Of a stretch of DNA of 64,000 nt, positions 1 to 64,000 are shown one piece after another. The DNA is taken from positions 1 through 64,000 of the forward strand of contig CAMCBV010000002.1 of the NCBI GenBank assembly GCA_945873125.1, in the 5' to 3' direction. This DNA is from Prosthecobacter debontii. GTDB lineage: Bacteria > Verrucomicrobiota > Verrucomicrobiia > Verrucomicrobiales > Akkermansiaceae. The position numbers and the translations under genes are program-made. The notes under the pieces are model-generated. The model searched no databases. It had not been told where the DNA came from and saw only the letters and a list, made by a program, of their open reading frames with translations. Position 1 is the first letter of the stretch, and each line of letters begins with the position of its first letter.

Positions 1-77
1 GTCTTGAGGATGTCACCCCCGACGGAGCAGAGGCAGGCAGCGATAACCTCTGCAGAGGTAGATAATTCTTTGGTCAT
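1..77 (-). CDS. Unidentified protein, N-terminal fragment cut by window edge
   Basis: A minus-strand reading frame is open from an ATG at 77-75 to the window edge, about 25 codons starting MTKELSTSAEVIAA. A second in-frame ATG lies two codons upstream at 83-81. The composition is protein-like and there is no stop, but the fragment is too short to identify. It faces the sigma-54 activator at 190, so the 78-120 dyad would lie in its 5' untranslated region or in a shared divergent promoter. The plus-strand frame is also open here but runs through the palindrome, so I prefer the minus-strand reading. Confidence 0.35.
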   Translation of the reverse strand, partial: MTKELSTSAEVIAACLCSVGGDILK

Positions 78-120
78 AGTCATAAACGTCGTAGGCTGGC
101 GACTTACGACGTTTATGACT
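78..120. promoter_or_regulatory. Perfect 16-bp dyad between divergent genes
   Basis: AGTCATAAACGTCGTA at 78-93 is exactly mirrored by its reverse complement at 105-120, with an 11-base loop. No T-tract follows on the plus strand, so it is not a typical intrinsic terminator. It abuts the presumed start codon of the minus-strand gene and lies 70 bases before the sigma-54 activator. It could be an operator for a dimeric regulator or a hairpin in the minus-strand transcript that covers the start codon. The sequence does not match the REP units further on. Confidence 0.5.
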
Positions 121-189
121 AGAGGGGCTTCGTAGGACGCTTACGGTTGATCTTGCATAATGGCGCGTATTTCCTGAGGCTCGCGCGAG

Positions 190-1569
190 TTGATGTCTGA
201 GTCTGAGTCATTAGAGACCTTGTTGTTGGTGGATCCTGAGCTGGAATTTCTGGATTGGTCCACCAAGCACTTGGCTGCAAAGGGATTGAGAATTTTGCGG
301 TGTGATGATGCGGGTAAGGCGATCAAAGTCATCGAAAAGACCCAGGTCAGCGTCGTGGTTTCGGCAATCTCCTTGCAGCCGTTTGACGGAATGGAGTTAT
401 TGGGTCGGATCCGGTTGCAGAGCCCAGATACCTTGGTGATTTTGACGGCGGGATTCCCGACCACCGGTCAGATCATTGAGGCGACCCAAAAAGGAGCCCA
501 TGATGTGTTGCGGAAAGAATCGCTGTCGTTTGAGCTGAGGCCAGTGGTGGAATCTGCCTTGCAGACCGTGGAGGACAGGCGGGGAGCGGCGGGGCCGGCG
601 GCTGAGGTGCCAAGCCAGGATGGGCGGGTGAAAATCATCGGCGTTTCACGGGCATTGCAGGATGTTTTCAAATTGGTGGGAAGAGTCGCACGATCGGATG
701 CGCCGGTTTTGATTTCCGGCGAGAGCGGCACAGGCAAGGAATTGGTTGCCAAAGCGGTGCACGAATACAGCCCGCGTCGCCAGAAGGAAATGATCACCAT
801 CAACTGCGGCGCGATTCCTGAAAATCTGTTAGAGAGTGAGTTGTTCGGTCACGAAAAAGGTTCTTTCACGGGGGCGATCGCCAAGCGCGCGGGCCGGTTT
901 GAGCAAGCCGACGGGAGCACGTTGTTTCTCGATGAGATCGGTGATATGCCGCTTTCGATCCAAGTGAAATTGCTGCGTGTGTTGCAAGACGGAACATTTT
1001 CAAGAGTGGGTTCCAATGAGGTGTTGAAGACGGATGTCCGGATTGTTGCGGCGACGCATAAGAATCTTGCCGCAGAAGTTTCTGCGGGCCGCTTTCGGGA
1101 GGATTTGTTTTACCGGCTCAACGTGGTTGAGTTACGCATTCCGCCTTTGCGTGAGAGGCCGGAGGATATTCCCTTATTGGCGGAGTATTTCCTGCAGCGG
1201 ATTACGAGAAAGAACGGCATGGCGCGGATCCGTATTTCCGCAGAGGCCACCGCCTCTTTGGCGAGTCATCATTGGCCAGGGAATGTCCGTGAGTTGGAAA
1301 ACACGATGGCTCGGGCTTGTGCTCTGGCTTCTTCACAAATCTTGCTTCCTGCCGATATTCCTCTGGCTTCGGCTCCCGCCAAGGCATCCGCTATGGCGCA
1401 GGGCTTGGATACGTTGATCAATTCGGCGCCATCGGACACGCCGATGTTGGAATGGTTTTCCAAACAGCTTGTGGGAAGACTGTTGGACCGCACGGGAGGT
1501 GATTTAAAAGATGCCGCGGCGTTGCTCGGAATAGAGCTCGCGGAGATGAAGCGGATCTTGTCGAAATAG
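190..1569 (+). CDS. Sigma-54-dependent transcriptional activator with degenerate receiver
   Basis: NtrC-type activator of 459 residues that should open sigma-54 RNA polymerase promoters by ATP hydrolysis. An N-terminal receiver-like domain (about 10-120) keeps D15, T86 and K109, but the phosphoacceptor position, seven residues before the D66-G67 pair, is A59. Phosphorylation there is therefore unlikely. The AAA+ domain follows, with Walker A GESGTGKE from residue 177, the sigma-54 contact loop GSFTGA at 224-229 (usually GAFTGA) and Walker B LFLDEIGD. A Fis-like helix-turn-helix (GGDLKDAAALLG) ends the protein. No histidine kinase gene is adjacent. The stop codon (1567-1569) touches the first REP unit. 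ATG at 193 is an equally good start. Confidence 0.93.
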   Translation: MMSESESLETLLLVDPELEFLDWSTKHLAAKGLRILRCDDAGKAIKVIEKTQVSVVVSAISLQPFDGMELLGRIRLQSPDTLVILTAGFPTTGQIIEATQKGAHDVLRKESLSFELRPVVESALQTVEDRRGAAGPAAEVPSQDGRVKIIGVSRALQDVFKLVGRVARSDAPVLISGESGTGKELVAKAVHEYSPRRQKEMITINCGAIPENLLESELFGHEKGSFTGAIAKRAGRFEQADGSTLFLDEIGDMPLSIQVKLLRVLQDGTFSRVGSNEVLKTDVRIVAATHKNLAAEVSAGRFREDLFYRLNVVELRIPPLRERPEDIPLLAEYFLQRITRKNGMARIRISAEATASLASHHWPGNVRELENTMARACALASSQILLPADIPLASAPAKASAMAQGLDTLINSAPSDTPMLEWFSKQLVGRLLDRTGGDLKDAAALLGIELAEMKRILSK

Positions 1570-2232
1570 GCAGGGACGCGTGTCTCTACGCGTCCGTATT
1601 TTGCGGCGGTTATGACAGAAAGGGACCGATGGGGTATTATGCACCGTTAGATATGGACGTCTGAGGACAGACGTCCCTGCCTGAGATAAATCGCGTCGCA
1701 CGGGCAGCCCCGATAAGTCGGGGCTACGCGTCCATATTTTGCGGCGGTTATAACGGAAAGACGTCGATGGGATATGACGCGCCGTTAGATATGGACGTCT
1801 GGGGACAGACGTCCCTGCCTGAGATAAATCGCGTCGCACGGGCAGGGACGCGTGTCTCTACGCGTCCATATGTTGCGGCGGTTATAACAGAAAGACACCT
1901 ATGGGATATCTTGCACCGTTAGATATGGACGTCTGAGGACAGACGTCCCTGCCTGAGATAAATCGCGTCGCACGGGCAGCCCCGATAAGTCGGGGCTACG
2001 CGTCCATATGTCGCGGCGGTTATAACGGAAAGACGTCGATGGGGTATTACGCACCGTTAGATATGGACGTCTGAGGACAGACGTCCCTGCCTGAGATAAA
2101 TCACGGCGTATGGGCGTCCGTATGTTGCGGCGGTTATAACAGAAAGGTCTCGATGGGATATGACGCGCCGTTAGATATGGACGTCTGAGGATAGACGTCC
2201 CTGCCTGAGATAAATCGCGACGCATGAAATAT
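1570..2232. repeat. REP/BIME array, five composite units (left of RAYT)
   Basis: Five tandem copies of a unit of about 136 bp in one orientation. Each unit has hairpin A, a conserved linker of about 60 bp containing GCGGCGGTTAT, then hairpin B with arms GGACGTCT and AGACGTCC around a six-base loop. Hairpin B starts at 1655, 1793, 1927, 2065 and 2179. Hairpin A alternates between two unrelated palindromes: GGACGCGT/ACGCGTCC in units 1 and 3, and AGCCCCGA/TCGGGGCT in units 2 and 4. Unit 5 is about 22 bp shorter and lacks hairpin A. The array fills the gap downstream of the sigma-54 activator. Open frames across it encode only a repeated low-information peptide and are not genes. Confidence 0.93.
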
Positions 2233-2757
2233 CTACCAACCCTTGGTTCCATCACCTCTTAAGACGTGTGACCATTTTTCATAACTATTTACGTGTCCTG
2301 CGCGCACTGGGTTTTCTCGGATATAATTCCACTTGTCCGTCATATCATTTTCGCTGCGTATTCTGTGATCAAAGTAATCTCGCTGCCAATCTATCGCGAA
2401 GGCTCTTGCTGTGTATCGCTTCCAACTTTTAATGACTTTTCCCATGCCTAATCCTTGATCATTATTGAAACATAGAAGTGCGTGTAGATGATCTGGCATC
2501 AATAAAGTCAGAGATATATGCCATTTGCCAAGTTCTTGATAATGCCAAAAAGAATCGAGTAATCCCTTGGATGTCTCATCAAGGGTAAGTTTGGCTCTGC
2601 GACGATTTTGGCAATTAATGGTAATAAAGAATATTGCGTTTTCGGGAACCCATGGAGGAGGTCTATGAAAGTCTGATCGTGATTTGCGTATGGAAAATTC
2701 AGGGGGCATGAGCAAGAAGATCCTTGTTAGAAGCGAGAATGAGCAAGTGAAATATCT
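2225..2757. mobile_element. RAYT cassette bounded by 10-bp direct repeats
   Basis: TGAAATATCT occurs at 2225-2234 and again at 2748-2757, on either side of the RAYT gene, and REP-unit sequence resumes directly outside both copies. The left copy overlaps the transposase stop codon. This suggests that the cassette interrupted, or was assembled within, a continuous repeat array. The direct repeat could be a target duplication or a recombination scar. IS200-like Y1 enzymes usually make no duplication, so a scar from homologous or microhomologous recombination is at least as likely. Confidence 0.5.
2233..2709 (-). CDS. REP-associated tyrosine transposase (RAYT, Y1/HUH family)
   Basis: Y1 transposase-like protein of 158 residues when started at the ATG at 2709-2707. 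The HUH metal-binding motif is H74-L-H76 within MPDHLHALL, and the catalytic tyrosine is probably Y129 in KWNYIRENPVRAG, which is typical of RAYTs. Members of this family cut and rejoin single-stranded REP hairpins and are domesticated relatives of IS200/IS605 transposases. The gene stands alone between two REP arrays, as RAYT genes usually do. A longer frame begins at 2784 but enters REP sequence, so I chose the internal ATG, which has AAGGA about 11 bases upstream. Both signature motifs are intact, so the enzyme may be active. Confidence 0.9.
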   Translation of the reverse strand: MPPEFSIRKSRSDFHRPPPWVPENAIFFITINCQNRRRAKLTLDETSKGLLDSFWHYQELGKWHISLTLLMPDHLHALLCFNNDQGLGMGKVIKSWKRYTARAFAIDWQRDYFDHRIRSENDMTDKWNYIRENPVRAGHVNSYEKWSHVLRGDGTKGW

Positions 2758-3034
2758 GATAAATCGCGGCGTACGGGCGTCCATAACTCGCGGCGCACGG
2801 GCAGCCCCGATAAGTCGGGGCTACGCGTCCATATCTCGCGGCGGTTATAACGGAAAGACGTCGATGGGGTATTACGCACCGTTAGATATGGACGTCTGGG
2901 GACAGACGTCCCTGCCTGAGATAAATCGCGGCGTATGGGCGTCCGTATCTCGCGGCGGTTATAACGGAAAGGGGCCGATGGGATATCTTGCGCCGTTAGA
3001 TATGGACGTCTAGGGACAGACGTCCCAGCCTGCC
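2758..3034. repeat. REP/BIME array, two units (right of RAYT)
   Basis: This continues the left array in the same orientation. The first unit has hairpin A of the AGCCCCGA type at 2803-2822 and hairpin B at 2890-2911. The second lacks hairpin A and ends with hairpin B at 3004-3025. A further partial unit start (GTACGGGCGTCC) lies at about 2771. The array overlaps the 3' end of the BatA-like gene: that gene's TAA stop (2998-2996) is the CCGTTAGAT motif conserved in the linker of the array's units. Confidence 0.9.
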
Positions 3035-4756
3035 CTTGGAGAAATACCAGGCGACCATCAAGGCTAGGAGAAGGATGAGAATCCATAACCGGATCAGCGG
3101 ATCTGGGGTGGTGTGGATTTTGAGTAAGGCTGCGTTGGAAAACGATTCGAGTTCGGCGGGTGCGGTTTTACTGAGATCGGCCTCGCGCGTATCTGCGAAA
3201 TGGGTGGCGGCTTCTAACAAAAAGATCTCACCTTGTTTCATCGTGATAAAGCCCGGTGAGGCGGGGGCGAAGCCCGCTGCGGGTGGTGTGAGAGGATTTC
3301 CCGAAGGGTCGGTCGCGCGGACTTCGAGAGCGAGATCAGGACTGCTGGTGATTCGGATGGGTTGGCTGGTTTCCAGGTTCAGCTTCTGAGGTGCAATTTT
3401 CTTTTCGCGTAGGGTTTCGGCAAAGCGGTGCAGCAGCACGATGAAGGCGGCTTGTTGGGTGGCATTGGAGAGGCGCAGGTCGAAATTGAAGCAGAGGATG
3501 GATTTTCCGTTTTCCTCGCGCAGAAAAATGAGTGGACGTTTTTCCTGCCAGAGCAGGACCCTGTCGCTGGGGTTACGCGGGAGTTGCAGAGTTTCCCGGA
3601 CAAGCAAAGCCTGCCAGTTGATCCCGTCCATGAGTGGATGGGCCTCGGCAAGAATGCCACCGCTCAGATATTTTCCGGCAGAACTGGGATCTTCAACGAA
3701 CAGGATCGCATGGCTTTGTGGGAGGACAGGGTCGAGTGGGTCATAGGAGGTGATGAAGAGATCGGATTCTGCCGCGTCGTTGCTCTGGCTGGTGGAGGCA
3801 AGCGAGCGGAGCAGTTTTTCGGATAAGTCCTTGAAGGCCGGTGAGGTGGCGGCGAAGAGTTTGAGCTCTTTGGGTTGGGGGGCGATCATGGGAAGGACAT
3901 CATCCAACTGAAATTCATCTGGGCTGAGTTCGAGTCGCACCTGCCGGGAGCCATCAGGAAAGGCGGCTTGGAGAGTCGTGAAAGCACCGGGTTTGATCTC
4001 GAATTCTTTCGGCTCTGACTTTCCGTTTTCCGCGACCAAGGACCACGATCGCTTGGCAGGTGAAATGCCGTAATTTTTAATGATCGCGCGGAATATCAGG
4101 GAACCTTCTTTTTCCTCGAAGGAAACCCCGGTGAAGCCGACGTTTTCGATCGGGCGGCCTACGGAAATGAGGCGCGACTCGTAGGGTAATTTTTCCATCG
4201 GGGTATCGGTCAGGTAGATAACGATACCTTCGTTCGATACAATGGAACGGGCGAGACGGAGGGTGTATGATGGATCGGTGACGCCGGCGGTTGGGGTGAA
4301 TTTTTCCAAAGCCGCGAGCATTTCATCGGCTGAGGCGCCGGCGTAGATTCGGTCGGTTCCGGGTAATGCGGAAAGCAGGGTGATTTCCATTTTCGAGGCG
4401 CTGCCTTGGAGCTCCGGGAGTTTACTTTTCAGTGTGGCGATCGCGTCTTTTTTGAAAACCTGCATGGAGGCAGAGGCATCCATGACCACGGCGATGCGCT
4501 GGACGGAGTTTTCTTTTTGGAAACGTGGTTCGGAAAGGAGCCAAGCGATAAGAAGCACGGCTAAAATCTGCATCCAGAGAGGAACAGAGGGGATGAGCCT
4601 CTCGAAGCGGCGACCGGAGACGGCCTCGCGCTGGGTGTGTTCTAACAGAAAAAGCGTGGAGATCGGGATGGTGATCGATTTCCGTTGGAGGAAATGGATC
4701 GTCAGGATCGCGGGAATCGCGAGCAATGACAGGAGACCGAGAGGATTGGCGAACAC
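2996..4756 (-). CDS. BatA-like membrane protein with von Willebrand factor A domain
   Basis: 586 residues. The N-terminus has the BatA layout: a membrane helix at about 5-23, a basic segment, then a second helix at about 61-75. A VWA domain follows with the metal-site motif D93-A-S95-A-S97. The middle is a long predicted periplasmic region, and a third helix lies near residues 551-571. Such proteins usually sit in aerotolerance (Bat/MoxR) operons, but no MoxR ATPase gene is adjacent inside this window. The last roughly 11 residues (GRLGRLSLDVHI) and the stop codon are encoded by REP hairpin B, so the native C-terminus was probably replaced or extended. The start ATG at 4756-4754 leads directly into the first helix. 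Confidence 0.85.
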   Translation of the reverse strand: MFANPLGLLSLLAIPAILTIHFLQRKSITIPISTLFLLEHTQREAVSGRRFERLIPSVPLWMQILAVLLIAWLLSEPRFQKENSVQRIAVVMDASASMQVFKKDAIATLKSKLPELQGSASKMEITLLSALPGTDRIYAGASADEMLAALEKFTPTAGVTDPSYTLRLARSIVSNEGIVIYLTDTPMEKLPYESRLISVGRPIENVGFTGVSFEEKEGSLIFRAIIKNYGISPAKRSWSLVAENGKSEPKEFEIKPGAFTTLQAAFPDGSRQVRLELSPDEFQLDDVLPMIAPQPKELKLFAATSPAFKDLSEKLLRSLASTSQSNDAAESDLFITSYDPLDPVLPQSHAILFVEDPSSAGKYLSGGILAEAHPLMDGINWQALLVRETLQLPRNPSDRVLLWQEKRPLIFLREENGKSILCFNFDLRLSNATQQAAFIVLLHRFAETLREKKIAPQKLNLETSQPIRITSSPDLALEVRATDPSGNPLTPPAAGFAPASPGFITMKQGEIFLLEAATHFADTREADLSKTAPAELESFSNAALLKIHTTPDPLIRLWILILLLALMVAWYFSKGRLGRLSLDVHI

Positions 4757-4856
4757 AATTTCAATGGTGAAGAGTGAAGGATGAAAAGTGAAGGGTGATT
4801 TTCAATAGCCTGCGGCGCTATGCGTTTCAAAACGAAATATTGATCCCCGCGATCAA

Positions 4857-6380
4857 ATGGAGAATATGGGGAGAGCTTTTGTTTTGAAAACCCTTCTCAA
4901 ACTTACAGAAATCAGGAAATCGTTTGGTGCGGTCAAGGCGCTCAAAGGGGTCTCGTTTGAGTTGAGGGCAGGTGAGGTGCATGCGTTGTTGGGTGAAAAC
5001 GGGGCTGGGAAATCGACCCTGATCAAAGTCATGACGGGGGCGCATCGGCCGGATGGCGGGATCATGGAATTGGGTGGGGAGGAGGTTTCGGGCTTGACCC
5101 CAGTGCGTGCGCAGGAGTTGGGGATTGCGTGTATTTATCAACAGCCCGCGTTGTTTCCGGATCTGAGTGTGATGGAAAACATCGGGCTACGTTTGGAAAA
5201 AGTGGGCATTTTTCATCGGGTAAAATGGGCGATGTGGCGCAGGAAGGCGGAAGAACTTCTGGGGCAGATTGGCGCGGAGATTTCACCCGAGGCGGAAGTG
5301 CGTTCGCTATCGATGCCGGAGCAGCAGTTGGTGGAGATTGCCTGTGCATTGGGTTCTGGGGCACGGATCGTGATCATGGATGAGCCGACCGCATCGCTGA
5401 CTCAGAAAGAGCAGCACTTGCTTTTCCAAGTTGTCAGGAACTTGCGTGCCAAGGGGGTGGGTGTGGTTTACATCTCGCATCGGTTGGAGGAAATTTTCGC
5501 ACTGGCGGATCGGGTGACTGTGTTGCGGGACGGCGAGAGCGTTGGGACAAATGCGGTGGATGGATTGAATGAGGCACAGATGATCCGGTTGATGGTGGGG
5601 CGGGATGTGGAAACCATTTATCCGACGGCTGAGGAAGAACCCGGAGAGGTGGTGTTAGAAGTAAAGAATCTCGCGTGCGCAGAGAGTGGTCTTGAGGGAA
5701 TGAGTTTTCAGGTTCGAGCAGGAGAGGTTTTTGGATTGGCTGGATTGGTTGGGGCGGGTCGGACCGAGTTGGCACGGGTGTTGTTTGGAATTACGCCAGC
5801 GGATGGCGGGTCTTTTTCCCTCAACGGGAAGACTGTAGAGATTCGCAGTCCGCGTGAGGCAATTTCGCATGGGATCGCCTATGTGCCGGAAGATAGAAGG
5901 CGGCATGGGGTGGTTTTAGAAATGGCGGTGGCGGAGAATATCACCATGGCGAGTCATCGTCGCTGGTTTAAAGCTGGGATCTTGCGGGGTGGGGTTGAAA
6001 CCGAAGCTGCGCAAAGTTTTGTGGAGGCGCTTGGAATCAAGCTAAGCAGTCCGGCGGCACCGGGAGGTAGTTTGAGCGGAGGTAATCAACAAAAAGTAAG
6101 CGTGGCGCGTTGGTTGGCGACGCAGCCAAAGTTATTGATTCTCGATGAACCGACGCAGGGAGTGGATGTGGGAGCGAAGGGCGAAATCCATCGGCTTGTT
6201 AGAGAATTGGCGAAAGAGGGTTTAGCAGTGTTGATGATTTCAAGTGATCTACCGGAAATCATCGGGATGAGCGATCGTGTGGGGGTGATGCGTGAAGGGC
6301 GTTTGGTGGAAATTTTCGACAACGCTCATGCGGAACAAGTGATGGCTGCGGCCTTAGGTAGCGGGGAGGTAGCGAGATGA
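4857..6380 (+). CDS. Sugar ABC transporter ATP-binding protein (RbsA/RhaT type)
   Basis: 507 residues with two fused nucleotide-binding domains, the usual layout of carbohydrate importers of the CUT2 class. Domain 1 has Walker A GENGAGKST at 46-54 and Walker B IMDEPTAS near 174. Domain 2 has the degenerate P-loop GLVGAGRTE, signature SGGNQQK near 405 and LDEPTQGVD near 428. The degenerate second Walker A is normal for this class. The permease gene overlaps its stop codon by four bases, so translation is coupled. An alternative start is the ATG at 4866. It energises import by the two permeases that follow. Confidence 0.95.
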   Translation: MENMGRAFVLKTLLKLTEIRKSFGAVKALKGVSFELRAGEVHALLGENGAGKSTLIKVMTGAHRPDGGIMELGGEEVSGLTPVRAQELGIACIYQQPALFPDLSVMENIGLRLEKVGIFHRVKWAMWRRKAEELLGQIGAEISPEAEVRSLSMPEQQLVEIACALGSGARIVIMDEPTASLTQKEQHLLFQVVRNLRAKGVGVVYISHRLEEIFALADRVTVLRDGESVGTNAVDGLNEAQMIRLMVGRDVETIYPTAEEEPGEVVLEVKNLACAESGLEGMSFQVRAGEVFGLAGLVGAGRTELARVLFGITPADGGSFSLNGKTVEIRSPREAISHGIAYVPEDRRRHGVVLEMAVAENITMASHRRWFKAGILRGGVETEAAQSFVEALGIKLSSPAAPGGSLSGGNQQKVSVARWLATQPKLLILDEPTQGVDVGAKGEIHRLVRELAKEGLAVLMISSDLPEIIGMSDRVGVMREGRLVEIFDNAHAEQVMAAALGSGEVAR

Positions 6381-7312
6381 AAACATATTCGCGTGAGCTA
6401 ACCGTGGGTGTGGCTTTGTTGCTGCTGCTCGCTGCATTGGCGGTTTTTGCACCGAACTTTTTCGATGGCCAACCGCTGGTTTCGCGCTTGGCTTCACAAA
6501 TGCCCGCGCTGGTTTTGGCGGTGGGAGTGGCGTTGGTCATCATGACACGGCAGATCGATATTTCTATCGGTTCGCAATTTGGAATGTGTGCGGTGATTGC
6601 GGGGACGGCCGCTGCGTCTGGAATGTCGATGCCCATGGCGATGTTGTGCGCATTGCTTGCCGGAGCGTTGATGGGTGTAGTGAATGGATGGCTCGTCGCA
6701 GGGCTGGGGCTTCCAAGTATTGTGGTGACTTTGGCAACCTTGGTGACTTGGCAGGAAGTGTTACGGCTTTGGCAGAAAGGACGATTGTTGGCGTTACCGG
6801 ACGGAGTTCAGTGGTTCGGCACAAGCCAAGGCACGGGACAGGCGCTCGTGATCGGCGCGGCTTTCTTGTTTTTGGTTTTAATGGCGTGGGCCATGAAGCA
6901 TCTCTCCATAGGGCGGCGGATTTACGCGACAGGGAGCGATACCGAGGCGGCACGGCTTGCGGGCTTGGCGCCGAAAGCGACGACCTTTGGGGTGTTTGTT
7001 TTGATGGGAATTCTGGCGGGGGTTGCAGCGGTGTTGAACCTGGTGCAATCGCCGCAGATCCAACCGAACAGTGGCGAGGGACTGGAGTTGAAAGCCATCG
7101 CTGCGGCGGTGGTTGGCGGAGTGGCGATCACGGGCGGGCGAGGGACCTTGTGGGGGGTGTTATTGGGTTTGATGTTATTGGTGAATGTGAATCCTGCACT
7201 GACGCATTTTCATCAGCCTCCGTATTGGGAAAAAGCGATCCAAGGTCTGGTGATCCTGCTGGCAGTGGCGGCGGACGGGATACGGCATAAAAAACAAAAG
7301 CGTTTGAAATGA
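6377..7312 (+). CDS. Sugar ABC transporter permease 1 (RbsC-like)
   Basis: Hydrophobic protein of 311 residues with about eight to ten membrane spans, of the branched-chain/ribose permease family. The segment around QIDISIGSQFG matches the conserved (G)xxDLSVGS region of RbsC-type permeases, and AVVGGVAITGGRGT matches the second family motif. It starts with ATGA overlapping the ATPase stop and ends with ATGA overlapping permease 2. Two different permeases with a single double-domain ATPase is the arrangement of rhamnose (RhaPQ) and AI-2 (LsrCD) importers, and not of ribose importers with one RbsC. Confidence 0.93.
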   Translation: MKTYSRELTVGVALLLLLAALAVFAPNFFDGQPLVSRLASQMPALVLAVGVALVIMTRQIDISIGSQFGMCAVIAGTAAASGMSMPMAMLCALLAGALMGVVNGWLVAGLGLPSIVVTLATLVTWQEVLRLWQKGRLLALPDGVQWFGTSQGTGQALVIGAAFLFLVLMAWAMKHLSIGRRIYATGSDTEAARLAGLAPKATTFGVFVLMGILAGVAAVLNLVQSPQIQPNSGEGLELKAIAAAVVGGVAITGGRGTLWGVLLGLMLLVNVNPALTHFHQPPYWEKAIQGLVILLAVAADGIRHKKQKRLK

Positions 7313-8322
7313 AAAAATCCGGATTTTTCAATCATCTGTTAGAAAAAAACGAGATCATCCTGTTCTGGGTGATCGCGATGGAGTTGGTGTTGTTTCAGTT
7401 CTTGGGTCGGAATTTTCTAACATCCGGAAACGTGTCCAATATTTTCCGACACTCGGCGGAGATCGGGCTGTTGGCGCTGGTCATGACGCCGGTCATTCTG
7501 ACGGGAGGAATTGATCTCTCGGTTGGCTCTCTAATGGGATTATGCGCGGTGGTATTCGGGATTCTGGTCAAAGTTTTCGGGATCGATCCTCTGAGCGCAG
7601 CCATGCTGACCATTTTGACTGGGGCTATGGGTGGCGGGGTGAATGCGGCTTTGGTGGCGGGGTTGAAGATGCCGCCCTTGATTGTGACCCTTGGGACGTT
7701 TTCCTTGTTCCGAGGTTTGGCAGAGGCACTCACCCGAGGTTCGGAATCTTACTCGGGTTTTTCGGAAGGTTTTCTCGCCCTGGGAAATTCGGATCTAGCA
7801 GGTATTCCGGCGCAGGTTTGGATCGTGGTTGTGGTGGGAATGATGATCTGGTTGATCGTTCACCGTACGACTTATGGCCGTTCACTGCGCGCGATCGGCT
7901 ACGGTGAGGAGGGTGCGCTCTATGCGGGTTTGCCGGTAAGGAGAAATCTGTCCATTGCCTATATCATGGCGGGGGCGGTGGCGGGATTGGCAGCGGTGAT
8001 TTTGGTCTCCCGCTTGGGTGAGGCACGCGCGAACGCGGGGATGGGTTACGAATTACTCGCCATCACGGCGGTGGTGTTGGGCGGGGTCAGTATTTTCGGC
8101 GGTTCCGGTCATGTGACTGGCACGGTGCTGGGCTGGATTGCGCTGGCGATCCTGAACAACGGGCTGACCCGGATTTCCGATTACGAAATATTCGGGGAAA
8201 AAATTTCCAGTGTCGCAAGGGAGCTTTCGGGTTTGCTGACAGGTTTGTTATTGATTGCTGCCTTGGCGTTGACGATTTGTATGAAAACGCTCGCCGCGCG
8301 GCGGGTGGCAAAGCAAACCTGA
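7309..8322 (+). CDS. Sugar ABC transporter permease 2 (RbsC-like)
   Basis: 337 residues, also of the RbsC family, with the motifs GGIDLSVGSLMG near residue 65 and LGGVSIFGGSG near residue 257. It overlaps permease 1 by four bases and is followed 18 bases later by the substrate-binding lipoprotein. The two permeases differ clearly in sequence and so probably form a heterodimeric channel. The N-terminal residues MKKSGFFNHLL give a short cytoplasmic tail before the first span. Confidence 0.93.
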   Translation: MKKSGFFNHLLEKNEIILFWVIAMELVLFQFLGRNFLTSGNVSNIFRHSAEIGLLALVMTPVILTGGIDLSVGSLMGLCAVVFGILVKVFGIDPLSAAMLTILTGAMGGGVNAALVAGLKMPPLIVTLGTFSLFRGLAEALTRGSESYSGFSEGFLALGNSDLAGIPAQVWIVVVVGMMIWLIVHRTTYGRSLRAIGYGEEGALYAGLPVRRNLSIAYIMAGAVAGLAAVILVSRLGEARANAGMGYELLAITAVVLGGVSIFGGSGHVTGTVLGWIALAILNNGLTRISDYEIFGEKISSVARELSGLLTGLLLIAALALTICMKTLAARRVAKQT

Positions 8323-8340
8323 ACCAGAATTTACAAATCC

Positions 8341-9324
8341 ATGAAACGTTTCACATTATCCATCGCACTCGTGCTGTTCGCATTGGTTTCCTGCAAGAAA
8401 ACCGAGGAAAGCGGAAAACTCACTGTGGGGTTTTTGCTCAAGAGCAAGGGCAACCAGTATTTTGTTACCTGTGAGAAAGGCGCGCAAGCAGCCGCGAAAG
8501 AATTGGACATCGATCTGCGTGTCGACGGCCCGATCCAAGCGGATCCTGCAAAGCAAAACGAGATCGTCGAGAACTGGATCACGGATGGTGTGGATGTGAT
8601 GGTTGTGGCATGCGAAAACAAAGATTCGATCTCTACCGCCCTGAGAAAGGCGAAGCAGGCTGGGATCAAGGTCGTGACTTATGATGCCGATGCACAGCCT
8701 GATGCACGGATGTATTTTGCCAACCAGGCCACTGCACAAGGAATCGGTGAAAAGCTGATCGACAGTGCCGCCGAACTCACAGGAGCCGAAGGCGAGTTTG
8801 CGATCATTACCGGAACCCTGACATCTGCGAACCTGAATGAATGGATCGACGCGATCAAGGCGCGTCAGCTTGAGAAATATCCGAATATGAAATTCGTCGG
8901 GATCCGTCCTTGCGATGATCAGAAAGACAAGGCGCAGCAGGAAGCGACCAACTTGCTCAGTGCGAATCCGGATTTGAAAGCCATTGTTGCTGTGTGTTCA
9001 CCGGGCGTTCCCGGTGCGGCGGAGGCGGTGAAACAAGCGGGTAAAAAAGGTGCGGTGAAAGTTGTCGGCCTTGGGCTGCCGAGTGAGAACCGTGCCTATG
9101 TGAAAGAGGGTGTGACGCAGGCCGTGATCCTCTGGAGTCCGGAAGATCTGGGGTATCTGGCGGTGCACGCTGGCGTAGCCCTTGCAAAAGACGAGCTTGT
9201 GGAAAAAGATGCGAAAACGTTCACCGCAGGGAAACTTGGAGAACTGCAAGTGGTGGGTGACAGTATTATCTTAGGAAAGCCCATTGCTTTCGATAAAGAC
9301 AATATCGATGACTACGATTTTTGA
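8341..9324 (+). CDS. Sugar-binding lipoprotein of the ABC importer (RhaS/LsrB-like)
   Basis: 327 residues, periplasmic binding protein of the LacI-like fold. A lipoprotein signal ends in LVSC with the modified cysteine at position 18. The C-terminus (FDKDNIDDYDF) closely resembles the ends of RhaS and LsrB, and LWSPEDLGYLAV is RhaS-like. With two permeases in the operon, the substrate is probably a deoxyhexose such as rhamnose, but no rhamnose catabolic gene or AI-2 kinase is nearby, so this is not proved. The binding protein is last in the operon. Confidence 0.92.
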   Translation: MKRFTLSIALVLFALVSCKKTEESGKLTVGFLLKSKGNQYFVTCEKGAQAAAKELDIDLRVDGPIQADPAKQNEIVENWITDGVDVMVVACENKDSISTALRKAKQAGIKVVTYDADAQPDARMYFANQATAQGIGEKLIDSAAELTGAEGEFAIITGTLTSANLNEWIDAIKARQLEKYPNMKFVGIRPCDDQKDKAQQEATNLLSANPDLKAIVAVCSPGVPGAAEAVKQAGKKGAVKVVGLGLPSENRAYVKEGVTQAVILWSPEDLGYLAVHAGVALAKDELVEKDAKTFTAGKLGELQVVGDSIILGKPIAFDKDNIDDYDF

Positions 9325-9339
9325 TCAGAGAGATTTTCA

Positions 9340-9480
9340 CCACGAATCAAACGAATAACGCGAATATCACGAAGGGCTGTTGATGGATGGCCGTATCGTA
9401 CGACCCTCATCCAATCTGTCTCCATCCGTGATATCCGTGATATCCGTCTGATTTTCGTTTGGCTATTCATCATCTATCGT
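9340..9480. repeat. Degenerate dispersed repeat with inverted similarity
   Basis: ACGAATCAAACGAATAACG and the later GATTTTCGTTTGGCTATTC have loosely inverted similarity, and GATATCCGT occurs twice in tandem within the right half. The segment looks like an eroded palindromic element between the sugar importer and the VapBC module. No open frame, terminator or promoter is convincing in it. Confidence 0.35.
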
Positions 9481-9536
9481 TGGTTTAGGAGGATATGAAA
9501 AATTGACTTTTAGGTTGTTTGTGCGAGGCTTTGCAC

Positions 9537-9737
9537 ATGGCAACCAACATAGAATTAGATGAACCTCTTTTGAGTATGGCGATGCGTTTGGGCGGAATGA
9601 AGACCAAAAAGGAAGCTGTCAACCAAGCGCTTGCCGAATACGTGCAGCGAAGAGAGCAAATTAAAATTCTAGATTTTTTCGATAAGGTCGATCTGGATCC
9701 TGATTTGGATTACAAAAAACAGAGAAAAGCTCCGTGA
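9537..9737 (+). CDS. vapB: VapB-type antitoxin
   Basis: 66 residues from the ATG at 9537 (MATNIELDEPLL). The N-terminal strand followed by two helices matches the ribbon-helix-helix fold of the VapB family that pairs with PIN toxins (segment TKKEAVNQALAEYVQRR). The acidic C-terminus would wrap the toxin. An upstream in-frame start at 9519 exists but would add six unlikely residues. The stop overlaps the toxin GTG start, so expression is coupled and autoregulation by the complex is expected. Confidence 0.9.
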   Translation: MATNIELDEPLLSMAMRLGGMKTKKEAVNQALAEYVQRREQIKILDFFDKVDLDPDLDYKKQRKAP

Positions 9738-10150
9738 AAGTTCTCGTTGATACGGACGTTTGGTCGGAGGCGCTCAGAAAAAACAAGGGAAAGAAATCCG
9801 CCTATGTCGATGAGCTAGTCGACCTCATTCAAGAAGGACGTGTTGAGATAATTGGTCCGATCAGAATGGAAATTTTATCTGGGATTAGAGATCAAGAAAT
9901 CTTTGATGCTTTTTCATTAAATCTATCTTCGTTCGTAGATCGAACGATTCCATCAGAGGTTTATGTCCTCGCGGCTAAATTTTTTAATCTCTGTAGAAGG
10001 AAGGGTATCCAAGGCTCTAACACAGACTTTTTGATTTGCGCTTGTTCTGTGTATTGGCGCATACCTGTCCTATCGAAAGATAAGGATTATCTTTTTTATA
10101 AAAAGCATCTTCCGATTGAACTCATTCAACCTCGAAAGATAAAAAGGTGA
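9734..10150 (+). CDS. vapC: VapC-type toxin, PIN-domain ribonuclease
   Basis: 138 residues, GTG start within the antitoxin stop region (GTGA overlap). The PIN-domain acidic residues are visible: D6 in LVDTDVW, the glutamate in RMEILSG, and two aspartates in the NTDFLI and SKDKDY segments. These coordinate magnesium for RNA cleavage in the family. The domain is complete, so the toxin is probably functional. The pair lies between a sugar importer and nagZ with no mobile-element remnants, apart from the degenerate repeat upstream. Confidence 0.92.
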   Translation: MKVLVDTDVWSEALRKNKGKKSAYVDELVDLIQEGRVEIIGPIRMEILSGIRDQEIFDAFSLNLSSFVDRTIPSEVYVLAAKFFNLCRRKGIQGSNTDFLICACSVYWRIPVLSKDKDYLFYKKHLPIELIQPRKIKR

Positions 10151-10312
10151 AGCCGCCGGAGGCAGATGCGTTGTTATGGTAGATATGGATCAGGTTATCT
10201 GAATCATCCATGGCTGGGATTTCTATTCGTTTTTTGCTTGGTGAAGAATGAATTTTCCTGACTCCGCTGCTTGCGTCTTGCTCTCCGCTTCTCCTTATTG
10301 TTTTCTCGTTTC

Positions 10313-11380
10313 ATGGATGGATCGTTGTTGTTGCTTGGAGTGAAAGGGGCGGAGCTGACCGTGGATGAGGCGGAGATGTTTCGGAAGCTACAGCCGGCGG
10401 GGTTCATTTTATTCAGTCGTAATATCGAGAGCCCGGCGCAGGTGCGGCGGCTGACGGATGATCTGAGGGGATTGTGTGTGGATGATCCGATTTTAGCGAT
10501 CGATCAGGAAGGCGGGCGGGTCGAACGAACCAAGGCGATCGCTCCCTCATTACCATCGGCAGTGGCCTTTGCGGCGAAGCCGGACGCCGAACAAATCGCA
10601 TGGGCAGGAGCTCTGACAGCGGATCTGTTGCGGTTACTTGGATTTAATCTCAACTTCGCACCGGTGTTGGATCTGGATTATTTTCCAGAATTGCAAAATG
10701 GGTTGAATCAGCGCTGCTGGGGAAGGGATCCACAGGATGTGATCAATCGGGCAGGGGTGTGGAATCGGTGGATGCGGAAACGCGGCATCTTGGGATGTGG
10801 AAAACATTTTCCCGCCTGCGCGAGGGCCAAGACCGATCCCCATCATGATCTTCCCATTTCAGATGCGACGCTCGATGAGATGATGAAAGAAGATGTCATT
10901 CCCTACACCGCGCTCATGCCGGAGTTGGATGCGGTGATGCTCGCGCATGTGTGTTTTCCGAACGTGGATCCGGATTACCCAGCATCGCTCTCAAAACGGG
11001 TGATCACCCAATGGCTTCGCGGGCAGCTTGGATTTGATCATCATCTTGTTCTGACCGATGATCTCGACATGGGTGCGATAGGTAAACGCTATGGACGCGG
11101 GGAGGATGTGAAGCTGGCGATTTCCGCGGGCAATGATCTGGCCATGATCTGTCACCAAACAGAAACAGCGGAGACCGCGGCAAAAGCCATTGGAGAACTG
11201 CCGATCTGGCAACGCGACGAGGCACGCGCACGTCTCAATCGTTTCAGAAAAAAAATGTCAGCGCCGTTAGCTTGGTCGGACACGAAGTGGCGTGAGACGT
11301 GCGATAAAATTTCAGAAGTCGCCGCAAATATACCAGAGCCATTAGCTACTGATGAACGCAGTGCGGTGACGAGGTATTGA
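10313..11380 (+). CDS. nagZ: Glycoside hydrolase family 3, NagZ-like beta-N-acetylhexosaminidase
   Basis: 355 residues from ATG 10313; a TTG at 10271 would add 14. Family GH3 TIM barrel: AIDQEGGRVER near the start, KHFPACARAKTDPHHDLP in the middle, and LTDDLDMGAI carrying the nucleophile aspartate. NagZ uses an Asp-His dyad in a DSH loop as its acid/base. Here the loop is TDPHH, so both dyad residues survive, but the usual GHG after KHFP is CAR. It probably removes N-acetylglucosamine from recycled peptidoglycan fragments in the cytoplasm, as no signal peptide is seen. Confidence 0.9.
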   Translation: MDGSLLLLGVKGAELTVDEAEMFRKLQPAGFILFSRNIESPAQVRRLTDDLRGLCVDDPILAIDQEGGRVERTKAIAPSLPSAVAFAAKPDAEQIAWAGALTADLLRLLGFNLNFAPVLDLDYFPELQNGLNQRCWGRDPQDVINRAGVWNRWMRKRGILGCGKHFPACARAKTDPHHDLPISDATLDEMMKEDVIPYTALMPELDAVMLAHVCFPNVDPDYPASLSKRVITQWLRGQLGFDHHLVLTDDLDMGAIGKRYGRGEDVKLAISAGNDLAMICHQTETAETAAKAIGELPIWQRDEARARLNRFRKKMSAPLAWSDTKWRETCDKISEVAANIPEPLATDERSAVTRY

Positions 11381-11532
11381 TCATCTGAGTTTCAAGGAGA
11401 GAGTTCCAGAATGCATGACTTGTTTTTTTGTATGGCTGCTTGCCAATCCGCACGCGCGCTGCGTCACTGGTGTGAGCGATTTCAAATGCCAATGAAACGG
11501 TTGCTGCAGGAAACATACGAACTGGGCAACGG

Positions 11533-12588
11533 ATGCTGTTTCTCGATGCCTTGCGAGCTTTCGCGTCGGTGATGATTTTATTGCATCATTTTGCGCTATA
11601 CCCTCCGCTTTCCGAGCATGCCGAGCCTATGCTTGGATCGATATTGGACGGTTTTCGAAATCATGCGCGGTTTACCCAAGTGTTCTTTGTGATCGGTGGG
11701 TATGTCATGGCGTATACCATGTCCACGCAGACTTGGCGCTTACCTGCCGCGGGTCTGTATATGGTCCGTCGCTATTGCCGACTCGGAATTCCTTATCTGG
11801 CTTCCATTTTGCTTGCCATGGTCGCGTGCGAATTCGCTCGCGGATGGGTGCCGGTGGATGTCATCGGGACCCCTCCCACCTTGCCGCAGTTCGTTGCTCA
11901 TCTTTTCTTTCTGCAAGAGTTTTTTGGATACGAGCATTTATCCACGGGTCTGTGGTTCGTTTGTATCAACTTCCAGATGGGGCTGGTCTATGTGATCATG
12001 CTGTATTTGCGCGATGCCCTGCCACGCTGGTTTAGATCTCCTGCAAGCGGTGCATGGGCGAATCTGCCGATGTTTGCGGGATGGGGAATATCGGTATTTT
12101 CGTTGTTTTTCCTCAATCCGAATACGGACTGGGATTCCTGGGCGATCTATTTCTTTCCCTATTTTTTCATGGGCATCGTGGTCCACGACGGTTTGCGAAA
12201 CAAAAGCTCCGAAGTCGGATTCTGGTCATACTTGGCTTTGCTCGTAATCGCCATGATTTTTGGTTGGCGTTTGCGGTTGGCAAGCACGGCGATCATCGGC
12301 CTGCTGCTTTTTGTTACGGAGAAATCGGGTCTCGGAGGGCGCTGGCCAAAGAGTCGTCTGATCGCCAGAATGGGAAGAGTCTCCTATAGTTTGTTTCTAG
12401 TTCACTTTCCCGTCCTGATCCTGGTCTCGACGGTATGGGAAAAGCTTGGTTGGAATTCGCCAACCCAAGCGGTAGCCGGATTGTTGACGGCTTTTTTCGC
12501 CAGTGTGGCTGCGTCATTCGTGTTTTACCGTTTGATCGAGCTTCCCTCCGCAAGCTTGCTTCGGAGTCAAGGCTCCGGGAGGTCATAA
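11533..12588 (+). CDS. Membrane acyltransferase, family 3 (OafA/WecH type)
   Basis: 351 residues with about ten membrane spans. It begins MLFLDALRAFASVMILLHHF, the typical start of acyltransferase_3 proteins, where the histidine near position 18 is thought to take part in acyl transfer. Members acylate extracytoplasmic sugars such as O-antigen, exopolysaccharide or peptidoglycan. The frame is open upstream to 11476 without an ATG, so 11533 is the only ATG choice. It stands alone, with 152 bases to nagZ and about 200 to the next gene. Its target cannot be deduced from this context. Confidence 0.88.
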   Translation: MLFLDALRAFASVMILLHHFALYPPLSEHAEPMLGSILDGFRNHARFTQVFFVIGGYVMAYTMSTQTWRLPAAGLYMVRRYCRLGIPYLASILLAMVACEFARGWVPVDVIGTPPTLPQFVAHLFFLQEFFGYEHLSTGLWFVCINFQMGLVYVIMLYLRDALPRWFRSPASGAWANLPMFAGWGISVFSLFFLNPNTDWDSWAIYFFPYFFMGIVVHDGLRNKSSEVGFWSYLALLVIAMIFGWRLRLASTAIIGLLLFVTEKSGLGGRWPKSRLIARMGRVSYSLFLVHFPVLILVSTVWEKLGWNSPTQAVAGLLTAFFASVAASFVFYRLIELPSASLLRSQGSGRS

Positions 12589-12791
12589 GGATTCGATTCA
12601 CCATTCTCCTAGCGGGCATAAGGCATGTTTTTCCGTTTCACGATATTCCGTGGGTAAGGCGAAAAAGCAGATTTCCGGAATGGTGAAAGCTCACTATCGC
12701 CTGCAAGCCGGAATTTGACTCTTTCGCCCATTCTTTTCGCAGGAGGTCATTGCCAAAAACGGTTTGTTCTTTCATTCTTCGCAAGATCTTC

Positions 12792-14063
12792 ATGCAGACA
12801 TCCACCTCACAAACTGTCAAACCTCTGCGCATAGCGGTTCTCGGCTGTGGCGCCAGAGGGCGAACCTACACAAAAATCGCAGCGTCAATGATTGGGCGCT
12901 ATGAGCTCACCGCCGCTGCCGATCTCGTTGAATTTCGTGCCAAAACGGTTGCCGGCTTCGCTCCAGAGGGAACGGTTCGCACGTTCAACTCCGCCGAGGA
13001 ATTTTTCGCTGCTGGCAAGTTGGCGGATGTTCTCATCATCGGCACCCAAGATGCTCATCACTATGGCCATGCGGTTAGCGCGTTGAATATCGGTTATGAT
13101 CTTCTGCTAGAAAAACCAGCTGCGGAGACCCTTGCTCGCTGTGAAGAACTCGATGCGCTTGCACGAAAACTCGGACGCCGCATCGTGCTTGGATTTGTGC
13201 TTCGTTACACACCGTTTTATTCGGCGGTGAAACAAGTGGTTGATAGCGGCCGACTCGGTAGAATCATGACCATGCGTTTGAGTGAGGGTGTTGGCGATTT
13301 CCACCAGGCACATTCATACGTTCGTGGTCATTGGGGGAATACCGCGAAATCTTCTCCGATGATTGTCGCGAAATGCTCGCACGATACAGATCTGATTTGC
13401 TGGCTCTCCGGTTCCAAACCAAAAACAATTTCGAGTTTCGGACGGCTTGATTGGTTCAAGCCTGAAAACGCACCAGCAGGTGCTCCTAAGCGCTGCACCG
13501 ACGGCTGTCCGGTTGCCGCGCAGTGCAATTACGATGCTCATCGCTACCTAACAGAAAAACGCAATTTCCTGCGTATGATCATGGATGGTTATGAAAATGC
13601 AACCGATGAGCAGGTGATCGATTTTCTCAAAACCTCACCATGGGGTCGTTGTGCCTATCATTGTGACAATGACGTGGTGGATCATCAGATTGTCTCCACA
13701 GAAATGGAGAACGGAATCACCGCAAGCCTGACGATGACCGCTTTCGATCACTGCCGGACGATTGAGATCCATGGCACTCTCGGTTCACTCCGTGGCGGCG
13801 AGCCTTTCTCAGATGCCGGCACTCCGGAACTCTGGTTTCGTGAACATCGCACGGATAACATTGAAAGCATTCCAGTCGCAGATCAATCCGCCGAAGGTTA
13901 CGCAGGCCACGGCGGCGGCGACTTCGGTCTCGTCAATGCGCTCGATCAATTGATGACAGGCGATCATGCCATCCCTATCGGTCTAGACGGACTGGCCGGA
14001 CACCAGCTGGCATATCTCGCTGAAACTTCACGTCTGAATGGCGCGCAGCCAGTGAATTTGTAA
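12792..14063 (+). CDS. Gfo/Idh/MocA family oxidoreductase with cysteine-rich insert
   Basis: 423 residues from ATG 12792. A TTG at 12750 has AGGAGG only three bases upstream and would add 14 residues. The N-terminal Rossmann fold has AVLGCGARGR, and the family signature EKPAAETLARCEELD follows, carrying the catalytic-type lysine. The C-terminal substrate domain holds a cysteine cluster (CTDGCPVAAQC, then GRCAYHC), seen in a subset of sugar oxidoreductases in this family; whether it binds metal is unknown. It probably oxidises or reduces a sugar with NAD(P). A short hairpin follows the gene. Confidence 0.9.
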   Translation: MQTSTSQTVKPLRIAVLGCGARGRTYTKIAASMIGRYELTAAADLVEFRAKTVAGFAPEGTVRTFNSAEEFFAAGKLADVLIIGTQDAHHYGHAVSALNIGYDLLLEKPAAETLARCEELDALARKLGRRIVLGFVLRYTPFYSAVKQVVDSGRLGRIMTMRLSEGVGDFHQAHSYVRGHWGNTAKSSPMIVAKCSHDTDLICWLSGSKPKTISSFGRLDWFKPENAPAGAPKRCTDGCPVAAQCNYDAHRYLTEKRNFLRMIMDGYENATDEQVIDFLKTSPWGRCAYHCDNDVVDHQIVSTEMENGITASLTMTAFDHCRTIEIHGTLGSLRGGEPFSDAGTPELWFREHRTDNIESIPVADQSAEGYAGHGGGDFGLVNALDQLMTGDHAIPIGLDGLAGHQLAYLAETSRLNGAQPVNL

Positions 14064-14071
14064 TCATCGGA

Positions 14072-14089
14072 CAGGGACGCGTGTCCCTG
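14072..14089. repeat. Solitary REP-like palindrome after the oxidoreductase gene
   Basis: CAGGGACGCGTGTCCCTG forms a stem of seven pairs with a GCGT loop. It shares the GGGACGCGTG core with hairpin A of the REP arrays and may be a remnant of that family. It lies in the convergent gap between the oxidoreductase and the POT transporter and could end transcription, though there is no T-tract. Confidence 0.6.
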
Positions 14090-14123
14090 CGTTTGGCATT
14101 AAAGTTTATATTCTCAGTGCCGA

Positions 14124-15854
14124 TTACTTAGGCTTACCAGGATCCAATGTACGTTGATGCTTTGGTAAAAACGCGATGATCAGCATGGAGAAGAAAAAGA
14201 TTGAGTTTAGCAGCAAGGCGAGTGAGTAAAACATCCATGTGCAGACGACGAATGTGGTGGTAATTGGGATCAGGAAGCATAGCACCCAAGCATGACCATG
14301 GCGATTGAAGGGATGATCTGGATTTTTAGCAGCGTCTTGAGTGACTCGATTGTAGATGATGAGTATAATTAAAGAAGCCAGTCCGATCAGAGCAAAGATC
14401 AGCCACATGGAATAAGGTTGATAAGTATTCCAGAGCAGCTCGGTGGCACCATAAGAGTCCAACTTTGTGGTTTCAGAAAGCATCGGCATGACTTTTTCCT
14501 TAGGTAACGCATCAACGGTAGGAGCATCAACACCCAGCTTTTCAATGAGGTAACGCTTCGCTAAAACAACCTTATCTCCGCCTTTCTGATAGAGACGAGA
14601 AGCGATAATCGAACCAACCGACCAACCGATCCCGACAGCGAATCCGCTAAATCCAATATAGAGAGCGTTTTTACCTTTGGGCGCGATACTGATGATGAAA
14701 AAAGAGTTGGCAGGTCCTGACATCATTTCACCGAGAGAAAACAACAGGATGGCGCCAAGAATCCACCAACCACTCATGCTCATTCCAAGTCCGTAGGTGG
14801 CGAAAATTGCTAGGAAGATACCGATGATGATCGTCACCAGCGGTTTCACACGACGTGTCATGTAACCCATGATGAAAGTCGCAAGGCTGATGAGCAGGGC
14901 GTTGAAATTTATAATCCATTCTTGAGTTAAGTTACCTTCACCTACAGTCGGAACACTCGCTCCAAAAATCGATTTAAGTGCGTTCGCAAGACCACGAGAA
15001 TCAATCCAGTCATCGATGAAGTTCGGCAAGATATCGAAAATTTGAAAAGTCATCAGCCAGAATCCGGCGAAACTCAGCGTGTAGAAAAACAATTTCGGAT
15101 CAAGCAGTCCGCAGATGGATTGGTAAAACATCTTGATCGGACCGGGTTTATTTTCGCCTGTTTGCTTGGGTGCGGTTTCAGGAATGAAAAACAGGACAAG
15201 AAAATTTAACGAAATGGCAGCACCACATAGCAGGAAAACATAATGCCATTCGAGCACCCGGAGCATACCGGCGCACAGTGGTCCGACAAATCCACCGACA
15301 TTGACCAATTGATAAAAGACACTCCAACCGAGTGCTGCGTTGCGTGGATTGAGCTGACTGGAAATTAGGCCGCCAATGCCGGGTTTGAAGATAGCCGTTC
15401 CGAGTGCTACGAGCACCGAGCCCCCAAACAAAACTTCATAAACACAGTCGACTCCTTTTGCTCGTGCCGACTCGAGTGACATGCCTGCAATCAGCTCAGT
15501 GAGAGGGATACAGAACGCCATCACGATGTATCCTAGGAGTTTCAGGAATGTGGAAATCGCAATGTTCACCTTATAACCGTATCGATCGGCAAATCCTCCG
15601 GATAAAATCGGCACAAATGATTGCACCACCGCCCAAATGCCGAAGATTTGTCCTTTTTCAATTTGTGTGAGCTCTGGACCACCGCTACCGATCGCGGAAA
15701 CCATGAAGACTGGTAAAGCAACACGCGCCCCGAAGTATGCGAAGCGCTCGACGATTTCAATCCATCCTGCGAGCCAGAAAATCTGGCTAAGAGATTTGAA
15801 CTGTGTGATCAGCGAATCGCCGCGGTCGATGCTAGAGCTTTCGTTTGAATTCAT
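14124..15854 (-). CDS. POT/PTR-family proton-coupled transporter (MFS)
   Basis: 576 residues, about 14 membrane spans. The first span carries IEIVERFAYFG, which matches the ExxERFxYYG proton-coupling motif of the proton-dependent oligopeptide transporter family. FKPGIGGLISSQLNPRN and the FYQLVNVGGFVGP segment match the two PTR signatures. Substrates in the family are di- and tripeptides, nitrate or other small solutes, and the sequence does not say which. Between spans there is a loop at about residues 415-455. Flanking genes are unrelated and it is probably transcribed alone. Confidence 0.85.
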   Translation of the reverse strand: MNSNESSSIDRGDSLITQFKSLSQIFWLAGWIEIVERFAYFGARVALPVFMVSAIGSGGPELTQIEKGQIFGIWAVVQSFVPILSGGFADRYGYKVNIAISTFLKLLGYIVMAFCIPLTELIAGMSLESARAKGVDCVYEVLFGGSVLVALGTAIFKPGIGGLISSQLNPRNAALGWSVFYQLVNVGGFVGPLCAGMLRVLEWHYVFLLCGAAISLNFLVLFFIPETAPKQTGENKPGPIKMFYQSICGLLDPKLFFYTLSFAGFWLMTFQIFDILPNFIDDWIDSRGLANALKSIFGASVPTVGEGNLTQEWIINFNALLISLATFIMGYMTRRVKPLVTIIIGIFLAIFATYGLGMSMSGWWILGAILLFSLGEMMSGPANSFFIISIAPKGKNALYIGFSGFAVGIGWSVGSIIASRLYQKGGDKVVLAKRYLIEKLGVDAPTVDALPKEKVMPMLSETTKLDSYGATELLWNTYQPYSMWLIFALIGLASLIILIIYNRVTQDAAKNPDHPFNRHGHAWVLCFLIPITTTFVVCTWMFYSLALLLNSIFFFSMLIIAFLPKHQRTLDPGKPK

Positions 15855-15949
15855 TGGGTAATCATTCTCTTAAATTGAATGGGGAGCTGGGCAGATTCGC
15901 CTGAGACGGGTGAGAATTCACGATTATTACGCAAATGACAACCCTAGCC

Positions 15950-16033
15950 TCGATTTTATCAGGGCGCGAGTTCGCTGTTATCAGGGCGCGACCACCGACT
16001 TTGTCGGGGCATCGCTGGAGTCACGCGGTCCAG
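15950..16033. repeat. Eroded palindromic repeat remnant
   Basis: TTATCAGGGCGCGA occurs twice 21 bases apart (about 15957 and 15978), followed by a small hairpin CCGACTTTGTCGG and by CTGGAGTCACGCGGTCC. The last piece resembles the palindrome at 43995 (CTGGAGTCGCGCGGTCC), so this is probably a decayed member of that second repeat family. Confidence 0.45.
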
Positions 16034-16486
16034 TTATTCCTTATCTCGGCTGTCGATCCAAAGGGTGACGGGGCCGTCATTGGTGAGTGTCACCTGCATG
16101 TCAGCACCAAAGATGCCACGGCTGACGGGGGAATTGAGTTTTTGTGACAAGGCATCGCAGAAAGCGCGATACAGAGGCTCTGATGTTGCGGGTGGTGCTG
16201 CCTTGAGAAAGGAGGGTCGATTTCCTTTTTTGGTGGAGGCGTGGAGGGTGAACTGGCTGACCACAATGACCTTTCCAGCAACATCTTGAATGCTTAGATT
16301 CATTTTTCCCTCGGCATCGTCAAAAATGCGTAGCTGTGAAATTTTGCTACTTAGCCAGTCGATGTCCGATGAGTCATCGGCTTCTTCGATGCCGAGCAAG
16401 ATCAGAAGACCGTTCTGGATGGAAGATACGGTTTTTTCGTCAACGCTGACGCTGGCTGAGGATACACGTTGGAGAAGGGAGCGCAT
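16034..16486 (-). CDS. dtd: D-aminoacyl-tRNA deacylase
   Basis: 150 residues from the ATG at 16486-16484 (MRSLLQRVSSASV), the usual start of Dtd. It hydrolyses D-amino acids, and glycine mischarged on tRNA-Ala, from tRNA. The two active-site motifs are present: SQFTL, and the Gly-cisPro motif in NDGPVT. Length is typical (about 145-150). A longer frame starting at 16615 would add 43 residues with no family match, and I reject it. There is no obvious operon partner; dnaB is divergent. Confidence 0.95.
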   Translation of the reverse strand: MRSLLQRVSSASVSVDEKTVSSIQNGLLILLGIEEADDSSDIDWLSSKISQLRIFDDAEGKMNLSIQDVAGKVIVVSQFTLHASTKKGNRPSFLKAAPPATSEPLYRAFCDALSQKLNSPVSRGIFGADMQVTLTNDGPVTLWIDSRDKE

Positions 16487-16786
16487 GAAGGGTGAGTAGT
16501 GAAGAAGTGAATTTGGAAAAGTGGGAAAGATTGATGTTTTATGTATGAAATGGGATTGGGCTGGTTTTACATGAGAGAGGAGGATGGGGAGAAGAGGAGA
16601 AATAAAAAATTTCAAATTTCCTCCTCGCCTCTCAATTCTCCTCTCTCCCTTTATAGAAAGGGCACTTCAGCTCTCAGGGCTGCATAGGAAAGGGGAAAGT
16701 TGTTCACAATCGCCACATTGGATTTCTCTATGAGAATACGTGAGATTGACGAAGCCGGTGAAGGTCTGCGAAGTTGCTGCCCTGTC

Positions 16787-18220
16787 ATGGCTGAATTAAC
16801 GAAACAAAAAACTTCCGCGCCGTATCTCCAGCAAGGAGCGAGTGAGGTGGAAGATGTGACCCGTGCGCTGCCTCACGCGGTGGGTCCGGAGAAATCCTTG
16901 CTCTCCAGCATGTTGCAAGATCCCCAGAACTACATCGGCGCTGCCGTTGAAGAAAAACTGACGCCCGGACATTTTTATCTACCGAATCATTCGACCTTGT
17001 TTGGAGTTCTTATTGGGTTGTTTGAGGCGGGTATCTCCTTCGAGCTCGTATCCTTGGTGCAGCGGTTGCTTGACAAAGGTTTGTTGGAGAAATGCGGTGG
17101 ACCGGGTTATGTCTCGGAGCTTTACACCTATGCGCCCAGCGCGGGGCATTTCCATCATCACCTTCAGCACGTCAAAGACAAATTTGTATTACGGGCGATC
17201 ATCCGCAGTGCGAATGAAGCCGTGGCGCAGGCATACGAGGCACCGGATGAAGTTCCCGAGCTTTTGGACTCGGTTGAGCAATCGATTCTTTCCATCCGGC
17301 AAAGCGCCGAGACGAACCAGGCTCAGACACTGGAGCAAACGGTTAAGGAAGTGATGATGAATTTCGAGATCTTGGTTTCCAAAGAGAAAGTTTCTGTGGG
17401 AATCAGCACGGGATTTGAGCAACTTGATAGAAAATCGGGTGGCTTGAAGCCAGGTGAAATGTTCGTGATCGCCGCGCGTCCTTCCATGGGTAAGACCTCT
17501 TTCATGATGAATATCGTTGAGCATGTTTGTTTGGATCAAAACAAACCGTGTATGGTGTTTTCGTGCGAAATGAGCTCGGCGCAACTGGTCCAGCGTTTGT
17601 TGTTTGCGAGAGCGAAGTTCGCGATTTCCCAGTTATCGCGCGGTTACTCACCCAAAAAGCAGGAACTTGAGAGAATTCGAAATTCAGCGATGCAGATCAT
17701 CAACTCGAAGCTATTCATCGATGATACCGCTGGAATTTCGATCAATGAATTGCGTGCGAAGGCGCGTCGTAAAAAACACGAAGAGGATATTCAGTTCATT
17801 GCGATTGATTACCTTCAGTTGATGAAATCCCGCACCAAGCAGGCAGAGAATTCAAGGGAGCGTGAGATTGCGGAAATTTCCGGGGGGATTAAAGCACTGG
17901 CCAAAGAACTGGGAATTCCGATTTTGATTCTCGCCCAGCTCAACCGGGGACCGGAAGGTCGGACCGGAAAAAGTCTGGGAGTTCCGCGTATGTCGGACCT
18001 TCGTGAATCCGGTTCGATTGAGCAGGATGCGGACCTTGTGGGTCTGCTTTACCGGAATAAATATTATGCCGAGAACGAAGAAGAACGTGCGGCCTTGGAG
18101 GGTAAAGCCGAATTGGTCTTGGCTAAAAACCGTAACGGCGAAACCGGTGCGATTCCGCTGACCTTCATTGAGGAGATGATGCGCTTCGAAAGCGGACCAC
18201 CGGCTGAGGAGCAAGAGTAA
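16787..18220 (+). CDS. dnaB: Replicative DNA helicase
   Basis: 477 residues when started at the ATG at 16787 (MAELTKQK); in-frame starts at 16700 and 16730 would add up to 29 residues of unlikely composition. An N-terminal DnaB domain (PHAVGPEKSLLSSMLQ) is followed by a RecA-like motor with Walker A ARPSMGKTS, Walker B FIAIDYLQLM and the DLRESGSIEQDAD region. It is the ring helicase that opens the replication fork and binds primase. Upstream, 16487-16786 holds a small hairpin (CCCTTT/AAAGGG at 16647-16662), AG-rich sequence and no other gene. Confidence 0.95.
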   Translation: MAELTKQKTSAPYLQQGASEVEDVTRALPHAVGPEKSLLSSMLQDPQNYIGAAVEEKLTPGHFYLPNHSTLFGVLIGLFEAGISFELVSLVQRLLDKGLLEKCGGPGYVSELYTYAPSAGHFHHHLQHVKDKFVLRAIIRSANEAVAQAYEAPDEVPELLDSVEQSILSIRQSAETNQAQTLEQTVKEVMMNFEILVSKEKVSVGISTGFEQLDRKSGGLKPGEMFVIAARPSMGKTSFMMNIVEHVCLDQNKPCMVFSCEMSSAQLVQRLLFARAKFAISQLSRGYSPKKQELERIRNSAMQIINSKLFIDDTAGISINELRAKARRKKHEEDIQFIAIDYLQLMKSRTKQAENSREREIAEISGGIKALAKELGIPILILAQLNRGPEGRTGKSLGVPRMSDLRESGSIEQDADLVGLLYRNKYYAENEEERAALEGKAELVLAKNRNGETGAIPLTFIEEMMRFESGPPAEEQE

Positions 18221-18276
18221 AGACGCAAGAATGGAGTTGGCTTGAACGCTCTAGGCGGTGGCTCCCTACCCATTTT

Positions 18277-20322
18277 TTACTTATCCGGATCAGGGATCTG
18301 TTTGAAAAGATCTGTCAGAATTCCCGGAGTCAGAATGGCCGGTGTGATGACGGGTTCTTTGTCAGGTAGTAAAAGCACGTTCACAGGAATCGCGGTGCGG
18401 CCGAGTTTTTCGAGCTTGGCTTCGATGGCAGAATTCGGAGCGGATTTGTCCGCTTTGAGAAAAACGACGCCCTTTTGTTTCGCGAGTGCGATCACTTTAT
18501 CCGTGTAGGCGACTTTTTTATTCACCTGGCACGTGAAACACCATTGCGCAGTGAAATCGATATAGACTGGAGTTCCTTCGGAAAGGAGGGCTGCGGTTTT
18601 TTCTTCAGACCATGCTTGCCACTCGAGGATCGAGGGTTTGGGTGGCAAGGTGAGCAAGACTCCAGCACCGAAACAGACCAGCGCAGTCACAACTGCGATA
18701 CCGCGCGCTTTCCTGGTGCGATGTGGTAAGAACCAGCGGCCGTAGACCCAAGCGGCGATGGCGATGAGGCAGAGTCCGAAGATGGGAGCGAGTAGATATT
18801 CTTGACCGATGAGGCCCGCGTAAAACCAGAGGAAGTATCCTGCGGAACCGAACAAGAGGAACGACATCGCTTGTTTAAATGATTCCATCCATGCTCCAGG
18901 TCGAGGCAGGGCTTCGACCAGAGAGGGATAAAAAGATAGAATCAGATAAGGCAACGCGAGGCCCAATGCCATGGCGGTGAAGCTGAGAAAAAATTGGCCA
19001 GACGGGAGTGCCAGAGTCGCACCGATGGCGACACCGAGAAAGGGTCCGGAGCATGGGGTGGCGACGACGGTAGCGAGCACACCTGAGAAAAAAGAACCCA
19101 GATGACCGCTTTTGTTTTGGAGTTTGCCACCGACAGAAGTCGCGGAAGTACCCATTTCAAAAAGTCCGAACATATTCAGTCCGAGGATGAACATGAGCAG
19201 CACGAGGACCACGACGACGTTTGGATCCTGGAGTTGGTAGCCCCAACCTTTGAGGGCGGTTCCGTCTCTGATTGCCGCGGCACGTGCGACAAACAGGATG
19301 CCGCTCAAGACTCCGAAAGAAGCCAATACGCCGGTTGCGAAACTCATGCCGTGCAGCGCGATCGAGCGGCGTTTTTCACCGGCTTGTTGGACGAAGCTCA
19401 TGATTTTCAAACCGATCACTGGAAAGACACAGGGCATCAAGTTGAGGATCATGCCACCAAGAAACATGCCACCAAGAATTTTGAGTAATTCTCCAAGCGA
19501 GATGCTTTCCGGTGCGGGCTGCGCGATACGAGTTTCCGGAATGATATAATTGGGTGGGCCGACAAGAATACCGGAAATCGAGTTTCCCTGTGGGATGGGA
19601 TCGTCTAAAAAATCGGTCTTTTTGCGTTCCAAAGTGAGTAGGAAGCCGTCTTCGATCGGGGTGACTTTGCCATTTTCTGAAAGAGCTTTGAGATAAGGTT
19701 CATTCGGAATGAAATCCACAGGACGCGCCCTGATTCCCTTGATTGCCAGTCGAACCGTATCGGGCGAAGCGGAGTCGGGTTTTGCCGATCGTGAAATCTC
19801 GGATGGCAGGGATTTTGGAATCGATTGGCGCGCGGTTTCAAACAAACCCGTTTGCTCAGGATCGATGACTTTGTTTTTGGAGACGGGCAGGTTGAGGGAA
19901 AAAATCGCTTCTTCATCGATGCAGGAATTGGCACAAATTTGCCAATTGGCTGTGGCGGAGAACGTGAAGGCTTCACCCTCGCTCAGGGTGGAGGGAGGCG
20001 TGATCTCCACCAGAAAAACCGGACTGCCGCTGTAGACAAAACTTTTTCCGCTGAAGCCCTCTTTGACTTCAGGGACGGGCCATTGGATGGCACCTGCTTT
20101 CGATCCATCAGGAAGCTTCCATGTGATCGAGGGCGGTAACTCGACTCCGCCGGACTGCAGGTAATAGCTGTGCCATTCCGCGGGGTGTTCAAGTTTAAGG
20201 GCGACTGTAAATGGATCTCCGGGAGCGACTGAAGTCACTTCAGGGATCAAAGTTGCTGTGGATTTCACCTTGTCAGCGGCGGCTGTGCAACAGAGAGCGA
20301 GCAGGAAAAACAGGTTACGCAT
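18277..20322 (-). CDS. dsbD: DsbD-like thiol:disulfide transporter with C-terminal thioredoxin domain
   Basis: 681 residues. A signal peptide (about 1-16) is followed by a periplasmic DsbD alpha-like domain with the paired cysteines ANWQICANSC. The membrane region has the two electron-carrying cysteines in NLMPCVFPV and ATPCSGPFLG. A C-terminal thioredoxin fold carries QWCFTCQ near residue 593. It passes reducing power from cytoplasmic thioredoxin across the inner membrane. All three redox centres are intact. The start is only about 50 bases from the REP array at 20371, so its promoter must lie in or beside the array. Confidence 0.92.
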   Translation of the reverse strand: MRNLFFLLALCCTAAADKVKSTATLIPEVTSVAPGDPFTVALKLEHPAEWHSYYLQSGGVELPPSITWKLPDGSKAGAIQWPVPEVKEGFSGKSFVYSGSPVFLVEITPPSTLSEGEAFTFSATANWQICANSCIDEEAIFSLNLPVSKNKVIDPEQTGLFETARQSIPKSLPSEISRSAKPDSASPDTVRLAIKGIRARPVDFIPNEPYLKALSENGKVTPIEDGFLLTLERKKTDFLDDPIPQGNSISGILVGPPNYIIPETRIAQPAPESISLGELLKILGGMFLGGMILNLMPCVFPVIGLKIMSFVQQAGEKRRSIALHGMSFATGVLASFGVLSGILFVARAAAIRDGTALKGWGYQLQDPNVVVVLVLLMFILGLNMFGLFEMGTSATSVGGKLQNKSGHLGSFFSGVLATVVATPCSGPFLGVAIGATLALPSGQFFLSFTAMALGLALPYLILSFYPSLVEALPRPGAWMESFKQAMSFLLFGSAGYFLWFYAGLIGQEYLLAPIFGLCLIAIAAWVYGRWFLPHRTRKARGIAVVTALVCFGAGVLLTLPPKPSILEWQAWSEEKTAALLSEGTPVYIDFTAQWCFTCQVNKKVAYTDKVIALAKQKGVVFLKADKSAPNSAIEAKLEKLGRTAIPVNVLLLPDKEPVITPAILTPGILTDLFKQIPDPDK

Positions 20323-20370
20323 GTCTGTATGAGACGATAGGAAGGGAATTCATCCAAATAAATTTTTTCA

Positions 20371-20765
20371 TAGGCAGCCCCGACTCATCGGGGCTACGCG
20401 TCCATATCTTGCGGCTGTTATAACGGAAAGGTCTTGATGGGGGATTGCGTGCCGCCAGATATGGACGTCTGAGGACAGACGTCCCTGCCTGAGATAAATC
20501 GCGGCGCAGGGGCTGGGACGCGTGTCACCACGCGTCCCTATCTTGCGGCTGTTATAACGGACAGGTCTTGATGGGGTATTGCGTGCCGCCAGATATGGAC
20601 GTCTGAGGACAGACGTCCCTGCCTGAGATGAATCGCGGCGCACGGGCAGGGACGCGTGTCTCCACGCGTCCGTATCTTCCGGTGGTTATTGTGGAAAGGT
20701 CTCGATGGGGTATTGCGCGCTGCCAGATATGGACGTCTGAGGACAGACGTCCCTGCCTGAGATGA
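20371..20765. repeat. REP/BIME array, three units, between dsbD and ffh
   Basis: Three tandem units of the same architecture as at 1570-3034. Hairpin A is AGCCCCGA type at 20376-20395, then GGGACGCGTG type at 20515-20538 and at 20650-20671. Hairpin B lies at 20463-20484, 20597-20618 and 20731-20752. The linker differs from the first array (GCGGCTGTTATAACGG; GTGCCGCCAGATAT instead of GCACCGTTAGATAT), so this is a distinct subfamily. It sits between two divergent genes, where REP elements are uncommon, and no transposase gene is next to it. Open frames across it are artefacts. Confidence 0.92.
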
Positions 20766-20825
20766 ATCCCTGCCATGAATTCACAGTTGAGCTTTGGGGG
20801 ATAAAACCTAGAGTCAAACAATACT

Positions 20826-22199
20826 ATGTTCTCAGCCCTCAGCGACAGCCTCGACAAGACCTTCCGTAACCTACGCGGGGTCGGTAAAATTTCCGAGAAA
20901 AACATCACGGATGCCTTGCGTGAAATTCGCATCGCACTCTTGGAGGCGGATGTGGAATTCGGCGTCGCCAAAGAACTCATCGCTCGGGTCAAAGAGGCGT
21001 CGATGGGGGAGAATGTTTTAAAATCAATCAAGCCCGGCGAGCAGATCGTCAAATTGTTTCAAGATGAACTCACACGGGTTTTGGGAGGTGACAACGTTCC
21101 GCTTGATCTGAATCCGCCCGCGCGGATTCTCATGGTCGGTTTGAATGGAGCGGGTAAGACCACGACCTCCGCGAAGCTCGCGCGCCGTCTTAAAAAAGAG
21201 GGACGCCGTCCATTGTTGGTGGCTTGTGATTTATATCGCCCGGCGGCGATCGATCAGTTGGTGACTTTGGCTGGCCAGATCGATGTGCCGGTGTTTGCTC
21301 CGGATCGAGGTGAAACGGATTTACTAAAAGTGGCGCGTGAGGCGATTGCTCATGGCGAGAAAACAGGAGCGACCGTTTTGATTTTCGATACCGCGGGTCG
21401 CCAAGAAATTGATGACAAGCTCATTGAGGAATTGAAGCGGTTGCATGCGTTTTTGAAGCCGAAAGAAACGCTTTTGGTTGCGGATGCCGCGACCGGACAA
21501 CAGGCGGTTTCCGTGGCAAAGCATTTCGATGATGCGGTGGGAATCACTGGCATTGTGCTGACAAAATTGGACGGTGATGCTCGCGGCGGTGCGGCGCTTT
21601 CCATGCGTGAGGTGACGGGTAAGCCGATCAAATACGCGGGTGAGGGAGAGAAGCTTGATCAGTTGATGGAGTTCCATCCATCGCGTATGGCGGACCGAAT
21701 TCTCGGCATGGGCGATATCGTCAGCATGGTCGAGAGCGTGTCGGATAAGATCAACGAAGCCGATGCCATGCGCTCGGTGAAGCGGATGCAGGAGGGGAAA
21801 TTCGATTTCAATGATTTCCTGGATCAGATGAAAATGATCCAAAATCTCGGGCCGCTTGAGGGCTTGCTCGGATTGATGCCGGGGTTTAACAAGATCAAAA
21901 AACAACTGCCAACGGGTGCGCTTGATAATAGCAAGTTAAAGCGCACCGAGGCGATTGTGCTTTCGATGACCCCGTATGAACGTGCGCGTCCGGAAATCAT
22001 CAAGGCGTCACGTCGTCAACGCATTGCCGCGGGTTCGGGCACTTCCATCGTGCAGGTCAACCAGCTCATCAAGCAGTTCGGAGAAATGCGTAAAATGATG
22101 AAGTCACCCGGCAAAATGAAGAACATGATGAAGCAAATGGGCGGGGCCGCCGGCATGGGCGACATGATGAAAGGTTTGGGCGGGAAGTTTCCGTTTTAG
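20826..22199 (+). CDS. ffh: Signal recognition particle protein
   Basis: 457 residues. The N domain (about 1-90) precedes the SRP GTPase with G1 VGLNGAGKTTT, DTAGRQ and TKLDGDARGG, then a methionine-rich M domain ending in KMMKSPGKMKNMMKQMGG. It binds SRP RNA and signal sequences and docks with FtsY for co-translational membrane insertion. Length is normal. The start ATG at 20826 matches the standard MFSALSDSLDKTF opening. A REP array ends about 60 bases upstream. No SRP RNA gene was recognised nearby. Confidence 0.97.
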   Translation: MFSALSDSLDKTFRNLRGVGKISEKNITDALREIRIALLEADVEFGVAKELIARVKEASMGENVLKSIKPGEQIVKLFQDELTRVLGGDNVPLDLNPPARILMVGLNGAGKTTTSAKLARRLKKEGRRPLLVACDLYRPAAIDQLVTLAGQIDVPVFAPDRGETDLLKVAREAIAHGEKTGATVLIFDTAGRQEIDDKLIEELKRLHAFLKPKETLLVADAATGQQAVSVAKHFDDAVGITGIVLTKLDGDARGGAALSMREVTGKPIKYAGEGEKLDQLMEFHPSRMADRILGMGDIVSMVESVSDKINEADAMRSVKRMQEGKFDFNDFLDQMKMIQNLGPLEGLLGLMPGFNKIKKQLPTGALDNSKLKRTEAIVLSMTPYERARPEIIKASRRQRIAAGSGTSIVQVNQLIKQFGEMRKMMKSPGKMKNMMKQMGGAAGMGDMMKGLGGKFPF

Positions 22200-22370
22200 G
22201 AAAGAGCTGGGAAATTCCCTCCATTTAAAAATCATCAATCCTGACGCACGTGGGTGAGAATATTCTCATGCTGTTTTATCGGATCAATTTTTTCTGGTGG
22301 TAATCAACTCCATGGCAAGTCGAATTTAAGTAATATCCATTGACCCTAGCAAGTTGAGTTGCCGCTACTA

Positions 22371-23723
22371 TCATTTTCCGATGCAAAAGCTCGAGAAGAT
22401 CACGTCCAAGAGGTCTTCGGTGTCCACTTTACCGGGGATTTCGCCGAGAGCGTCGAGGGCTTCTCGGAGGTCGATGGCGGCGAGTTCGGGGTTGGTGGCG
22501 AGTTCGGTGAGGAGGTCGAGCGCCGTGTGTAGGCTGGTTTGGGCGATTTTGAGAGAGGCTTGATGGCGAGCGTTGATGGCAACGGCATGCTCTCCGAAAT
22601 CGGCTTCGGTAAAATGGAGGGAGGTGCGGATTTTTTCGGATAGTGGCTCTAAGCCATCGTCTTTCAAACAAGAGATGCGGATCGCATCGACGTCTTTCCA
22701 TGACGGATGTTCGCCGAGATCGGATTTGTTGAGGACGAGCAGGTGAGTGGCGTGGTTGGAGGGATAAACGGCGCGTTCGGGGCGGGGCTGTGAGGCATCG
22801 GCGACTTCCAGCAGGAGATCCGCGGATTCGATTTGGCGGACGGTGCGTTGGATACCTTGGGATTCGATCATGTTATCGGATTCGCGTATACCGGCGGTAT
22901 CGACGAGGCGGAGTGGGATGTCGTGGAGGTTGATGACCTCCTCGATCGTATCGCGCGTGGTTCCTGCGATATCGGAAACGATGGCGCGATCAAAGCCAAG
23001 CAGGCGATTGAGTAGGGAGGATTTGCCGACATTCGGCTCGCCGAAAATGACCGTGCGCACGCCTTCGCGCAGCACGCGACCCTGATCGGCTGTGGCGAGG
23101 AGAGAATTTATTGTTTCGAGGATTTTTTCTATTCTTGCGCGTAGTTCAAGGGTGGTTTGTGGGTCGATATCCTCGTCAGGAAAATCGATCCATGCCTCAA
23201 GGTGGGCGAGAACTTTGAGCAGTTCATCGCGCGCGGCGGTTGTGCGTTTGCCAAGAGTGCCTTCGAGTTGCGAATGTGCGGCGCGGATGGCGAGGCGGGT
23301 TTGCGCGGAAATGAGATCCATGATCCCTTCTGCCTGTGTGAGATCGAGTTTTCCGTTGAGGAAAGCGCGTTGGGAAAACTCTCCGGGTGATGCGTGGATC
23401 GCGCCACATTGGAGGAAGCGAGCTAGCGCCTCGCGGGTGACAAGAATACCTCCGTGGCCTGCAAATTCCACCGTATCCTCGCCAGTGAAAGAATGCGGTC
23501 CCAGGAAAACGGTGAGCAAACCCTCATCGATCACAGTGCCTGCCGCATCGCGAATTTTACAAAGCCGCGCGAGACGCGGCATCGTGGATGAAGCGATCCC
23601 GCCGGTGCAGAGATCGGCGATCCTGAGCGCCTCAGAACCGGAGATGCGGATGAGGGAGATCGCGCCAACGCCCATTGGGCTGGCAATGGCGGCGATTGTT
23701 GAGGAATTCGGCGAAATCGTCAT
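22371..23723 (-). CDS. mnmE: tRNA uridine-5-carboxymethylaminomethyl modification GTPase
   Basis: 450 residues. An N-terminal formyl-THF-binding domain, a helical domain and an inserted G domain: GEPNVGKS near residue 227, the effector segment DIAGTTRD and VDTAGIRE, NKSD. The C-terminus ends in CIGK, the conserved catalytic cysteine motif. With MnmG it modifies wobble uridine 34 in several tRNAs. It is not adjacent to mnmG here. It converges with ffh across a 171-base gap in which I see no clear terminator. Confidence 0.96.
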   Translation of the reverse strand: MTISPNSSTIAAIASPMGVGAISLIRISGSEALRIADLCTGGIASSTMPRLARLCKIRDAAGTVIDEGLLTVFLGPHSFTGEDTVEFAGHGGILVTREALARFLQCGAIHASPGEFSQRAFLNGKLDLTQAEGIMDLISAQTRLAIRAAHSQLEGTLGKRTTAARDELLKVLAHLEAWIDFPDEDIDPQTTLELRARIEKILETINSLLATADQGRVLREGVRTVIFGEPNVGKSSLLNRLLGFDRAIVSDIAGTTRDTIEEVINLHDIPLRLVDTAGIRESDNMIESQGIQRTVRQIESADLLLEVADASQPRPERAVYPSNHATHLLVLNKSDLGEHPSWKDVDAIRISCLKDDGLEPLSEKIRTSLHFTEADFGEHAVAINARHQASLKIAQTSLHTALDLLTELATNPELAAIDLREALDALGEIPGKVDTEDLLDVIFSSFCIGK

Positions 23724-23841
23724 CTAAGTTCGAAATACTTAGTTTGCCGAGGCGGGCTCAGCAATTTCTTTTCCTCTGCTGCTGAGGAATTCTGAGTAAA
23801 TGGAGCGGTTGCTTGCGAATGGGTTTGATTTGGATCGATGA

Positions 23842-23870
23842 GGTGGACGAGATCGGGTGGACGAGATCGG
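23842..23870. repeat. Tandem 14-bp direct repeat upstream of cimA
   Basis: GGTGGACGAGATCGG occurs twice with a 14-base period (23842-23856 and 23856-23870). It lies in the divergent gap between mnmE and cimA, about 90 bases before the cimA start. It may be a short slippage product or a pair of regulator half-sites. Confidence 0.5.
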
Positions 23871-23958
23871 CGCTCTGTTTCTGGAAATGGTAGGTTTGCG
23901 TCTTACGTCTTGCGCCAGCGGGCGCTGAAGTCTAGCCTGCGCACCCCGCACCGGCCAT

Positions 23959-25536
23959 ATGAAACCTGTTTACATTTACGACACGACTTTGCGCGATGGA
24001 ACCCAAGGAGAGGGATTTCAGCTTTCCGGTCTGGATAAACTGCGCATCGCGAGGCATTTGGATCAATTCGGGGTGGATTACATCGAGGGTGGCTGGCCGG
24101 GCTCGAATCCCAAGGATGTGGAGTTTTTCCGTGAGGCGAAGAAGCTGGATTTGAAACACGCGAAGCTCGCGGCATTTGGATCGACCCGTCGGGCGGGTGT
24201 CAAGGTTGAGGAGGATCCCCAAGTGAGGTTGTTGCTTGAGGCTGAGACTCCCGTGGTGACCATTTTTGGTAAAAGCTGGGAATTGCAAGTGACTGAAATT
24301 TTGCGAACCACCGTTGAGGAGAATCAGGCGATGATTCGCGATACGGTTGATTACCTCGTCAAGAACGGCCGCGAGGTCATTTATGATGCGGAGCATTTTT
24401 TTGATGGATACAAGGATTCACCAGCGCATGCTCTGGCAACGCTGAAGGCAGCGGCTGATGGGGGTGCGGCTTGTTTGGTCCTCTGTGATACAAACGGAGG
24501 AACCCTTCCGAAAGAAGTCATGGAAATATGCGCGGCGGTTCGCGCGCATTTGCCGGCCACTCCGATCGGAATTCATACCCATAACGATTGCGAGCTTGCG
24601 GTGGCAAATGCGATCGCGGCGGTGGATGCCGGAGCGATCCAAGTGCAGGGCACGATCAACGGTTACGGAGAGCGCACGGGAAACTGCAACCTTACGTCAG
24701 TGATTCCCATCTTGCAGTTGAAAATGGGGATCGGTGCGGTGCCGCGTTTGGAAGAGCTGCGTGATTTGTCATTTTTTGTCGATGACGTGTCGAACAATCC
24801 TCATTTTGTGCGAGCTCCGTTTGTGGGTCGCACGGCATTCGCTCACAAGGGAGGCATGCACGTGAATGCGGTTCAGAAACTGGCACGCAGCTATGAGCAC
24901 ATTGTTCCAGCCAGCGTTGGAAATGAGCAGACCATTCTCGTCTCGGAGTTGAGCGGCCAGTCCAACATTCTTCTGAAAGCCGAGCAGATCGGAATGCCGA
25001 TCGAAAAAGGTGCGCCGGAAGCCGCGGCGATTCTCACCCGGGTGAAAGAGCTGGAGCACGAAGGTTATTCGTTTGAAGCGGCTGGCGGATCGCTCGAGTT
25101 ACTGATTCGCCGTGAGCTTGGAAAGTATGAGAAACCTTTCCAAGCCAACGAGTATCACGTCAGTTTCCGTCAGTATCGTGATGGTCATGCGCCGGTTTGT
25201 GAGGCGACGGTGAAGCTCAGTGTGAATGGTGAAAAGGAACTCACGGTCGCCGAGGGTAACGGTGTGGTGAACGCGCTCGACCTCGCTTTACGAAAAGCCC
25301 TGTTGCCATTTTATCCAGAAATCGCCGAGGTTTCCTTAATTGATTACAAAGTCCGTATCCTCGACAGTCAGGATACGACTGCCGCAAAAACCCGTGTTCT
25401 CATTGTTTCGTCCCACGGAGACAAGACATGGGGGACGGTAGGCGTGTCCGGCAGCGTGATTGAGGCAAGTTGGATTGCCTTGGTGGATGGAATCGATCTA
25501 TTCCTTCAACGTAGAAGACAGGCCAATTTGAAATAA
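23959..25536 (+). CDS. cimA: Citramalate synthase
   Basis: 525 residues of the HMG-CoA lyase-like/LeuA superfamily. The barrel starts YIYDTTLRDGTQGEGF, with HTHNDCELAVANA and the GTINGYGERTGNCNL motif carrying metal ligands. The C-terminal LeuA allosteric domain is present (from about 390). It condenses pyruvate with acetyl-CoA to citramalate, the first step of threonine-independent isoleucine synthesis. GQGEGF and the long form distinguish this family from 2-isopropylmalate synthase. Feedback by isoleucine is expected from the C-terminal domain. No leuCD genes are adjacent. Confidence 0.94.
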   Translation: MKPVYIYDTTLRDGTQGEGFQLSGLDKLRIARHLDQFGVDYIEGGWPGSNPKDVEFFREAKKLDLKHAKLAAFGSTRRAGVKVEEDPQVRLLLEAETPVVTIFGKSWELQVTEILRTTVEENQAMIRDTVDYLVKNGREVIYDAEHFFDGYKDSPAHALATLKAAADGGAACLVLCDTNGGTLPKEVMEICAAVRAHLPATPIGIHTHNDCELAVANAIAAVDAGAIQVQGTINGYGERTGNCNLTSVIPILQLKMGIGAVPRLEELRDLSFFVDDVSNNPHFVRAPFVGRTAFAHKGGMHVNAVQKLARSYEHIVPASVGNEQTILVSELSGQSNILLKAEQIGMPIEKGAPEAAAILTRVKELEHEGYSFEAAGGSLELLIRRELGKYEKPFQANEYHVSFRQYRDGHAPVCEATVKLSVNGEKELTVAEGNGVVNALDLALRKALLPFYPEIAEVSLIDYKVRILDSQDTTAAKTRVLIVSSHGDKTWGTVGVSGSVIEASWIALVDGIDLFLQRRRQANLK

Positions 25537-25586
25537 CTTCGATTTTTTCGAAATAGCCGTCATCCCCGCTCAGTAATCATAAAACC

Positions 25587-27266
25587 ATGTTTTCCATCAA
25601 ACGCGTATTTTTCTGGTTATCCGGTGCCGGGACCGAGACCCTTGAGCGTTGTCCTAATTGGGAACAGCGTAAATACGTCGCCTTTGGTTGCACGGTTTTG
25701 GTGCCCTGTGCGTTTGCCTTCATTGCTTGTGCGTATGCGCTCTCGACGATCTCAAATGATCCGAAAGTCATTTATCCCGTGGCCGGAGTCTGGGCTTTCA
25801 TCATCCTGACGATCGACCGCGCGCTGCTTGCGGGATACCGGCCTTACCTGTCCATTTTCCGAAAGCTCTCGCAGTTTTCCCTCCGTCTCATCGTCGCGGT
25901 GCTGATGGGCATTACCATTGCGCACCCGCTCGTTCTGCTCCTTTTCAGAGATACGATTTCATCGGTGATTGAAAAAGACCGCTCAGCTGAAATTGAGTTG
26001 GTGCGTTCGGGTTTTGACGGAGAGAAGGAAAAAGTCCGCTCGCGAATCAACTCTCTCGATGGCGGACTCGCTGCTCAACGCGAGCGCTGGAACGAATCCT
26101 TTCAGGCGAAATTCATCATTCAGAAAAATCAAGAGGCTGAATCACCGATTCCCGGTTTGACCTCGGCGCAGCAAAAAGAGCTCAAGGCCGCAACGGATGA
26201 AGCCACCGCGCCTTTCATGACCCGACTGGTTGCGATTGATCAACAGATCACCGAGCTTACTCCCCAGTATGCCACGCTCCAGGGGGAGCTGACGTATTGG
26301 CAAACGGAGTTTGAACGCGAACTCAGTGGTGAACGTTCCGGTCTCTCGGGCGAGGGCCCACGGGCCCGCTCGATCCGTGCGGACCAGCTTGAGCCGCGCC
26401 GTGTGGAAACCAAACGCATCGGCAGTCTGCTTGAACATTTGACCGCAGAGAAAGCCTCTCTACAAACTCAGGCGCGTGAAGCCGAGGCGGGTGCGATTGC
26501 TCTCTATGAAACACGACTGGAGGAAGTTAAACTCGCCTACCAAGCTGAAGCCGATCGTGTGGCATCACTCAAACAGAGAGTGGAACAAGATCAGGCCGAG
26601 CAATTTGTGACGCAGCAAAACTCGCTTCGCGAGACGATCAAAAAGCAAATCGATTCACAGCTTGCGGAACTTGAAAATACTCAGGGCGAGCTTGCAGCGG
26701 TCGTCAAAGAAGAGTCCGAGCGGCTCACCGCATTGAGAGCCGAGCCGCGTCGCGATATCCTCACCCAGACACTTGCATTGCACGAACTTTTCCTCGCCGG
26801 AAACGAAGGTGGCAAGTTTGCTTTTTATACCTACATCGTGTTGACCTTGCTCTTCATGTTGGTTGATACCATTCCGCTGATTGTGAAATTTTTCACCAAA
26901 CCCGGTCCCTACGACACGTTGGTGGATCGCGATGAAATCACCTTTGATTCCGACCATAAAGCCTTTCGCCAAAGCCGTGGGCGCTACATGGAGCAGCTGA
27001 CTTCCGGAAATCTTATTGCGGTGACGCGTAACGCCAAGCTCGAGCACGCCCTTGTCGATGGTGTGGATCATACCCGTGCGGCGCGTGAGTTTTTGGATTC
27101 GCTCATCGAGATGGAACGATCTTTTGCTGAAAAAATGCGATTAGAAGAAGAGCGCATCGGTCACAACGAATCCGATAAACGTGCGGCCTTGGAGAATATC
27201 AAAAAACGTTTCTATGATGATCTCAATCAGCGGATGGAACTGTTTTTCACCACGCGGCATGCGTAG
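25587..27266 (+). CDS. DUF4407 membrane protein with long coiled coil
   Basis: 559 residues. It opens with a short motif (FFWLSGAGTETLERCP) typical of DUF4407, then three membrane spans at about 30-52, 60-80 and 93-115. A very charged, Gln/Glu-rich segment follows from about 125 to 400, predicted coiled coil. A fourth span lies near 412-432, and a cytoplasmic tail rich in Arg/Glu follows. The two halves of the membrane region are thus separated by a rod about 275 residues long. Function is unknown. A perfect 12-bp hairpin follows the stop. Confidence 0.85.
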   Translation: MFSIKRVFFWLSGAGTETLERCPNWEQRKYVAFGCTVLVPCAFAFIACAYALSTISNDPKVIYPVAGVWAFIILTIDRALLAGYRPYLSIFRKLSQFSLRLIVAVLMGITIAHPLVLLLFRDTISSVIEKDRSAEIELVRSGFDGEKEKVRSRINSLDGGLAAQRERWNESFQAKFIIQKNQEAESPIPGLTSAQQKELKAATDEATAPFMTRLVAIDQQITELTPQYATLQGELTYWQTEFERELSGERSGLSGEGPRARSIRADQLEPRRVETKRIGSLLEHLTAEKASLQTQAREAEAGAIALYETRLEEVKLAYQAEADRVASLKQRVEQDQAEQFVTQQNSLRETIKKQIDSQLAELENTQGELAAVVKEESERLTALRAEPRRDILTQTLALHELFLAGNEGGKFAFYTYIVLTLLFMLVDTIPLIVKFFTKPGPYDTLVDRDEITFDSDHKAFRQSRGRYMEQLTSGNLIAVTRNAKLEHALVDGVDHTRAAREFLDSLIEMERSFAEKMRLEEERIGHNESDKRAALENIKKRFYDDLNQRMELFFTTRHA

Positions 27267-27276
27267 GATTATTTGG

Positions 27277-27303
27277 TAGGGCGCCATCGTCGATGGCGCC
27301 CTA
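27277..27303. terminator. Hairpin between convergent genes
   Basis: TAGGGCGCCATC and its exact reverse complement are separated by a three-base loop. It lies between the DUF4407 gene and the condensation-fold gene, which converge here. There is no long T-run on either side, so it is either a weak bidirectional terminator or another REP-type palindrome. Confidence 0.6.
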
Positions 27304-27307
27304 ACTT

Positions 27308-28237
27308 TCACGGCTCTCCGATATTCTCGATCCAACGGCGCATGCGTTGTTCGATCGTATCTTTTTCGGATTTTCCTTGAGTCGCCAATCCGAGTCTTCC
27401 TTGAAACGTGACGCAACCTGCCGCCAGTAGTTGTCCCAAAACCAGAGGAGGACAAAAAACCCAGCCGTCTTCGTTTGTTTTGTCCTCGAAATTCCAGACA
27501 CCCAAATTGGAGAACGCACCGATGTTACCAGTAGGTCTGGTCCGATCTTTGTTGAGTAAGTTTACTTTTGTCTGATGACTGAATATGTGTCCGATGTTGA
27601 GCAACAAGTGATTGGCGCGATGCTCGCCACGGCGGAGTTGATACAAGATCTTGTCATGAATCATCGTGGGAGTGTCGTTTGGTGCGATTTTGGTTTCCAC
27701 ACAACTCACGTGATTTTCGGTGTCATCCGGATAAGAAATGTCGCCTCGCAAATTGACTGGAATCATCCATGAAATTTTTTTCTCAGATGTGCGAACCTCG
27801 GGTCGGACCGCTTGATCAAGAGCCTGTAGCAAGAAGCTGTTCACGGTGACTCCGAGAGCGCGACAGCGATCGAGAATCGCATGGGTTTCCGCTTCCGTAA
27901 AAAGATGCCACGCGATGTTGTTGGATTGGGTGGCGTGTTTCCAGTCGCCGCGCTCGGCGCAGATTTCTTTTTTGCGTTTATCACGCCAAAGCCGCCACAA
28001 AGGCAGTAAGAATCCAAGGGATGAATGTTTAGTTCGTGGGACGGCTAAATTTTTCAAGCCTTGTTTACGTAGTAAACGGGCAAAGCCGCCGATTCCATCG
28101 CAATCACAATGCGAAACCTCGATCCACTCCACCTCGCCGCCAGAGATTCGTCCGTAGCGGATTCCCATGAAATCTCCTGCCGCTTCCGAGGCGCGGAACC
28201 ATGCGGCCGAGGCGTTGTGTGTGGGTGGTGGGGACAA
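27308..28237 (-). CDS. Condensation-fold acyltransferase-like protein, short N-terminus
   Basis: 309 residues from a TTG at 28237-28235; the ATG at 28168 would remove 23. HCDCDG at 43-48 fits the HxxxDG catalytic motif of condensation domains, alcohol acetyltransferases and CAT-like enzymes. A segment near residue 205 (MIPVNLRGD) and GAFSNLGVW match the second family region. In typical members the motif lies about 130 residues in, so roughly 90 residues are missing or the family is compact. No upstream frame supplies them. The substrate is unknown, and no carrier protein or adenylation gene is near. Confidence 0.7.
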   Translation of the reverse strand: MSPPPTHNASAAWFRASEAAGDFMGIRYGRISGGEVEWIEVSHCDCDGIGGFARLLRKQGLKNLAVPRTKHSSLGFLLPLWRLWRDKRKKEICAERGDWKHATQSNNIAWHLFTEAETHAILDRCRALGVTVNSFLLQALDQAVRPEVRTSEKKISWMIPVNLRGDISYPDDTENHVSCVETKIAPNDTPTMIHDKILYQLRRGEHRANHLLLNIGHIFSHQTKVNLLNKDRTRPTGNIGAFSNLGVWNFEDKTNEDGWVFCPPLVLGQLLAAGCVTFQGRLGLATQGKSEKDTIEQRMRRWIENIGEP

Positions 28238-28319
28238 GTTAGGTGGGGGTCATTTTTTAGCTACATTCGACTCGGTCTCGAAGTATCGGGGCATACGAGG
28301 CGACTCTAACGTTTGAAAA

Positions 28320-29087
28320 CTATTTCTTAAAAACCAGAAAATGCTGCCAAGGGAGATTGGGTTTGTTTTGTACGAAGGTGAAGCCCATGGCTTCGAATTC
28401 TTTCGTCGCTTGGGCGGCGGACATTTTGTGGAGGCGTTTGATGGGGACGCGGGTGTCTTCGGCGCGGAATTCCAGAAGGTAAATTTTACCACCGGGCTTC
28501 AGGGCGGAGTGGATGGATTTCAGCATCTCGGCCGGGTGTGAGAATTCGTGATAGGCATCGACAAACAGCACAGCATCAAGCGAGTTCTCGGGAAGTTGGA
28601 CGGATTCGATCGTTCCGAGGTGGGGTTGGACGTTGGTGATTTTCCGGGCTTCGGCCTCTTTTTTGAGGTAATCGAGCATTTCCTGTTGGATATCGACGGC
28701 GATGACTTTTCCTTTCGGAACAAGAGGTGAAATGCGGAAACTGTAGTATCCGGAGCCGGCGCCGATATCGGCGATGACCGCATCGGGTGACAGATCGAGG
28801 AGGGAGATGGCTTGGGATGGGGCTTCTTCTTTTTCGCGGTCAGATCGTTCCAACCAACCGATACCGGGGTGTCCCATGACTTGGGAGATTTCGCGACCCA
28901 TGAAAATTTTGCCGATTCCATCAGGGGAGGGAGGTGCGGTCGTGTAGGAGGGAATTTCGGCTTGCAGTTCGACGGTGCCCGGGATTTTCGGAGTGATTTT
29001 TGAGGTTTCATTGCGAACCAAGACCAGCGGGACAAGGAACAGGGCGAGGAGAACCAGGGGAATGAGAATGAGGTGGCGGGATTTCAT
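28320..29087 (-). CDS. Membrane-anchored class I SAM methyltransferase
   Basis: 255 residues. An N-terminal hydrophobic segment (about 5-24) without a clear cleavage site suggests a signal anchor, so the catalytic domain may lie in the periplasm. The SAM-binding motif is ADIGAGSGYYSF near residue 110, followed by AVDIQQEML. Similar extracytoplasmic-looking methyltransferases occur in several phyla, with unknown substrates. It lies upstream of the condensation-fold gene on the same strand with an 82-base gap. Confidence 0.85.
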   Translation of the reverse strand: MKSRHLILIPLVLLALFLVPLVLVRNETSKITPKIPGTVELQAEIPSYTTAPPSPDGIGKIFMGREISQVMGHPGIGWLERSDREKEEAPSQAISLLDLSPDAVIADIGAGSGYYSFRISPLVPKGKVIAVDIQQEMLDYLKKEAEARKITNVQPHLGTIESVQLPENSLDAVLFVDAYHEFSHPAEMLKSIHSALKPGGKIYLLEFRAEDTRVPIKRLHKMSAAQATKEFEAMGFTFVQNKPNLPWQHFLVFKK

Positions 29088-29200
29088 GGTCTTTTTTGTA
29101 ACACTGATTAATGGGCTTGGCTTAATGGAATAGTTTGACCGTTTGCAAAGGCATCGTTAAGTTTCCCTCAATTGACCGTTTGAACAGCGGCACTGAGTTT

Positions 29201-29731
29201 GTGACTAAGGATTCATCAATAAAAGTCGGGAAATTCGAGGGATTCAGCTGGATACGCTGTGAAGGCAAGGGTTCTTTTCTGAATAGCCTGGCTATGAAGG
29301 AGTTTGGAGATGCGCGGATTCGGGCCGGAGTGTTGCGCTTGGTGGTCGATTTGGAGACATGCACGGGGATGGATTCGACTTTCATGGGAACATTGGCTGG
29401 AATGGCGGCGAGGATTTCAGAATATGGTGGAAAATTACAAGTAACAGCCGCAAGTGAGAAAAGCTGTCATTCATTGGAGGATTTGGGATTGGATTTTTTG
29501 ATGGAAATCAACCAGCCGGACCCGGAGTGGAGTGGACTTGATGCCAAAGTTCGGGATTTGCTCAAAACCAAAGTAGCCGGAGTGAAGGCTGGAACCATTA
29601 TGCATACCAAGCATGTCTTGGAGGCTCATGAGATCTTATCGCAGGCAAATGAGAGCAATGAGCGGAAGTTTTCTGGGGTGGTGAAGTTGTTAGAGGATGA
29701 GTTGTCGGAGAAAACGGGACAATCCAGCTGA
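29201..29731 (+). CDS. STAS-domain anti-sigma factor antagonist-like protein
   Basis: The STAS fold spans about residues 5-100, with DLETCTGMDSTFMG holding the serine that is phosphorylated in SpoIIAA/RsbV proteins. About 70 extra residues at the C-terminus, rich in Glu and Lys, are unlike short RsbV. The GTG at 29201 gives 176 residues; a TTG at 29135 would give 198, and neither has a clear ribosome site. The stop overlaps the start of the PP2C phosphatase by one base, so the two are coupled. It probably switches partner on dephosphorylation by that phosphatase. Confidence 0.85.
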   Translation: MTKDSSIKVGKFEGFSWIRCEGKGSFLNSLAMKEFGDARIRAGVLRLVVDLETCTGMDSTFMGTLAGMAARISEYGGKLQVTAASEKSCHSLEDLGLDFLMEINQPDPEWSGLDAKVRDLLKTKVAGVKAGTIMHTKHVLEAHEILSQANESNERKFSGVVKLLEDELSEKTGQSS

Positions 29732-31182
29732 TGGGAATCATTCAGTATTTGTGCCTGGCATTGATCGGTATTTCCTCTGTGTTGGGATGTGTCTTGATTC
29801 TGGCACTGATCAACCAGCGCGCGCGCGCAAAGCGGCTCAAGCAGGTTTTGAATGCTCTCTCCGGCGAAGAGGAGCGGATGTTTCATTTTCTGCATGATCT
29901 TGGGACTGCGATTGGCGCGGAGCCGACGGATGGCGCGCTTTCAAGGATTATTGTTGAGGGAATTGTGGATGTCGTGGGAGCCAGTGGTGGAGTGATATAT
30001 TACCCCACGGGCGATGCGAAATTTTTGGTTCCGGCGTATGTTTCGGAGCAATGTCCGCCATTGATTCCTTTGCCGGAATCGGTTTTGGTTGATGCGAAGG
30101 AAGATGGGCGGGTGGTCATGAGCCGCCTAAATTTGGAAAGAATCAAAACAGGAGAGGGTTTGTTGGGTCGTGCGTATGTGGCGGCGGATGCCGTTCATAT
30201 TGAGGATTTGAGCGAATATGGGGTATTGGGGATCTATGTGAGGCGGGAGGTGCCGAATGTGGCGGTGATGATTTCTCCCATGCGATACGCAGGTCAGGAA
30301 ATCGGGGTGTTGGCGGTCGCGAAGCTGAAAAGCGAAGGGGATTTTTCATTGAATGATTTTGCGGTATTCCGGTCCGTTGCTGAGCAATCGGCATTTGCGA
30401 TTGGCAATGCGCGGATTCACCGTGAAGCGAACGCGAGAATGGCGATTGAAGGGGAGCTGCACAATGCGCGGGAGGTGCAAAGGGTGTTGTTGCCGCAGGA
30501 GGATCCGAAAGTGAGGGGGTTTCGACTTCATGGGATGAATTTGGCGGCCCGCATCATCAGTGGGGACTACTACGATTACATTGAGCTTAAAGATGGAAAA
30601 CTCGGAGTGGTGGTTGCGGATGTTTCAGGCAAAGGCGTGGCAGCGGGCTTGCTGATGGCGATGTGCCGGAGTTTGTTGCGTGCGTTGGCGCTGAGTCATG
30701 AATCGCCGAGCAAAGTGCTGGGTGCAGTGAATCGATATTTGTTTCCCGATATCCGCGAGGACATGTTCATCAGTCTGAATTACGGGGTGCTGGATCCGGA
30801 GGCGGGGCGCATGGTTTTTGCGAGAGCGGGACATGATCCGGCTTTGGTCTTCCGCAAAGCGACCGGATGGGTGGAAGTATTACGACCGCGGGGATTGGCG
30901 CTCGGTATCGATCAAGGAGAGGTTTTTGAGCGGGTGACCGAGGACTGTGTGGTGGACATGGAATCGGGTGATTGTGTGTTGTTTTTTACCGATGGAGTGA
31001 AGGAAGCGATGAACGCAGATGAGGAAGAATTTGGGATGGAGCGGTTATCGAAAGTATTTTGCGAAGCAGCGGTGTTGGGAGCTGAAGCGGTAGTGAAGCG
31101 CGTGCAGGAAGCTGTGGAGAAATTTTCAGGCGAAGGAGCTCAGATGGATGATGTGACTCTTGTTGCGATTGAGCGGAGATGA
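29731..31182 (+). CDS. RsbU/SpoIIE-like PP2C serine phosphatase with GAF domain
   Basis: 483 residues. An N-terminal membrane helix (about 4-27) is followed by a GAF sensor domain (about 55-235), a short signalling helix, and a PP2C/SpoIIE phosphatase domain with GDYYDYIEL, VVADVSGKGVAA, ARAGHDPALVF and MDDVTLVAI, which carry the manganese-binding aspartates. It should dephosphorylate the STAS protein encoded just before it. No HATPase anti-sigma kinase or sigma factor is encoded beside the pair, so its output partner is elsewhere. Confidence 0.93.
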   Translation: MGIIQYLCLALIGISSVLGCVLILALINQRARAKRLKQVLNALSGEEERMFHFLHDLGTAIGAEPTDGALSRIIVEGIVDVVGASGGVIYYPTGDAKFLVPAYVSEQCPPLIPLPESVLVDAKEDGRVVMSRLNLERIKTGEGLLGRAYVAADAVHIEDLSEYGVLGIYVRREVPNVAVMISPMRYAGQEIGVLAVAKLKSEGDFSLNDFAVFRSVAEQSAFAIGNARIHREANARMAIEGELHNAREVQRVLLPQEDPKVRGFRLHGMNLAARIISGDYYDYIELKDGKLGVVVADVSGKGVAAGLLMAMCRSLLRALALSHESPSKVLGAVNRYLFPDIREDMFISLNYGVLDPEAGRMVFARAGHDPALVFRKATGWVEVLRPRGLALGIDQGEVFERVTEDCVVDMESGDCVLFFTDGVKEAMNADEEEFGMERLSKVFCEAAVLGAEAVVKRVQEAVEKFSGEGAQMDDVTLVAIERR

Positions 31183-31538
31183 GGTTGGGTTATTAAGGAG
31201 AGAGGGCATCCAACTCGCGAGAAGGATCGTTGATGAAGTTAAAGCCCTGATCTACGTGGTAGGGTCGTTTTGATAAAACGACAGCCACCTTGCACGCTCA
31301 TTTCATCCAAGAGCCTCCAATTCAATCAGGAACTTTTTTGACGATCAAAGAATATTCTGGTTAAGGTTGCTTAGGGTCTAAGGAGACTAGCGGGAGGTTT
31401 GATCGAAGGTTTTATGCGATATCTGTGCGAGATTTTGATTCGTCGGTCGTTTTATCAAAACGACCATGAAATTTCCCTAGCTGGACGAGTCTGGAATTTT
31501 GGATTGTGAGAGGATGATATTGTGTTGAAGGTTTGTTG
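31183..31538. repeat. Intergenic region with a pair of near-identical palindromes
   Basis: This 356-base gap holds GTCGTTTT-GAT-AAAACGAC at 31264-31282 and its reverse-complement form GTCGTTTT-ATC-AAAACGAC at 31446-31464. Each is an 8-bp stem with a 3-base loop. They face each other across about 160 bases without an open frame. The first may terminate the phosphatase operon. The pair could be the ends of a small non-coding element. No gene is supported here. Confidence 0.6.
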
Positions 31539-32057
31539 ATGAACGCGAACAAAAAAATGGGAGAGCTGATGGCGGAGATGCCGGGCGCGCGGCGGGCGTT
31601 GTTTGCAAAATATCATCTCGGGGGGTGTCAGAGTTGTGCGTTTGATGAGGGGGAGACTTTATGGGAGCTATGCAAGCGCGCGGAGCTGGATGCGGATGAG
31701 GTTTTAGCGCACTTGCTCAGCAGTCACGAGCATGATTTAGCGATGTTGATCTCGCCGTCTGAAGTTGCGCAGAGAAAAGATGAAGTTACTTTTGTGGATG
31801 TGCGCACGCGTGAGGAATTCGAAGCGGTGAAGATCGATGATGCGCAATTTTTTACGCAGGAGCTTCAGGAGAAACTTTTCAAAGAAAAACCATCCGGCCT
31901 AGTGGTGCTTTACGATCACACAGGGAAATATGTGTTAGATCAGGTTGCGTGGTTCCGAGGTCACGGAATGCCTAACACGTTTGGGATGAAAGGCGGGATC
32001 GATGCGTGGAGTCGGGAAGTTGATCCAAAGGTGATGAGGTATCGGGTGGAGCTTTGA
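31539..32057 (+). CDS. DUF1858-like cysteine domain fused to a cysteine-less rhodanese domain
   Basis: 172 residues from the ATG at 31539, with GAAGG seven bases upstream. The first about 65 residues resemble DUF1858 or the N-terminus of ScdA: MPGARRALFAKYHLGGCQSC gives C30 and C33, which may bind a cofactor or iron. The second half is rhodanese-like (TFVDVRTREEF), but the active-site loop reads VVLYDHTGK with no cysteine, so sulfur transfer by the usual route is unlikely. The role may be in iron-sulfur or sulfur handling; this is an inference. Confidence 0.8.
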   Translation: MNANKKMGELMAEMPGARRALFAKYHLGGCQSCAFDEGETLWELCKRAELDADEVLAHLLSSHEHDLAMLISPSEVAQRKDEVTFVDVRTREEFEAVKIDDAQFFTQELQEKLFKEKPSGLVVLYDHTGKYVLDQVAWFRGHGMPNTFGMKGGIDAWSREVDPKVMRYRVEL

Positions 32058-32112
32058 ATTTTCAAAATTCAAATTTCAAATCTCAATCAAGAGGCGGCGA
32101 GACACCGCAGCT

Positions 32113-33750
32113 CTATAGTGGCGGAAACGGCTGCTCGGAAATGACCCAATCTTCGTTTTTTTCGATAAAGGTTTTCATGGCCCAATCGTGAGGGAAGAGG
32201 GCGACCAGCCAGCCGTTGGAATCCCGAGACAGGGCGGTTCCGAGGGAGAGTGAGGGTCTAGCTTCTGGGGCGAGGGGGTTACCTTCCTTGGGTTTGAGCC
32301 AGCGGGCGATCGACCAATCGGCGGATTCGATCCGGGTCTCGGCAGCGTATTCGCCCTCGAGCCGGTGCTGAAGAACTTCGAACTGAAGGGGGCCGACCGC
32401 GCCAAGGAGAACACTTGAGGAGTTGGCTGGGGTGTCGAGCAGGGTGAATTCCGAAGCGACACCCTCTTTGAGGAGTTGCTCGAGTCCGCTTTGGAAGCGT
32501 TTGTATTTCGCGGTGGATTTGTTGGTGAGGTAGGAAAAGCACTCCGGCGGGAAGCGCGGGATCTCATCGAATTTTACGTCGGGCGAGGAAGCCAGGGTGT
32601 CTCCGATGAGGAGGTCGTAGTTTCCGACGAGGCCGACGACATCTCCGGCATATGCATCATCAACCGTCTCGCGATCGCGGGCGAAGAGGCGTTGGGAGTT
32701 GGCGAGGCGGACATTTTCGCCGGTACGGGTGTTGAAGACGTTCATATCTCGCTCAAATTGGCCGGAGACGATGCGGATAAAGGCGATGCGATCCCTGTGC
32801 TTTGGATTCATGTTCGCCTGGATTTTAAATACAAAGGCGGAAAAGCCCTGCGAGGCGGGATGGACGGTTTGGGCATCGCTGATACGAGGCAAAGGAGGAG
32901 GAGAAAGCTCGAGGAAACGATCCAGCAGGAGTTGGACTCCGAAATTGTTTGCTGCGGATCCGAAGAACACGGGAGTGAGATTTCCAGCGAGGACTTCGTT
33001 CACATCAAAATCCGCGCCGGCGCCTTCAAGGAGTTCGAGCTCGTCGCAGACTTGGTTATAGGTAATTTCATCAACCGTGTTTTTGACCGATTCATCTTCG
33101 ATGCCGGAAACATTCACCGGAGCGCGGAAGGCTCCATGAACGGTGCGTTCGAAGAGATGGACTTTTTTATCTTCCCGATCGTAAACGCCTTTGAAGCGCG
33201 GACCGTCTCCGAGCGGCCAGTTAACCGGAAAAGCGCGGATGCCGAGGACGGATTCGAGCTCGTCGAGTAGGTCAAGGGTGGGCCGCGCTGGGCGGTCCAG
33301 TTTGTTCATGAATGTGAAAATCGGAACGCCGCGACGTCGGCAGACTTCGAAAAGTTTCCGTGTCTGGGCCTCGATGCCTTTGCCGGCGTCAACTACCATT
33401 ACGGCGGCATCGACGGCGGTAAGGACGCGGTAGGTGTCCTCGGAGAAGTCCTTGTGGCCGGGAGTGTCAAGAATGTTGACCACACAGTCTTTGTATTCGA
33501 ACTGGAGAACGGTGGAGGAAACCGAGATGCCGCGTTGCTTTTCGAGCTCCATCCAGTCGGAGGTGGTGGCTCGCTGGTTTTTACGAGCGGTGACCGATCC
33601 CGCAAGGTTCAGGGCGCCGCCATAGAGGAGAAACTTTTCCGTCAGGGTGGTTTTTCCTGCATCTGGGTGGGAAATGATCGCGAAAGAACGGCGTCTTGAG
33701 ACCTCTTTTTGGAGAGCTGGGGTCGGGGATGCGTAGGAGGAAAGCGACAT
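32113..33750 (-). CDS. prfC: Peptide chain release factor 3
   Basis: 545 residues, translational GTPase. G1 SHPDAGKTTL, switch region ARKNQRATTSDWMELEKQ, G3 DTPGH and G4 NKLD are all present. The RF3 family has the characteristic insertion QRATTSDWM, which separates it from EF-G and LepA. It recycles RF1 and RF2 after termination. Size is typical (about 525-550). It is divergent from the membrane HD protein with a 200-base gap. Confidence 0.96.
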   Translation of the reverse strand: MSLSSYASPTPALQKEVSRRRSFAIISHPDAGKTTLTEKFLLYGGALNLAGSVTARKNQRATTSDWMELEKQRGISVSSTVLQFEYKDCVVNILDTPGHKDFSEDTYRVLTAVDAAVMVVDAGKGIEAQTRKLFEVCRRRGVPIFTFMNKLDRPARPTLDLLDELESVLGIRAFPVNWPLGDGPRFKGVYDREDKKVHLFERTVHGAFRAPVNVSGIEDESVKNTVDEITYNQVCDELELLEGAGADFDVNEVLAGNLTPVFFGSAANNFGVQLLLDRFLELSPPPLPRISDAQTVHPASQGFSAFVFKIQANMNPKHRDRIAFIRIVSGQFERDMNVFNTRTGENVRLANSQRLFARDRETVDDAYAGDVVGLVGNYDLLIGDTLASSPDVKFDEIPRFPPECFSYLTNKSTAKYKRFQSGLEQLLKEGVASEFTLLDTPANSSSVLLGAVGPLQFEVLQHRLEGEYAAETRIESADWSIARWLKPKEGNPLAPEARPSLSLGTALSRDSNGWLVALFPHDWAMKTFIEKNEDWVISEQPFPPL

Positions 33751-33951
33751 GCGGGCGGAAACTTCAAATGATCAGCCCGAAACATCAACCATAATGAGGG
33801 TCGGGAAATCCCTAAATCGGGGATATTTCCCTAAAACGTGCAGAAATACCCACCGGAAATCCAGATTGCCAACGTCCCCCGTTCTCGCTACCTTCCGCCC
33901 CCGCCCAACTTTCCTGAGTGAAATTGGACTGGAATAACAAAAAATAAAATT

Positions 33952-35616
33952 TTGGGATTTCTTGATAACATCAAGCGCTGGCAGCTCGCCAAAAAAGGCT
34001 TTTCCGTCGGGAAAAAGCGTAGAGTGCATACTGAGAATGCGACACTCCAATGGTTGGAAGCCAGTATGGTGATCAAACTTGCCTTATGGCTGCTTTTTAC
34101 ACTCGGGACAACAGCTTTGGTATTGAATGCCTCCGAGCAGTCCACTTTTTCTGGGGATTCCTTCAAAGGGGGGATTTATAGCTTTGTGTTGGCACTCTCA
34201 GCGCTGGCGATGTTTCACGTCGGAGCCCCGGGTATTTGCCGCAACAACAGTCGGGTGCTTCTCGTTTTTGGCGGAATCATGTGTCAGTTGTTGCTGGTGG
34301 GATTGGTCATGGGCTTGGCGGATGGTGGGACAATTTCTGAAAATTACCGTTACCTGTTTGTTCCCTGTGCGCTGACACCCATGCTGCATGGCATTCTATT
34401 GGGGCGCACGGCAGGAAGCTTCAGTGCGATTTACGTGAGTTTGATCGGTAGCATGTTGGTTCCGTCAGGCGACGTGATCAATTACATCATTGTGAACTTG
34501 GTAGCTGGCATGACGGCCGTGCTCTGCGTGCGGCAGGTCAGGAAGCGGATCCAGTTGATCAGAGCGGGAATTTATGTCGGGGCGGTCATGGTTTTTCTCG
34601 CGCTGGTTTTGGGTCGTCTTGAAGTCATGGCGGTATTTGGTCCGGAATCGATGGATCGCTTGCAAATTTTAGGAACGGGAAGTGCGATTGCGTTCGCCAC
34701 GGCTCTGGCGGTGGCAATGATTGTCAGTGGCCTGTTGCCGATGTTCGAGCTGATATTCCAACTCACCACTGACATCAGTTGGTTGGAGCTGAGTGATTTG
34801 AATCACAAGTTGCTGAAACAAATGCAGCTGGAGGCTCCTGGCACGTTTCACCACAGTTTGGTGGTTGCGGCGTTGGCGGAGGCGGCTGCGGAAAAAATCG
34901 GGGCAAACGCGCCGATGTGCCGCGTGTGTTCTTATTTCCATGATGTCGGCAAACTGAACAAGCCGGGCTACTTCATCGAGAATCAGCACGATGAGGGGGA
35001 TAATCCTCATCATGCGTTGACGCCAACCATGAGCGGATTGATCATTATTGCGCACGTGAAGGATGGGATTGATCTTGCTGTGAAGCATAAACTTAACCCG
35101 CGGATCATTCAGGTCATCCAGGAGCACCATGGTGATTCCTTGGTCTATTATTTCTACCGTAAAGCGCAGGAGCAGAAGAGGGCGGAAATGGAAAAAGTGG
35201 ATAAACGTCAGGGGAATGTTGAAGATTTACCAAAAATTGAGGAGAAAAACTTCCGTTATCCCGGTCCGCGTCCAAGTACGCGTGAGAGTGGCATTATTTG
35301 CCTGGCTGATACCATTGAAAGCGCATCAAGAACCCTGCGCAAGCCCACTCACGCAAAGATCCGAGCACTGGTTGAGGATCTTGTGCGTGCGAAAATTCAC
35401 GACGGGCAATTGGATCTGTGTCCTCTGACCATGGGTGAACTCACCTTGGTGAAAGAGTCCTTTGCCAACACGCTGCGGAGCATGTTGCATAGCCGTATTG
35501 ATTATCAGAAGCCTGCGGAGGATCGTGTTGCTACGACCAAGCGGCCTGTCGGTCCGGGGCGTGAGAGTGATTATGAAGATAAACGCCCAAGTAAATTATG
35601 GGAGCAGGCTAACTAA
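33952..35616 (+). CDS. Membrane HD-domain phosphohydrolase (PgpH/YqfF-like, short form)
   Basis: 554 residues from a TTG start (MGFLDNIKRWQ); no ATG fits. It has about seven membrane spans between residues 38 and 260, then a cytoplasmic HD domain with TFHHSL, SYFHDVGKL near residue 330, NPHHALTP and QEHHGD. In PgpH this domain degrades cyclic di-AMP. Compared with PgpH it lacks the large extracellular 7TMR-HDED domain, since the usual length is over 700. The gene is 14 bases upstream of ybeY, the same pairing as in many phyla, which supports the assignment. Confidence 0.87.
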   Translation: MGFLDNIKRWQLAKKGFSVGKKRRVHTENATLQWLEASMVIKLALWLLFTLGTTALVLNASEQSTFSGDSFKGGIYSFVLALSALAMFHVGAPGICRNNSRVLLVFGGIMCQLLLVGLVMGLADGGTISENYRYLFVPCALTPMLHGILLGRTAGSFSAIYVSLIGSMLVPSGDVINYIIVNLVAGMTAVLCVRQVRKRIQLIRAGIYVGAVMVFLALVLGRLEVMAVFGPESMDRLQILGTGSAIAFATALAVAMIVSGLLPMFELIFQLTTDISWLELSDLNHKLLKQMQLEAPGTFHHSLVVAALAEAAAEKIGANAPMCRVCSYFHDVGKLNKPGYFIENQHDEGDNPHHALTPTMSGLIIIAHVKDGIDLAVKHKLNPRIIQVIQEHHGDSLVYYFYRKAQEQKRAEMEKVDKRQGNVEDLPKIEEKNFRYPGPRPSTRESGIICLADTIESASRTLRKPTHAKIRALVEDLVRAKIHDGQLDLCPLTMGELTLVKESFANTLRSMLHSRIDYQKPAEDRVATTKRPVGPGRESDYEDKRPSKLWEQAN

Positions 35617-35630
35617 AATCATTTTCAGTT

Positions 35631-36098
35631 ATGGCATTGGAAATCATTATAGGAAATCATCAGGAAGCGATCGAGATACCGGAATCGTGGCTCACAGCGC
35701 TTGAGGATGTGGGAATCCCTGCCGCAGCCATGGCGCTGGATGTTTCGCTCGATGAAGGAAATTCCCTTGAGCACCTCGCGACTTTGGAAGTGGCATTGGT
35801 GGACGATGAGACAAGTGAACGCGTTCACATGGACTTCATGAATATCGAAGGTCCGACGGATGTGATCACATTTCATCATGGCGAAATTGTGATCGGTGTA
35901 GAAGTCGCCAAACGCCAAGCCGCGGAATATGGCGAGCCATTCGGACGGGAAATTTTACGCTATTTCGTGCATGGATTGCTGCATCTTGCGGGACACGAAG
36001 ATGCTGACGAAGCGGAGCGAAAAGCGATGGAAGAATCTCAGGAACGCATCATCGAGGTGCTGTGGAATGATGGGTTGAGCGAGAAACTGGTTCCTTGA
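35631..36098 (+). CDS. ybeY: Endoribonuclease for rRNA maturation
   Basis: 155 residues. The zinc motif region reads HGLLHLAGHED near residues 114-124. The first two histidines match the usual HxxxH, while the third ligand position (normally the H of GYDH) is D, with H two residues before it. It processes 16S rRNA 3' ends and takes part in ribosome quality control. The position after the membrane HD protein is conserved. The substitution may be a lineage variant and not a loss of activity. Confidence 0.9.
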   Translation: MALEIIIGNHQEAIEIPESWLTALEDVGIPAAAMALDVSLDEGNSLEHLATLEVALVDDETSERVHMDFMNIEGPTDVITFHHGEIVIGVEVAKRQAAEYGEPFGREILRYFVHGLLHLAGHEDADEAERKAMEESQERIIEVLWNDGLSEKLVP

Positions 36099-36122
36099 GA
36101 TTTGGAATCTGAGGTTTAAAAT

Positions 36123-37163
36123 TTAAACCTTAGAGTTTCTGAAAAGGTAGTGGGAAACAATCCACTCATGACCGCGGCGGTAGCCCCAGAGTTCCGCGCA
36201 GGCCATGTAGAAGATGCGCCAGTAGCTCCACCATTTCACGGCATTTTCGCTACCATAGGTTTCGGAAATCAGCGGAAAGAGCTCTTCCTTGTGATCGTCC
36301 ATGTTTTTAAGCCAGGCTTCGGAGGTTTTTTGGTAATGCTGACCATTGACCTGCCAATGTTGTTCGATGTTCAGGTGATCTTGGAAGTAGAGTAAAAGAT
36401 CATCAGAAGGCATCTGGCCACCGGTGAAGAAATATTTTGCCATCCAATCATCGTCATTCTCGATGACATAGTGATAGGCATTTTCGCGATGGGTGAAAAT
36501 GTGGACAAAGAGTTTGCCATCGGGCTTGAGCCATTTGGAAATACGCTCGAGCAGAATCTGATAGTTTTTCATATGCTCGAACATCTCGACGGAGACGCAG
36601 CGATCGAAAACGGATTCGCCGATGCCTTCGAAGGTGATCATGTTGGCGGTGATGACCTCGACATTGTGAAGTCCTCTTTTTTGGGCCTCGCCAAGGATGT
36701 GTTCGCGTTGGGTGCGGGAGTTGGAGACGGCGGTGATTTTGGCATCGGGGTAATGTTTCGCCATCCAAAGCGTGAGCGAGCCCCATCCGCAGCCCAGTTC
36801 CAAAATACGTTGGCCGTTGGCGAGTTCTGCGCGTTGGCAGGTCATTTCCAGCATGCGTGATTCCGATTCTGCGATGTCGATGACGCCTTCATCCCAGTAA
36901 CCCGATGAGTATTTCATGTGCGGGCCAAGGCAGCGTTTAAAAAAGGCGGTGGGTAGTTCGTAGTGTTGCTCGTTCGCTTCGTCCGTGGCGATTGCGACCG
37001 GCATGGTTTTCAGCTCCGCGATGTGCGCCATGAGTTTTTCCTGACGCTTCTCGGGATCGAGTTTTTCAAAAGGAGCGATGGTATTGGCGAGTCGATGACG
37101 GATGCCAAGACGGATGAGGGAATCGGGGAGCTTGCCGGAGGCGATGAGGTCGTTGGTGTTCAT
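36123..37163 (-). CDS. SAM methyltransferase resembling coclaurine N-methyltransferase (CFA-synthase superfamily)
   Basis: 346 residues, complete. KYSSGYW at 84-90, ELGCGWG at 122-128 (SAM binding), EMFEHMKNY from 193 and DDWMAKYFFTGG, then a C-terminal helical part with YWRIFYMACAELWGY. True cyclopropane synthases have YSC and DWHNFG at bicarbonate-binding sites; here these are YSS and HWQVNG, which match plant coclaurine N-methyltransferase and its bacterial relatives as I recall them. It probably methylates an amine or similar small substrate, not a lipid double bond. The DUF1295 gene lies just upstream on the same strand. Confidence 0.85.
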   Translation of the reverse strand: MNTNDLIASGKLPDSLIRLGIRHRLANTIAPFEKLDPEKRQEKLMAHIAELKTMPVAIATDEANEQHYELPTAFFKRCLGPHMKYSSGYWDEGVIDIAESESRMLEMTCQRAELANGQRILELGCGWGSLTLWMAKHYPDAKITAVSNSRTQREHILGEAQKRGLHNVEVITANMITFEGIGESVFDRCVSVEMFEHMKNYQILLERISKWLKPDGKLFVHIFTHRENAYHYVIENDDDWMAKYFFTGGQMPSDDLLLYFQDHLNIEQHWQVNGQHYQKTSEAWLKNMDDHKEELFPLISETYGSENAVKWWSYWRIFYMACAELWGYRRGHEWIVSHYLFRNSKV

Positions 37164-37213
37164 GAAATTTTAAATTTTAAACGATAAATCTCAAATTAGA
37201 GAAGGAGTAGAGG

Positions 37214-38008
37214 TCAGTGTGATTCATTTTTGAAATTTGAAATTTGAGATTTGAAACTTGGAATAAAGGGAGAGGTGGTGCGTTGGTATTCTCGGTAGGC
37301 ATCGCCTTTGCGGAGTAGAGCGGAGGCTTCGGTGGGTGGAATGCCGGTGACTTTCAAAAGAAGATAAGTGATGATGGCGGGAGCGTAAATCGTAGTCCAG
37401 CCCCAAGGCGTTCCCAAGGCGAAGACGAAGAAACCGATCCAAATGACGGATTCAAAAAAGTAGTTGGGATGGCGCGAGTGTCTCCACAAGCCTATTTGGC
37501 AGATGGATTTCGGATCGGGATTGGATGCTTTGAAGGCGGACATTTGCTGGTCGGCGATGGTTTCTCCGACGAGTCCGATGCATGCGATTACCGTGCCAAG
37601 GATGGGAAAAAGATCGTAGGCGGGATTGGGATCGGCGGCGATCAAGTAGAACGGCAAGGCTAGGACGAAGACGGAGAGCGCTTGGCCGAGGAAGAAAAGG
37701 AGAAACATGAAATTGACTTTTCCGTTCCAGATCTCGCGGAGTTTTTTGTAGCGGGAATCCTCCGAGGGATGGTGTTTCGCGATGCGACGGCTGAGGTAAT
37801 AGCCGAGCCTTGCAGACCATGCGGAGACGAGGATGCCGGCGACAAGTGTTTGGATACTTGGGTTTTCTAAGATGAGAAAAAACACGCCAGTTAAACCGAT
37901 ACAGAATGCCCAAAACGCATCGACAGGAGAAAAGTTCCTCATTTTCACGCAAAACGCCCATGCTGCGGTGAAGATGATGAGGTTAGCGATGAGGGCGGTG
38001 ATGAGCAT
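37214..38008 (-). CDS. DUF1295 membrane protein (steroid 5-alpha-reductase fold)
   Basis: 264 residues from the ATG at 38008 (MLITALIANLIIF); an ATG at 38089 would add 27 charged residues. It has about six to seven membrane spans with the conserved C-terminal SRHPNYFFE and WGWTTIYAP segments, the NADPH-binding end of 5-alpha-reductase and isoprenylcysteine methyltransferase-like folds. DUF1295 genes often stand next to CFA-type methyltransferase genes, as here (about 50 bases apart). It may reduce a lipid or isoprenoid product. Confidence 0.87.
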   Translation of the reverse strand: MLITALIANLIIFTAAWAFCVKMRNFSPVDAFWAFCIGLTGVFFLILENPSIQTLVAGILVSAWSARLGYYLSRRIAKHHPSEDSRYKKLREIWNGKVNFMFLLFFLGQALSVFVLALPFYLIAADPNPAYDLFPILGTVIACIGLVGETIADQQMSAFKASNPDPKSICQIGLWRHSRHPNYFFESVIWIGFFVFALGTPWGWTTIYAPAIITYLLLKVTGIPPTEASALLRKGDAYREYQRTTSPFIPSFKSQISNFKNESH

Positions 38009-38303
38009 GGAATGACCTTTGGATTTGTGTGACAGGATCCGCTTGGATTTTACGCTCGCAACTGGTTTTTTAGCGATTCCTAAGATCACAAGGTGAGGTG
38101 GCTTTCTTCCTAAAGCGAGGACAAAGCTTAGCCCCAGATATCCTTGGTTTGGTGAGGTTGGATAATACAGATTCTTTTCAAACGGCAGAATATCTCACCA
38201 TGATACTCGATCCTAAAAGACATTTGACTTGCTGGCAAAAACACGTGCGCCCAACATCCAGTCATGAGTTCGATGGATTTTTCCCCACGATTCTGAATTT
38301 TTT

Positions 38304-40478
38304 ATGAAACGCACTATTCCCATTCTTGCATTTTTTCTCTCTCTGATTCCGCTTCCAGCACTGGCTCAAGAAAAGCCGACGCAGATTCCTCTGGAAGAGC
38401 TCAAAAAGCAACTTGTCGCTTCCGTGGATGAGGAACTCGCTAATAATAAGGAGTTGGAGGAGCGGTATACTGAGAGGCTGAAGATGACAAATCAACTCAT
38501 TCGGGACACTCTGATTGGGGGTGCGATTGAGCGAAATACCCAACTGTTACAAGTCATTCTTAATCATGACAAGATTTCCCAAAAGTCAAAAAATCTAGCG
38601 CAGGCTTGCCTTGATCGAATGACGGCGGAGGTAAAAGATCGTCAGGAGCAGTATGTAAAAGAAGTCACTGAGAAGACGGGCGCATTCATACGCAATATCA
38701 TGAAATCAGAAGATCCAGAGTTGATCCGCAAGGTCAGCACTGAGTTCAATGCCTTCCGCAACAAGCTCTCATCCGAGTCGGTTCGCGATGAACGAGTTTC
38801 CAGCAGTAAATTATCTGCGGCAGGCCAATTCATGGATTACGCCGTGAAACTTCAAGAGGCCAGAGCGGATGAAAATTGGAGCAACGCCGCAAGTCATCTG
38901 CGCTATATCGAGCAATCCATCGCGTCAATGGGAGCCTTTGTCGCGGTGGATGAGACTAAGGCCTACACCGAGAAGTTGCGTCTAAGCATCGGTCTATTGT
39001 CACAAAAAGATTTTGAGGCACTGCTCACCAAGACGATCGATGAGATTCTCAATGATTCCAATCAAGATCGACTTGATGAAATCATGTCCTCAGTCCGTCG
39101 ATACTCCCAAATTTGTAGCTCCATGTCATCCTCCGGCTATTCCTCGATCTCCAGTCGATGGCAGCGCGTTGATTCCTTTGGCAAAGCCTTGCAGCAAAGC
39201 ATCGAGAGTGCGAAATCGGGCGAAATCCCCCAGATCCGCCCAGATCCATGGACACGTTCGGATTCGGGCTATGCGTCGATCATGAAGTATGAGGAGATGG
39301 TATCCCGACTCAAGAAATACCGTATTCGTACGAAAGACAAATCAGGCAAAGTCACCGAAAGCCGAGTGTATCATGACATGGATGAACTTCTTGTCATGAT
39401 TGATGAAATCGTTGCGGAACTTTTGGATGATGCGAATCAGGATCGATTGGAAGAAATTCAGGAAAAGGCCATGATCTTGCGTCGTTACTGCAGCAACTCC
39501 TCCTATTCTTCAAGCCCCGCATACTCCCGACTGCAGCAGTTTGATTATTTTGCGCGACCGTTCATTCAGAGTGTGCGCCGTGCGCAGAATGGAGGCAGTC
39601 CACAAATTTCGATTGAGCAGTGGCTGAACCAGCAGAATGAATTTAAGCCCTTGATGAGCAAAAAAGTTTTGTTAGAAAAAATCAAAAAATACCATGTCAA
39701 GGTCACTGGTGAAAATGAAGCCGCTGCAAAGCAGCCGCTATACTTGGATCTGGTTGATGTCATGGCACGCATTGCGACAGTGGCTGATCTACGAAAAGAG
39801 CTGCCGGCGCTGACGAAAACCATTCAAGGCAGCATGAACGAGTCCGGTGCGAATGAATACTCGAGACTGCTCCCTTCGATTACCCGCAGTGCGGAAATTT
39901 CGGAGAAACTTGAGGCGGGGAATGCCTTTGTGTTAGCTTCTGCACAATCACCTTACATCGATTCTTATAGTCGTTCCTATCCGACGCCTCAAACGGAGCA
40001 TCCGATGTTCAAGAAGATCGTTCAATTCGACGCAGAATTGGAGCACGCGATTCTGAAGCGCCTTTTCCCAAAACAAGAGTTCGGCAATGTTGGGGATCAC
40101 GAGTCTTTCCTGCGGAGTTTGATGAAGCGTTTCATTGAAGCCAAAAACTATGATGGAATCGACAAACTTCATCGAGTGTCGATCTATTTTAAGCCGTCGC
40201 GAATGCTTCTTTCGCAGACCCAAGCGCAGGTGGTGCGAGATTACTTGGACGGCATTCGCCAGGAAGAGGTGCTGGAGCAACCGCGACTGGCAGTATTTCA
40301 TTACCAAAAAGCGGCCTCTGCCAATTCATTCATCGTCGATGCGGAGAGCCTCAAGGCCCGGTTGCAAAAAATGCGACTCAATCACCCAGAAGATTACGAA
40401 AAAGGAATCGAAGATAGCTTGAAATTGCCCCCTGCGGCTCTGTCATCAAGAGAGTTGGAAGTGCCTGCGGCTCCTTAA
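38304..40478 (+). CDS. Secreted protein with tandem internal repeats, unknown function
   Basis: 724 residues with a clear signal peptide (MKRTIPILAFFLSLIPLPALAQ, cut after A21). I do not recognise a domain. Two modules of about 120 residues are visible: 244-342 and 366-466. Each contains IDEI, a xNQDRLxEI motif (253-260 and 378-385), a Ser/Tyr-rich stretch, PQI before a tryptophan, and a basic KKYRI/KKYHV end. A weaker third module starts near 481. The rest is helical and charged. It is not in an operon. It is probably periplasmic or extracellular. Confidence 0.9.
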   Translation: MKRTIPILAFFLSLIPLPALAQEKPTQIPLEELKKQLVASVDEELANNKELEERYTERLKMTNQLIRDTLIGGAIERNTQLLQVILNHDKISQKSKNLAQACLDRMTAEVKDRQEQYVKEVTEKTGAFIRNIMKSEDPELIRKVSTEFNAFRNKLSSESVRDERVSSSKLSAAGQFMDYAVKLQEARADENWSNAASHLRYIEQSIASMGAFVAVDETKAYTEKLRLSIGLLSQKDFEALLTKTIDEILNDSNQDRLDEIMSSVRRYSQICSSMSSSGYSSISSRWQRVDSFGKALQQSIESAKSGEIPQIRPDPWTRSDSGYASIMKYEEMVSRLKKYRIRTKDKSGKVTESRVYHDMDELLVMIDEIVAELLDDANQDRLEEIQEKAMILRRYCSNSSYSSSPAYSRLQQFDYFARPFIQSVRRAQNGGSPQISIEQWLNQQNEFKPLMSKKVLLEKIKKYHVKVTGENEAAAKQPLYLDLVDVMARIATVADLRKELPALTKTIQGSMNESGANEYSRLLPSITRSAEISEKLEAGNAFVLASAQSPYIDSYSRSYPTPQTEHPMFKKIVQFDAELEHAILKRLFPKQEFGNVGDHESFLRSLMKRFIEAKNYDGIDKLHRVSIYFKPSRMLLSQTQAQVVRDYLDGIRQEEVLEQPRLAVFHYQKAASANSFIVDAESLKARLQKMRLNHPEDYEKGIEDSLKLPPAALSSRELEVPAAP

Positions 40479-40524
40479 AGAGGGCTGCTAGGTCGGATGC
40501 ACGGCCAGCGCAGAGACATTACAG

Positions 40525-41721
40525 CTACGATGAAAAATCCGCCAACTCCCACATTTCTCTGAGTTGCTCGATGCTTTGTTCTAGGAGTGATATATTAAAT
40601 TCGTGCACATCCACGCCTTTGCCGAGATCTGAGAGGAGGAGAACCGTGAGTTCTCCGCCGAGGTGCTCGCGGAATTCATCGAGACCGGCGAGGACGCGGC
40701 GGTTGCCTTTCGCATCGGTCCAGTCGAGGGCTGGATGATAAGTTTTGAGTCCGAGTTCTTGGAGGACTTTGATGATGCGTTCGGCGTTTTCTTTGCTCAG
40801 GAAACCAATCTTCTGAGAGTAAATCGTATCGAGTGCGAGGCCGATTGCTACCGCTTCCGCGTGGGAGAGTTGGTAGTTGGTGAGAGCCTCCATTTTGTGA
40901 GCCGCCCAGTGGCCGAAGTCGAGAGGCCTGCTGGAGCCGGTTTCGAAAGGATCACCGCCCAACGCGATATGACGGGCGTGCAACAAGGCGGAGCGTTTGA
41001 TGCATTCTTCGAAAGGCTCGCGGACCAGTTGGGCGAGCGCGGTGACGTTCGCTTCGATCCATTTGAAAAACTCTCCATCTTTGACTAGCGCGACTTTCAC
41101 GGCTTCGATCAAACCCGAGACACTGGATTCCGGATCTTGGCTTTCGAGGAGTTTGAAGTCGTTGATTACGGCGAAGGGAACTGAGAAGGAGCCAATCCAG
41201 TTCTTTTTGCCAAACGCATTGATGGCGTTTTTTACGCCGACTCCGCTGTCATCCTGAGACAGCGTCGTGGTGGGGAAGCGAACGAGACGCACTCCGCGGT
41301 GGGCGGTGGCAACCGCGTAGCCGACTGCATCCAAAAACGCGCCACCACCGATGGCAAGCACGTAAGAGTGGCGATCGATATGACTTTGATCGATTTCTTT
41401 CCAAATTTCGTGGATGAGAAATTCATCGGCTTTGCTGGCTTCACCACCTGCGAAAATCTTGACACCGCGGAAATCCAGATCGGGTTTTTCAAAGTAGGTA
41501 TGGATTTGCTCCGGCAGGGCTTTCCAAGCTGCGGCTACAGTCTCTTCAAGGAAAACCAATACCCTACGCCCACCGCCCTCGCAAAGTATATCAGCGAGTC
41601 CTGAATTTGCCACGGCAAAGGCATCGCGAGTGAAAATCACGCGATGTTTGAAAGTGATGGGAATGTCGAAGTCGTGGCGATCCATGAGATCCGGTGAGGC
41701 AGGAGCGGGTAGTAATCCCAT
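40525..41721 (-). CDS. 3-dehydroquinate-synthase-like sugar phosphate cyclase (possibly EboD type)
   Basis: 398 residues. The nucleotide-binding site VLAIGGGAFLDAVGY and the SQDDSGVGVKNAIN segment place it in the sugar phosphate cyclase superfamily. Metal ligands are visible in GLIEAVKVALV, NYQLSHAEAVAIGL and GHWAAHKME. It is longer than AroB (about 360), and the divergent C-terminus (VHEFNISLLEQSIEQL) resembles EboD-type cyclases encoded in Ebo metabolite-transport clusters. No other ebo genes or shikimate genes are in the window. It could be the cell's AroB or a paralogue. Confidence 0.82.
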   Translation of the reverse strand: MGLLPAPASPDLMDRHDFDIPITFKHRVIFTRDAFAVANSGLADILCEGGGRRVLVFLEETVAAAWKALPEQIHTYFEKPDLDFRGVKIFAGGEASKADEFLIHEIWKEIDQSHIDRHSYVLAIGGGAFLDAVGYAVATAHRGVRLVRFPTTTLSQDDSGVGVKNAINAFGKKNWIGSFSVPFAVINDFKLLESQDPESSVSGLIEAVKVALVKDGEFFKWIEANVTALAQLVREPFEECIKRSALLHARHIALGGDPFETGSSRPLDFGHWAAHKMEALTNYQLSHAEAVAIGLALDTIYSQKIGFLSKENAERIIKVLQELGLKTYHPALDWTDAKGNRRVLAGLDEFREHLGGELTVLLLSDLGKGVDVHEFNISLLEQSIEQLREMWELADFSS

Positions 41722-41916
41722 TTACCGCTTCAAGCCAACCTTTCTTTCCCAAAAGTGGGAGACTCATGGGATGGTTTTTGCCCAGCGTCAGGAGGGGGAT
41801 TTTCAGTAAGAATTTAACGAATCACAGAAATGAAGCCGATTATTTGCGGTCCATCGTCCGGCGAGCATGGAAATTTTAGTTTTTGACGATGCTGCGTGGA
41901 TGCCCATTCTGCAGAC

Positions 41917-42441
41917 ATGTCCGATGAAATCACGCTTTATGAAAGCCAATGGCTAGGCCTCTATCGCAAGGGGCATTGGGATTATGCGCGCCGACCCAAC
42001 TCGGTGGCTTGTGTCGGGATTCTCGCGATCACGGATCAGGAGGAGATTCTATTGGTCGAGCAATTCCGGATCCCGATGGGGCAAAGAGTCATCGAGATTC
42101 CGGCGGGCTTGGTGGGCGATGAACCGGAATTTAAGGGTGAGAGTTTGCCAGAAACAGCCGGTCGGGAGTTACTTGAAGAGACGGGTCATCGGGCGGGACG
42201 GATTGAGCTTTTGATTTCATCGCCGACTTCCGCAGGTATGACTCCTGAAATCACGTATCTATACCATGCCACCCAACTGGTTCAGGAAAGTGAAGGGGGA
42301 GGCAATGCCAGTGAGGAGATTACCGTTTACAAAATCCCCCTCGCGGAACTCCGTCAGTTTCTATCTGATAAGCAATCCGAAGGCTTGTTAGTGGACTTCA
42401 AAATCCATGCGGCATTGGCTGCAGCGGGGTTGGTGTTTTAG
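41917..42441 (+). CDS. Nudix hydrolase, ADP-ribose pyrophosphatase-like
   Basis: 174 residues from the ATG at 41917; a GTG at 41896 would add seven. It opens ESQWLGLYRKGHWDYARR, as ADP-ribose pyrophosphatases do. The Nudix box is present as ESLPETAGRELLEETGH, preceded by IPAGLVGDEPEF, which carries a short insertion before the box. It probably cleaves ADP-ribose or related nucleoside diphosphate sugars. It is divergent from the cyclase gene. Confidence 0.9.
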   Translation: MSDEITLYESQWLGLYRKGHWDYARRPNSVACVGILAITDQEEILLVEQFRIPMGQRVIEIPAGLVGDEPEFKGESLPETAGRELLEETGHRAGRIELLISSPTSAGMTPEITYLYHATQLVQESEGGGNASEEITVYKIPLAELRQFLSDKQSEGLLVDFKIHAALAAAGLVF

Positions 42442-42459
42442 AGAATTTGGACTTTCCTT

Positions 42460-42478
42460 GGGATAGTTTAGGGATAGT
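42460..42478. promoter_or_regulatory. Direct repeat upstream of toxin-antitoxin operon
   Basis: GGGATAGT occurs at 42460-42467 and 42471-42478, one helical turn apart (11 bases), ending 11 bases before the antitoxin start. Toxin-antitoxin complexes commonly bind such sites to repress their own operon, so this is a candidate operator. Confidence 0.4.
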
Positions 42479-42489
42479 GTGGTGATGCT

Positions 42490-42714
42490 ATGAGTATCGA
42501 TCAAATCGCCCCCGAAGCGCTCCGGTTGCCAACCAATGAGCGTGCCTTACTTGCCGCTACTCTTTGGGAAAGTATTCAGGATCCTTACCAGCTTGCTGTG
42601 GATTTGGAGGATGACGAGGCTGTATCATTGGCCGTCTTGAGAGATCGAGAAATTGAGAGCGGTGAGGTAGCAGCCGTGTCCCATGAGGAGTTCATGAAGC
42701 GTGTGCGAAAATGA
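42490..42714 (+). CDS. Addiction-module antitoxin (PF09720-like)
   Basis: 74 residues. The start (IAPEALRLPTNERALLAATLWES) and the C-terminal EFMKRVRK are typical of the small unstable antitoxin family that pairs with ParE/RelE toxins. The toxin gene overlaps its stop by four bases. The short helical protein has no ribbon-helix-helix, so DNA binding may require the complex. Confidence 0.9.
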   Translation: MSIDQIAPEALRLPTNERALLAATLWESIQDPYQLAVDLEDDEAVSLAVLRDREIESGEVAAVSHEEFMKRVRK

Positions 42715-43004
42715 GGATCGAGTATCATCCTGTTCTTGAAAGGGAGTTGATCGAGGTGCGTGACTATTACAACGCGCAATCGCTTGGCCTTGGTGACGAT
42801 TTTATCAACGAGTTCGAGCGGCAGATTTTTCTAATCGCTGCCATGCCTGAGCGTTGGATGCTGGTGCGTGATAATCTTCGCCGTTCGCTCATGAAGCGTT
42901 TTCCTTATGTGATTTTATTCCGTGTGATCAACAAAGAGATTTTGCGGATCACGGTGTTGAAGCACGAGCGAAGACATCCAGCGTATGGAACTTATCGAAA
43001 ATAA
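42711..43004 (+). CDS. ParE/RelE-family toxin
   Basis: 97 residues. MRIEYHPVLERELIEVRDYY is the standard opening of ParE-type toxins, followed by RFPYVILFRVINKEILRITVLKHERRHP, which holds the family's basic C-terminal active region. It ends one base before the stop codon of the convergent galM gene. It is coupled to the antitoxin by an ATGA overlap. Whether it targets gyrase or mRNA cannot be read from the sequence. Confidence 0.9.
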   Translation: MRIEYHPVLERELIEVRDYYNAQSLGLGDDFINEFERQIFLIAAMPERWMLVRDNLRRSLMKRFPYVILFRVINKEILRITVLKHERRHPAYGTYRK

Positions 43005-43005
43005 A

Positions 43006-43941
43006 TCAGAGCGGCTTTGAAAAACGCAGAGTCATCACATTTTCGTAAACTTCTCCCGGGTGCAGGATGGTATTAGGAAAATGCAATTTGTTAGGAGAAT
43101 CCGGAAATTTTTGAGGCTCCAGGCAGAACGCTGAATGATCATTTCCAAAAGGCGATGCGAGATACAGTTGGAGTCCGGGTTGATTGGTGAATATTTCCAT
43201 GATTCGCCCCGAAGTAGGATCGTAGCATCGAGCGCTATATTCTTTAGGGTTTGGATCGAGGACAAAGGTATGGTCGAAGCTCACGCCTGCAGCTTTAAGG
43301 TTTTTTCCTATGGAAGTTGGCGTTCTGAAATCAAAACCCGTTTCATGAACGGATCGAAGTTCTCCCGTCGGAATTAGGGTGGAATCGACAGGTAGGTATT
43401 TTTCAGAACAGATTTGTAGTTCGTGCAGGAGGATGGATTGCTGGTGATTTCCTGTTAGATTGAAATAAGGATGGCAGGTGAGGTTGACGGGTGATGCTTG
43501 ATCGACGGTCGCGCTGGATTTCCATCTTAGGGAATTTTCACCGAGGATGTATTCAATCGTTACATTGAGGTTGCCTGGAAATCCTTCCTCGCAAGCGGGG
43601 GAATAATAGGTGAAGCGAACGACTTGATCGGAAAGGATTTCGGTATTCCAGATGACTTTGCTGAAATTTTTAAAACCGCCGTGCAGGTGATGCTTGCCCT
43701 GATTTTGGGAAAGTTGGTGGAGAGTGCCGTTGAGATTAAATTGCCCGTTGGCGATGCGGTTTGCGAAGCGCCCGATCGTGCAGCCAAAATGCGGGTCGTT
43801 TTGCAGCCAGTCCTCTTCATTTTCAAAGCCAACCAGGATGTTCTCGATTCGGCCCTCCCGATCCGGCACAAAAAGGCTCCTCAAGGTAGCTCCAAGCGGG
43901 TGGACGGTGGCACTGATTCCGGAAGGATGGGTTAGGGTCAT
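43006..43941 (-). CDS. galM: Aldose 1-epimerase (galactose mutarotase)
   Basis: 311 residues. GRFANRIANGQF and KHHLHGG hold the first active-site histidine; TCHPYFNLTG holds the second; FCLEPQKFPDSPN holds the catalytic glutamate. The enzyme interconverts alpha and beta anomers of galactose and glucose. It has no signal peptide, so it acts in the cytoplasm. It is not in a galactose operon here and converges with the toxin-antitoxin pair. Confidence 0.94.
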   Translation of the reverse strand: MTLTHPSGISATVHPLGATLRSLFVPDREGRIENILVGFENEEDWLQNDPHFGCTIGRFANRIANGQFNLNGTLHQLSQNQGKHHLHGGFKNFSKVIWNTEILSDQVVRFTYYSPACEEGFPGNLNVTIEYILGENSLRWKSSATVDQASPVNLTCHPYFNLTGNHQQSILLHELQICSEKYLPVDSTLIPTGELRSVHETGFDFRTPTSIGKNLKAAGVSFDHTFVLDPNPKEYSARCYDPTSGRIMEIFTNQPGLQLYLASPFGNDHSAFCLEPQKFPDSPNKLHFPNTILHPGEVYENVMTLRFSKPL

Positions 43942-43994
43942 TTATGGAAATGGTGAAGCGTGAATGGTGAAGAGTGAATACTAAACTCATTGGA

Positions 43995-44012
43995 GCGCGA
44001 CTGGAGTCGCGC
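43995..44012. repeat. REP-like palindrome of a second family
   Basis: GCGCGACT and AGTCGCGC form an 8-bp stem with a two-base loop, within GGAGCGCGACTGGAGTCGCGCGGTCC. Similarity to CTGGAGTCACGCGGTCC at about 16012 indicates a repeat family separate from the GGACGTCT family. It lies in the divergent gap between galM and the KH protein. Confidence 0.6.
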
Positions 44013-44127
44013 GGTCCATTTATATGAATATCTAATGTTTAGCAGCTTCCGGTCTTGTGTCTTCTGTCTCCCTGTCTTGTGTCTTTCTGGTCTTGCGGTG
44101 TGGGCGAAGTTGCGTAACAGTGGTTTC

Positions 44128-44418
44128 ATGCAAGCGGTTACCGATAGATTAAAGAATTTCCTGCAGTTTGTGGCTGTAAAGCTGATTGATAAGCCAGAGC
44201 AGGCGCAGTTGAAAGTGGCTGAGCTCGGCCCTAAGCGCCTCAGGTTCAAGCTGGTGCTCAATCGTGAGGACGTGGCGATGCTGATTGGGCGCAATGGTTT
44301 CACTGCATCCGCGATCCGCAGCGTTTTAAAGGCTGCCGCCGAGAAAGAGGGCGTGCAAGTGACCTTGCAGATCCATTCCCACGAGGAAGAAGCGGAGTTG
44401 ATGGCCAGGGAGGCTTGA
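44128..44418 (+). CDS. KH-domain RNA-binding protein (KhpA-like)
   Basis: 96 residues from the ATG at 44128; a longer frame from 43990 runs through a repeat and is rejected. The KH signature is IGRNGFTASAIRSVL. KhpA-type proteins bind RNA and work with KhpB in regulating cell division and translation in other bacteria. The neighbouring lepA fits a translation role but there is a 146-base gap. Confidence 0.85.
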   Translation: MQAVTDRLKNFLQFVAVKLIDKPEQAQLKVAELGPKRLRFKLVLNREDVAMLIGRNGFTASAIRSVLKAAAEKEGVQVTLQIHSHEEEAELMAREA

Positions 44419-44564
44419 TTCCTTGAAATTTGAGATTTGAAATTTATAATTTAAGGTTTCGAGGTTGTTTTTTGCTGTAATTCCCTCGGTTTCGTGCAAT
44501 CCATCCGCACGCGGCGGACTCTGGGAGTAATCCTAGTGGCTCCGCGATCAAGTTTTCCCCATCT

Positions 44565-46364
44565 ATGTCTGTTGAACTGACCCGTAACTTTTCGATCATA
44601 GCCCATATTGATCATGGGAAAACGACGCTTTCCGATCGTTTGATGGAAATGACCAGCACAGTCACGATGCGTGAAAGTTCTGCCCAGCAACTTGATTCCA
44701 TGGATTTGGAGCGGGAAAAAGGGATCACGATCAAATCCCATCCTGTGGCGATGGAATACAAGGCCAAGGATGGAAAAACCTACAAACTCAATCTGCTCGA
44801 TACACCGGGTCACGTGGATTTCTCCTATGAGGTTTCGCGGGCGTTGGCAGCCTGTGAGGGTGCGATCCTGATGGTGGATGCCGCTCAGGGCGTGGAAGCA
44901 CAGACCGTGGCGAACCTCCACCTTGCGGAGCAGCAGAATCTCAAAATCATTCCGGTTTTAAACAAAATCGATCTCCCGGCGGCGGATGTGCCGAAGTGCA
45001 AAAAGCAGCTCGAGGACATTCTTTGCATTCCCGCCGAGGAGTGCATTCCCGCATCGGCGAAAGCCGGAATCGGGATTGAGGAAATTTTGGAGGCCATCGT
45101 GGCGCGCGTTCCCGCTCCTGTCGAAAACCCCGACAAGCTCCTTCGCGCCACCGTTTTCGATTCGCTCTACGACACCTATCGAGGTGTGGTTTCCTATGTG
45201 CGAGTGTTTTCCGGAACGATCAAACGTGGCCAGCGGGTCAAACTCTTCGCGACCGATAAAACTTATGAGATCAAGGAGGTCGGCGTGTTCACTCCGAAAA
45301 TGAGTGCTCGGGACATCCTCCAGCCTGGCGATGTAGGTTACGTGATCGCGAACATGAAATCCGCCAGCGAAGTGAAGATTGGCGATACGATGACCGATTC
45401 GACCCACCCCTGCGCAGAGGCTCTGCCGGGTTACAAGGAAATCCAGCCCATGGTTTTCTCGGGAATCTATCCGGTAGATTCATCGGACTACGAAGCTTTG
45501 AAAACCGCGATGGGCAAACTCCAGATCAACGATCCGGCATTCACCTTTTCGCAGGAAAGCTCGACGGCGCTCGGCTTTGGATTCCGCTGTGGATTCCTCG
45601 GTTTGTTGCACATGGAAATCATTCAGGAACGATTGCGCCGCGAATTCGATATGGACGTGATCTCGACTTACCCATCGGTTATTTATCATGTCGATCTGAC
45701 CGATGGTTCCCATGTGATCGTCGATAACCCGACCTTGTTTCCTGAAACCCAGGTCATTCAGGAAATTCGCGAGCCCATTGTGAATGTCTACATCATGGTT
45801 CCCGGAGAATACATTGGTGACATGATGCAGCTCGTGCTCGAAAAACGTGGTGAGGTGACAAACACCGAAACCATCGATGACATGCGTGTCATGCTTTCCT
45901 GTGTGCTTCCTCTTTCGGAAATTCTCGTCGATTTCAACGATCGCCTGAAATCCCAAACCAAAGGTTACGGATCCATGGATTACGAGCATGCCGGCTACCG
46001 CGCGGCAAAAATGGTCAAAATGGACATGCTCATCGCCGGGGATCCGGTGGAGGCGTTTTCGACCATCGTCCACCGCGACAAAGCCGAGGGCTACGGTCGT
46101 AAACTCGCGGAGCGTTTGAAGGAAGTGATTCCGTCACACCTTTTCGTCGTCGCGATCCAAGCTGCAGTCGGCGGCAAAATCGTCGCGCGCGAATCGATCT
46201 CCGCGATGCGCAAAAACGTGACAGCCAAATGTTACGGTGGTGATATTTCCCGTAAGCGTAAACTGTTAGAGAAACAGAAAGAGGGAAAAAAGAAGATGAA
46301 GATGTTTGGCAAGGTGAACATCCCGCAGGATGCCTTTATCAAGGTGCTGAAGAGCGGAGATTGA
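44565..46364 (+). CDS. lepA: Elongation factor 4
   Basis: 599 residues, full length. G1 AHIDHGKTTL, DTPGHVDF and NKIDLP are present, and the C-terminal LepA-specific domain ends in KMKMFGKVNIPQDAFIKVLK. It back-translocates or remodels stalled ribosomes. The start ATG at 44565 matches the family (MSVELTRNFSIIAHID). Confidence 0.97.
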   Translation: MSVELTRNFSIIAHIDHGKTTLSDRLMEMTSTVTMRESSAQQLDSMDLEREKGITIKSHPVAMEYKAKDGKTYKLNLLDTPGHVDFSYEVSRALAACEGAILMVDAAQGVEAQTVANLHLAEQQNLKIIPVLNKIDLPAADVPKCKKQLEDILCIPAEECIPASAKAGIGIEEILEAIVARVPAPVENPDKLLRATVFDSLYDTYRGVVSYVRVFSGTIKRGQRVKLFATDKTYEIKEVGVFTPKMSARDILQPGDVGYVIANMKSASEVKIGDTMTDSTHPCAEALPGYKEIQPMVFSGIYPVDSSDYEALKTAMGKLQINDPAFTFSQESSTALGFGFRCGFLGLLHMEIIQERLRREFDMDVISTYPSVIYHVDLTDGSHVIVDNPTLFPETQVIQEIREPIVNVYIMVPGEYIGDMMQLVLEKRGEVTNTETIDDMRVMLSCVLPLSEILVDFNDRLKSQTKGYGSMDYEHAGYRAAKMVKMDMLIAGDPVEAFSTIVHRDKAEGYGRKLAERLKEVIPSHLFVVAIQAAVGGKIVARESISAMRKNVTAKCYGGDISRKRKLLEKQKEGKKKMKMFGKVNIPQDAFIKVLKSGD

Positions 46365-46565
46365 TTTTCAAATGGCGGGGCATGCGGCATGGATTGTCCG
46401 GATCGATCGGCATGACTTTTTGAAAATGGATCCGGAATCGACAGGTTTCCTACTTACCGCAGTCTCTAGCCGAAGTTCGCCCGACCACCAAAGCCCATTC
46501 GGGCAGCAGGAAAAAGCCCAGCTACACCCTTGCATAAGGTGTTCATTTGATCCATATTTCTGCGC

Positions 46566-48680
46566 GTGGTGGAGAAAATTTTGGCAAAAGGATTACTGAA
46601 GACGCCCGGGGCGGCCTTGAAGGAGCATTTTGGTTTTTCGAAATTCCTCGACGGTCAGGAAGAAGTGATTTCTGAGATTGTCTCTGGAAAAGATGGTCTG
46701 GTGGTGATGCCGACGGGCGGCGGCAAGTCGCTTTGTTTTCAAATTCCCGCGCTCTGTTTTCCGGGCGTGACCCTGGTGATTTCGCCTCTGATTGCATTGA
46801 TGAAAGATCAGGTAGATGCCTTGGTGGCACGTGGGATAGGTGCGACTCTGATCAACTCTACCCTATCTTGGCCGGAGCAAAAGGAGAGACTGGACGGGAT
46901 GCGGCGCGGCGATTTCAAACTCGTCTATGTTGCCCCAGAGCGATTCCGCGCGGAGAGTTTTCTGCGTGCCCTGGAAGGGGTGGAGATTTCTTTGTTTGCC
47001 ATCGATGAGGCGCACTGCCTTTCGCAATGGGGACATGATTTCAGGCCCGATTACATGCGGCTTGGAAAAGCGTTGGAAAAAATCGGCAGGCCCCAATGTG
47101 TGGCCCTGACCGCGACGGCGACTCCGGTGGTCAGGCAAGATATACTGGCAGTACTGGGTTTGAGAGAGCCGTTCGAGCGGGTCAGTGGATTTTCTCGTCC
47201 AAACCTTGCACTTGCGATCACGGCGGTGGATAAGACGGCGCAGAAAGACGAGCGGATCAAAGCGGTGATCTCCGCACACAAAACAGGGATCATTTATTGC
47301 GCGACTCGGAAAAAAGTGGATCTCGTTGCTGAGACCCTCGCGAGCTGGGGAGTGAACTGCGTTTCCTATCACGGAGGGATGACGGATCAGGAGCGGGTCA
47401 AAGCTCAGGAGATTTTCATTTCGAAGAAAGTCGATATCGCGGTGGCGACGAATGCGTTCGGAATGGGAATTGACCGTGGTGATGTTCGATTCGTGATTCA
47501 CTATGAAATTCCCGGAAGTGTGGAGGCTTACTATCAGGAGGCGGGTCGTGCGGGACGCGATGGGGAGGCTGCGGTGTGCGAGTTGCTGTTCAATTACGCG
47601 GATACCCGGACGCAGGAGTTTTTTATCGATGGTGCCAATCCATCCGCGGCGACGGTGCGGCAATTATATCAGTACCTGCTCAACGAGGCAGATCGGAATC
47701 ACGAGGTGTTCCGTACCATAGAAGAGATGGCCGATCATGCGGATGTGAAGAACTCGATGGCGGTCGGGAGTGCGTTGACGGTTCTGGCTCGCGGAAGATT
47801 CATTGAGCGTTTCGACGTCCAGGGAAAACGGATACGCGGCACGCGTTTGTTGCAACCGAATCTTTTAACAAGGGATATCGGCTTGGACGAGGATGCGATG
47901 GAGAAAAAAGACGCGCGGGATCGCGAAAAGCTCAAAGCGATGGTTGAGATGTGCTATGCCCGAACCTGCCGCCAGCAATGGATTTTGAATTATTTTGGTG
48001 AACATGGCGCTGACGCATGTGGGAACTGCGATGTGTGTCGGGAGCGTAGTGCAGGAGATTTTCGTCATCCGACGAAAGAAGAAAAACTTGTGGTCCAGAA
48101 GGCACTGGCAGGCGTAGCTCGGATGTCGCAACGCCAGAGCTCGGGATGGCAAGGTCGCTACGGAAGAGCGCGCATCATCCAGATGCTTTCCGGAAGCAAA
48201 TCGCAGGACATTCTCAATAACCGTCTGGATCAGCTTACGACGTATGGGATTTTGGCGGATCAGACCACAGGTTATTTGAACGCACTGTTCCGCTCGCTTG
48301 CGGAAGAAGGTTTGGTTATTACCCAGACCGGTGAGTATCCCCTCATGACCCTATCCGAGAAGGGGGATTTGGTGATGAAAGGCGAGGCTGAATACCAGTT
48401 GCGCTGGCCGGATGAGGTTGCCAAACCGCAGGGGCTTTTGGAAAAGGATTTCGATCCCCAATTATTCACCATGCTGAAAGATCTGCGTTTCAAGATTTCC
48501 AAACAGGCAGGTGTGCCACCCTATGTTGTTTTTTCCAATAAAGTTTTAGAATCACTCACGAAATACATGCCCACAGGCATCGAACAGGCTCTGGAAATTC
48601 CGGGTATCGGTGAAGGGAAAGCGGGGACTTATTTGCCGGCGTTTCTGGAGATGATACAGACTTACCGCGCCATGAAGTAA
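46566..48680 (+). CDS. recQ: ATP-dependent DNA helicase
   Basis: 704 residues from a GTG start. Motif I MPTGGGKSLCFQ, motif II DEAHCLSQWGHDFR, motif III ALTATATP, motif VI QEAGRAGRDG. The RecQ C-terminal zinc site is CYARTCRQQWILNYFG with CGNCDVC, followed by a winged helix and an HRDC domain (about 620-700). It unwinds recombination intermediates. It is somewhat longer than E. coli RecQ (about 610). It is preceded by a 200-base gap without a recognisable gene. Confidence 0.95.
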   Translation: MVEKILAKGLLKTPGAALKEHFGFSKFLDGQEEVISEIVSGKDGLVVMPTGGGKSLCFQIPALCFPGVTLVISPLIALMKDQVDALVARGIGATLINSTLSWPEQKERLDGMRRGDFKLVYVAPERFRAESFLRALEGVEISLFAIDEAHCLSQWGHDFRPDYMRLGKALEKIGRPQCVALTATATPVVRQDILAVLGLREPFERVSGFSRPNLALAITAVDKTAQKDERIKAVISAHKTGIIYCATRKKVDLVAETLASWGVNCVSYHGGMTDQERVKAQEIFISKKVDIAVATNAFGMGIDRGDVRFVIHYEIPGSVEAYYQEAGRAGRDGEAAVCELLFNYADTRTQEFFIDGANPSAATVRQLYQYLLNEADRNHEVFRTIEEMADHADVKNSMAVGSALTVLARGRFIERFDVQGKRIRGTRLLQPNLLTRDIGLDEDAMEKKDARDREKLKAMVEMCYARTCRQQWILNYFGEHGADACGNCDVCRERSAGDFRHPTKEEKLVVQKALAGVARMSQRQSSGWQGRYGRARIIQMLSGSKSQDILNNRLDQLTTYGILADQTTGYLNALFRSLAEEGLVITQTGEYPLMTLSEKGDLVMKGEAEYQLRWPDEVAKPQGLLEKDFDPQLFTMLKDLRFKISKQAGVPPYVVFSNKVLESLTKYMPTGIEQALEIPGIGEGKAGTYLPAFLEMIQTYRAMK

Positions 48681-48890
48681 CGACTACCCGAGTGGTTCAG
48701 TGGTTCAGTGGTCAGTGCATACGTGGCGCATTTGGCTGGGCTGGTGGATTTTTTGCTCAAGCCAGTCAAAGTCTTTCGGTTGGGACGCGCTATTGACCTT
48801 GACTGGATGCGGGGACTGTAGACCCTTTGTTGACACATCCCATCCATTATGACCTCGAACACATCCCTTCCATCCGGAGCCAATTCGTTT

Positions 48891-51179
48891 ATGAACCGGT
48901 TTTTCCTGATGACATTCATGATCCTGGCTTTTGGTTCAGGAATCTCCCTCGCTCAGGATTTCGAGGGTAAAAACATCAGTGTCGTTTCCATTCGTTACAT
49001 CGGTGCCAAAACCGTGGATGAAGCCAGATTACGCAACCTGATGGTGACTAAATCTGGATCGGTCTATCGCGCTGAGAATCTGGACAATGATATCAAAACC
49101 CTTTTTGAATCCGGGCTGATCGATAACGTGAAGTTCCTTGCCGAGGCTGCCGGAGAGGGTGTTCGCGTGATCGCCGAGATACAAACCCGTCCCGCAATCC
49201 ATGGAGTCGGTTTTGTGGGAAATACGATTTTCACCGATCAGAAACTTGCGAAGGAAACCAAGTTGAAATCCGGCGGAACCATGAGTGATGCGGAGATTCT
49301 CGAGGCACGCAGGAATCTTGAGAAGTATTATCAAGGATACGGCTATCCGGATGTCTTGATTTCCCATCGCACACAGTCAACCGGGCAGGATGGGCTTTCG
49401 GATTTGATTTTCGTGATTGATGAAGGTTCCAAAAACGAGGTTCGTAAGATTCGTTTCGAGGGTAACAGCGTATTCACTACCGCGGAGTTGAAAAAGGAGA
49501 TGAAAACCAAGGAAAAAGGTTGGTTCTCATGGCTTACCAAGTCCGGAAGGTTTGAATCGACCACCTTGGATGATGACCTCGATGCGGTTTTGGATTATTA
49601 CCGCAGCAACGGTTACCTGCGCGCAAGCAGCACCGGCATACGCCGGGATCCGGTCAAGGACGGACGTGTGGATTTGGTCATTCCGATTTCGGAAGGTGAA
49701 AAATACACGGTTGCGGGCATCAGTTTTGGCCCGATGACCATTTTCAAATCGGAAGAGCTTTATCCATCGATGACCTTGAATGGAGGGGATGCCTACTCTT
49801 CGAAGAAAATGCGTGAAGATATCAAGACGATCCGCAGTTTCTACGGCTCACGCGGTTATGCCGACGCAGTTGTCTCACCGGACATCAAGGACGCGGGACC
49901 GAACCAGGTTTCAATCAAATATCAAATCACGGAAGGCTCCCGTTACCGCGTGGGACGCGTGAACGTTCAAGGCAACTCGAAGACGAGGGATAAAGTGATT
50001 CGTCGTGAGGTTCCGTTGAATCCGGGCGACTGGTTCAACACCGTTGAACTTGAGACGACCAAGTCTCGTCTCCAAAACCTGCAATACTTCAGTGATGTTC
50101 AAGCCAATGGTTCGCCGGGTGGGAACGGGTATCGCGACATTGATATCCTCGTCGAAGAGCGTAATACGGGTTCTGTCGGTGTCGGGGTTGGATTTAGTTC
50201 GATCGATAACGTGGTCGGTTTCCTCACGCTTGAGCAGACCAACTTTGATATCACCAACCCATGGAACTTTACGGGTGGTGGTCAGCGTTTTGGAATGAGT
50301 CTGCGTGCGGGTTCGGAGCGCAGCGAATTCAGTGTTTCACTTGTTGAGCCATGGTTTATGGATCGCAAGCTGTCACTCGGTGGCGAGCTTTTCTATCGTC
50401 AGTCATCCTACTTCAGTGATGTCTACGAGCAGACCAATGCCGGTGCTTCGATCTTCCTTAAAAAACCCATCACCGAGAAATCCTCGGTCAAGCTCGCATA
50501 CTCCCTGGAGTCCATTACCGTTGATGTGGACGCCGGAGCCAGCCCTGCGTTTCTTGCCGAGGACGGAGACTTTGTTCGCAGCGCGCTGACGCTCAGCTAT
50601 CTTTATGACAGCCGTGACAGCGTGATCACAACTCGTAGCGGAGAGAAACTGGATGTCTCGCTTGCACTCGCGGGTCTGGGTGGGGATGTCGAGACGATCA
50701 CGTTTTCAACCCAAGCATCGAAGTATTGGAATCTCAAATGGGATACCATTCTCTCGCTCAATGGAGAAGTCGCCTTTGTGGATGCGATCAACGGCGATGT
50801 GCCGATTTTTGAGCGTATGTTCCTTGGCGGTGGTAGAACCTTGCGTGGATTTGAATTCCGCGACATTGGCGGTCCTCGTGACGGTGCATCGGGTGAAGTC
50901 CTCGGCGGCCAGTCTCTGGCATTCCTGAATACCGAATACACGGTTCCCATCATTGAGACCGTTCGCGCTGCCGCCTTCTACGATATGGGATTTGTCAACT
51001 CAGGCTCATGGGACATGGCTCCTGAGGATCTATACAGCGATGTGGGTGTCGGTATCCGTATCCAACTTCCTATCAGCCCTGTGCCTATCGCCTTGGACTA
51101 CGCTTTCCCAATGAGTTCTCCTGATTCTGCAGCTGACAAAGGCGGCCAGTTCAACTTCTACATGAGCTACGAATACTAA
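48891..51179 (+). CDS. bamA: Outer membrane protein assembly factor
   Basis: 762 residues from the ATG at 48891, giving a clean signal peptide (MNRFFLMTFMILAFGSGISLAQ); an in-frame ATG at 48849 would add 14. Five POTRA domains span about residues 25-415 and a 16-strand barrel follows, ending in the aromatic terminal MSYEY. The barrel motif VRGF appears as LRGFEFRD. It inserts beta-barrel proteins into the outer membrane, so the organism has a true outer membrane. No ompH (skp), lpxD or fabZ follows, unlike in proteobacteria. A strong terminator ends the unit. Confidence 0.95.
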   Translation: MNRFFLMTFMILAFGSGISLAQDFEGKNISVVSIRYIGAKTVDEARLRNLMVTKSGSVYRAENLDNDIKTLFESGLIDNVKFLAEAAGEGVRVIAEIQTRPAIHGVGFVGNTIFTDQKLAKETKLKSGGTMSDAEILEARRNLEKYYQGYGYPDVLISHRTQSTGQDGLSDLIFVIDEGSKNEVRKIRFEGNSVFTTAELKKEMKTKEKGWFSWLTKSGRFESTTLDDDLDAVLDYYRSNGYLRASSTGIRRDPVKDGRVDLVIPISEGEKYTVAGISFGPMTIFKSEELYPSMTLNGGDAYSSKKMREDIKTIRSFYGSRGYADAVVSPDIKDAGPNQVSIKYQITEGSRYRVGRVNVQGNSKTRDKVIRREVPLNPGDWFNTVELETTKSRLQNLQYFSDVQANGSPGGNGYRDIDILVEERNTGSVGVGVGFSSIDNVVGFLTLEQTNFDITNPWNFTGGGQRFGMSLRAGSERSEFSVSLVEPWFMDRKLSLGGELFYRQSSYFSDVYEQTNAGASIFLKKPITEKSSVKLAYSLESITVDVDAGASPAFLAEDGDFVRSALTLSYLYDSRDSVITTRSGEKLDVSLALAGLGGDVETITFSTQASKYWNLKWDTILSLNGEVAFVDAINGDVPIFERMFLGGGRTLRGFEFRDIGGPRDGASGEVLGGQSLAFLNTEYTVPIIETVRAAAFYDMGFVNSGSWDMAPEDLYSDVGVGIRIQLPISPVPIALDYAFPMSSPDSAADKGGQFNFYMSYEY

Positions 51180-51203
51180 GATTTTCAATCCATAGATTTT
51201 TTT

Positions 51204-51235
51204 AAAACGGGATGACCATGAGGTCATCCCGTTTT
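51204..51235 (+). terminator. Intrinsic terminator after bamA
   Basis: AAAACGGGATGACC and its exact reverse complement (14-bp stem, four-base loop ATGA) end in a run of six T's, 24 bases after the bamA stop. Confidence 0.92.
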
Positions 51236-51302
51236 TTATTGGCTCGGAATTTCCGAACAGTTTGGTTCGACATGGATTCGTCCGCTGATTAGTCTTTACC
51301 TC

Positions 51303-52202
51303 ATGCCATCATTGATCGTTCTAGCTGCAGGTATGGGGAGCCGTTACGGCGGATTGAAACAACTGGATCCCATGGGGCCGAATGGTGAGACGGTTTTGGA
51401 TTACTCGGTCTATGATGCGATTCAGGCCGGATTCAACCGAGTGATCTTTGTGATTCGGGAAGATTTTGCGGATGCCTTTAAATCAGGAATCGGAGAACGT
51501 TTTGCGAAACTTGTCCAAGTCGATTATGCCTATCAGCGCCTCGACGATTTACCTGCGCCTTTCGTTCCGCCTGCCGGACGTACCAAGCCATGGGGGACGA
51601 CACATGCGATTCGTGCCGCGAGGGATCTTGTGGACGGGCCGTTTGCCGTCATCAATGCAGATGATTTTTATGGTAGCGATGCGTATCTGCAAGCGAGTCG
51701 ATTTTTGAAAAGAACGGATGAAGCGCTTTGTGGATTGGTTGCGTATCCACTTCAGAACACGCTCTCGGATCATGGCAGTGTGAATCGTGGAATTTGCGAG
51801 GTGAGTCCGGAGCGTATGCTGATTTCGGTAGAGGAAGTGGTGAAGATTTCTCGTAATGAATCAGGTGGGATTACCGGAACGGGCCTGAATGGCGAGAGCC
51901 GCGCGCTCGATCCTAAGGCGCCCGCATCGATGAATTTCTGGGCGTTTCCTCAAAGCTTTATGACCGACATCGAAGCTGAATTTGTGAATTTTCTTGGAGA
52001 GCATGGTCATACAGAAACCAGTGAATTCTATATTCCGACGGTAGTGGACACATTGATCCGCAAGAAAAAAACCCGCTGTGAGGTGATCGAGACCAGCGCG
52101 GCTTGGTTTGGGGTGACCTTTCCGGAAGACAAACCCTACGTGGTCCAATCGATTGCAGACCTTATATCAAGGGGTGAATATCCGGCGAAGCTGGGCGCTT
52201 GA
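51303..52202 (+). CDS. Sugar nucleotidyltransferase-like protein
   Basis: 299 residues. The N-terminus LIVLAAGMGSRYGGLKQLDP is the GT-A nucleotidyltransferase signature (xxAAGxGxRxxxxxPK). VINADDFYGSDAY carries the metal-binding aspartates. The family includes sugar-1-phosphate and other phosphate nucleotidyltransferases. The gap from the bamA terminator suggests a separate unit. The substrate is not evident; it may make a nucleotide sugar for surface glycans. Confidence 0.87.
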   Translation: MPSLIVLAAGMGSRYGGLKQLDPMGPNGETVLDYSVYDAIQAGFNRVIFVIREDFADAFKSGIGERFAKLVQVDYAYQRLDDLPAPFVPPAGRTKPWGTTHAIRAARDLVDGPFAVINADDFYGSDAYLQASRFLKRTDEALCGLVAYPLQNTLSDHGSVNRGICEVSPERMLISVEEVVKISRNESGGITGTGLNGESRALDPKAPASMNFWAFPQSFMTDIEAEFVNFLGEHGHTETSEFYIPTVVDTLIRKKKTRCEVIETSAAWFGVTFPEDKPYVVQSIADLISRGEYPAKLGA

Positions 52203-52219
52203 GAAATTTCTTGGATGGA

Positions 52220-52687
52220 TTAATCCAAATCGACGTGGAAGAAATCTTTCATCACCGCGCGGTAGACCTCGTGTTTGAAAGGTGGGAGCCAATCGAGATC
52301 GAACTCATTGGGTTGGATCCAGCGGTAAGATCGAAATTCCCGAGGTGATTGATTCACATCGATATCTGGAGCATTGGGTCTGAGCTTGCAGAGAAAATAG
52401 GTTTGTTCCTGCCCGTGATTTCCATGCTTTTGAATTTTTTTGGAGCGGACATCTTCAGGATAAAGATACCGATAGCCGTCTTTGCGTCGGAGGATTTCGT
52501 AATGCTCCTTGGATAGCCCGATTTCCTCGCGGATTTCTCGGTAGAGTGCCTGTTCGATTTCTTCGCCTGGATCCACGCCACCTTGAGGAAACTGCCAAGC
52601 GCCCAGTATATTGGAGCGCTCACAAATGAGAAGATTGCCATTAGCATCAATCATAAGTGCCGCAACATTGGAGCGGTAACGAACCAT
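52220..52687 (-). CDS. rppH: Nudix RNA pyrophosphohydrolase-like
   Basis: 155 residues from the ATG at 52687 (MVRYRSNVAALM); a frame from 52723 would add 12. WQFPQGGVDPGEE with YREIREEIG is the RppH-type Nudix box, and FRSYRWIQPNEFD resembles the RppH C-terminal part. It removes pyrophosphate from 5' ends of mRNA or cleaves dinucleoside polyphosphates. It converges with the nucleotidyltransferase gene. Confidence 0.9.
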   Translation of the reverse strand: MVRYRSNVAALMIDANGNLLICERSNILGAWQFPQGGVDPGEEIEQALYREIREEIGLSKEHYEILRRKDGYRYLYPEDVRSKKIQKHGNHGQEQTYFLCKLRPNAPDIDVNQSPREFRSYRWIQPNEFDLDWLPPFKHEVYRAVMKDFFHVDLD

Positions 52688-52789
52688 GGGATATAAGCTG
52701 ATTGAAAAAAACTTCCCAATCAATCTTTAACTTTTGCAAAGCAATTTTACGGGCTGGTCAAGCAAAGCTTTGAGATATATCCATGAACC

Positions 52790-53329
52790 ATGATGAAACT
52801 CCTCATTCTAGTCATTTCCGCGCTCATGATGTTTTCCGAAATGGGTCACTCGCAGTCGAACAACCAGAACGCTCCTGCGCAGACGGATAATCCATCAAAT
52901 GACCAGCGTGGGAAAAGAGGCTACTGGGAGGCCAACTTGGCAGGTGGAAATTATGTGGTGTCCTTGTCACGGATTACCTCAGTGAGCAGGCACAAGTATG
53001 TTTTGGATGGGGCGGTGATTGTGGATGAAGTGACGGTTGACACGGAAGGACAGTCGCTCGCTCGCTTTTATTTTATCTCTCCCGTCACCACTGCGGGACC
53101 CGATTCAGGGACTGCCAACCTCGCAGCGCGCGCTTTGGAAATTGCCAACAAGACGGCGAGTGAGCATGGCAGCAGTGCGCAGGATATGGTGCAAAAAAAA
53201 TACCCGCTAACCACGCATTCCAAGTCGATTGAATATCGACTGCTAACTGAAGCGCAACTGGGCGCTCTTTATCAAAGTGTGAAAGCCGCCTGGCAGACTG
53301 GCGAAGGGCGGGCGTTCAAGGGGCAATAA
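52790..53329 (+). CDS. Secreted hypothetical protein
   Basis: 179 residues. A signal peptide (MMKLLILVISALMMFSEMGHSQ) precedes an Asn/Gln-rich linker of about 20 residues and a conserved-looking domain (GYWEANLAGGNYVVSLSRIT). No domain recognised. It ends close to metF, which converges with a two-base gap. Likely periplasmic. Confidence 0.85.
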   Translation: MMKLLILVISALMMFSEMGHSQSNNQNAPAQTDNPSNDQRGKRGYWEANLAGGNYVVSLSRITSVSRHKYVLDGAVIVDEVTVDTEGQSLARFYFISPVTTAGPDSGTANLAARALEIANKTASEHGSSAQDMVQKKYPLTTHSKSIEYRLLTEAQLGALYQSVKAAWQTGEGRAFKGQ

Positions 53330-53331
53330 GC

Positions 53332-54243
53332 CTATGGTTCGATTCCCTCATGGAGACCCAGAGACGCATAGATCTGTCGGGTCGCGTGGGATTTGTTGAG
53401 CGTATAGAAATGGATTCCGGCGATGGATTGATCGAGCAGTTCGGCGCATTGTTGGGCGGCATAGTGGATTCCGGCACGTTCAACGGCTTCTGGGTTTGAA
53501 TTGGCGCGATCGAGTGCCTTGATGAGTTTTGCGGGATACCGAGCTCCGGCAGCAAGTTCTGCCATGCGTTTCATGCTGGAGAGTGAAGTGACGGGCATGA
53601 TGCCGGCGATTATGGGGATATGGATTCCCGCGAGTTGGCAGCGATCCCTGTAATCGAAGAAATCATGGTTGTCGAAAAACAACTGGGTGCAGATATAGTC
53701 TGCGCCCGCATCGACCTTGGCTTTCATGTGATCGAGTTCCTCGACACGGTTCGGCGTGGCAGGATGCCCTTCCGGAAACCCGGCCACACCAATGCCGAAC
53801 CCGCGCGGATCAGGATGTTTGGAGGAGTCATTAAATTTTTTAATGTGGGCAACTAGATCGGCGGCGTAGCGAAAATCACCCTGCGACCAATCATAGTTGG
53901 CTTGGTCTTTTGGCGGATCGCCGCGCAGGGCGAGAATGTTCGAGACCCCCGCCTCCGCGTAACGGGTGAGGATGGCATCAATTTCAGATTTCGTGTGTCC
54001 GACACAGGTGAGGTGGGGAACGGGAGGTATGTGGGTGGTTTGTTTGATGCGAAGTACCAGATCATGAGTGAGTTCGCGGGTGCCGCCACCTGCGCCATAG
54101 GTCACGGAGACAAAGGAGGGCGACAGGGTTTCGAGGTTTTGAATCGTCTCATAAAGCTCTTCCCATGCGGCGGCGGCGCGCGGGGGGAAGAACTCAAAAG
54201 ACAGAGAGGGTGCCTGGGCGCTTAGGATGTCGGAAATGTGCAT
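53332..54243 (-). CDS. metF: Methylenetetrahydrofolate reductase
   Basis: 303 residues, FAD-dependent TIM barrel. LSFEFFPPRA, VSVTYGAGG and LALRGDPP are the conserved blocks; the later QLFFDNHDFFDY binds folate. It reduces 5,10-methylene-THF to 5-methyl-THF for methionine synthesis. It has normal length. No metH is nearby. The start matches the family (MHISDILSAQAPSLSFEF). Confidence 0.95.
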   Translation of the reverse strand: MHISDILSAQAPSLSFEFFPPRAAAAWEELYETIQNLETLSPSFVSVTYGAGGGTRELTHDLVLRIKQTTHIPPVPHLTCVGHTKSEIDAILTRYAEAGVSNILALRGDPPKDQANYDWSQGDFRYAADLVAHIKKFNDSSKHPDPRGFGIGVAGFPEGHPATPNRVEELDHMKAKVDAGADYICTQLFFDNHDFFDYRDRCQLAGIHIPIIAGIMPVTSLSSMKRMAELAAGARYPAKLIKALDRANSNPEAVERAGIHYAAQQCAELLDQSIAGIHFYTLNKSHATRQIYASLGLHEGIEP

Positions 54244-54351
54244 TTGAGGAGGAATGGAAGATTAGGACGAAACTTTTTGTTGGATGGTGTGTTATACCTT
54301 CCGCTGACGCATCTTCGCGGTTAATTTCTAAATTTTAAACGTTATTTTTCA

Positions 54352-54975
54352 ATGAAGCTTCAAGTTCTAATCGGTGTTTATGCATGCATTTTACCGTTCC
54401 ATTTACAAGCGGAGGAGTCATCCCGCGAAAAACCGGCCACATCGGGTCTAGAAAAGCGTCCGGATGAAAGGCGAAAAGGGGCAAAAGTAGATGGGGAGGC
54501 GCGTCGCCGTCCCGAGGGGCATGAAGACATGTTCGGGATGATGGACAAAAATCGTGATGGGGTGATCAGCTCGGAAGAATTTTTTACGGCACCAAGAATG
54601 GTAGATATGCCCCAGCAACAGCGTGACAAGTTTTTTGCGCGGATTGACTCGGATGGAGATGGAACAGTCACCGCTGAGGAAATCCGGAAAATGAGGCAGG
54701 AGTCGCAAGAAAGGCGGATGCGTGAACTTCGTGAACTCGATACGGACAAGAGCGGTGGCTTAAGTTTTGAGGAATTTAGCCAAGGCAAGTTTTTCAGTCA
54801 ACTGCCCGAAGACAAGCGAAAGCAAATTTTTGACCGTATGGACACGAATTCCGATGGACAAATCAATGCTGAGGATCGTCCGAAAGGTCCGCGGTTTCAT
54901 GCTGAAGATCGCGAAGACCGTAAGAAATTCGACAAGCGTCCCGCAGGCGGCGATGCGCCAAGCGCGTCTGAGTAA
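54352..54975 (+). CDS. Secreted EF-hand calcium-binding protein
   Basis: 207 residues with a signal peptide (about 1-20). Four EF-hand loops are visible: DKNRDGVISSEE near 65, DSDGDGTVTAEE, DTDKSGGLSFEE and DTNSDGQINAED. The linkers are very rich in Arg, Lys and Glu. Such proteins are frequent in Verrucomicrobiota and Planctomycetota and bind calcium outside the cytoplasm. The exact function is unknown. It shares a bidirectional terminator with secDF. Confidence 0.9.
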   Translation: MKLQVLIGVYACILPFHLQAEESSREKPATSGLEKRPDERRKGAKVDGEARRRPEGHEDMFGMMDKNRDGVISSEEFFTAPRMVDMPQQQRDKFFARIDSDGDGTVTAEEIRKMRQESQERRMRELRELDTDKSGGLSFEEFSQGKFFSQLPEDKRKQIFDRMDTNSDGQINAEDRPKGPRFHAEDREDRKKFDKRPAGGDAPSASE

Positions 54976-55009
54976 GATAGCTCGAAGTCATCGCTTAGAG
55001 TTCACATGA

Positions 55010-55046
55010 AAAAAGCGCGATGCATCTAGGATGCAGCGCGCTTTTT
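55010..55046. terminator. Bidirectional intrinsic terminator
   Basis: AAAAAGCGCGATGCATC pairs with GATGCAGCGCGCTTTTT around a three-base loop, with one mismatch in the stem; it has A- and T-runs on both sides. It lies between the EF-hand gene and secDF, which converge, and would serve both. Confidence 0.9.
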
Positions 55047-55067
55047 AGAGTTTTCGGATGCGTTATC

Positions 55068-57485
55068 TCAATCAGCTTTGATACCCTCAGTGGCAAGAGT
55101 TGTCGCAAGGACATCCTTGCGGAGGTTTCCTCCTTTGCGTTGTGACCACCACAGGGCGATGGGTGAAGCGACAAAGATGGAGGAGTAGGTTCCAATGATG
55201 AGGCCAACCAATATGGTGATTGAGAAGTCGCGCAGGGCGGCTCCACCAAAGAAAGCGAGTACGATGACAGTCAACAGCACGGTCGAAGAGGTTAGGATCG
55301 TACGAGAAAGGGTTTGATTGATGGCATCGTTCATCACCTCGCTGACTTCGCCGGAGCGAATGAGGACGGTTTCTCGAATTCTATCGAAGACGATAATCGT
55401 GTCATTGATCGAGTAGCCGGCGATGGTAAGGATAGCTGCGACGTGGATTTGCGACAGCTGTTGTCCAAGCAGGACCACCACGCCTACAGCGATCAGGATG
55501 TCGTGCAAGACAGCAATGATGGCACCGAAGGCGAAGGAGAGTTCGAAACGAAGGACGATGTAAGCGAAGATGCCGATGATTCCCAAGCCGAGTGCGATAA
55601 CGGCTTCTTTCACAAAGCTCGCACCCATCGTAGCAGAGACGATTTCTTTGGAAGCTTTGATGAGATCATTGCCCAAGCTGTCTTTTTCCCCGAGCAGGGG
55701 AATTTCCGCGCGCAAGGTTTCAATGATTTTATCATTGTCATTTTTGTCGGCACGAATGGTCAGGAGCGAGTCACTGGCAGCAACACTCTGGATTTGTGGG
55801 GTGGCTTCGCGGGTGAGATCGGCTTTTCCGAGTGCGGCATTTACCTCATTGAGGTTCACGGACTTGTCACCGAGCTGGAAGGTGATGATCGAGCCGCCGG
55901 TGAAGTCAATGCCTAGGGAGGATTGTTGTTTGATCCCGAAGGCGGCAAGGGAGATGATGATGAGAACTCCGGAAAAAACCGCGCAGGCTTTTGCTTTTCC
56001 CATGAAATCGAAATTGGCGGATTTGATGAGATTGAGGAACGTCAGTTTACGGAGCATTCCGGTATCGGTTCCCCAGCGAAACAGCACCCGGGTGCCTAGA
56101 ATAGCTGAGAACATGGAGGCAACCAATCCGATCGTGAGGCTTAGAGCGAATCCCTTGATGCTGCCACTGGCCATGCCGATAAGGATGACACAAGCGATGA
56201 GCGTGGTGAGGTTGGAATCGAAAATGGATGAGAACGCCTTATCGTAAGAGGATGCGATGGCGCTTTTGAGGGATTTGCCATTCGCGATTTCCTCTCGCAG
56301 GCGCTCATAAATAAGGACGTTGGCGTCTACGGCCATGCCGATGGTGAGGATGAGACCGGCAATACCGGGAAGAGAGAAAGTGAAGCCGAACATCGCCATG
56401 ACTCCGAAAAGAATAATACCATTGATGCCAAGAGCGACGATCGCGACGAATCCTGCGAAGCGGTAGTAGAGCAGAATGAAAAGCACAGTCAGCGCCAGGC
56501 CGATAACGCCGGAAATAATGCCTTGCTTGACAAAAGATGAGCCGAGCGTTGGGGAGACCGTGCTTTCTTGTTCTACGACAAGCGGATTTTCCAGTGGGTT
56601 CATCAGGGCGTTGCTGAGTTCTTTGGGTTCACCCGGATCATCGAGTCCGCTGACCTCGAAGTTTTTGCTGAGAGTGTCATTGACGGTCGGGGCGCTGATC
56701 ACCACTCCATCGAGAACGATCGCAATTCGATCGATTCCTTTGCGCATATCTTTTGTGAGATTGAACATTTTGTCTGCTCCCTCGCTGTTCAGAGTCACGC
56801 TGACCGCATCGGAGCGTTCCAAGGAGGGAGTGGCGAACGCGATATCCGAACCACCGAGAGCCGCGACCCTTCTGAGCAAGATTGGAGTTGTGATTTCTTG
56901 GCCGTCACGATTTTTCTGAGTCAAGGTGTGGGCGGTGTAGCGAGGCTCGATCGCCTCGCCATCCAATACGCGTTGAGCGAGAGTTTTTCCATTTTCTCCA
57001 ATTTCATCGTTTTTTGGAGAAACCTCTTTGAGTTCAAGTTTGGCAACCGTTTCGAGAATTGCGCGTATTTCGGCGGATTTCTCGGGTTCGATGCCTGGCA
57101 TTTGCACCATGATTCCGTCGACACCTTGGCTGGCAATGATGGGTTCGGAGGTTCCTAATGAGTTGAGGCGTTCATCAATGACGCGCTTTGCTTCCTCGAC
57201 TTGGTCCAAGGTGATGGGGAGGCGGTTGCCGTTGCCGTCATCTTTGGGCTGAATGCGAAGGAAGAATGATGAGCCGCCCACGATGTCGATGCCGCCTTTG
57301 AGCCGCTTTTCAAGAGGAAGGACGGCGAAAGTGCAGAGCGTGACAATACCGAGTATCAGAATGCTGCCGATGTTACGTTTTCTGCTTTCCAGATCCGTTG
57401 CGAAATACCAGAAGAACAAGATCAGGAGACCAAGTCCGGTAAGGAAGATGACGAGAGGGTCGTTGAAAAATGTAATGGCGAGCAT
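55068..57485 (-). CDS. secDF: Fused protein translocase subunit SecDF
   Basis: 805 residues with about 12 membrane spans. The SecD half has the large periplasmic P1 domain (about 60-290) and then the RND-type span region with GLILTIGMAVDANVLIYER. The SecF half starts near residue 480 and has TIAGYSINDTIIVFDRIRE. Both halves carry the conserved proton-relay aspartate. It pulls translocating proteins out of SecYEG using the proton gradient. Fused SecDF occurs in several phyla. It is the last gene of the yajC operon. Confidence 0.96.
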   Translation of the reverse strand: MLAITFFNDPLVIFLTGLGLLILFFWYFATDLESRKRNIGSILILGIVTLCTFAVLPLEKRLKGGIDIVGGSSFFLRIQPKDDGNGNRLPITLDQVEEAKRVIDERLNSLGTSEPIIASQGVDGIMVQMPGIEPEKSAEIRAILETVAKLELKEVSPKNDEIGENGKTLAQRVLDGEAIEPRYTAHTLTQKNRDGQEITTPILLRRVAALGGSDIAFATPSLERSDAVSVTLNSEGADKMFNLTKDMRKGIDRIAIVLDGVVISAPTVNDTLSKNFEVSGLDDPGEPKELSNALMNPLENPLVVEQESTVSPTLGSSFVKQGIISGVIGLALTVLFILLYYRFAGFVAIVALGINGIILFGVMAMFGFTFSLPGIAGLILTIGMAVDANVLIYERLREEIANGKSLKSAIASSYDKAFSSIFDSNLTTLIACVILIGMASGSIKGFALSLTIGLVASMFSAILGTRVLFRWGTDTGMLRKLTFLNLIKSANFDFMGKAKACAVFSGVLIIISLAAFGIKQQSSLGIDFTGGSIITFQLGDKSVNLNEVNAALGKADLTREATPQIQSVAASDSLLTIRADKNDNDKIIETLRAEIPLLGEKDSLGNDLIKASKEIVSATMGASFVKEAVIALGLGIIGIFAYIVLRFELSFAFGAIIAVLHDILIAVGVVVLLGQQLSQIHVAAILTIAGYSINDTIIVFDRIRETVLIRSGEVSEVMNDAINQTLSRTILTSSTVLLTVIVLAFFGGAALRDFSITILVGLIIGTYSSIFVASPIALWWSQRKGGNLRKDVLATTLATEGIKAD

Positions 57486-57551
57486 GGGATTTCAGTAAGA
57501 ATTTGAGAGTGGATGCTGGTAAAGGGCGTGGATGACCGGGGGGATAATGAA

Positions 57552-57872
57552 TTAGTCTTTCTTCGCAACGCTGGCGATAGCTGCCTTGTCGAATTCGAGG
57601 TTGGTGCCTTCCGCGACCTTGATCACGACGGTGGTGTCTTTCACGTTGTGGACGATACCGTGGAGTCCGGCGGTGGTGATGACCTTGTCACCGGTTTTGA
57701 GAGCGGCGATACGGGCGGCTTGTTCCTTGCGCTGGCGTTGCTGGGGACGGATGAGAAGGAAATAGAACAGCACGATCATCACAACCATCATGAACATCGG
57801 GTGACCGATGATGGATTGTGGGCCTTGGGTAGCGGGAGTGGCAGCGGCGAGGGTGTTGAGGAGTTGGATCAT
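57552..57872 (-). CDS. yajC: Preprotein translocase subunit YajC
   Basis: 106 residues. One membrane helix (about 29-47, MFMMVVMIVLFYFLLIRPQ) precedes RPQQRQRKEQAARIAALKTGDKVIT, the conserved YajC core. It forms a complex with SecDF, encoded next. It overlaps the tgt stop by four bases, the same order as in many bacteria. Confidence 0.95.
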   Translation of the reverse strand: MIQLLNTLAAATPATQGPQSIIGHPMFMMVVMIVLFYFLLIRPQQRQRKEQAARIAALKTGDKVITTAGLHGIVHNVKDTTVVIKVAEGTNLEFDKAAIASVAKKD

Positions 57873-58999
57873 GGTTGGGTGTGGTTGGCGTTATATCGTT
57901 GGATGAAAGTGTTTTTGTAGCTTTCGAAAGTTCCGTTGGCAATCGCTTCGCGCGCGTGCCGTGTGAGGGATAGGTAGAAATGCAGATTATGGAAGGAAAG
58001 CAATCGTAAAGCGAGCATTTCGCCTGCCCGGAAGAGATGGCGGATGTAGGAACGGGAGAAACGGGAGACGTGTGGATGGCTGCTTACGCAGATTGGGCGA
58101 GGATCTTTCGAGTGAACGAGGTTTTTGATATGGATGGGTCCGTCCAGGGTGAAGGCGACCCCATGGCGAGCCATGCGGGTTGGCATCACGCAGTCTAACA
58201 TGTCCACGCCGCGGGCGATCATTTCAAGAATCTGCGGGGGAGTTCCCAAGCCCATGGCGTAGCGAGGTTTGTTCGAAGGAAGAAACGGCACGGCGTTCTC
58301 GATGGCGCGGAACATTTCTTCTTCAGGCTCGCCGACCGACACTCCGCCGATGGCATAGCCGTCAAAGTCGAGTTCGACGAGTTCCCGAGCGGACTGCTCG
58401 CGTAGATCGGCATAGACCGAGCCTTGGACGATACCGAAGTGGTTTTGGGGAAGCCCGGCGGTGAGCGGTTGGTTGTCGGTTATCCATTGTTTGCAGCGCT
58501 TTGCCCAGCGGGTGGTGAGGGCGAGCGAGGTGGCTGCGTATTTTTCATCGCAGGGATAAGGGGGGCATTCATCAAAAAGCATGGCGATGTCTGAGCCGAG
58601 CGCGGCTTGGATTTCCATCGATTTTTCGGGGCTGAGCATCATCTTCGAGCCGTCGAGATGGGATTGAAAACGGACGCCTTCTTCGGTGATTTTGCGCATT
58701 TTGGCGAGCGACCAAACTTGAAATCCGCCGGAATCCGTGAGGATGGGCTTTTGCCAGGTGGTGAAGTCATGAAGCCCCCCCATTTCCTGAATCAGCTCGT
58801 CTCCGGGGCGTAGCCAAAGATGGTAGGTGTTTCCGAGAATGATCTGGGCGCCGAGTTCTTCGAGCTCTGCGGGGTGCAGGGTTTTGACTGAGCCCTGGGT
58901 GCCAACCGGCATGAAAATCGGCGTATGAACCTCGCCGTGTGGCAAGGTCAGGGTTCCGGCGCGGGCCGAGCCGTCGGTGTGTTCCAGAGTGAATGGCAT
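57869..58999 (-). CDS. tgt: Queuine tRNA-ribosyltransferase with altered zinc site
   Basis: 376 residues. The active-site regions are complete: LTDSGGFQVWSL (catalytic Asp), YAIGGVSVGEP and DCVMPTRMARHG (nucleophile Asp). It exchanges guanine 34 of GUN tRNAs for the queuosine precursor. The zinc-binding CxCxxC normally before SRAYIHHL reads ICVSSHPHVSRFSRSYIRHL here (about residues 303-322), so two or three ligand cysteines are absent, though the distal HNL histidine remains. A C/H/H/H site is possible. It is coupled to yajC and starts two bases after dnaJ. Confidence 0.92.
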   Translation of the reverse strand: MPFTLEHTDGSARAGTLTLPHGEVHTPIFMPVGTQGSVKTLHPAELEELGAQIILGNTYHLWLRPGDELIQEMGGLHDFTTWQKPILTDSGGFQVWSLAKMRKITEEGVRFQSHLDGSKMMLSPEKSMEIQAALGSDIAMLFDECPPYPCDEKYAATSLALTTRWAKRCKQWITDNQPLTAGLPQNHFGIVQGSVYADLREQSARELVELDFDGYAIGGVSVGEPEEEMFRAIENAVPFLPSNKPRYAMGLGTPPQILEMIARGVDMLDCVMPTRMARHGVAFTLDGPIHIKNLVHSKDPRPICVSSHPHVSRFSRSYIRHLFRAGEMLALRLLSFHNLHFYLSLTRHAREAIANGTFESYKNTFIQRYNANHTQP

Positions 59000-59001
59000 G
59001 A

Positions 59002-60138
59002 TTATAAATCGAAGAAGCGTTTCGCTTTTTCGAGGAAACTCTGATGAACCGGTGAATTTTGATCGCCGATAGATTCGGAAAAGTTCCTGAGTCTTTCTTG
59101 CTGATCTTTGCTGAGTTTGGTCGGAACTTCGACTTGAACCGTGACGTTGAGATCGCCCTTCGAGCCGCCGGATAGGGAAGGCATGCCTTTGTCGCGAACG
59201 CGGAAAGTGGTGCCTCCCTGAGTTCCTGCGGGGATTTTGATGGAGGATTGGCCATCGAGAGTGGGGACCTTGAGTTCGCCTCCGAGTGCTGCGGTGCTGA
59301 AAGGAAGGGGGACTTCGCAGAACAAGGTATTTCCCTCGCGTTCAAAGACATCGTGATCCTCGACGTGAATGAAAGCATAAAGATCACCTGAAGCGCCGCC
59401 GCGGACACCAGCATCGCCATTGCCCGTGGAACGTAACCTGACACCGGTGTCTACGCCTGCGGGAATACGGAGTTTGATACGAGTTTCGCGTTCAACGCGA
59501 CCTTGTCCCCGACAATCGCCGCAGGGATCGGAGACGATTTCTCCAGCGCCCCGGCATTCGGGACAAGTTGATTGTTGAATGAAGATTCCAGCTTGTCGGC
59601 CGACAACCCCGCGACCGCCGCAGGTGCTGCAAGTTTTCACGCCGCCGGCGCCTTTTGAGCCGCTGGCGTTGCATTTGCCGCAGGGTATATTGCGTTCGAT
59701 CTCGAGTTCCTTCTCAACCCCGCGTGCGGCTTCTTCAAGGGTGATTTCGAGATCATAGCGGAGATCGGACCCGCGTTGTTTGCTGTTTTTTTTCCGTGGA
59801 CCCGCGCCGCCGAAAAATTCCTCGAAGCCGCCACCGAAGGCGCCGCCGAAGACTTGTGAGAAGATATCCGCAGGATCATGGAAACCGCCGCGCCCGCCGC
59901 CCATGCCGCCGGAGAAGGCATCATGGCCATAGCGATCATAGGCCGCGCGTTTATCGGGATCGGAGAGCGCTTCGTAGGCTTGGCCGAGTTCTTTGAATTT
60001 ATCTTCGGCAGTTGGATCGCCCGGATTTTTATCCGGATGAAACTTTACGGCGAGTTTGCGGTAAGCCTTTTTGATTTCGGCAGCATCCGCGTTTCGGGAA
60101 ACGCCGAGGATTTCATAGTAGTCGCGTTGTGCGGACAT
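59002..60138 (-). CDS. dnaJ: Chaperone protein DnaJ
   Basis: 378 residues. A J domain (1-70) with HPDKNPG, a Gly/Phe-rich linker with GGMGGGRGG, four CxxCxGxG zinc repeats ([32 protein letters not shown]), and a C-terminal substrate-binding domain. It stimulates DnaK ATPase and delivers substrates. dnaK itself is not in this window. It is downstream of grpE (56 bases) and directly upstream of tgt (2 bases). Confidence 0.97.
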
Positions 60139-60194
60139 GGATAAGTGGTGAAACTTTGAATGTTGAATTCCGAATCTGAGACGTCAGCAATCGG

Positions 60195-60755
60195 TTATTT
60201 GGAATCGGAATCGGGGGCGGAGACGACCACGCTGGCGGGACGCAGAAGGCGGTCGCGAAGCTTGAATCCACGGCGCGCAGTACGGATGATCGTGCCTTCG
60301 GGTTGGTCCGAGGCCTCTTGTGAAACCGCATCGTGGAGATTGGGATCAAACTGGCCCTCGGTTGAAATTTCGGTAATACCTTGGTTACTGAGAAACTCAT
60401 TGAGTTGTTTGCGCACCATATCCATGCCGATATAGATCATGGATGACGTGTCCTGTGCGGCTGCTTGCATGCCCATTTCAAAGTTATCGATCACAGGTAG
60501 AAGATCCTCAAGCAGGCGTTGGTTGGCGTATCGGATGGCGTCTTCGCGTTCGCGGGCGGTGCGTTTGCGAAGATTGTCCATTTCTGCGGCTGTGCGTAGG
60601 GAGAGTTCTTTCCATTTGGCGACTTCCGCTTCGAGTTGCTCCATTGGACTGAGTTCGGCAGTCGCTTGATTTTCCTGGGTCGTCCCGGTGGGATCTTGGA
60701 TCTTATCCTCAGAATCGGGGATTTCTTGAGCTGGTTTTGAATCGTCTTGCTGCAT
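60195..60755 (-). CDS. grpE: Nucleotide exchange factor GrpE
   Basis: 186 residues. An acidic disordered N-terminus (about 1-45) is followed by a long coiled coil (AEMDNLRKRTAREREDA) and a C-terminal beta domain with GTIIRTARRGFKLRDRLLRPA, the standard GrpE ending. It releases ADP from DnaK. It pairs with dnaJ in one unit. The 153-base upstream gap may hold a heat-shock promoter, but I see no CIRCE element. Confidence 0.96.
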   Translation of the reverse strand: MQQDDSKPAQEIPDSEDKIQDPTGTTQENQATAELSPMEQLEAEVAKWKELSLRTAAEMDNLRKRTAREREDAIRYANQRLLEDLLPVIDNFEMGMQAAAQDTSSMIYIGMDMVRKQLNEFLSNQGITEISTEGQFDPNLHDAVSQEASDQPEGTIIRTARRGFKLRDRLLRPASVVVSAPDSDSK

Positions 60756-60907
60756 AAGGGGAATGTGTATTCAGGAATGCCTTGAGGTCAACTCCTTGCA
60801 GGCAGTTTATGCTAGGGGAAAAGGAGGATCGCAAAACAAGAAATGAAGTTCCGCTCCCCGAATTCGGTGAGCAAAGCTTTTTTGTAAATAAGCCAATCGG
60901 GAGTAAA

Positions 60908-61513
60908 TCAGTCCTTGGCGGAATCGGAGACTTCTCCGCCGGGCGCCTCAGGTGAAGCGTCCGGCGCGATTTCTTTATCATACTCCGCATCGATGACAGG
61001 CTTTGGTGGTGAGAGGAGTTCCATGACTTCGATCTGGATTTTTTCCACTTCGTCGAGAGGAATATTGGGATCTTTGACTATAAATATTTCGCCGGTTTTA
61101 CGATGTTCGTAAATGCGGAGGATGCCGCTGCCTGTGGGTTGGGTGTCGGTTTCACGCAGGATTTTTTGACGTTCCAGCATGACCGCCAGGATGTAACGGG
61201 TGTTTTCGGTGTGTTCCAGATCGTCTTCGACAAGTTGTTTGAGAAGGTCTTCCGCGCTTTGTTTGGTGACGACCGGTTGGGTGTCGTTGCTGAGTGTGGG
61301 CAGGAATTTGGTCCGCCAAGAAGAGAATGGCGGCTCATCTTCAGTTGGGCGTTGGGCCCATGCTTCTTCACAAAAATCTTTTCGAACATAACCGGAAGAT
61401 TCGGGATCCGGAAAAAGTGCGGTTACAATGGGCTGACCTTCGGTGAAGGGAGTTTGGGTGATGCTGCATTCGCGACTGCGATTGCGGACATGCCATGATT
61501 CTTGGAGTGCCAT
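60908..61513 (-). CDS. Conserved hypothetical protein of the chaperone/secretion cluster
   Basis: 201 residues, no signal peptide or membrane span. The N-terminal half is the most distinctive, with WHVRNRSRECSITQTPFTEGQ and SGYVRKDFCEEAW: two cysteines and an aromatic pattern like a small zinc or redox domain. The C-terminal half is acidic and low in complexity. It lies 12 bases downstream of the LptF/G-like gene. I do not recognise the family. Confidence 0.85.
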   Translation of the reverse strand: MALQESWHVRNRSRECSITQTPFTEGQPIVTALFPDPESSGYVRKDFCEEAWAQRPTEDEPPFSSWRTKFLPTLSNDTQPVVTKQSAEDLLKQLVEDDLEHTENTRYILAVMLERQKILRETDTQPTGSGILRIYEHRKTGEIFIVKDPNIPLDEVEKIQIEVMELLSPPKPVIDAEYDKEIAPDASPEAPGGEVSDSAKD

Positions 61514-61525
61514 GGTTTGATGGAT

Positions 61526-62881
61526 TCAGTTGTTAAAGTTGAGTAGGTTTTTGATCGACTGATAGATGGATTTGCCGGTCACGCGTCTGTAGTAGAGATA
61601 TAGGCCGATCCCGGCAAAAGTGATGTTTGGCAGCCAGGCGGCAAGCAGGGGTATGAGGCTTCCCGACTCACCGAGCGCGAGGGTGATGGTTGAAATGAAC
61701 AACATCATGACAGAGAGCACGACTGCGAGAAAGATTCCGCTGCCGCCCCCACGACGTGAAAAGTGGATGGAGAGAGGAACGGCGAGTAGCACGGTGACGA
61801 GACAGGTCACGGGTAGTGCCAACCGGTAATGCCATTGGGTCAAATATGCCGGAAGGTTGGCCGTCATCTGTTTGGCAAGCGGAGAAATCAGCCAGGATTT
61901 GAGTTCAGGGATACCCAGGTATTCGACACTTAGGCCGGGTTTGATAATTTGTGAGGGCGTTTCCACCCAGTTTTTGTAAACCAAAGGTTCTTTGAATTGC
62001 TCAAAAACGGGCGCTTGACCGGCTTCAAACCGGCTGATGAGAGGATTGTGCAAAGTCCAAGTGCGGTTGGACTTATTATAACTCGCAGAGCTTGATTGGA
62101 TGCGGTGATTGATCGAACGGTCTGGATTGATCGTGGTGATCTCGACGTTTTGGAGGGGGGCTCCGCTGAGAAACTTCTCAGGAAAGCTTTCCACCATCCA
62201 CAGTCTGTTGGAGTTTGGCGCGCGGAAGAGTACGTTTTTGGCTTGGATGATGGGTCGGCCTTGGGCAATGGCGATCATTTCATCGCGTCTGCCCTCGGCA
62301 TGTGGAGCCCAATGATAGTTCAGGCCCAGAAGGAGAACACTGCACCAGCATCCGGCAAAAATAAGAGGAAGGGTTAAACGGAGGATTCCTGTTCCGCTTT
62401 GTATCATCGCGATGATCTCGTTGCTTTTGGATAATTTTCCGAGGCAATGGATGTTTGCTAGAAGCAAAGAGTAGGGAAGAAGCACGAGAAGGATGGCGGG
62501 GGAACGTAAAATGTAAAAACCCGTAACCGTGGCAAACTTGTTTTCCGTGCCTGAGAAATCGCCGAGATTGTCATGCAGATCGAGCAGCATCCAAAGGGTG
62601 AACAAGGAGCCGAGGCAGATGAAAAAAATTCCAAGAAATTGGCGGGAAACATATCGATCAAAGACATTGCCAAAATAGTAAGCCCAACTTGCCATGGCTG
62701 GCATGAAACAGAGTGCCAAAAGAATGTAAGGTCTGGCTTGGGTGGTATTTAGGTGGGAATCTGGAAAGCCACTGAGATATTCAGCAACCATTTGGTTTTC
62801 CATGGGAAACAGAACAAAAGCCGCTGCCAACCCGAGTAGGGTAAAGATAATGGGTGATAAGCAGCGCGGAGCGTTCGACAT
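61526..62881 (-). CDS. LptF/LptG-family lipopolysaccharide export permease
   Basis: 451 residues. Two extra N-terminal spans (about 11-25 and 50-67) precede the usual LptF/G permease core, with spans near 82-103, 120-145 and 160-185, a large periplasmic beta-jellyroll, and spans at about 355-430. YSLLLANIHCLGKLSKSNEIIAMIQSG is the conserved coupling-helix region. It belongs to the LPS bridge from inner to outer membrane. A single-gene occurrence here is usual if its partner is elsewhere. Confidence 0.9.
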   Translation of the reverse strand: MSNAPRCLSPIIFTLLGLAAAFVLFPMENQMVAEYLSGFPDSHLNTTQARPYILLALCFMPAMASWAYYFGNVFDRYVSRQFLGIFFICLGSLFTLWMLLDLHDNLGDFSGTENKFATVTGFYILRSPAILLVLLPYSLLLANIHCLGKLSKSNEIIAMIQSGTGILRLTLPLIFAGCWCSVLLLGLNYHWAPHAEGRRDEMIAIAQGRPIIQAKNVLFRAPNSNRLWMVESFPEKFLSGAPLQNVEITTINPDRSINHRIQSSSASYNKSNRTWTLHNPLISRFEAGQAPVFEQFKEPLVYKNWVETPSQIIKPGLSVEYLGIPELKSWLISPLAKQMTANLPAYLTQWHYRLALPVTCLVTVLLAVPLSIHFSRRGGGSGIFLAVVLSVMMLFISTITLALGESGSLIPLLAAWLPNITFAGIGLYLYYRRVTGKSIYQSIKNLLNFNN

Positions 62882-62954
62882 GATGCGTGGATGAGGGTGT
62901 GGGCTGCAGGTAGAGCTGTCGAGTTTCGATGTCCGTGGATTTTAAATTGGGTGT

Positions 62955-64000
62955 TTAGTCCTCCCAAATCATCTGTTTCAAGCGGAGTTGCCGGGCTCGG
63001 GTTGAGGCTTCCTCTGCCCGTGGACCGCCAAAAGACGCAATTTTTTCAGCGATCGAAATGGCTGCCTCCCATCGTTCGCTGTTTTCGAGGATGGTCAGAG
63101 CGCGGAAGCCGCTGCGTTCGAACCATTGCCATTCGGGAGGGGCGGGATCGACTGGGCGATCGAGGACTGAAAAATAGGCGGACAAGGCATCGCTCAAGCG
63201 GGTCTGGCCGGGGTTTTCCGGGTCAGGGAGCTTTTCCAGCGTCAGTCCGCGAAAATATTGGATACGGAAATATTGAGAGGGCTTGTTGGCGGAAATTTCG
63301 ACGAGTTGGTTATAAATTTCGAGCGCTTTGAGGAGGGATGCCGGATCGGAATCGCCACGTGCGTAGATGGCTTCCGCGAGCAGGAGTCCGGTGGGAAGAC
63401 GCGAGGGATCGTCCGCAGAGATTTTCTGATAGGCTGCGGTTAGGGATTCAATGGCGGTGTTGATTCGGTTTAGATCTATATTCAACCGCGCTTTTTCGAG
63501 AATGGCGAGAGAGCTTAGCGGTCCATCAATGGCGATGGCTTGATCGAAGAGGGCGATGGCTTCTTCGCGCGACTGAGTGGTTGCACCCAGTGCGGCAGAT
63601 CTGGCTGCGAGGAGAAAGGAGGCTTGGGAGCGTTGGGTCCCGGGTTTTATTTTTGCGATTTTTTCAAACACCAAACGTGCCTCATTGTAATTTCCCGACT
63701 CGAACAGGGACTTGCCCAAAATCAACAATGATTCCGATTCAATGGGAGTATTGGGAAATTTTTCGATGGTTTGTTTGGCAAGTGAGATGGTTTTTTCAGT
63801 TTGATCAAGTGCATCGAGCAGACGGATTTCGGCGATTGCCAGTCGGGCGGGTTGATCCTGGCTCAAAGGGAGTTCCGAGGCACGGACGGTATCGATCTGG
63901 GCACGGGCAAGGGAGAGATCGGGAGGCGATGTGGCTAGCGCGGCCTCGATGATGTTGATGCGGGCTTCGATGGCGCGTGGATGGTCGGGATGCTCGGTTA
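62955..64000 (-). CDS. TPR-repeat protein, N-terminus beyond window
   Basis: The frame is open to the window edge, so only about 347 residues at the C-terminal side are seen. The sequence is helical with repeated TPR-like patterns (SLLILGKSLFESGNYNEARLVF, IAKIKPGTQ, ALEIYNQLVEI), typical of outer-membrane assembly or tol-pal-type TPR lipoproteins. It is upstream of the LptF/G-like gene on the same strand (73-base gap), so a role in the envelope is plausible. The stop lies at 62955-62957. Confidence 0.85.
   Translation of the reverse strand, partial: TEHPDHPRAIEARINIIEAALATSPPDLSLARAQIDTVRASELPLSQDQPARLAIAEIRLLDALDQTEKTISLAKQTIEKFPNTPIESESLLILGKSLFESGNYNEARLVFEKIAKIKPGTQRSQASFLLAARSAALGATTQSREEAIALFDQAIAIDGPLSSLAILEKARLNIDLNRINTAIESLTAAYQKISADDPSRLPTGLLLAEAIYARGDSDPASLLKALEIYNQLVEISANKPSQYFRIQYFRGLTLEKLPDPENPGQTRLSDALSAYFSVLDRPVDPAPPEWQWFERSGFRALTILENSERWEAAISIAEKIASFGGPRAEEASTRARQLRLKQMIWED

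Follow-up and report, generated by a model that had tools for sequence, protein, structure and literature searches.

In P. fluorescens SBW25, REP doublets form hairpins and are found mostly as single dispersed copies, and tandem REPIN clusters that include their flanks lie beside each RAYT, with excision seen in reads (Bertels and Rainey 2011, PMC3116915). The copies of this system number in the hundreds and carry a foot of the GTAG-type family. The E. coli TnpAREP/BIME system (structure 4er8; PMC8266576) has its foot directly 5' of the hairpin, a CT near the REP and a bulged REP stem. CT is the known cleavage dinucleotide of TnpAREP, and the E. coli enzyme tolerates no change of GTAG (PMC8266576). 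The group 3 REPtron Sm of Stenotrophomonas maltophilia has a perfect palindrome of 8-9 bp with the foot at the stem base, and its enzyme TnpASm binds GCAG, yet cleavage was barely detected in vitro (PMC8266576). REP families with GTAG or GTGG feet, including intragenic REPs, have been described in Opitutus terrae, which belongs to the same phylum as the genome studied here (Di Nocera 2013, PMC3733652). A TIRtron, as defined by Di Nocera, consists of a RAYT-like gene enclosed by long terminal inverted repeats that have no relation to REPs.

We analysed a stretch of 64,000 nucleotides (the window) from a 2.88-Mb draft genome of the Akkermansiaceae, a MAG referred to as G000. The locus is very probably a REPtron, in which a vertically maintained RAYT is accompanied by the REPIN family that it processes. 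It resembles SBW25 in its REP doublets, its mostly single dispersed copies and its tandem clusters near the RAYT, but has only about 27 copies, a GCAG foot, chimeric hairpins and, in most relatives, REPINs on both sides of the gene. The original prediction had called the bipartite units and their tandem layout unusual; they turned out to be ordinary REPINs, and tandem clusters beside a RAYT are known in SBW25 (PMC3116915) and as BIMEs/REPtrons elsewhere. With E. coli the locus shares the fold, the equivalents of W94, Q95, H101, R104 and Y115, the foot directly 5' of the hairpin and the CT near the REP, whereas its stems are perfect, its foot is GCAG and position 100 is D, as in group 3, instead of E. 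The perfect 8-9 bp palindrome, the foot at the stem base and D at position 100 are also those of REPtron Sm, but here GCAG is the natural foot. The GCAG clade is not described in PMC3733652. New here are this clade and the fact that it arose once on the RAYT tree, together with the chimeric hairpins.

The RAYT gene and its REPINs

The RAYT of the window (Table 1) has the HLH motif at residues 74-76, the catalytic Tyr at 129 and the GTAG-contact motif WQxxxxDHxxR at 108-118. It scored 87.8 bits with the NCBIfam model NF047646 (REP-associated tyrosine transposase, cut-off 80) and matched the TnpAREP 4er8 with phmmer (E 1.4e-5). A Foldseek search with the AlphaFold model (pLDDT 79) also gave 4er8 as the best match (E 2.8e-8), followed by the ISDra2 and IS608 transposases. 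Based on NF047646 and 4er8, the protein has a Y1 HUH domain of the REP-associated subfamily, and the RAYT/REP system recognised in the original prediction was thus corroborated by both sequence and structure. Pfam alone would miss this assignment, because Y1_Tnp reached 19.2 bits, below its cut-off of 23. H74, H76 and Y129 (Y115 in E. coli) were invariant over 8 orthologues, as were the GTAG-contact residues. The E. coli foot contacts W94, Q95, E100, H101 and R104 correspond to W108, Q109, D114, H115 and R118, and D at E. coli position 100 is the usual residue in group 3 and subclass 2.7 (PMC6006769, PMC8266576). The ORF and the catalytic residues are intact in the window and in seven other orthologues aligned, and the RAYT of G098 has one frameshift just after HFH. 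The gene is flanked by direct REPIN arrays and so is not a TIRtron, although other RAYTs of the same genome do fit that definition.

Table 1. Positions of the RAYT, the REPIN units and the RAYT-carrying host genes, in the window unless a contig of G000 is given.
Feature	Position	Strand	Remarks
REPIN unit 1, complete	1569..1681	+	sequence, folding
REPIN unit 2, chimeric first hairpin	1703..1819	+	AGCCCCGATAAGTCGGGGCT
REPIN unit 3, complete	1841..1953	+	sequence, folding
REPIN unit 4, chimeric first hairpin	1975..2091	+	
Unit 5, first hairpin deleted	2110..2205	+	
RAYT, TnpAREP-type Y1 HUH transposase	2236..2709	-	158 codons, ATG 2709, stop 2233
Stub of one more unit (linker plus half a REP), upstream of RAYT start	~2756..2799	+	sequence
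REPIN unit 6, chimeric first hairpin	2800..2916	+	
Unit 7, first hairpin deleted	2935..3030	+	
Second array unit 1, chimeric first hairpin	20374..20489	+	
Second array unit 2	20511..20623	+	
Second array unit 3	20645..20757	+	
leuS, RAYT inside	G000:C2:73925-77065 (L018)		same contig, beyond the window
ispG, RAYT inside	G000:C6:9863-12475 (L014)		
metH, RAYT inside	G000:C4:15307-18534 (L017)		

Seven units in one orientation surround the RAYT gene, which is on the opposite strand, at 1569-3030. A 111-nt core was found as seven direct copies starting at 1590, 1728, 1862, 2000, 2114, 2825 and 2939, with 78-94% identity to the reference copy and with the RAYT ORF between copies 5 and 6, so that the layout given in the original prediction was confirmed. 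Its description of units of about 136 bp with two hairpins each holds in part: five of the seven are complete REPINs with two inverted REP hairpins (GGCAG...CTGCC), whereas units 5 and 7, of 96 bp each, have lost hairpin A and keep one. The REPIN itself measures 113 or 117 bp, and the apparent period of 134-138 in units 1-4 arises because a linker of about 21 bp (TGAGATAAATCGCG..CGCACGG) adds to the REPIN length; for the truncated units the period is 114. The inventory of seven units likewise stands, but it had left unmentioned the stub, the second array and the two unrelated versions of hairpin A, which are GGACGCGT..ACGCGTCC in units 1 and 3 and AGCCCCGA..TCGGGGCT in units 2, 4 and 6. The first hairpin is accordingly foreign in three of the seven island units. 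A 22-mer from the core had 13 matches in the draft genome and none for the reversed control, which excludes chance for the core repeats. Folded island units had z-scores of -4.4 to -4.8 against dinucleotide shuffles (-4.4 to -13.8 for REPINs overall), and an Rfam search of window positions 1-25000 gave no match.

Convergent genes flank the island, which touches the stop codon of each. The REP foot of unit 1 overlaps the TAG stop (1567-1569) of the upstream sigma-54 regulator gene, which ends at 1569, and the VWA gene (2996-4756, minus strand) ends inside unit 7. At 2996-3034 the VWA/BatA-like gene takes its final ~10 codons from this unit, and the orthologues end differently.

The second array has three units at 20374-20757, between the divergent genes dsbD-like (18277-20322, minus strand) and ffh (20826-22199, plus strand). 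A search of the draft genome with one unit gave a further ~17 dispersed single REPINs on other contigs, mostly intergenic and many of full length. Their common plan starts with GGCAGGGAC-stem-loop-stem-GTCCATATCT, continues with an inner stretch whose length is fixed and closes with the inverse at the other end, with an inner GTCC to GGAC spacing of 66-68 nt in nearly every copy. The elements are REPINs, that is, two inverted REPs in one unit at fixed spacing, and the RAYT is flanked by REP hairpins that are also dispersed, mostly between genes, as in a REPtron. Among the stem cells 95.9% were paired, with 35 double changes against 9.3 in shuffles, and the covariation score of 0.429 (0.114 in shuffles, reached by 0 of 500) fell below 0.11 when the stem was slid; since the alignment was partly pattern-selected with the first stem pairs and the tail fixed, the inner stem is the independent part of this test. 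The first four stem pairs and most of the REP tail are invariant. In ordinary dispersed ends, a set not selected by foot, the foot was GCAG in 22 of 25 and GTAG in one, and 31 of 34 dispersed REP ends have CT at one and the same place in the tail.

Other repeats were also seen in this genome. GGCAGGG-ended REPINs with another tail (e.g. GTTCAT, not ATATCT) and another interior at L038 (G000:C21:2837) and L063 (G000:C22:21746) are further subfamilies within G000. The contig itself begins with a hairpin repeat, CATAAACGTCG..CGACGTTTATG (window 1-135), that recurs at G000:C39 ~13,680-13,780 (L057), where it adjoins a chimeric REPIN inside a larger inverted repeat, GAATGGCACGTGATTAAG; the repeat is perhaps another MITE or an IS end.

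REP number and REPIN sites in related genomes

REP patterns were counted across the family (195 genomes). The full pattern was abundant solely in G000 (35), G166 (28) and G098 (21), and G090 had 4. A shorter pattern that allows other tails detected 9-62 REPs in eight of the nine genomes with a RAYT of at least 50% identity; the ninth, G010, has GGGAACG stems that are invisible to this pattern. The original prediction had tied the units to the RAYT, in this genome and in relatives, and both expectations were borne out: the units recur elsewhere in each, and REP number is linked to RAYT presence in the genus, where at least 9 REPs were found in 7/7 genomes with a RAYT of at least 50% identity and in 4/37 others (Fisher p = 9e-6, not corrected for phylogeny). 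Four genomes depart from this: G166 and G152, drafts with a completeness of 89% and 95%, carry 23-28 REPs and no close RAYT, and G158 and G146 have REPs with a RAYT of 40-43% identity. All 8 close orthologues examined lie among REPs of their own, in which the outer GCAGGGA is conserved and the stems and inner parts have diverged.

G166 is the closest relative examined (87% DNA identity at ffh), and nine dispersed REPIN sites were compared between it and G000. Site polymorphism was observed: five sites carry a REPIN in both genomes (C12, C15, C18 and C1 are among the shared REPINs), C29 has a clean empty site in G166, which may reflect movement of the REPIN as a unit or its loss, recent or old, and at C17 and C32 G166 holds other sequence at the place of the REPIN. 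At C38 a single double-foot REP in G166 stands against a whole REPIN in G000, and this would fit a deletion between the two REPIN arms, a route of decay proposed in PMC6006769. The left REP at C1:129753 is plain in G166 and has a CCCCGA hairpin in G000. Altogether, 13 of 54 REP ends in G000 are chimeric, on at least 7 different retained arms. The hairpin (CCCCGA-N4-TCGGGG) always takes the place of the first arm and the loop, from behind the GCAG foot up to where the second arm begins, with CT before the junction in 7/13. Recurrent hairpin exchange at CT would fit RAYT chemistry, and gene conversion is possible as well. The idea that another RAYT has the CCCCGA hairpin as its REP was discarded, because the hairpin is absent from 562 kb around 103 related RAYTs.

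The position of the island was not conserved in nine genus relatives, and neither array was found at the same place in G166 or other relatives. At the edges of the arrays the homology to G166 breaks off, resuming at 3033 after unit 7, so that the arrays sit at synteny breaks, where insertion and recombination look alike. Dispersed copies share a median identity of 68%, with 87% in the closest pair, whereas tandem neighbours are up to 98% identical. Local amplification is therefore recent, and the dispersed copies are old.

A different insertion relative to G166 was seen at L067 (G000:C38, downstream of rpsA): the 20-nt hairpin CCCCGACATATCGGGGTGAA, which follows GTAG without a gap (CGTAG|TAATACGG). 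It is possibly a very small mobile hairpin with GTAG as its target.

The GCAG foot on the RAYT tree

The canonical foot of REPtrons, at the base of the hairpin, is GT[AG]G; here it is GCAG. Since degenerate GYAG feet are known in some REP families (PMC3733652), GCAG marks a variant and not an exclusion from REPtrons. In named genomes, a scan for related RAYTs turned up 80 loci, which belong to Verrucomicrobiota, Kiritimatiellota, Lentisphaerota and a few other groups, and feet were scored as the four bases before each hairpin. With a scan that sees solely GNNG followed by G, with 26 loci unscored and near-copies included, the 14 RAYTs of the GCAG clade, that of the window among them, had 58 GCAG and no GTAG in their flanking REPs, and 60 other RAYT loci had 219 GTAG against 8 GCAG; the contrast does not depend on these limits. 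In a maximum-likelihood tree of 99 RAYTs the window RAYT falls within this clade (support 100/92), which consists of every one of the 12 rows correctly scored as GCAG, plus two rows without a score in which GCAGGGA is visible. The automatic label GCAG at L110 was rejected as wrong, as its protein is identical to that of L188, whose hairpins read GGTAGCG.

On the tree, GTAG gave way to GCAG a single time, together with the RAYT, in this Akkermansiaceae clade. Such a switch would be unlikely to be neutral for the enzyme, because the tested GTAG enzymes hardly accept GCAG. One residue, D122, was tried as the single explanation, being D in 14/14 of the GCAG clade and absent from the common residues of GTAG loci, but was ruled out since E. 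coli, a GTAG enzyme, has D there too. Every clade-specific residue, among them those at positions 42, 66, 83, 122, 127, 132 and 143 of the window RAYT, is confounded because the switch has one origin. A bolder and doubtful proposal is that the RAYT lineage was re-specified from GTAG to GCAG and that its CT cleavage and strand transfer make the chimeric REPs in place.

Activity, rival explanations and RAYTs inside host genes

In the REPtron reading, REPs would turn single-stranded on the lagging strand or in a cruciform, and the RAYT would bind the hairpin with its 5' foot GCAG. Tyr129 would then cut at a CT that is chosen through the AG of the foot; the likeliest candidate is the one in the conserved tail ATATCT. 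Rejoining of the cut ends could lead to REPINs being occasionally inserted, lost or recombined, and near the gene the REPIN with its linker may have been multiplied in tandem by slippage, recombination or the RAYT. The original prediction went further and saw a good candidate for an active system, which the data do not bear out: the dispersed copies have diverged to the extent given above, and near-identical copies are solely tandem neighbours, which slippage or recombination could make. The empty site at C29 could be a deletion, tandem arrays can arise without the enzyme, and G098 holds arrays alongside a frameshifted RAYT. GCAG also serves poorly as a substrate of TnpASm, a GTAG enzyme that has been tested (PMC8266576), and its use by the clade is putative.

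These points lead to a serious alternative, to which we give somewhat less than an even chance: an ancestral RAYT spread the REPINs, the present one is domesticated otherwise or decaying, and the arrays come from slippage or recombination only. The divergence of the dispersed copies (compared with array neighbours), the near-identical arrays beside the frameshifted RAYT of G098 and the persistence of REPs in G166 and G152 without a close RAYT are what such a relic would leave; the intact ORF and catalytic residues in the window and the other seven aligned orthologues argue against it, as do the differences in REPIN presence between sister genomes. It is improbable that the REPINs serve the host, as terminators in both directions or as stabilisers of mRNA between convergent genes, and that the RAYT is a mere neighbour. 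Strong hairpins and an island touching both stops of convergent genes would be expected of such elements, but the second array lies between divergent genes, neither array is at the same place in relatives, REP number follows the RAYT and orthologous RAYTs elsewhere are also embedded in REPs. Least credible of all is an IS200/IS605-type insertion sequence with its ends. The Y1 HUH fold and the ISDra2 and IS608 transposases next in the structure search point that way, yet the RAYT scored 14 bits with transpos_IS200 (NF033573) against a cut-off of 55, which places it outside IS200/IS605, while REP_Tyr_transpos was above its cut-off; there is one close copy per genome, it is ringed by direct REPIN arrays and no tnpB was seen.

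RAYTs of another subfamily, with HVH and Tyr intact, were seen in frame inside leuS, ispG and metH of G000 (Table 1). The inserts are bounded by translated terminal inverted repeats in leuS (GGGAGCGTGGGCGTCCCGCCCGC) and metH (31 bp, one mismatch), and by translated GTAG-footed hairpins in ispG (GTAGCTGGGACTTGCAGTCCCAG). The ispG insert occurs in roughly 18 of 44 genus genomes and the leuS insert in ~12, and others, e.g. G098, are uninterrupted. This distribution suggests that RAYT units move and are tolerated within essential proteins. According to the literature there is no evidence of tnpAREP mobility (PMC8266576), and in-gene inserts that differ among species are contrary to the view that RAYT genes stay put.

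How RAYTs read the REP foot, and whether the foot selects the cleavage site, is a biochemical question, and GTAG has been regarded as close to universal and as essential. The natural switch to GCAG in a single clade, whose sister enzymes have kept GTAG, offers matched pairs of enzyme and substrate and a short list of candidate residues. In the alignments REPINs decay to double-foot REPs and exchange hairpins at orthologous sites, steps that were proposed before and have rarely been seen. The RAYTs inside ispG, leuS and metH may deserve more attention than the island finding itself.
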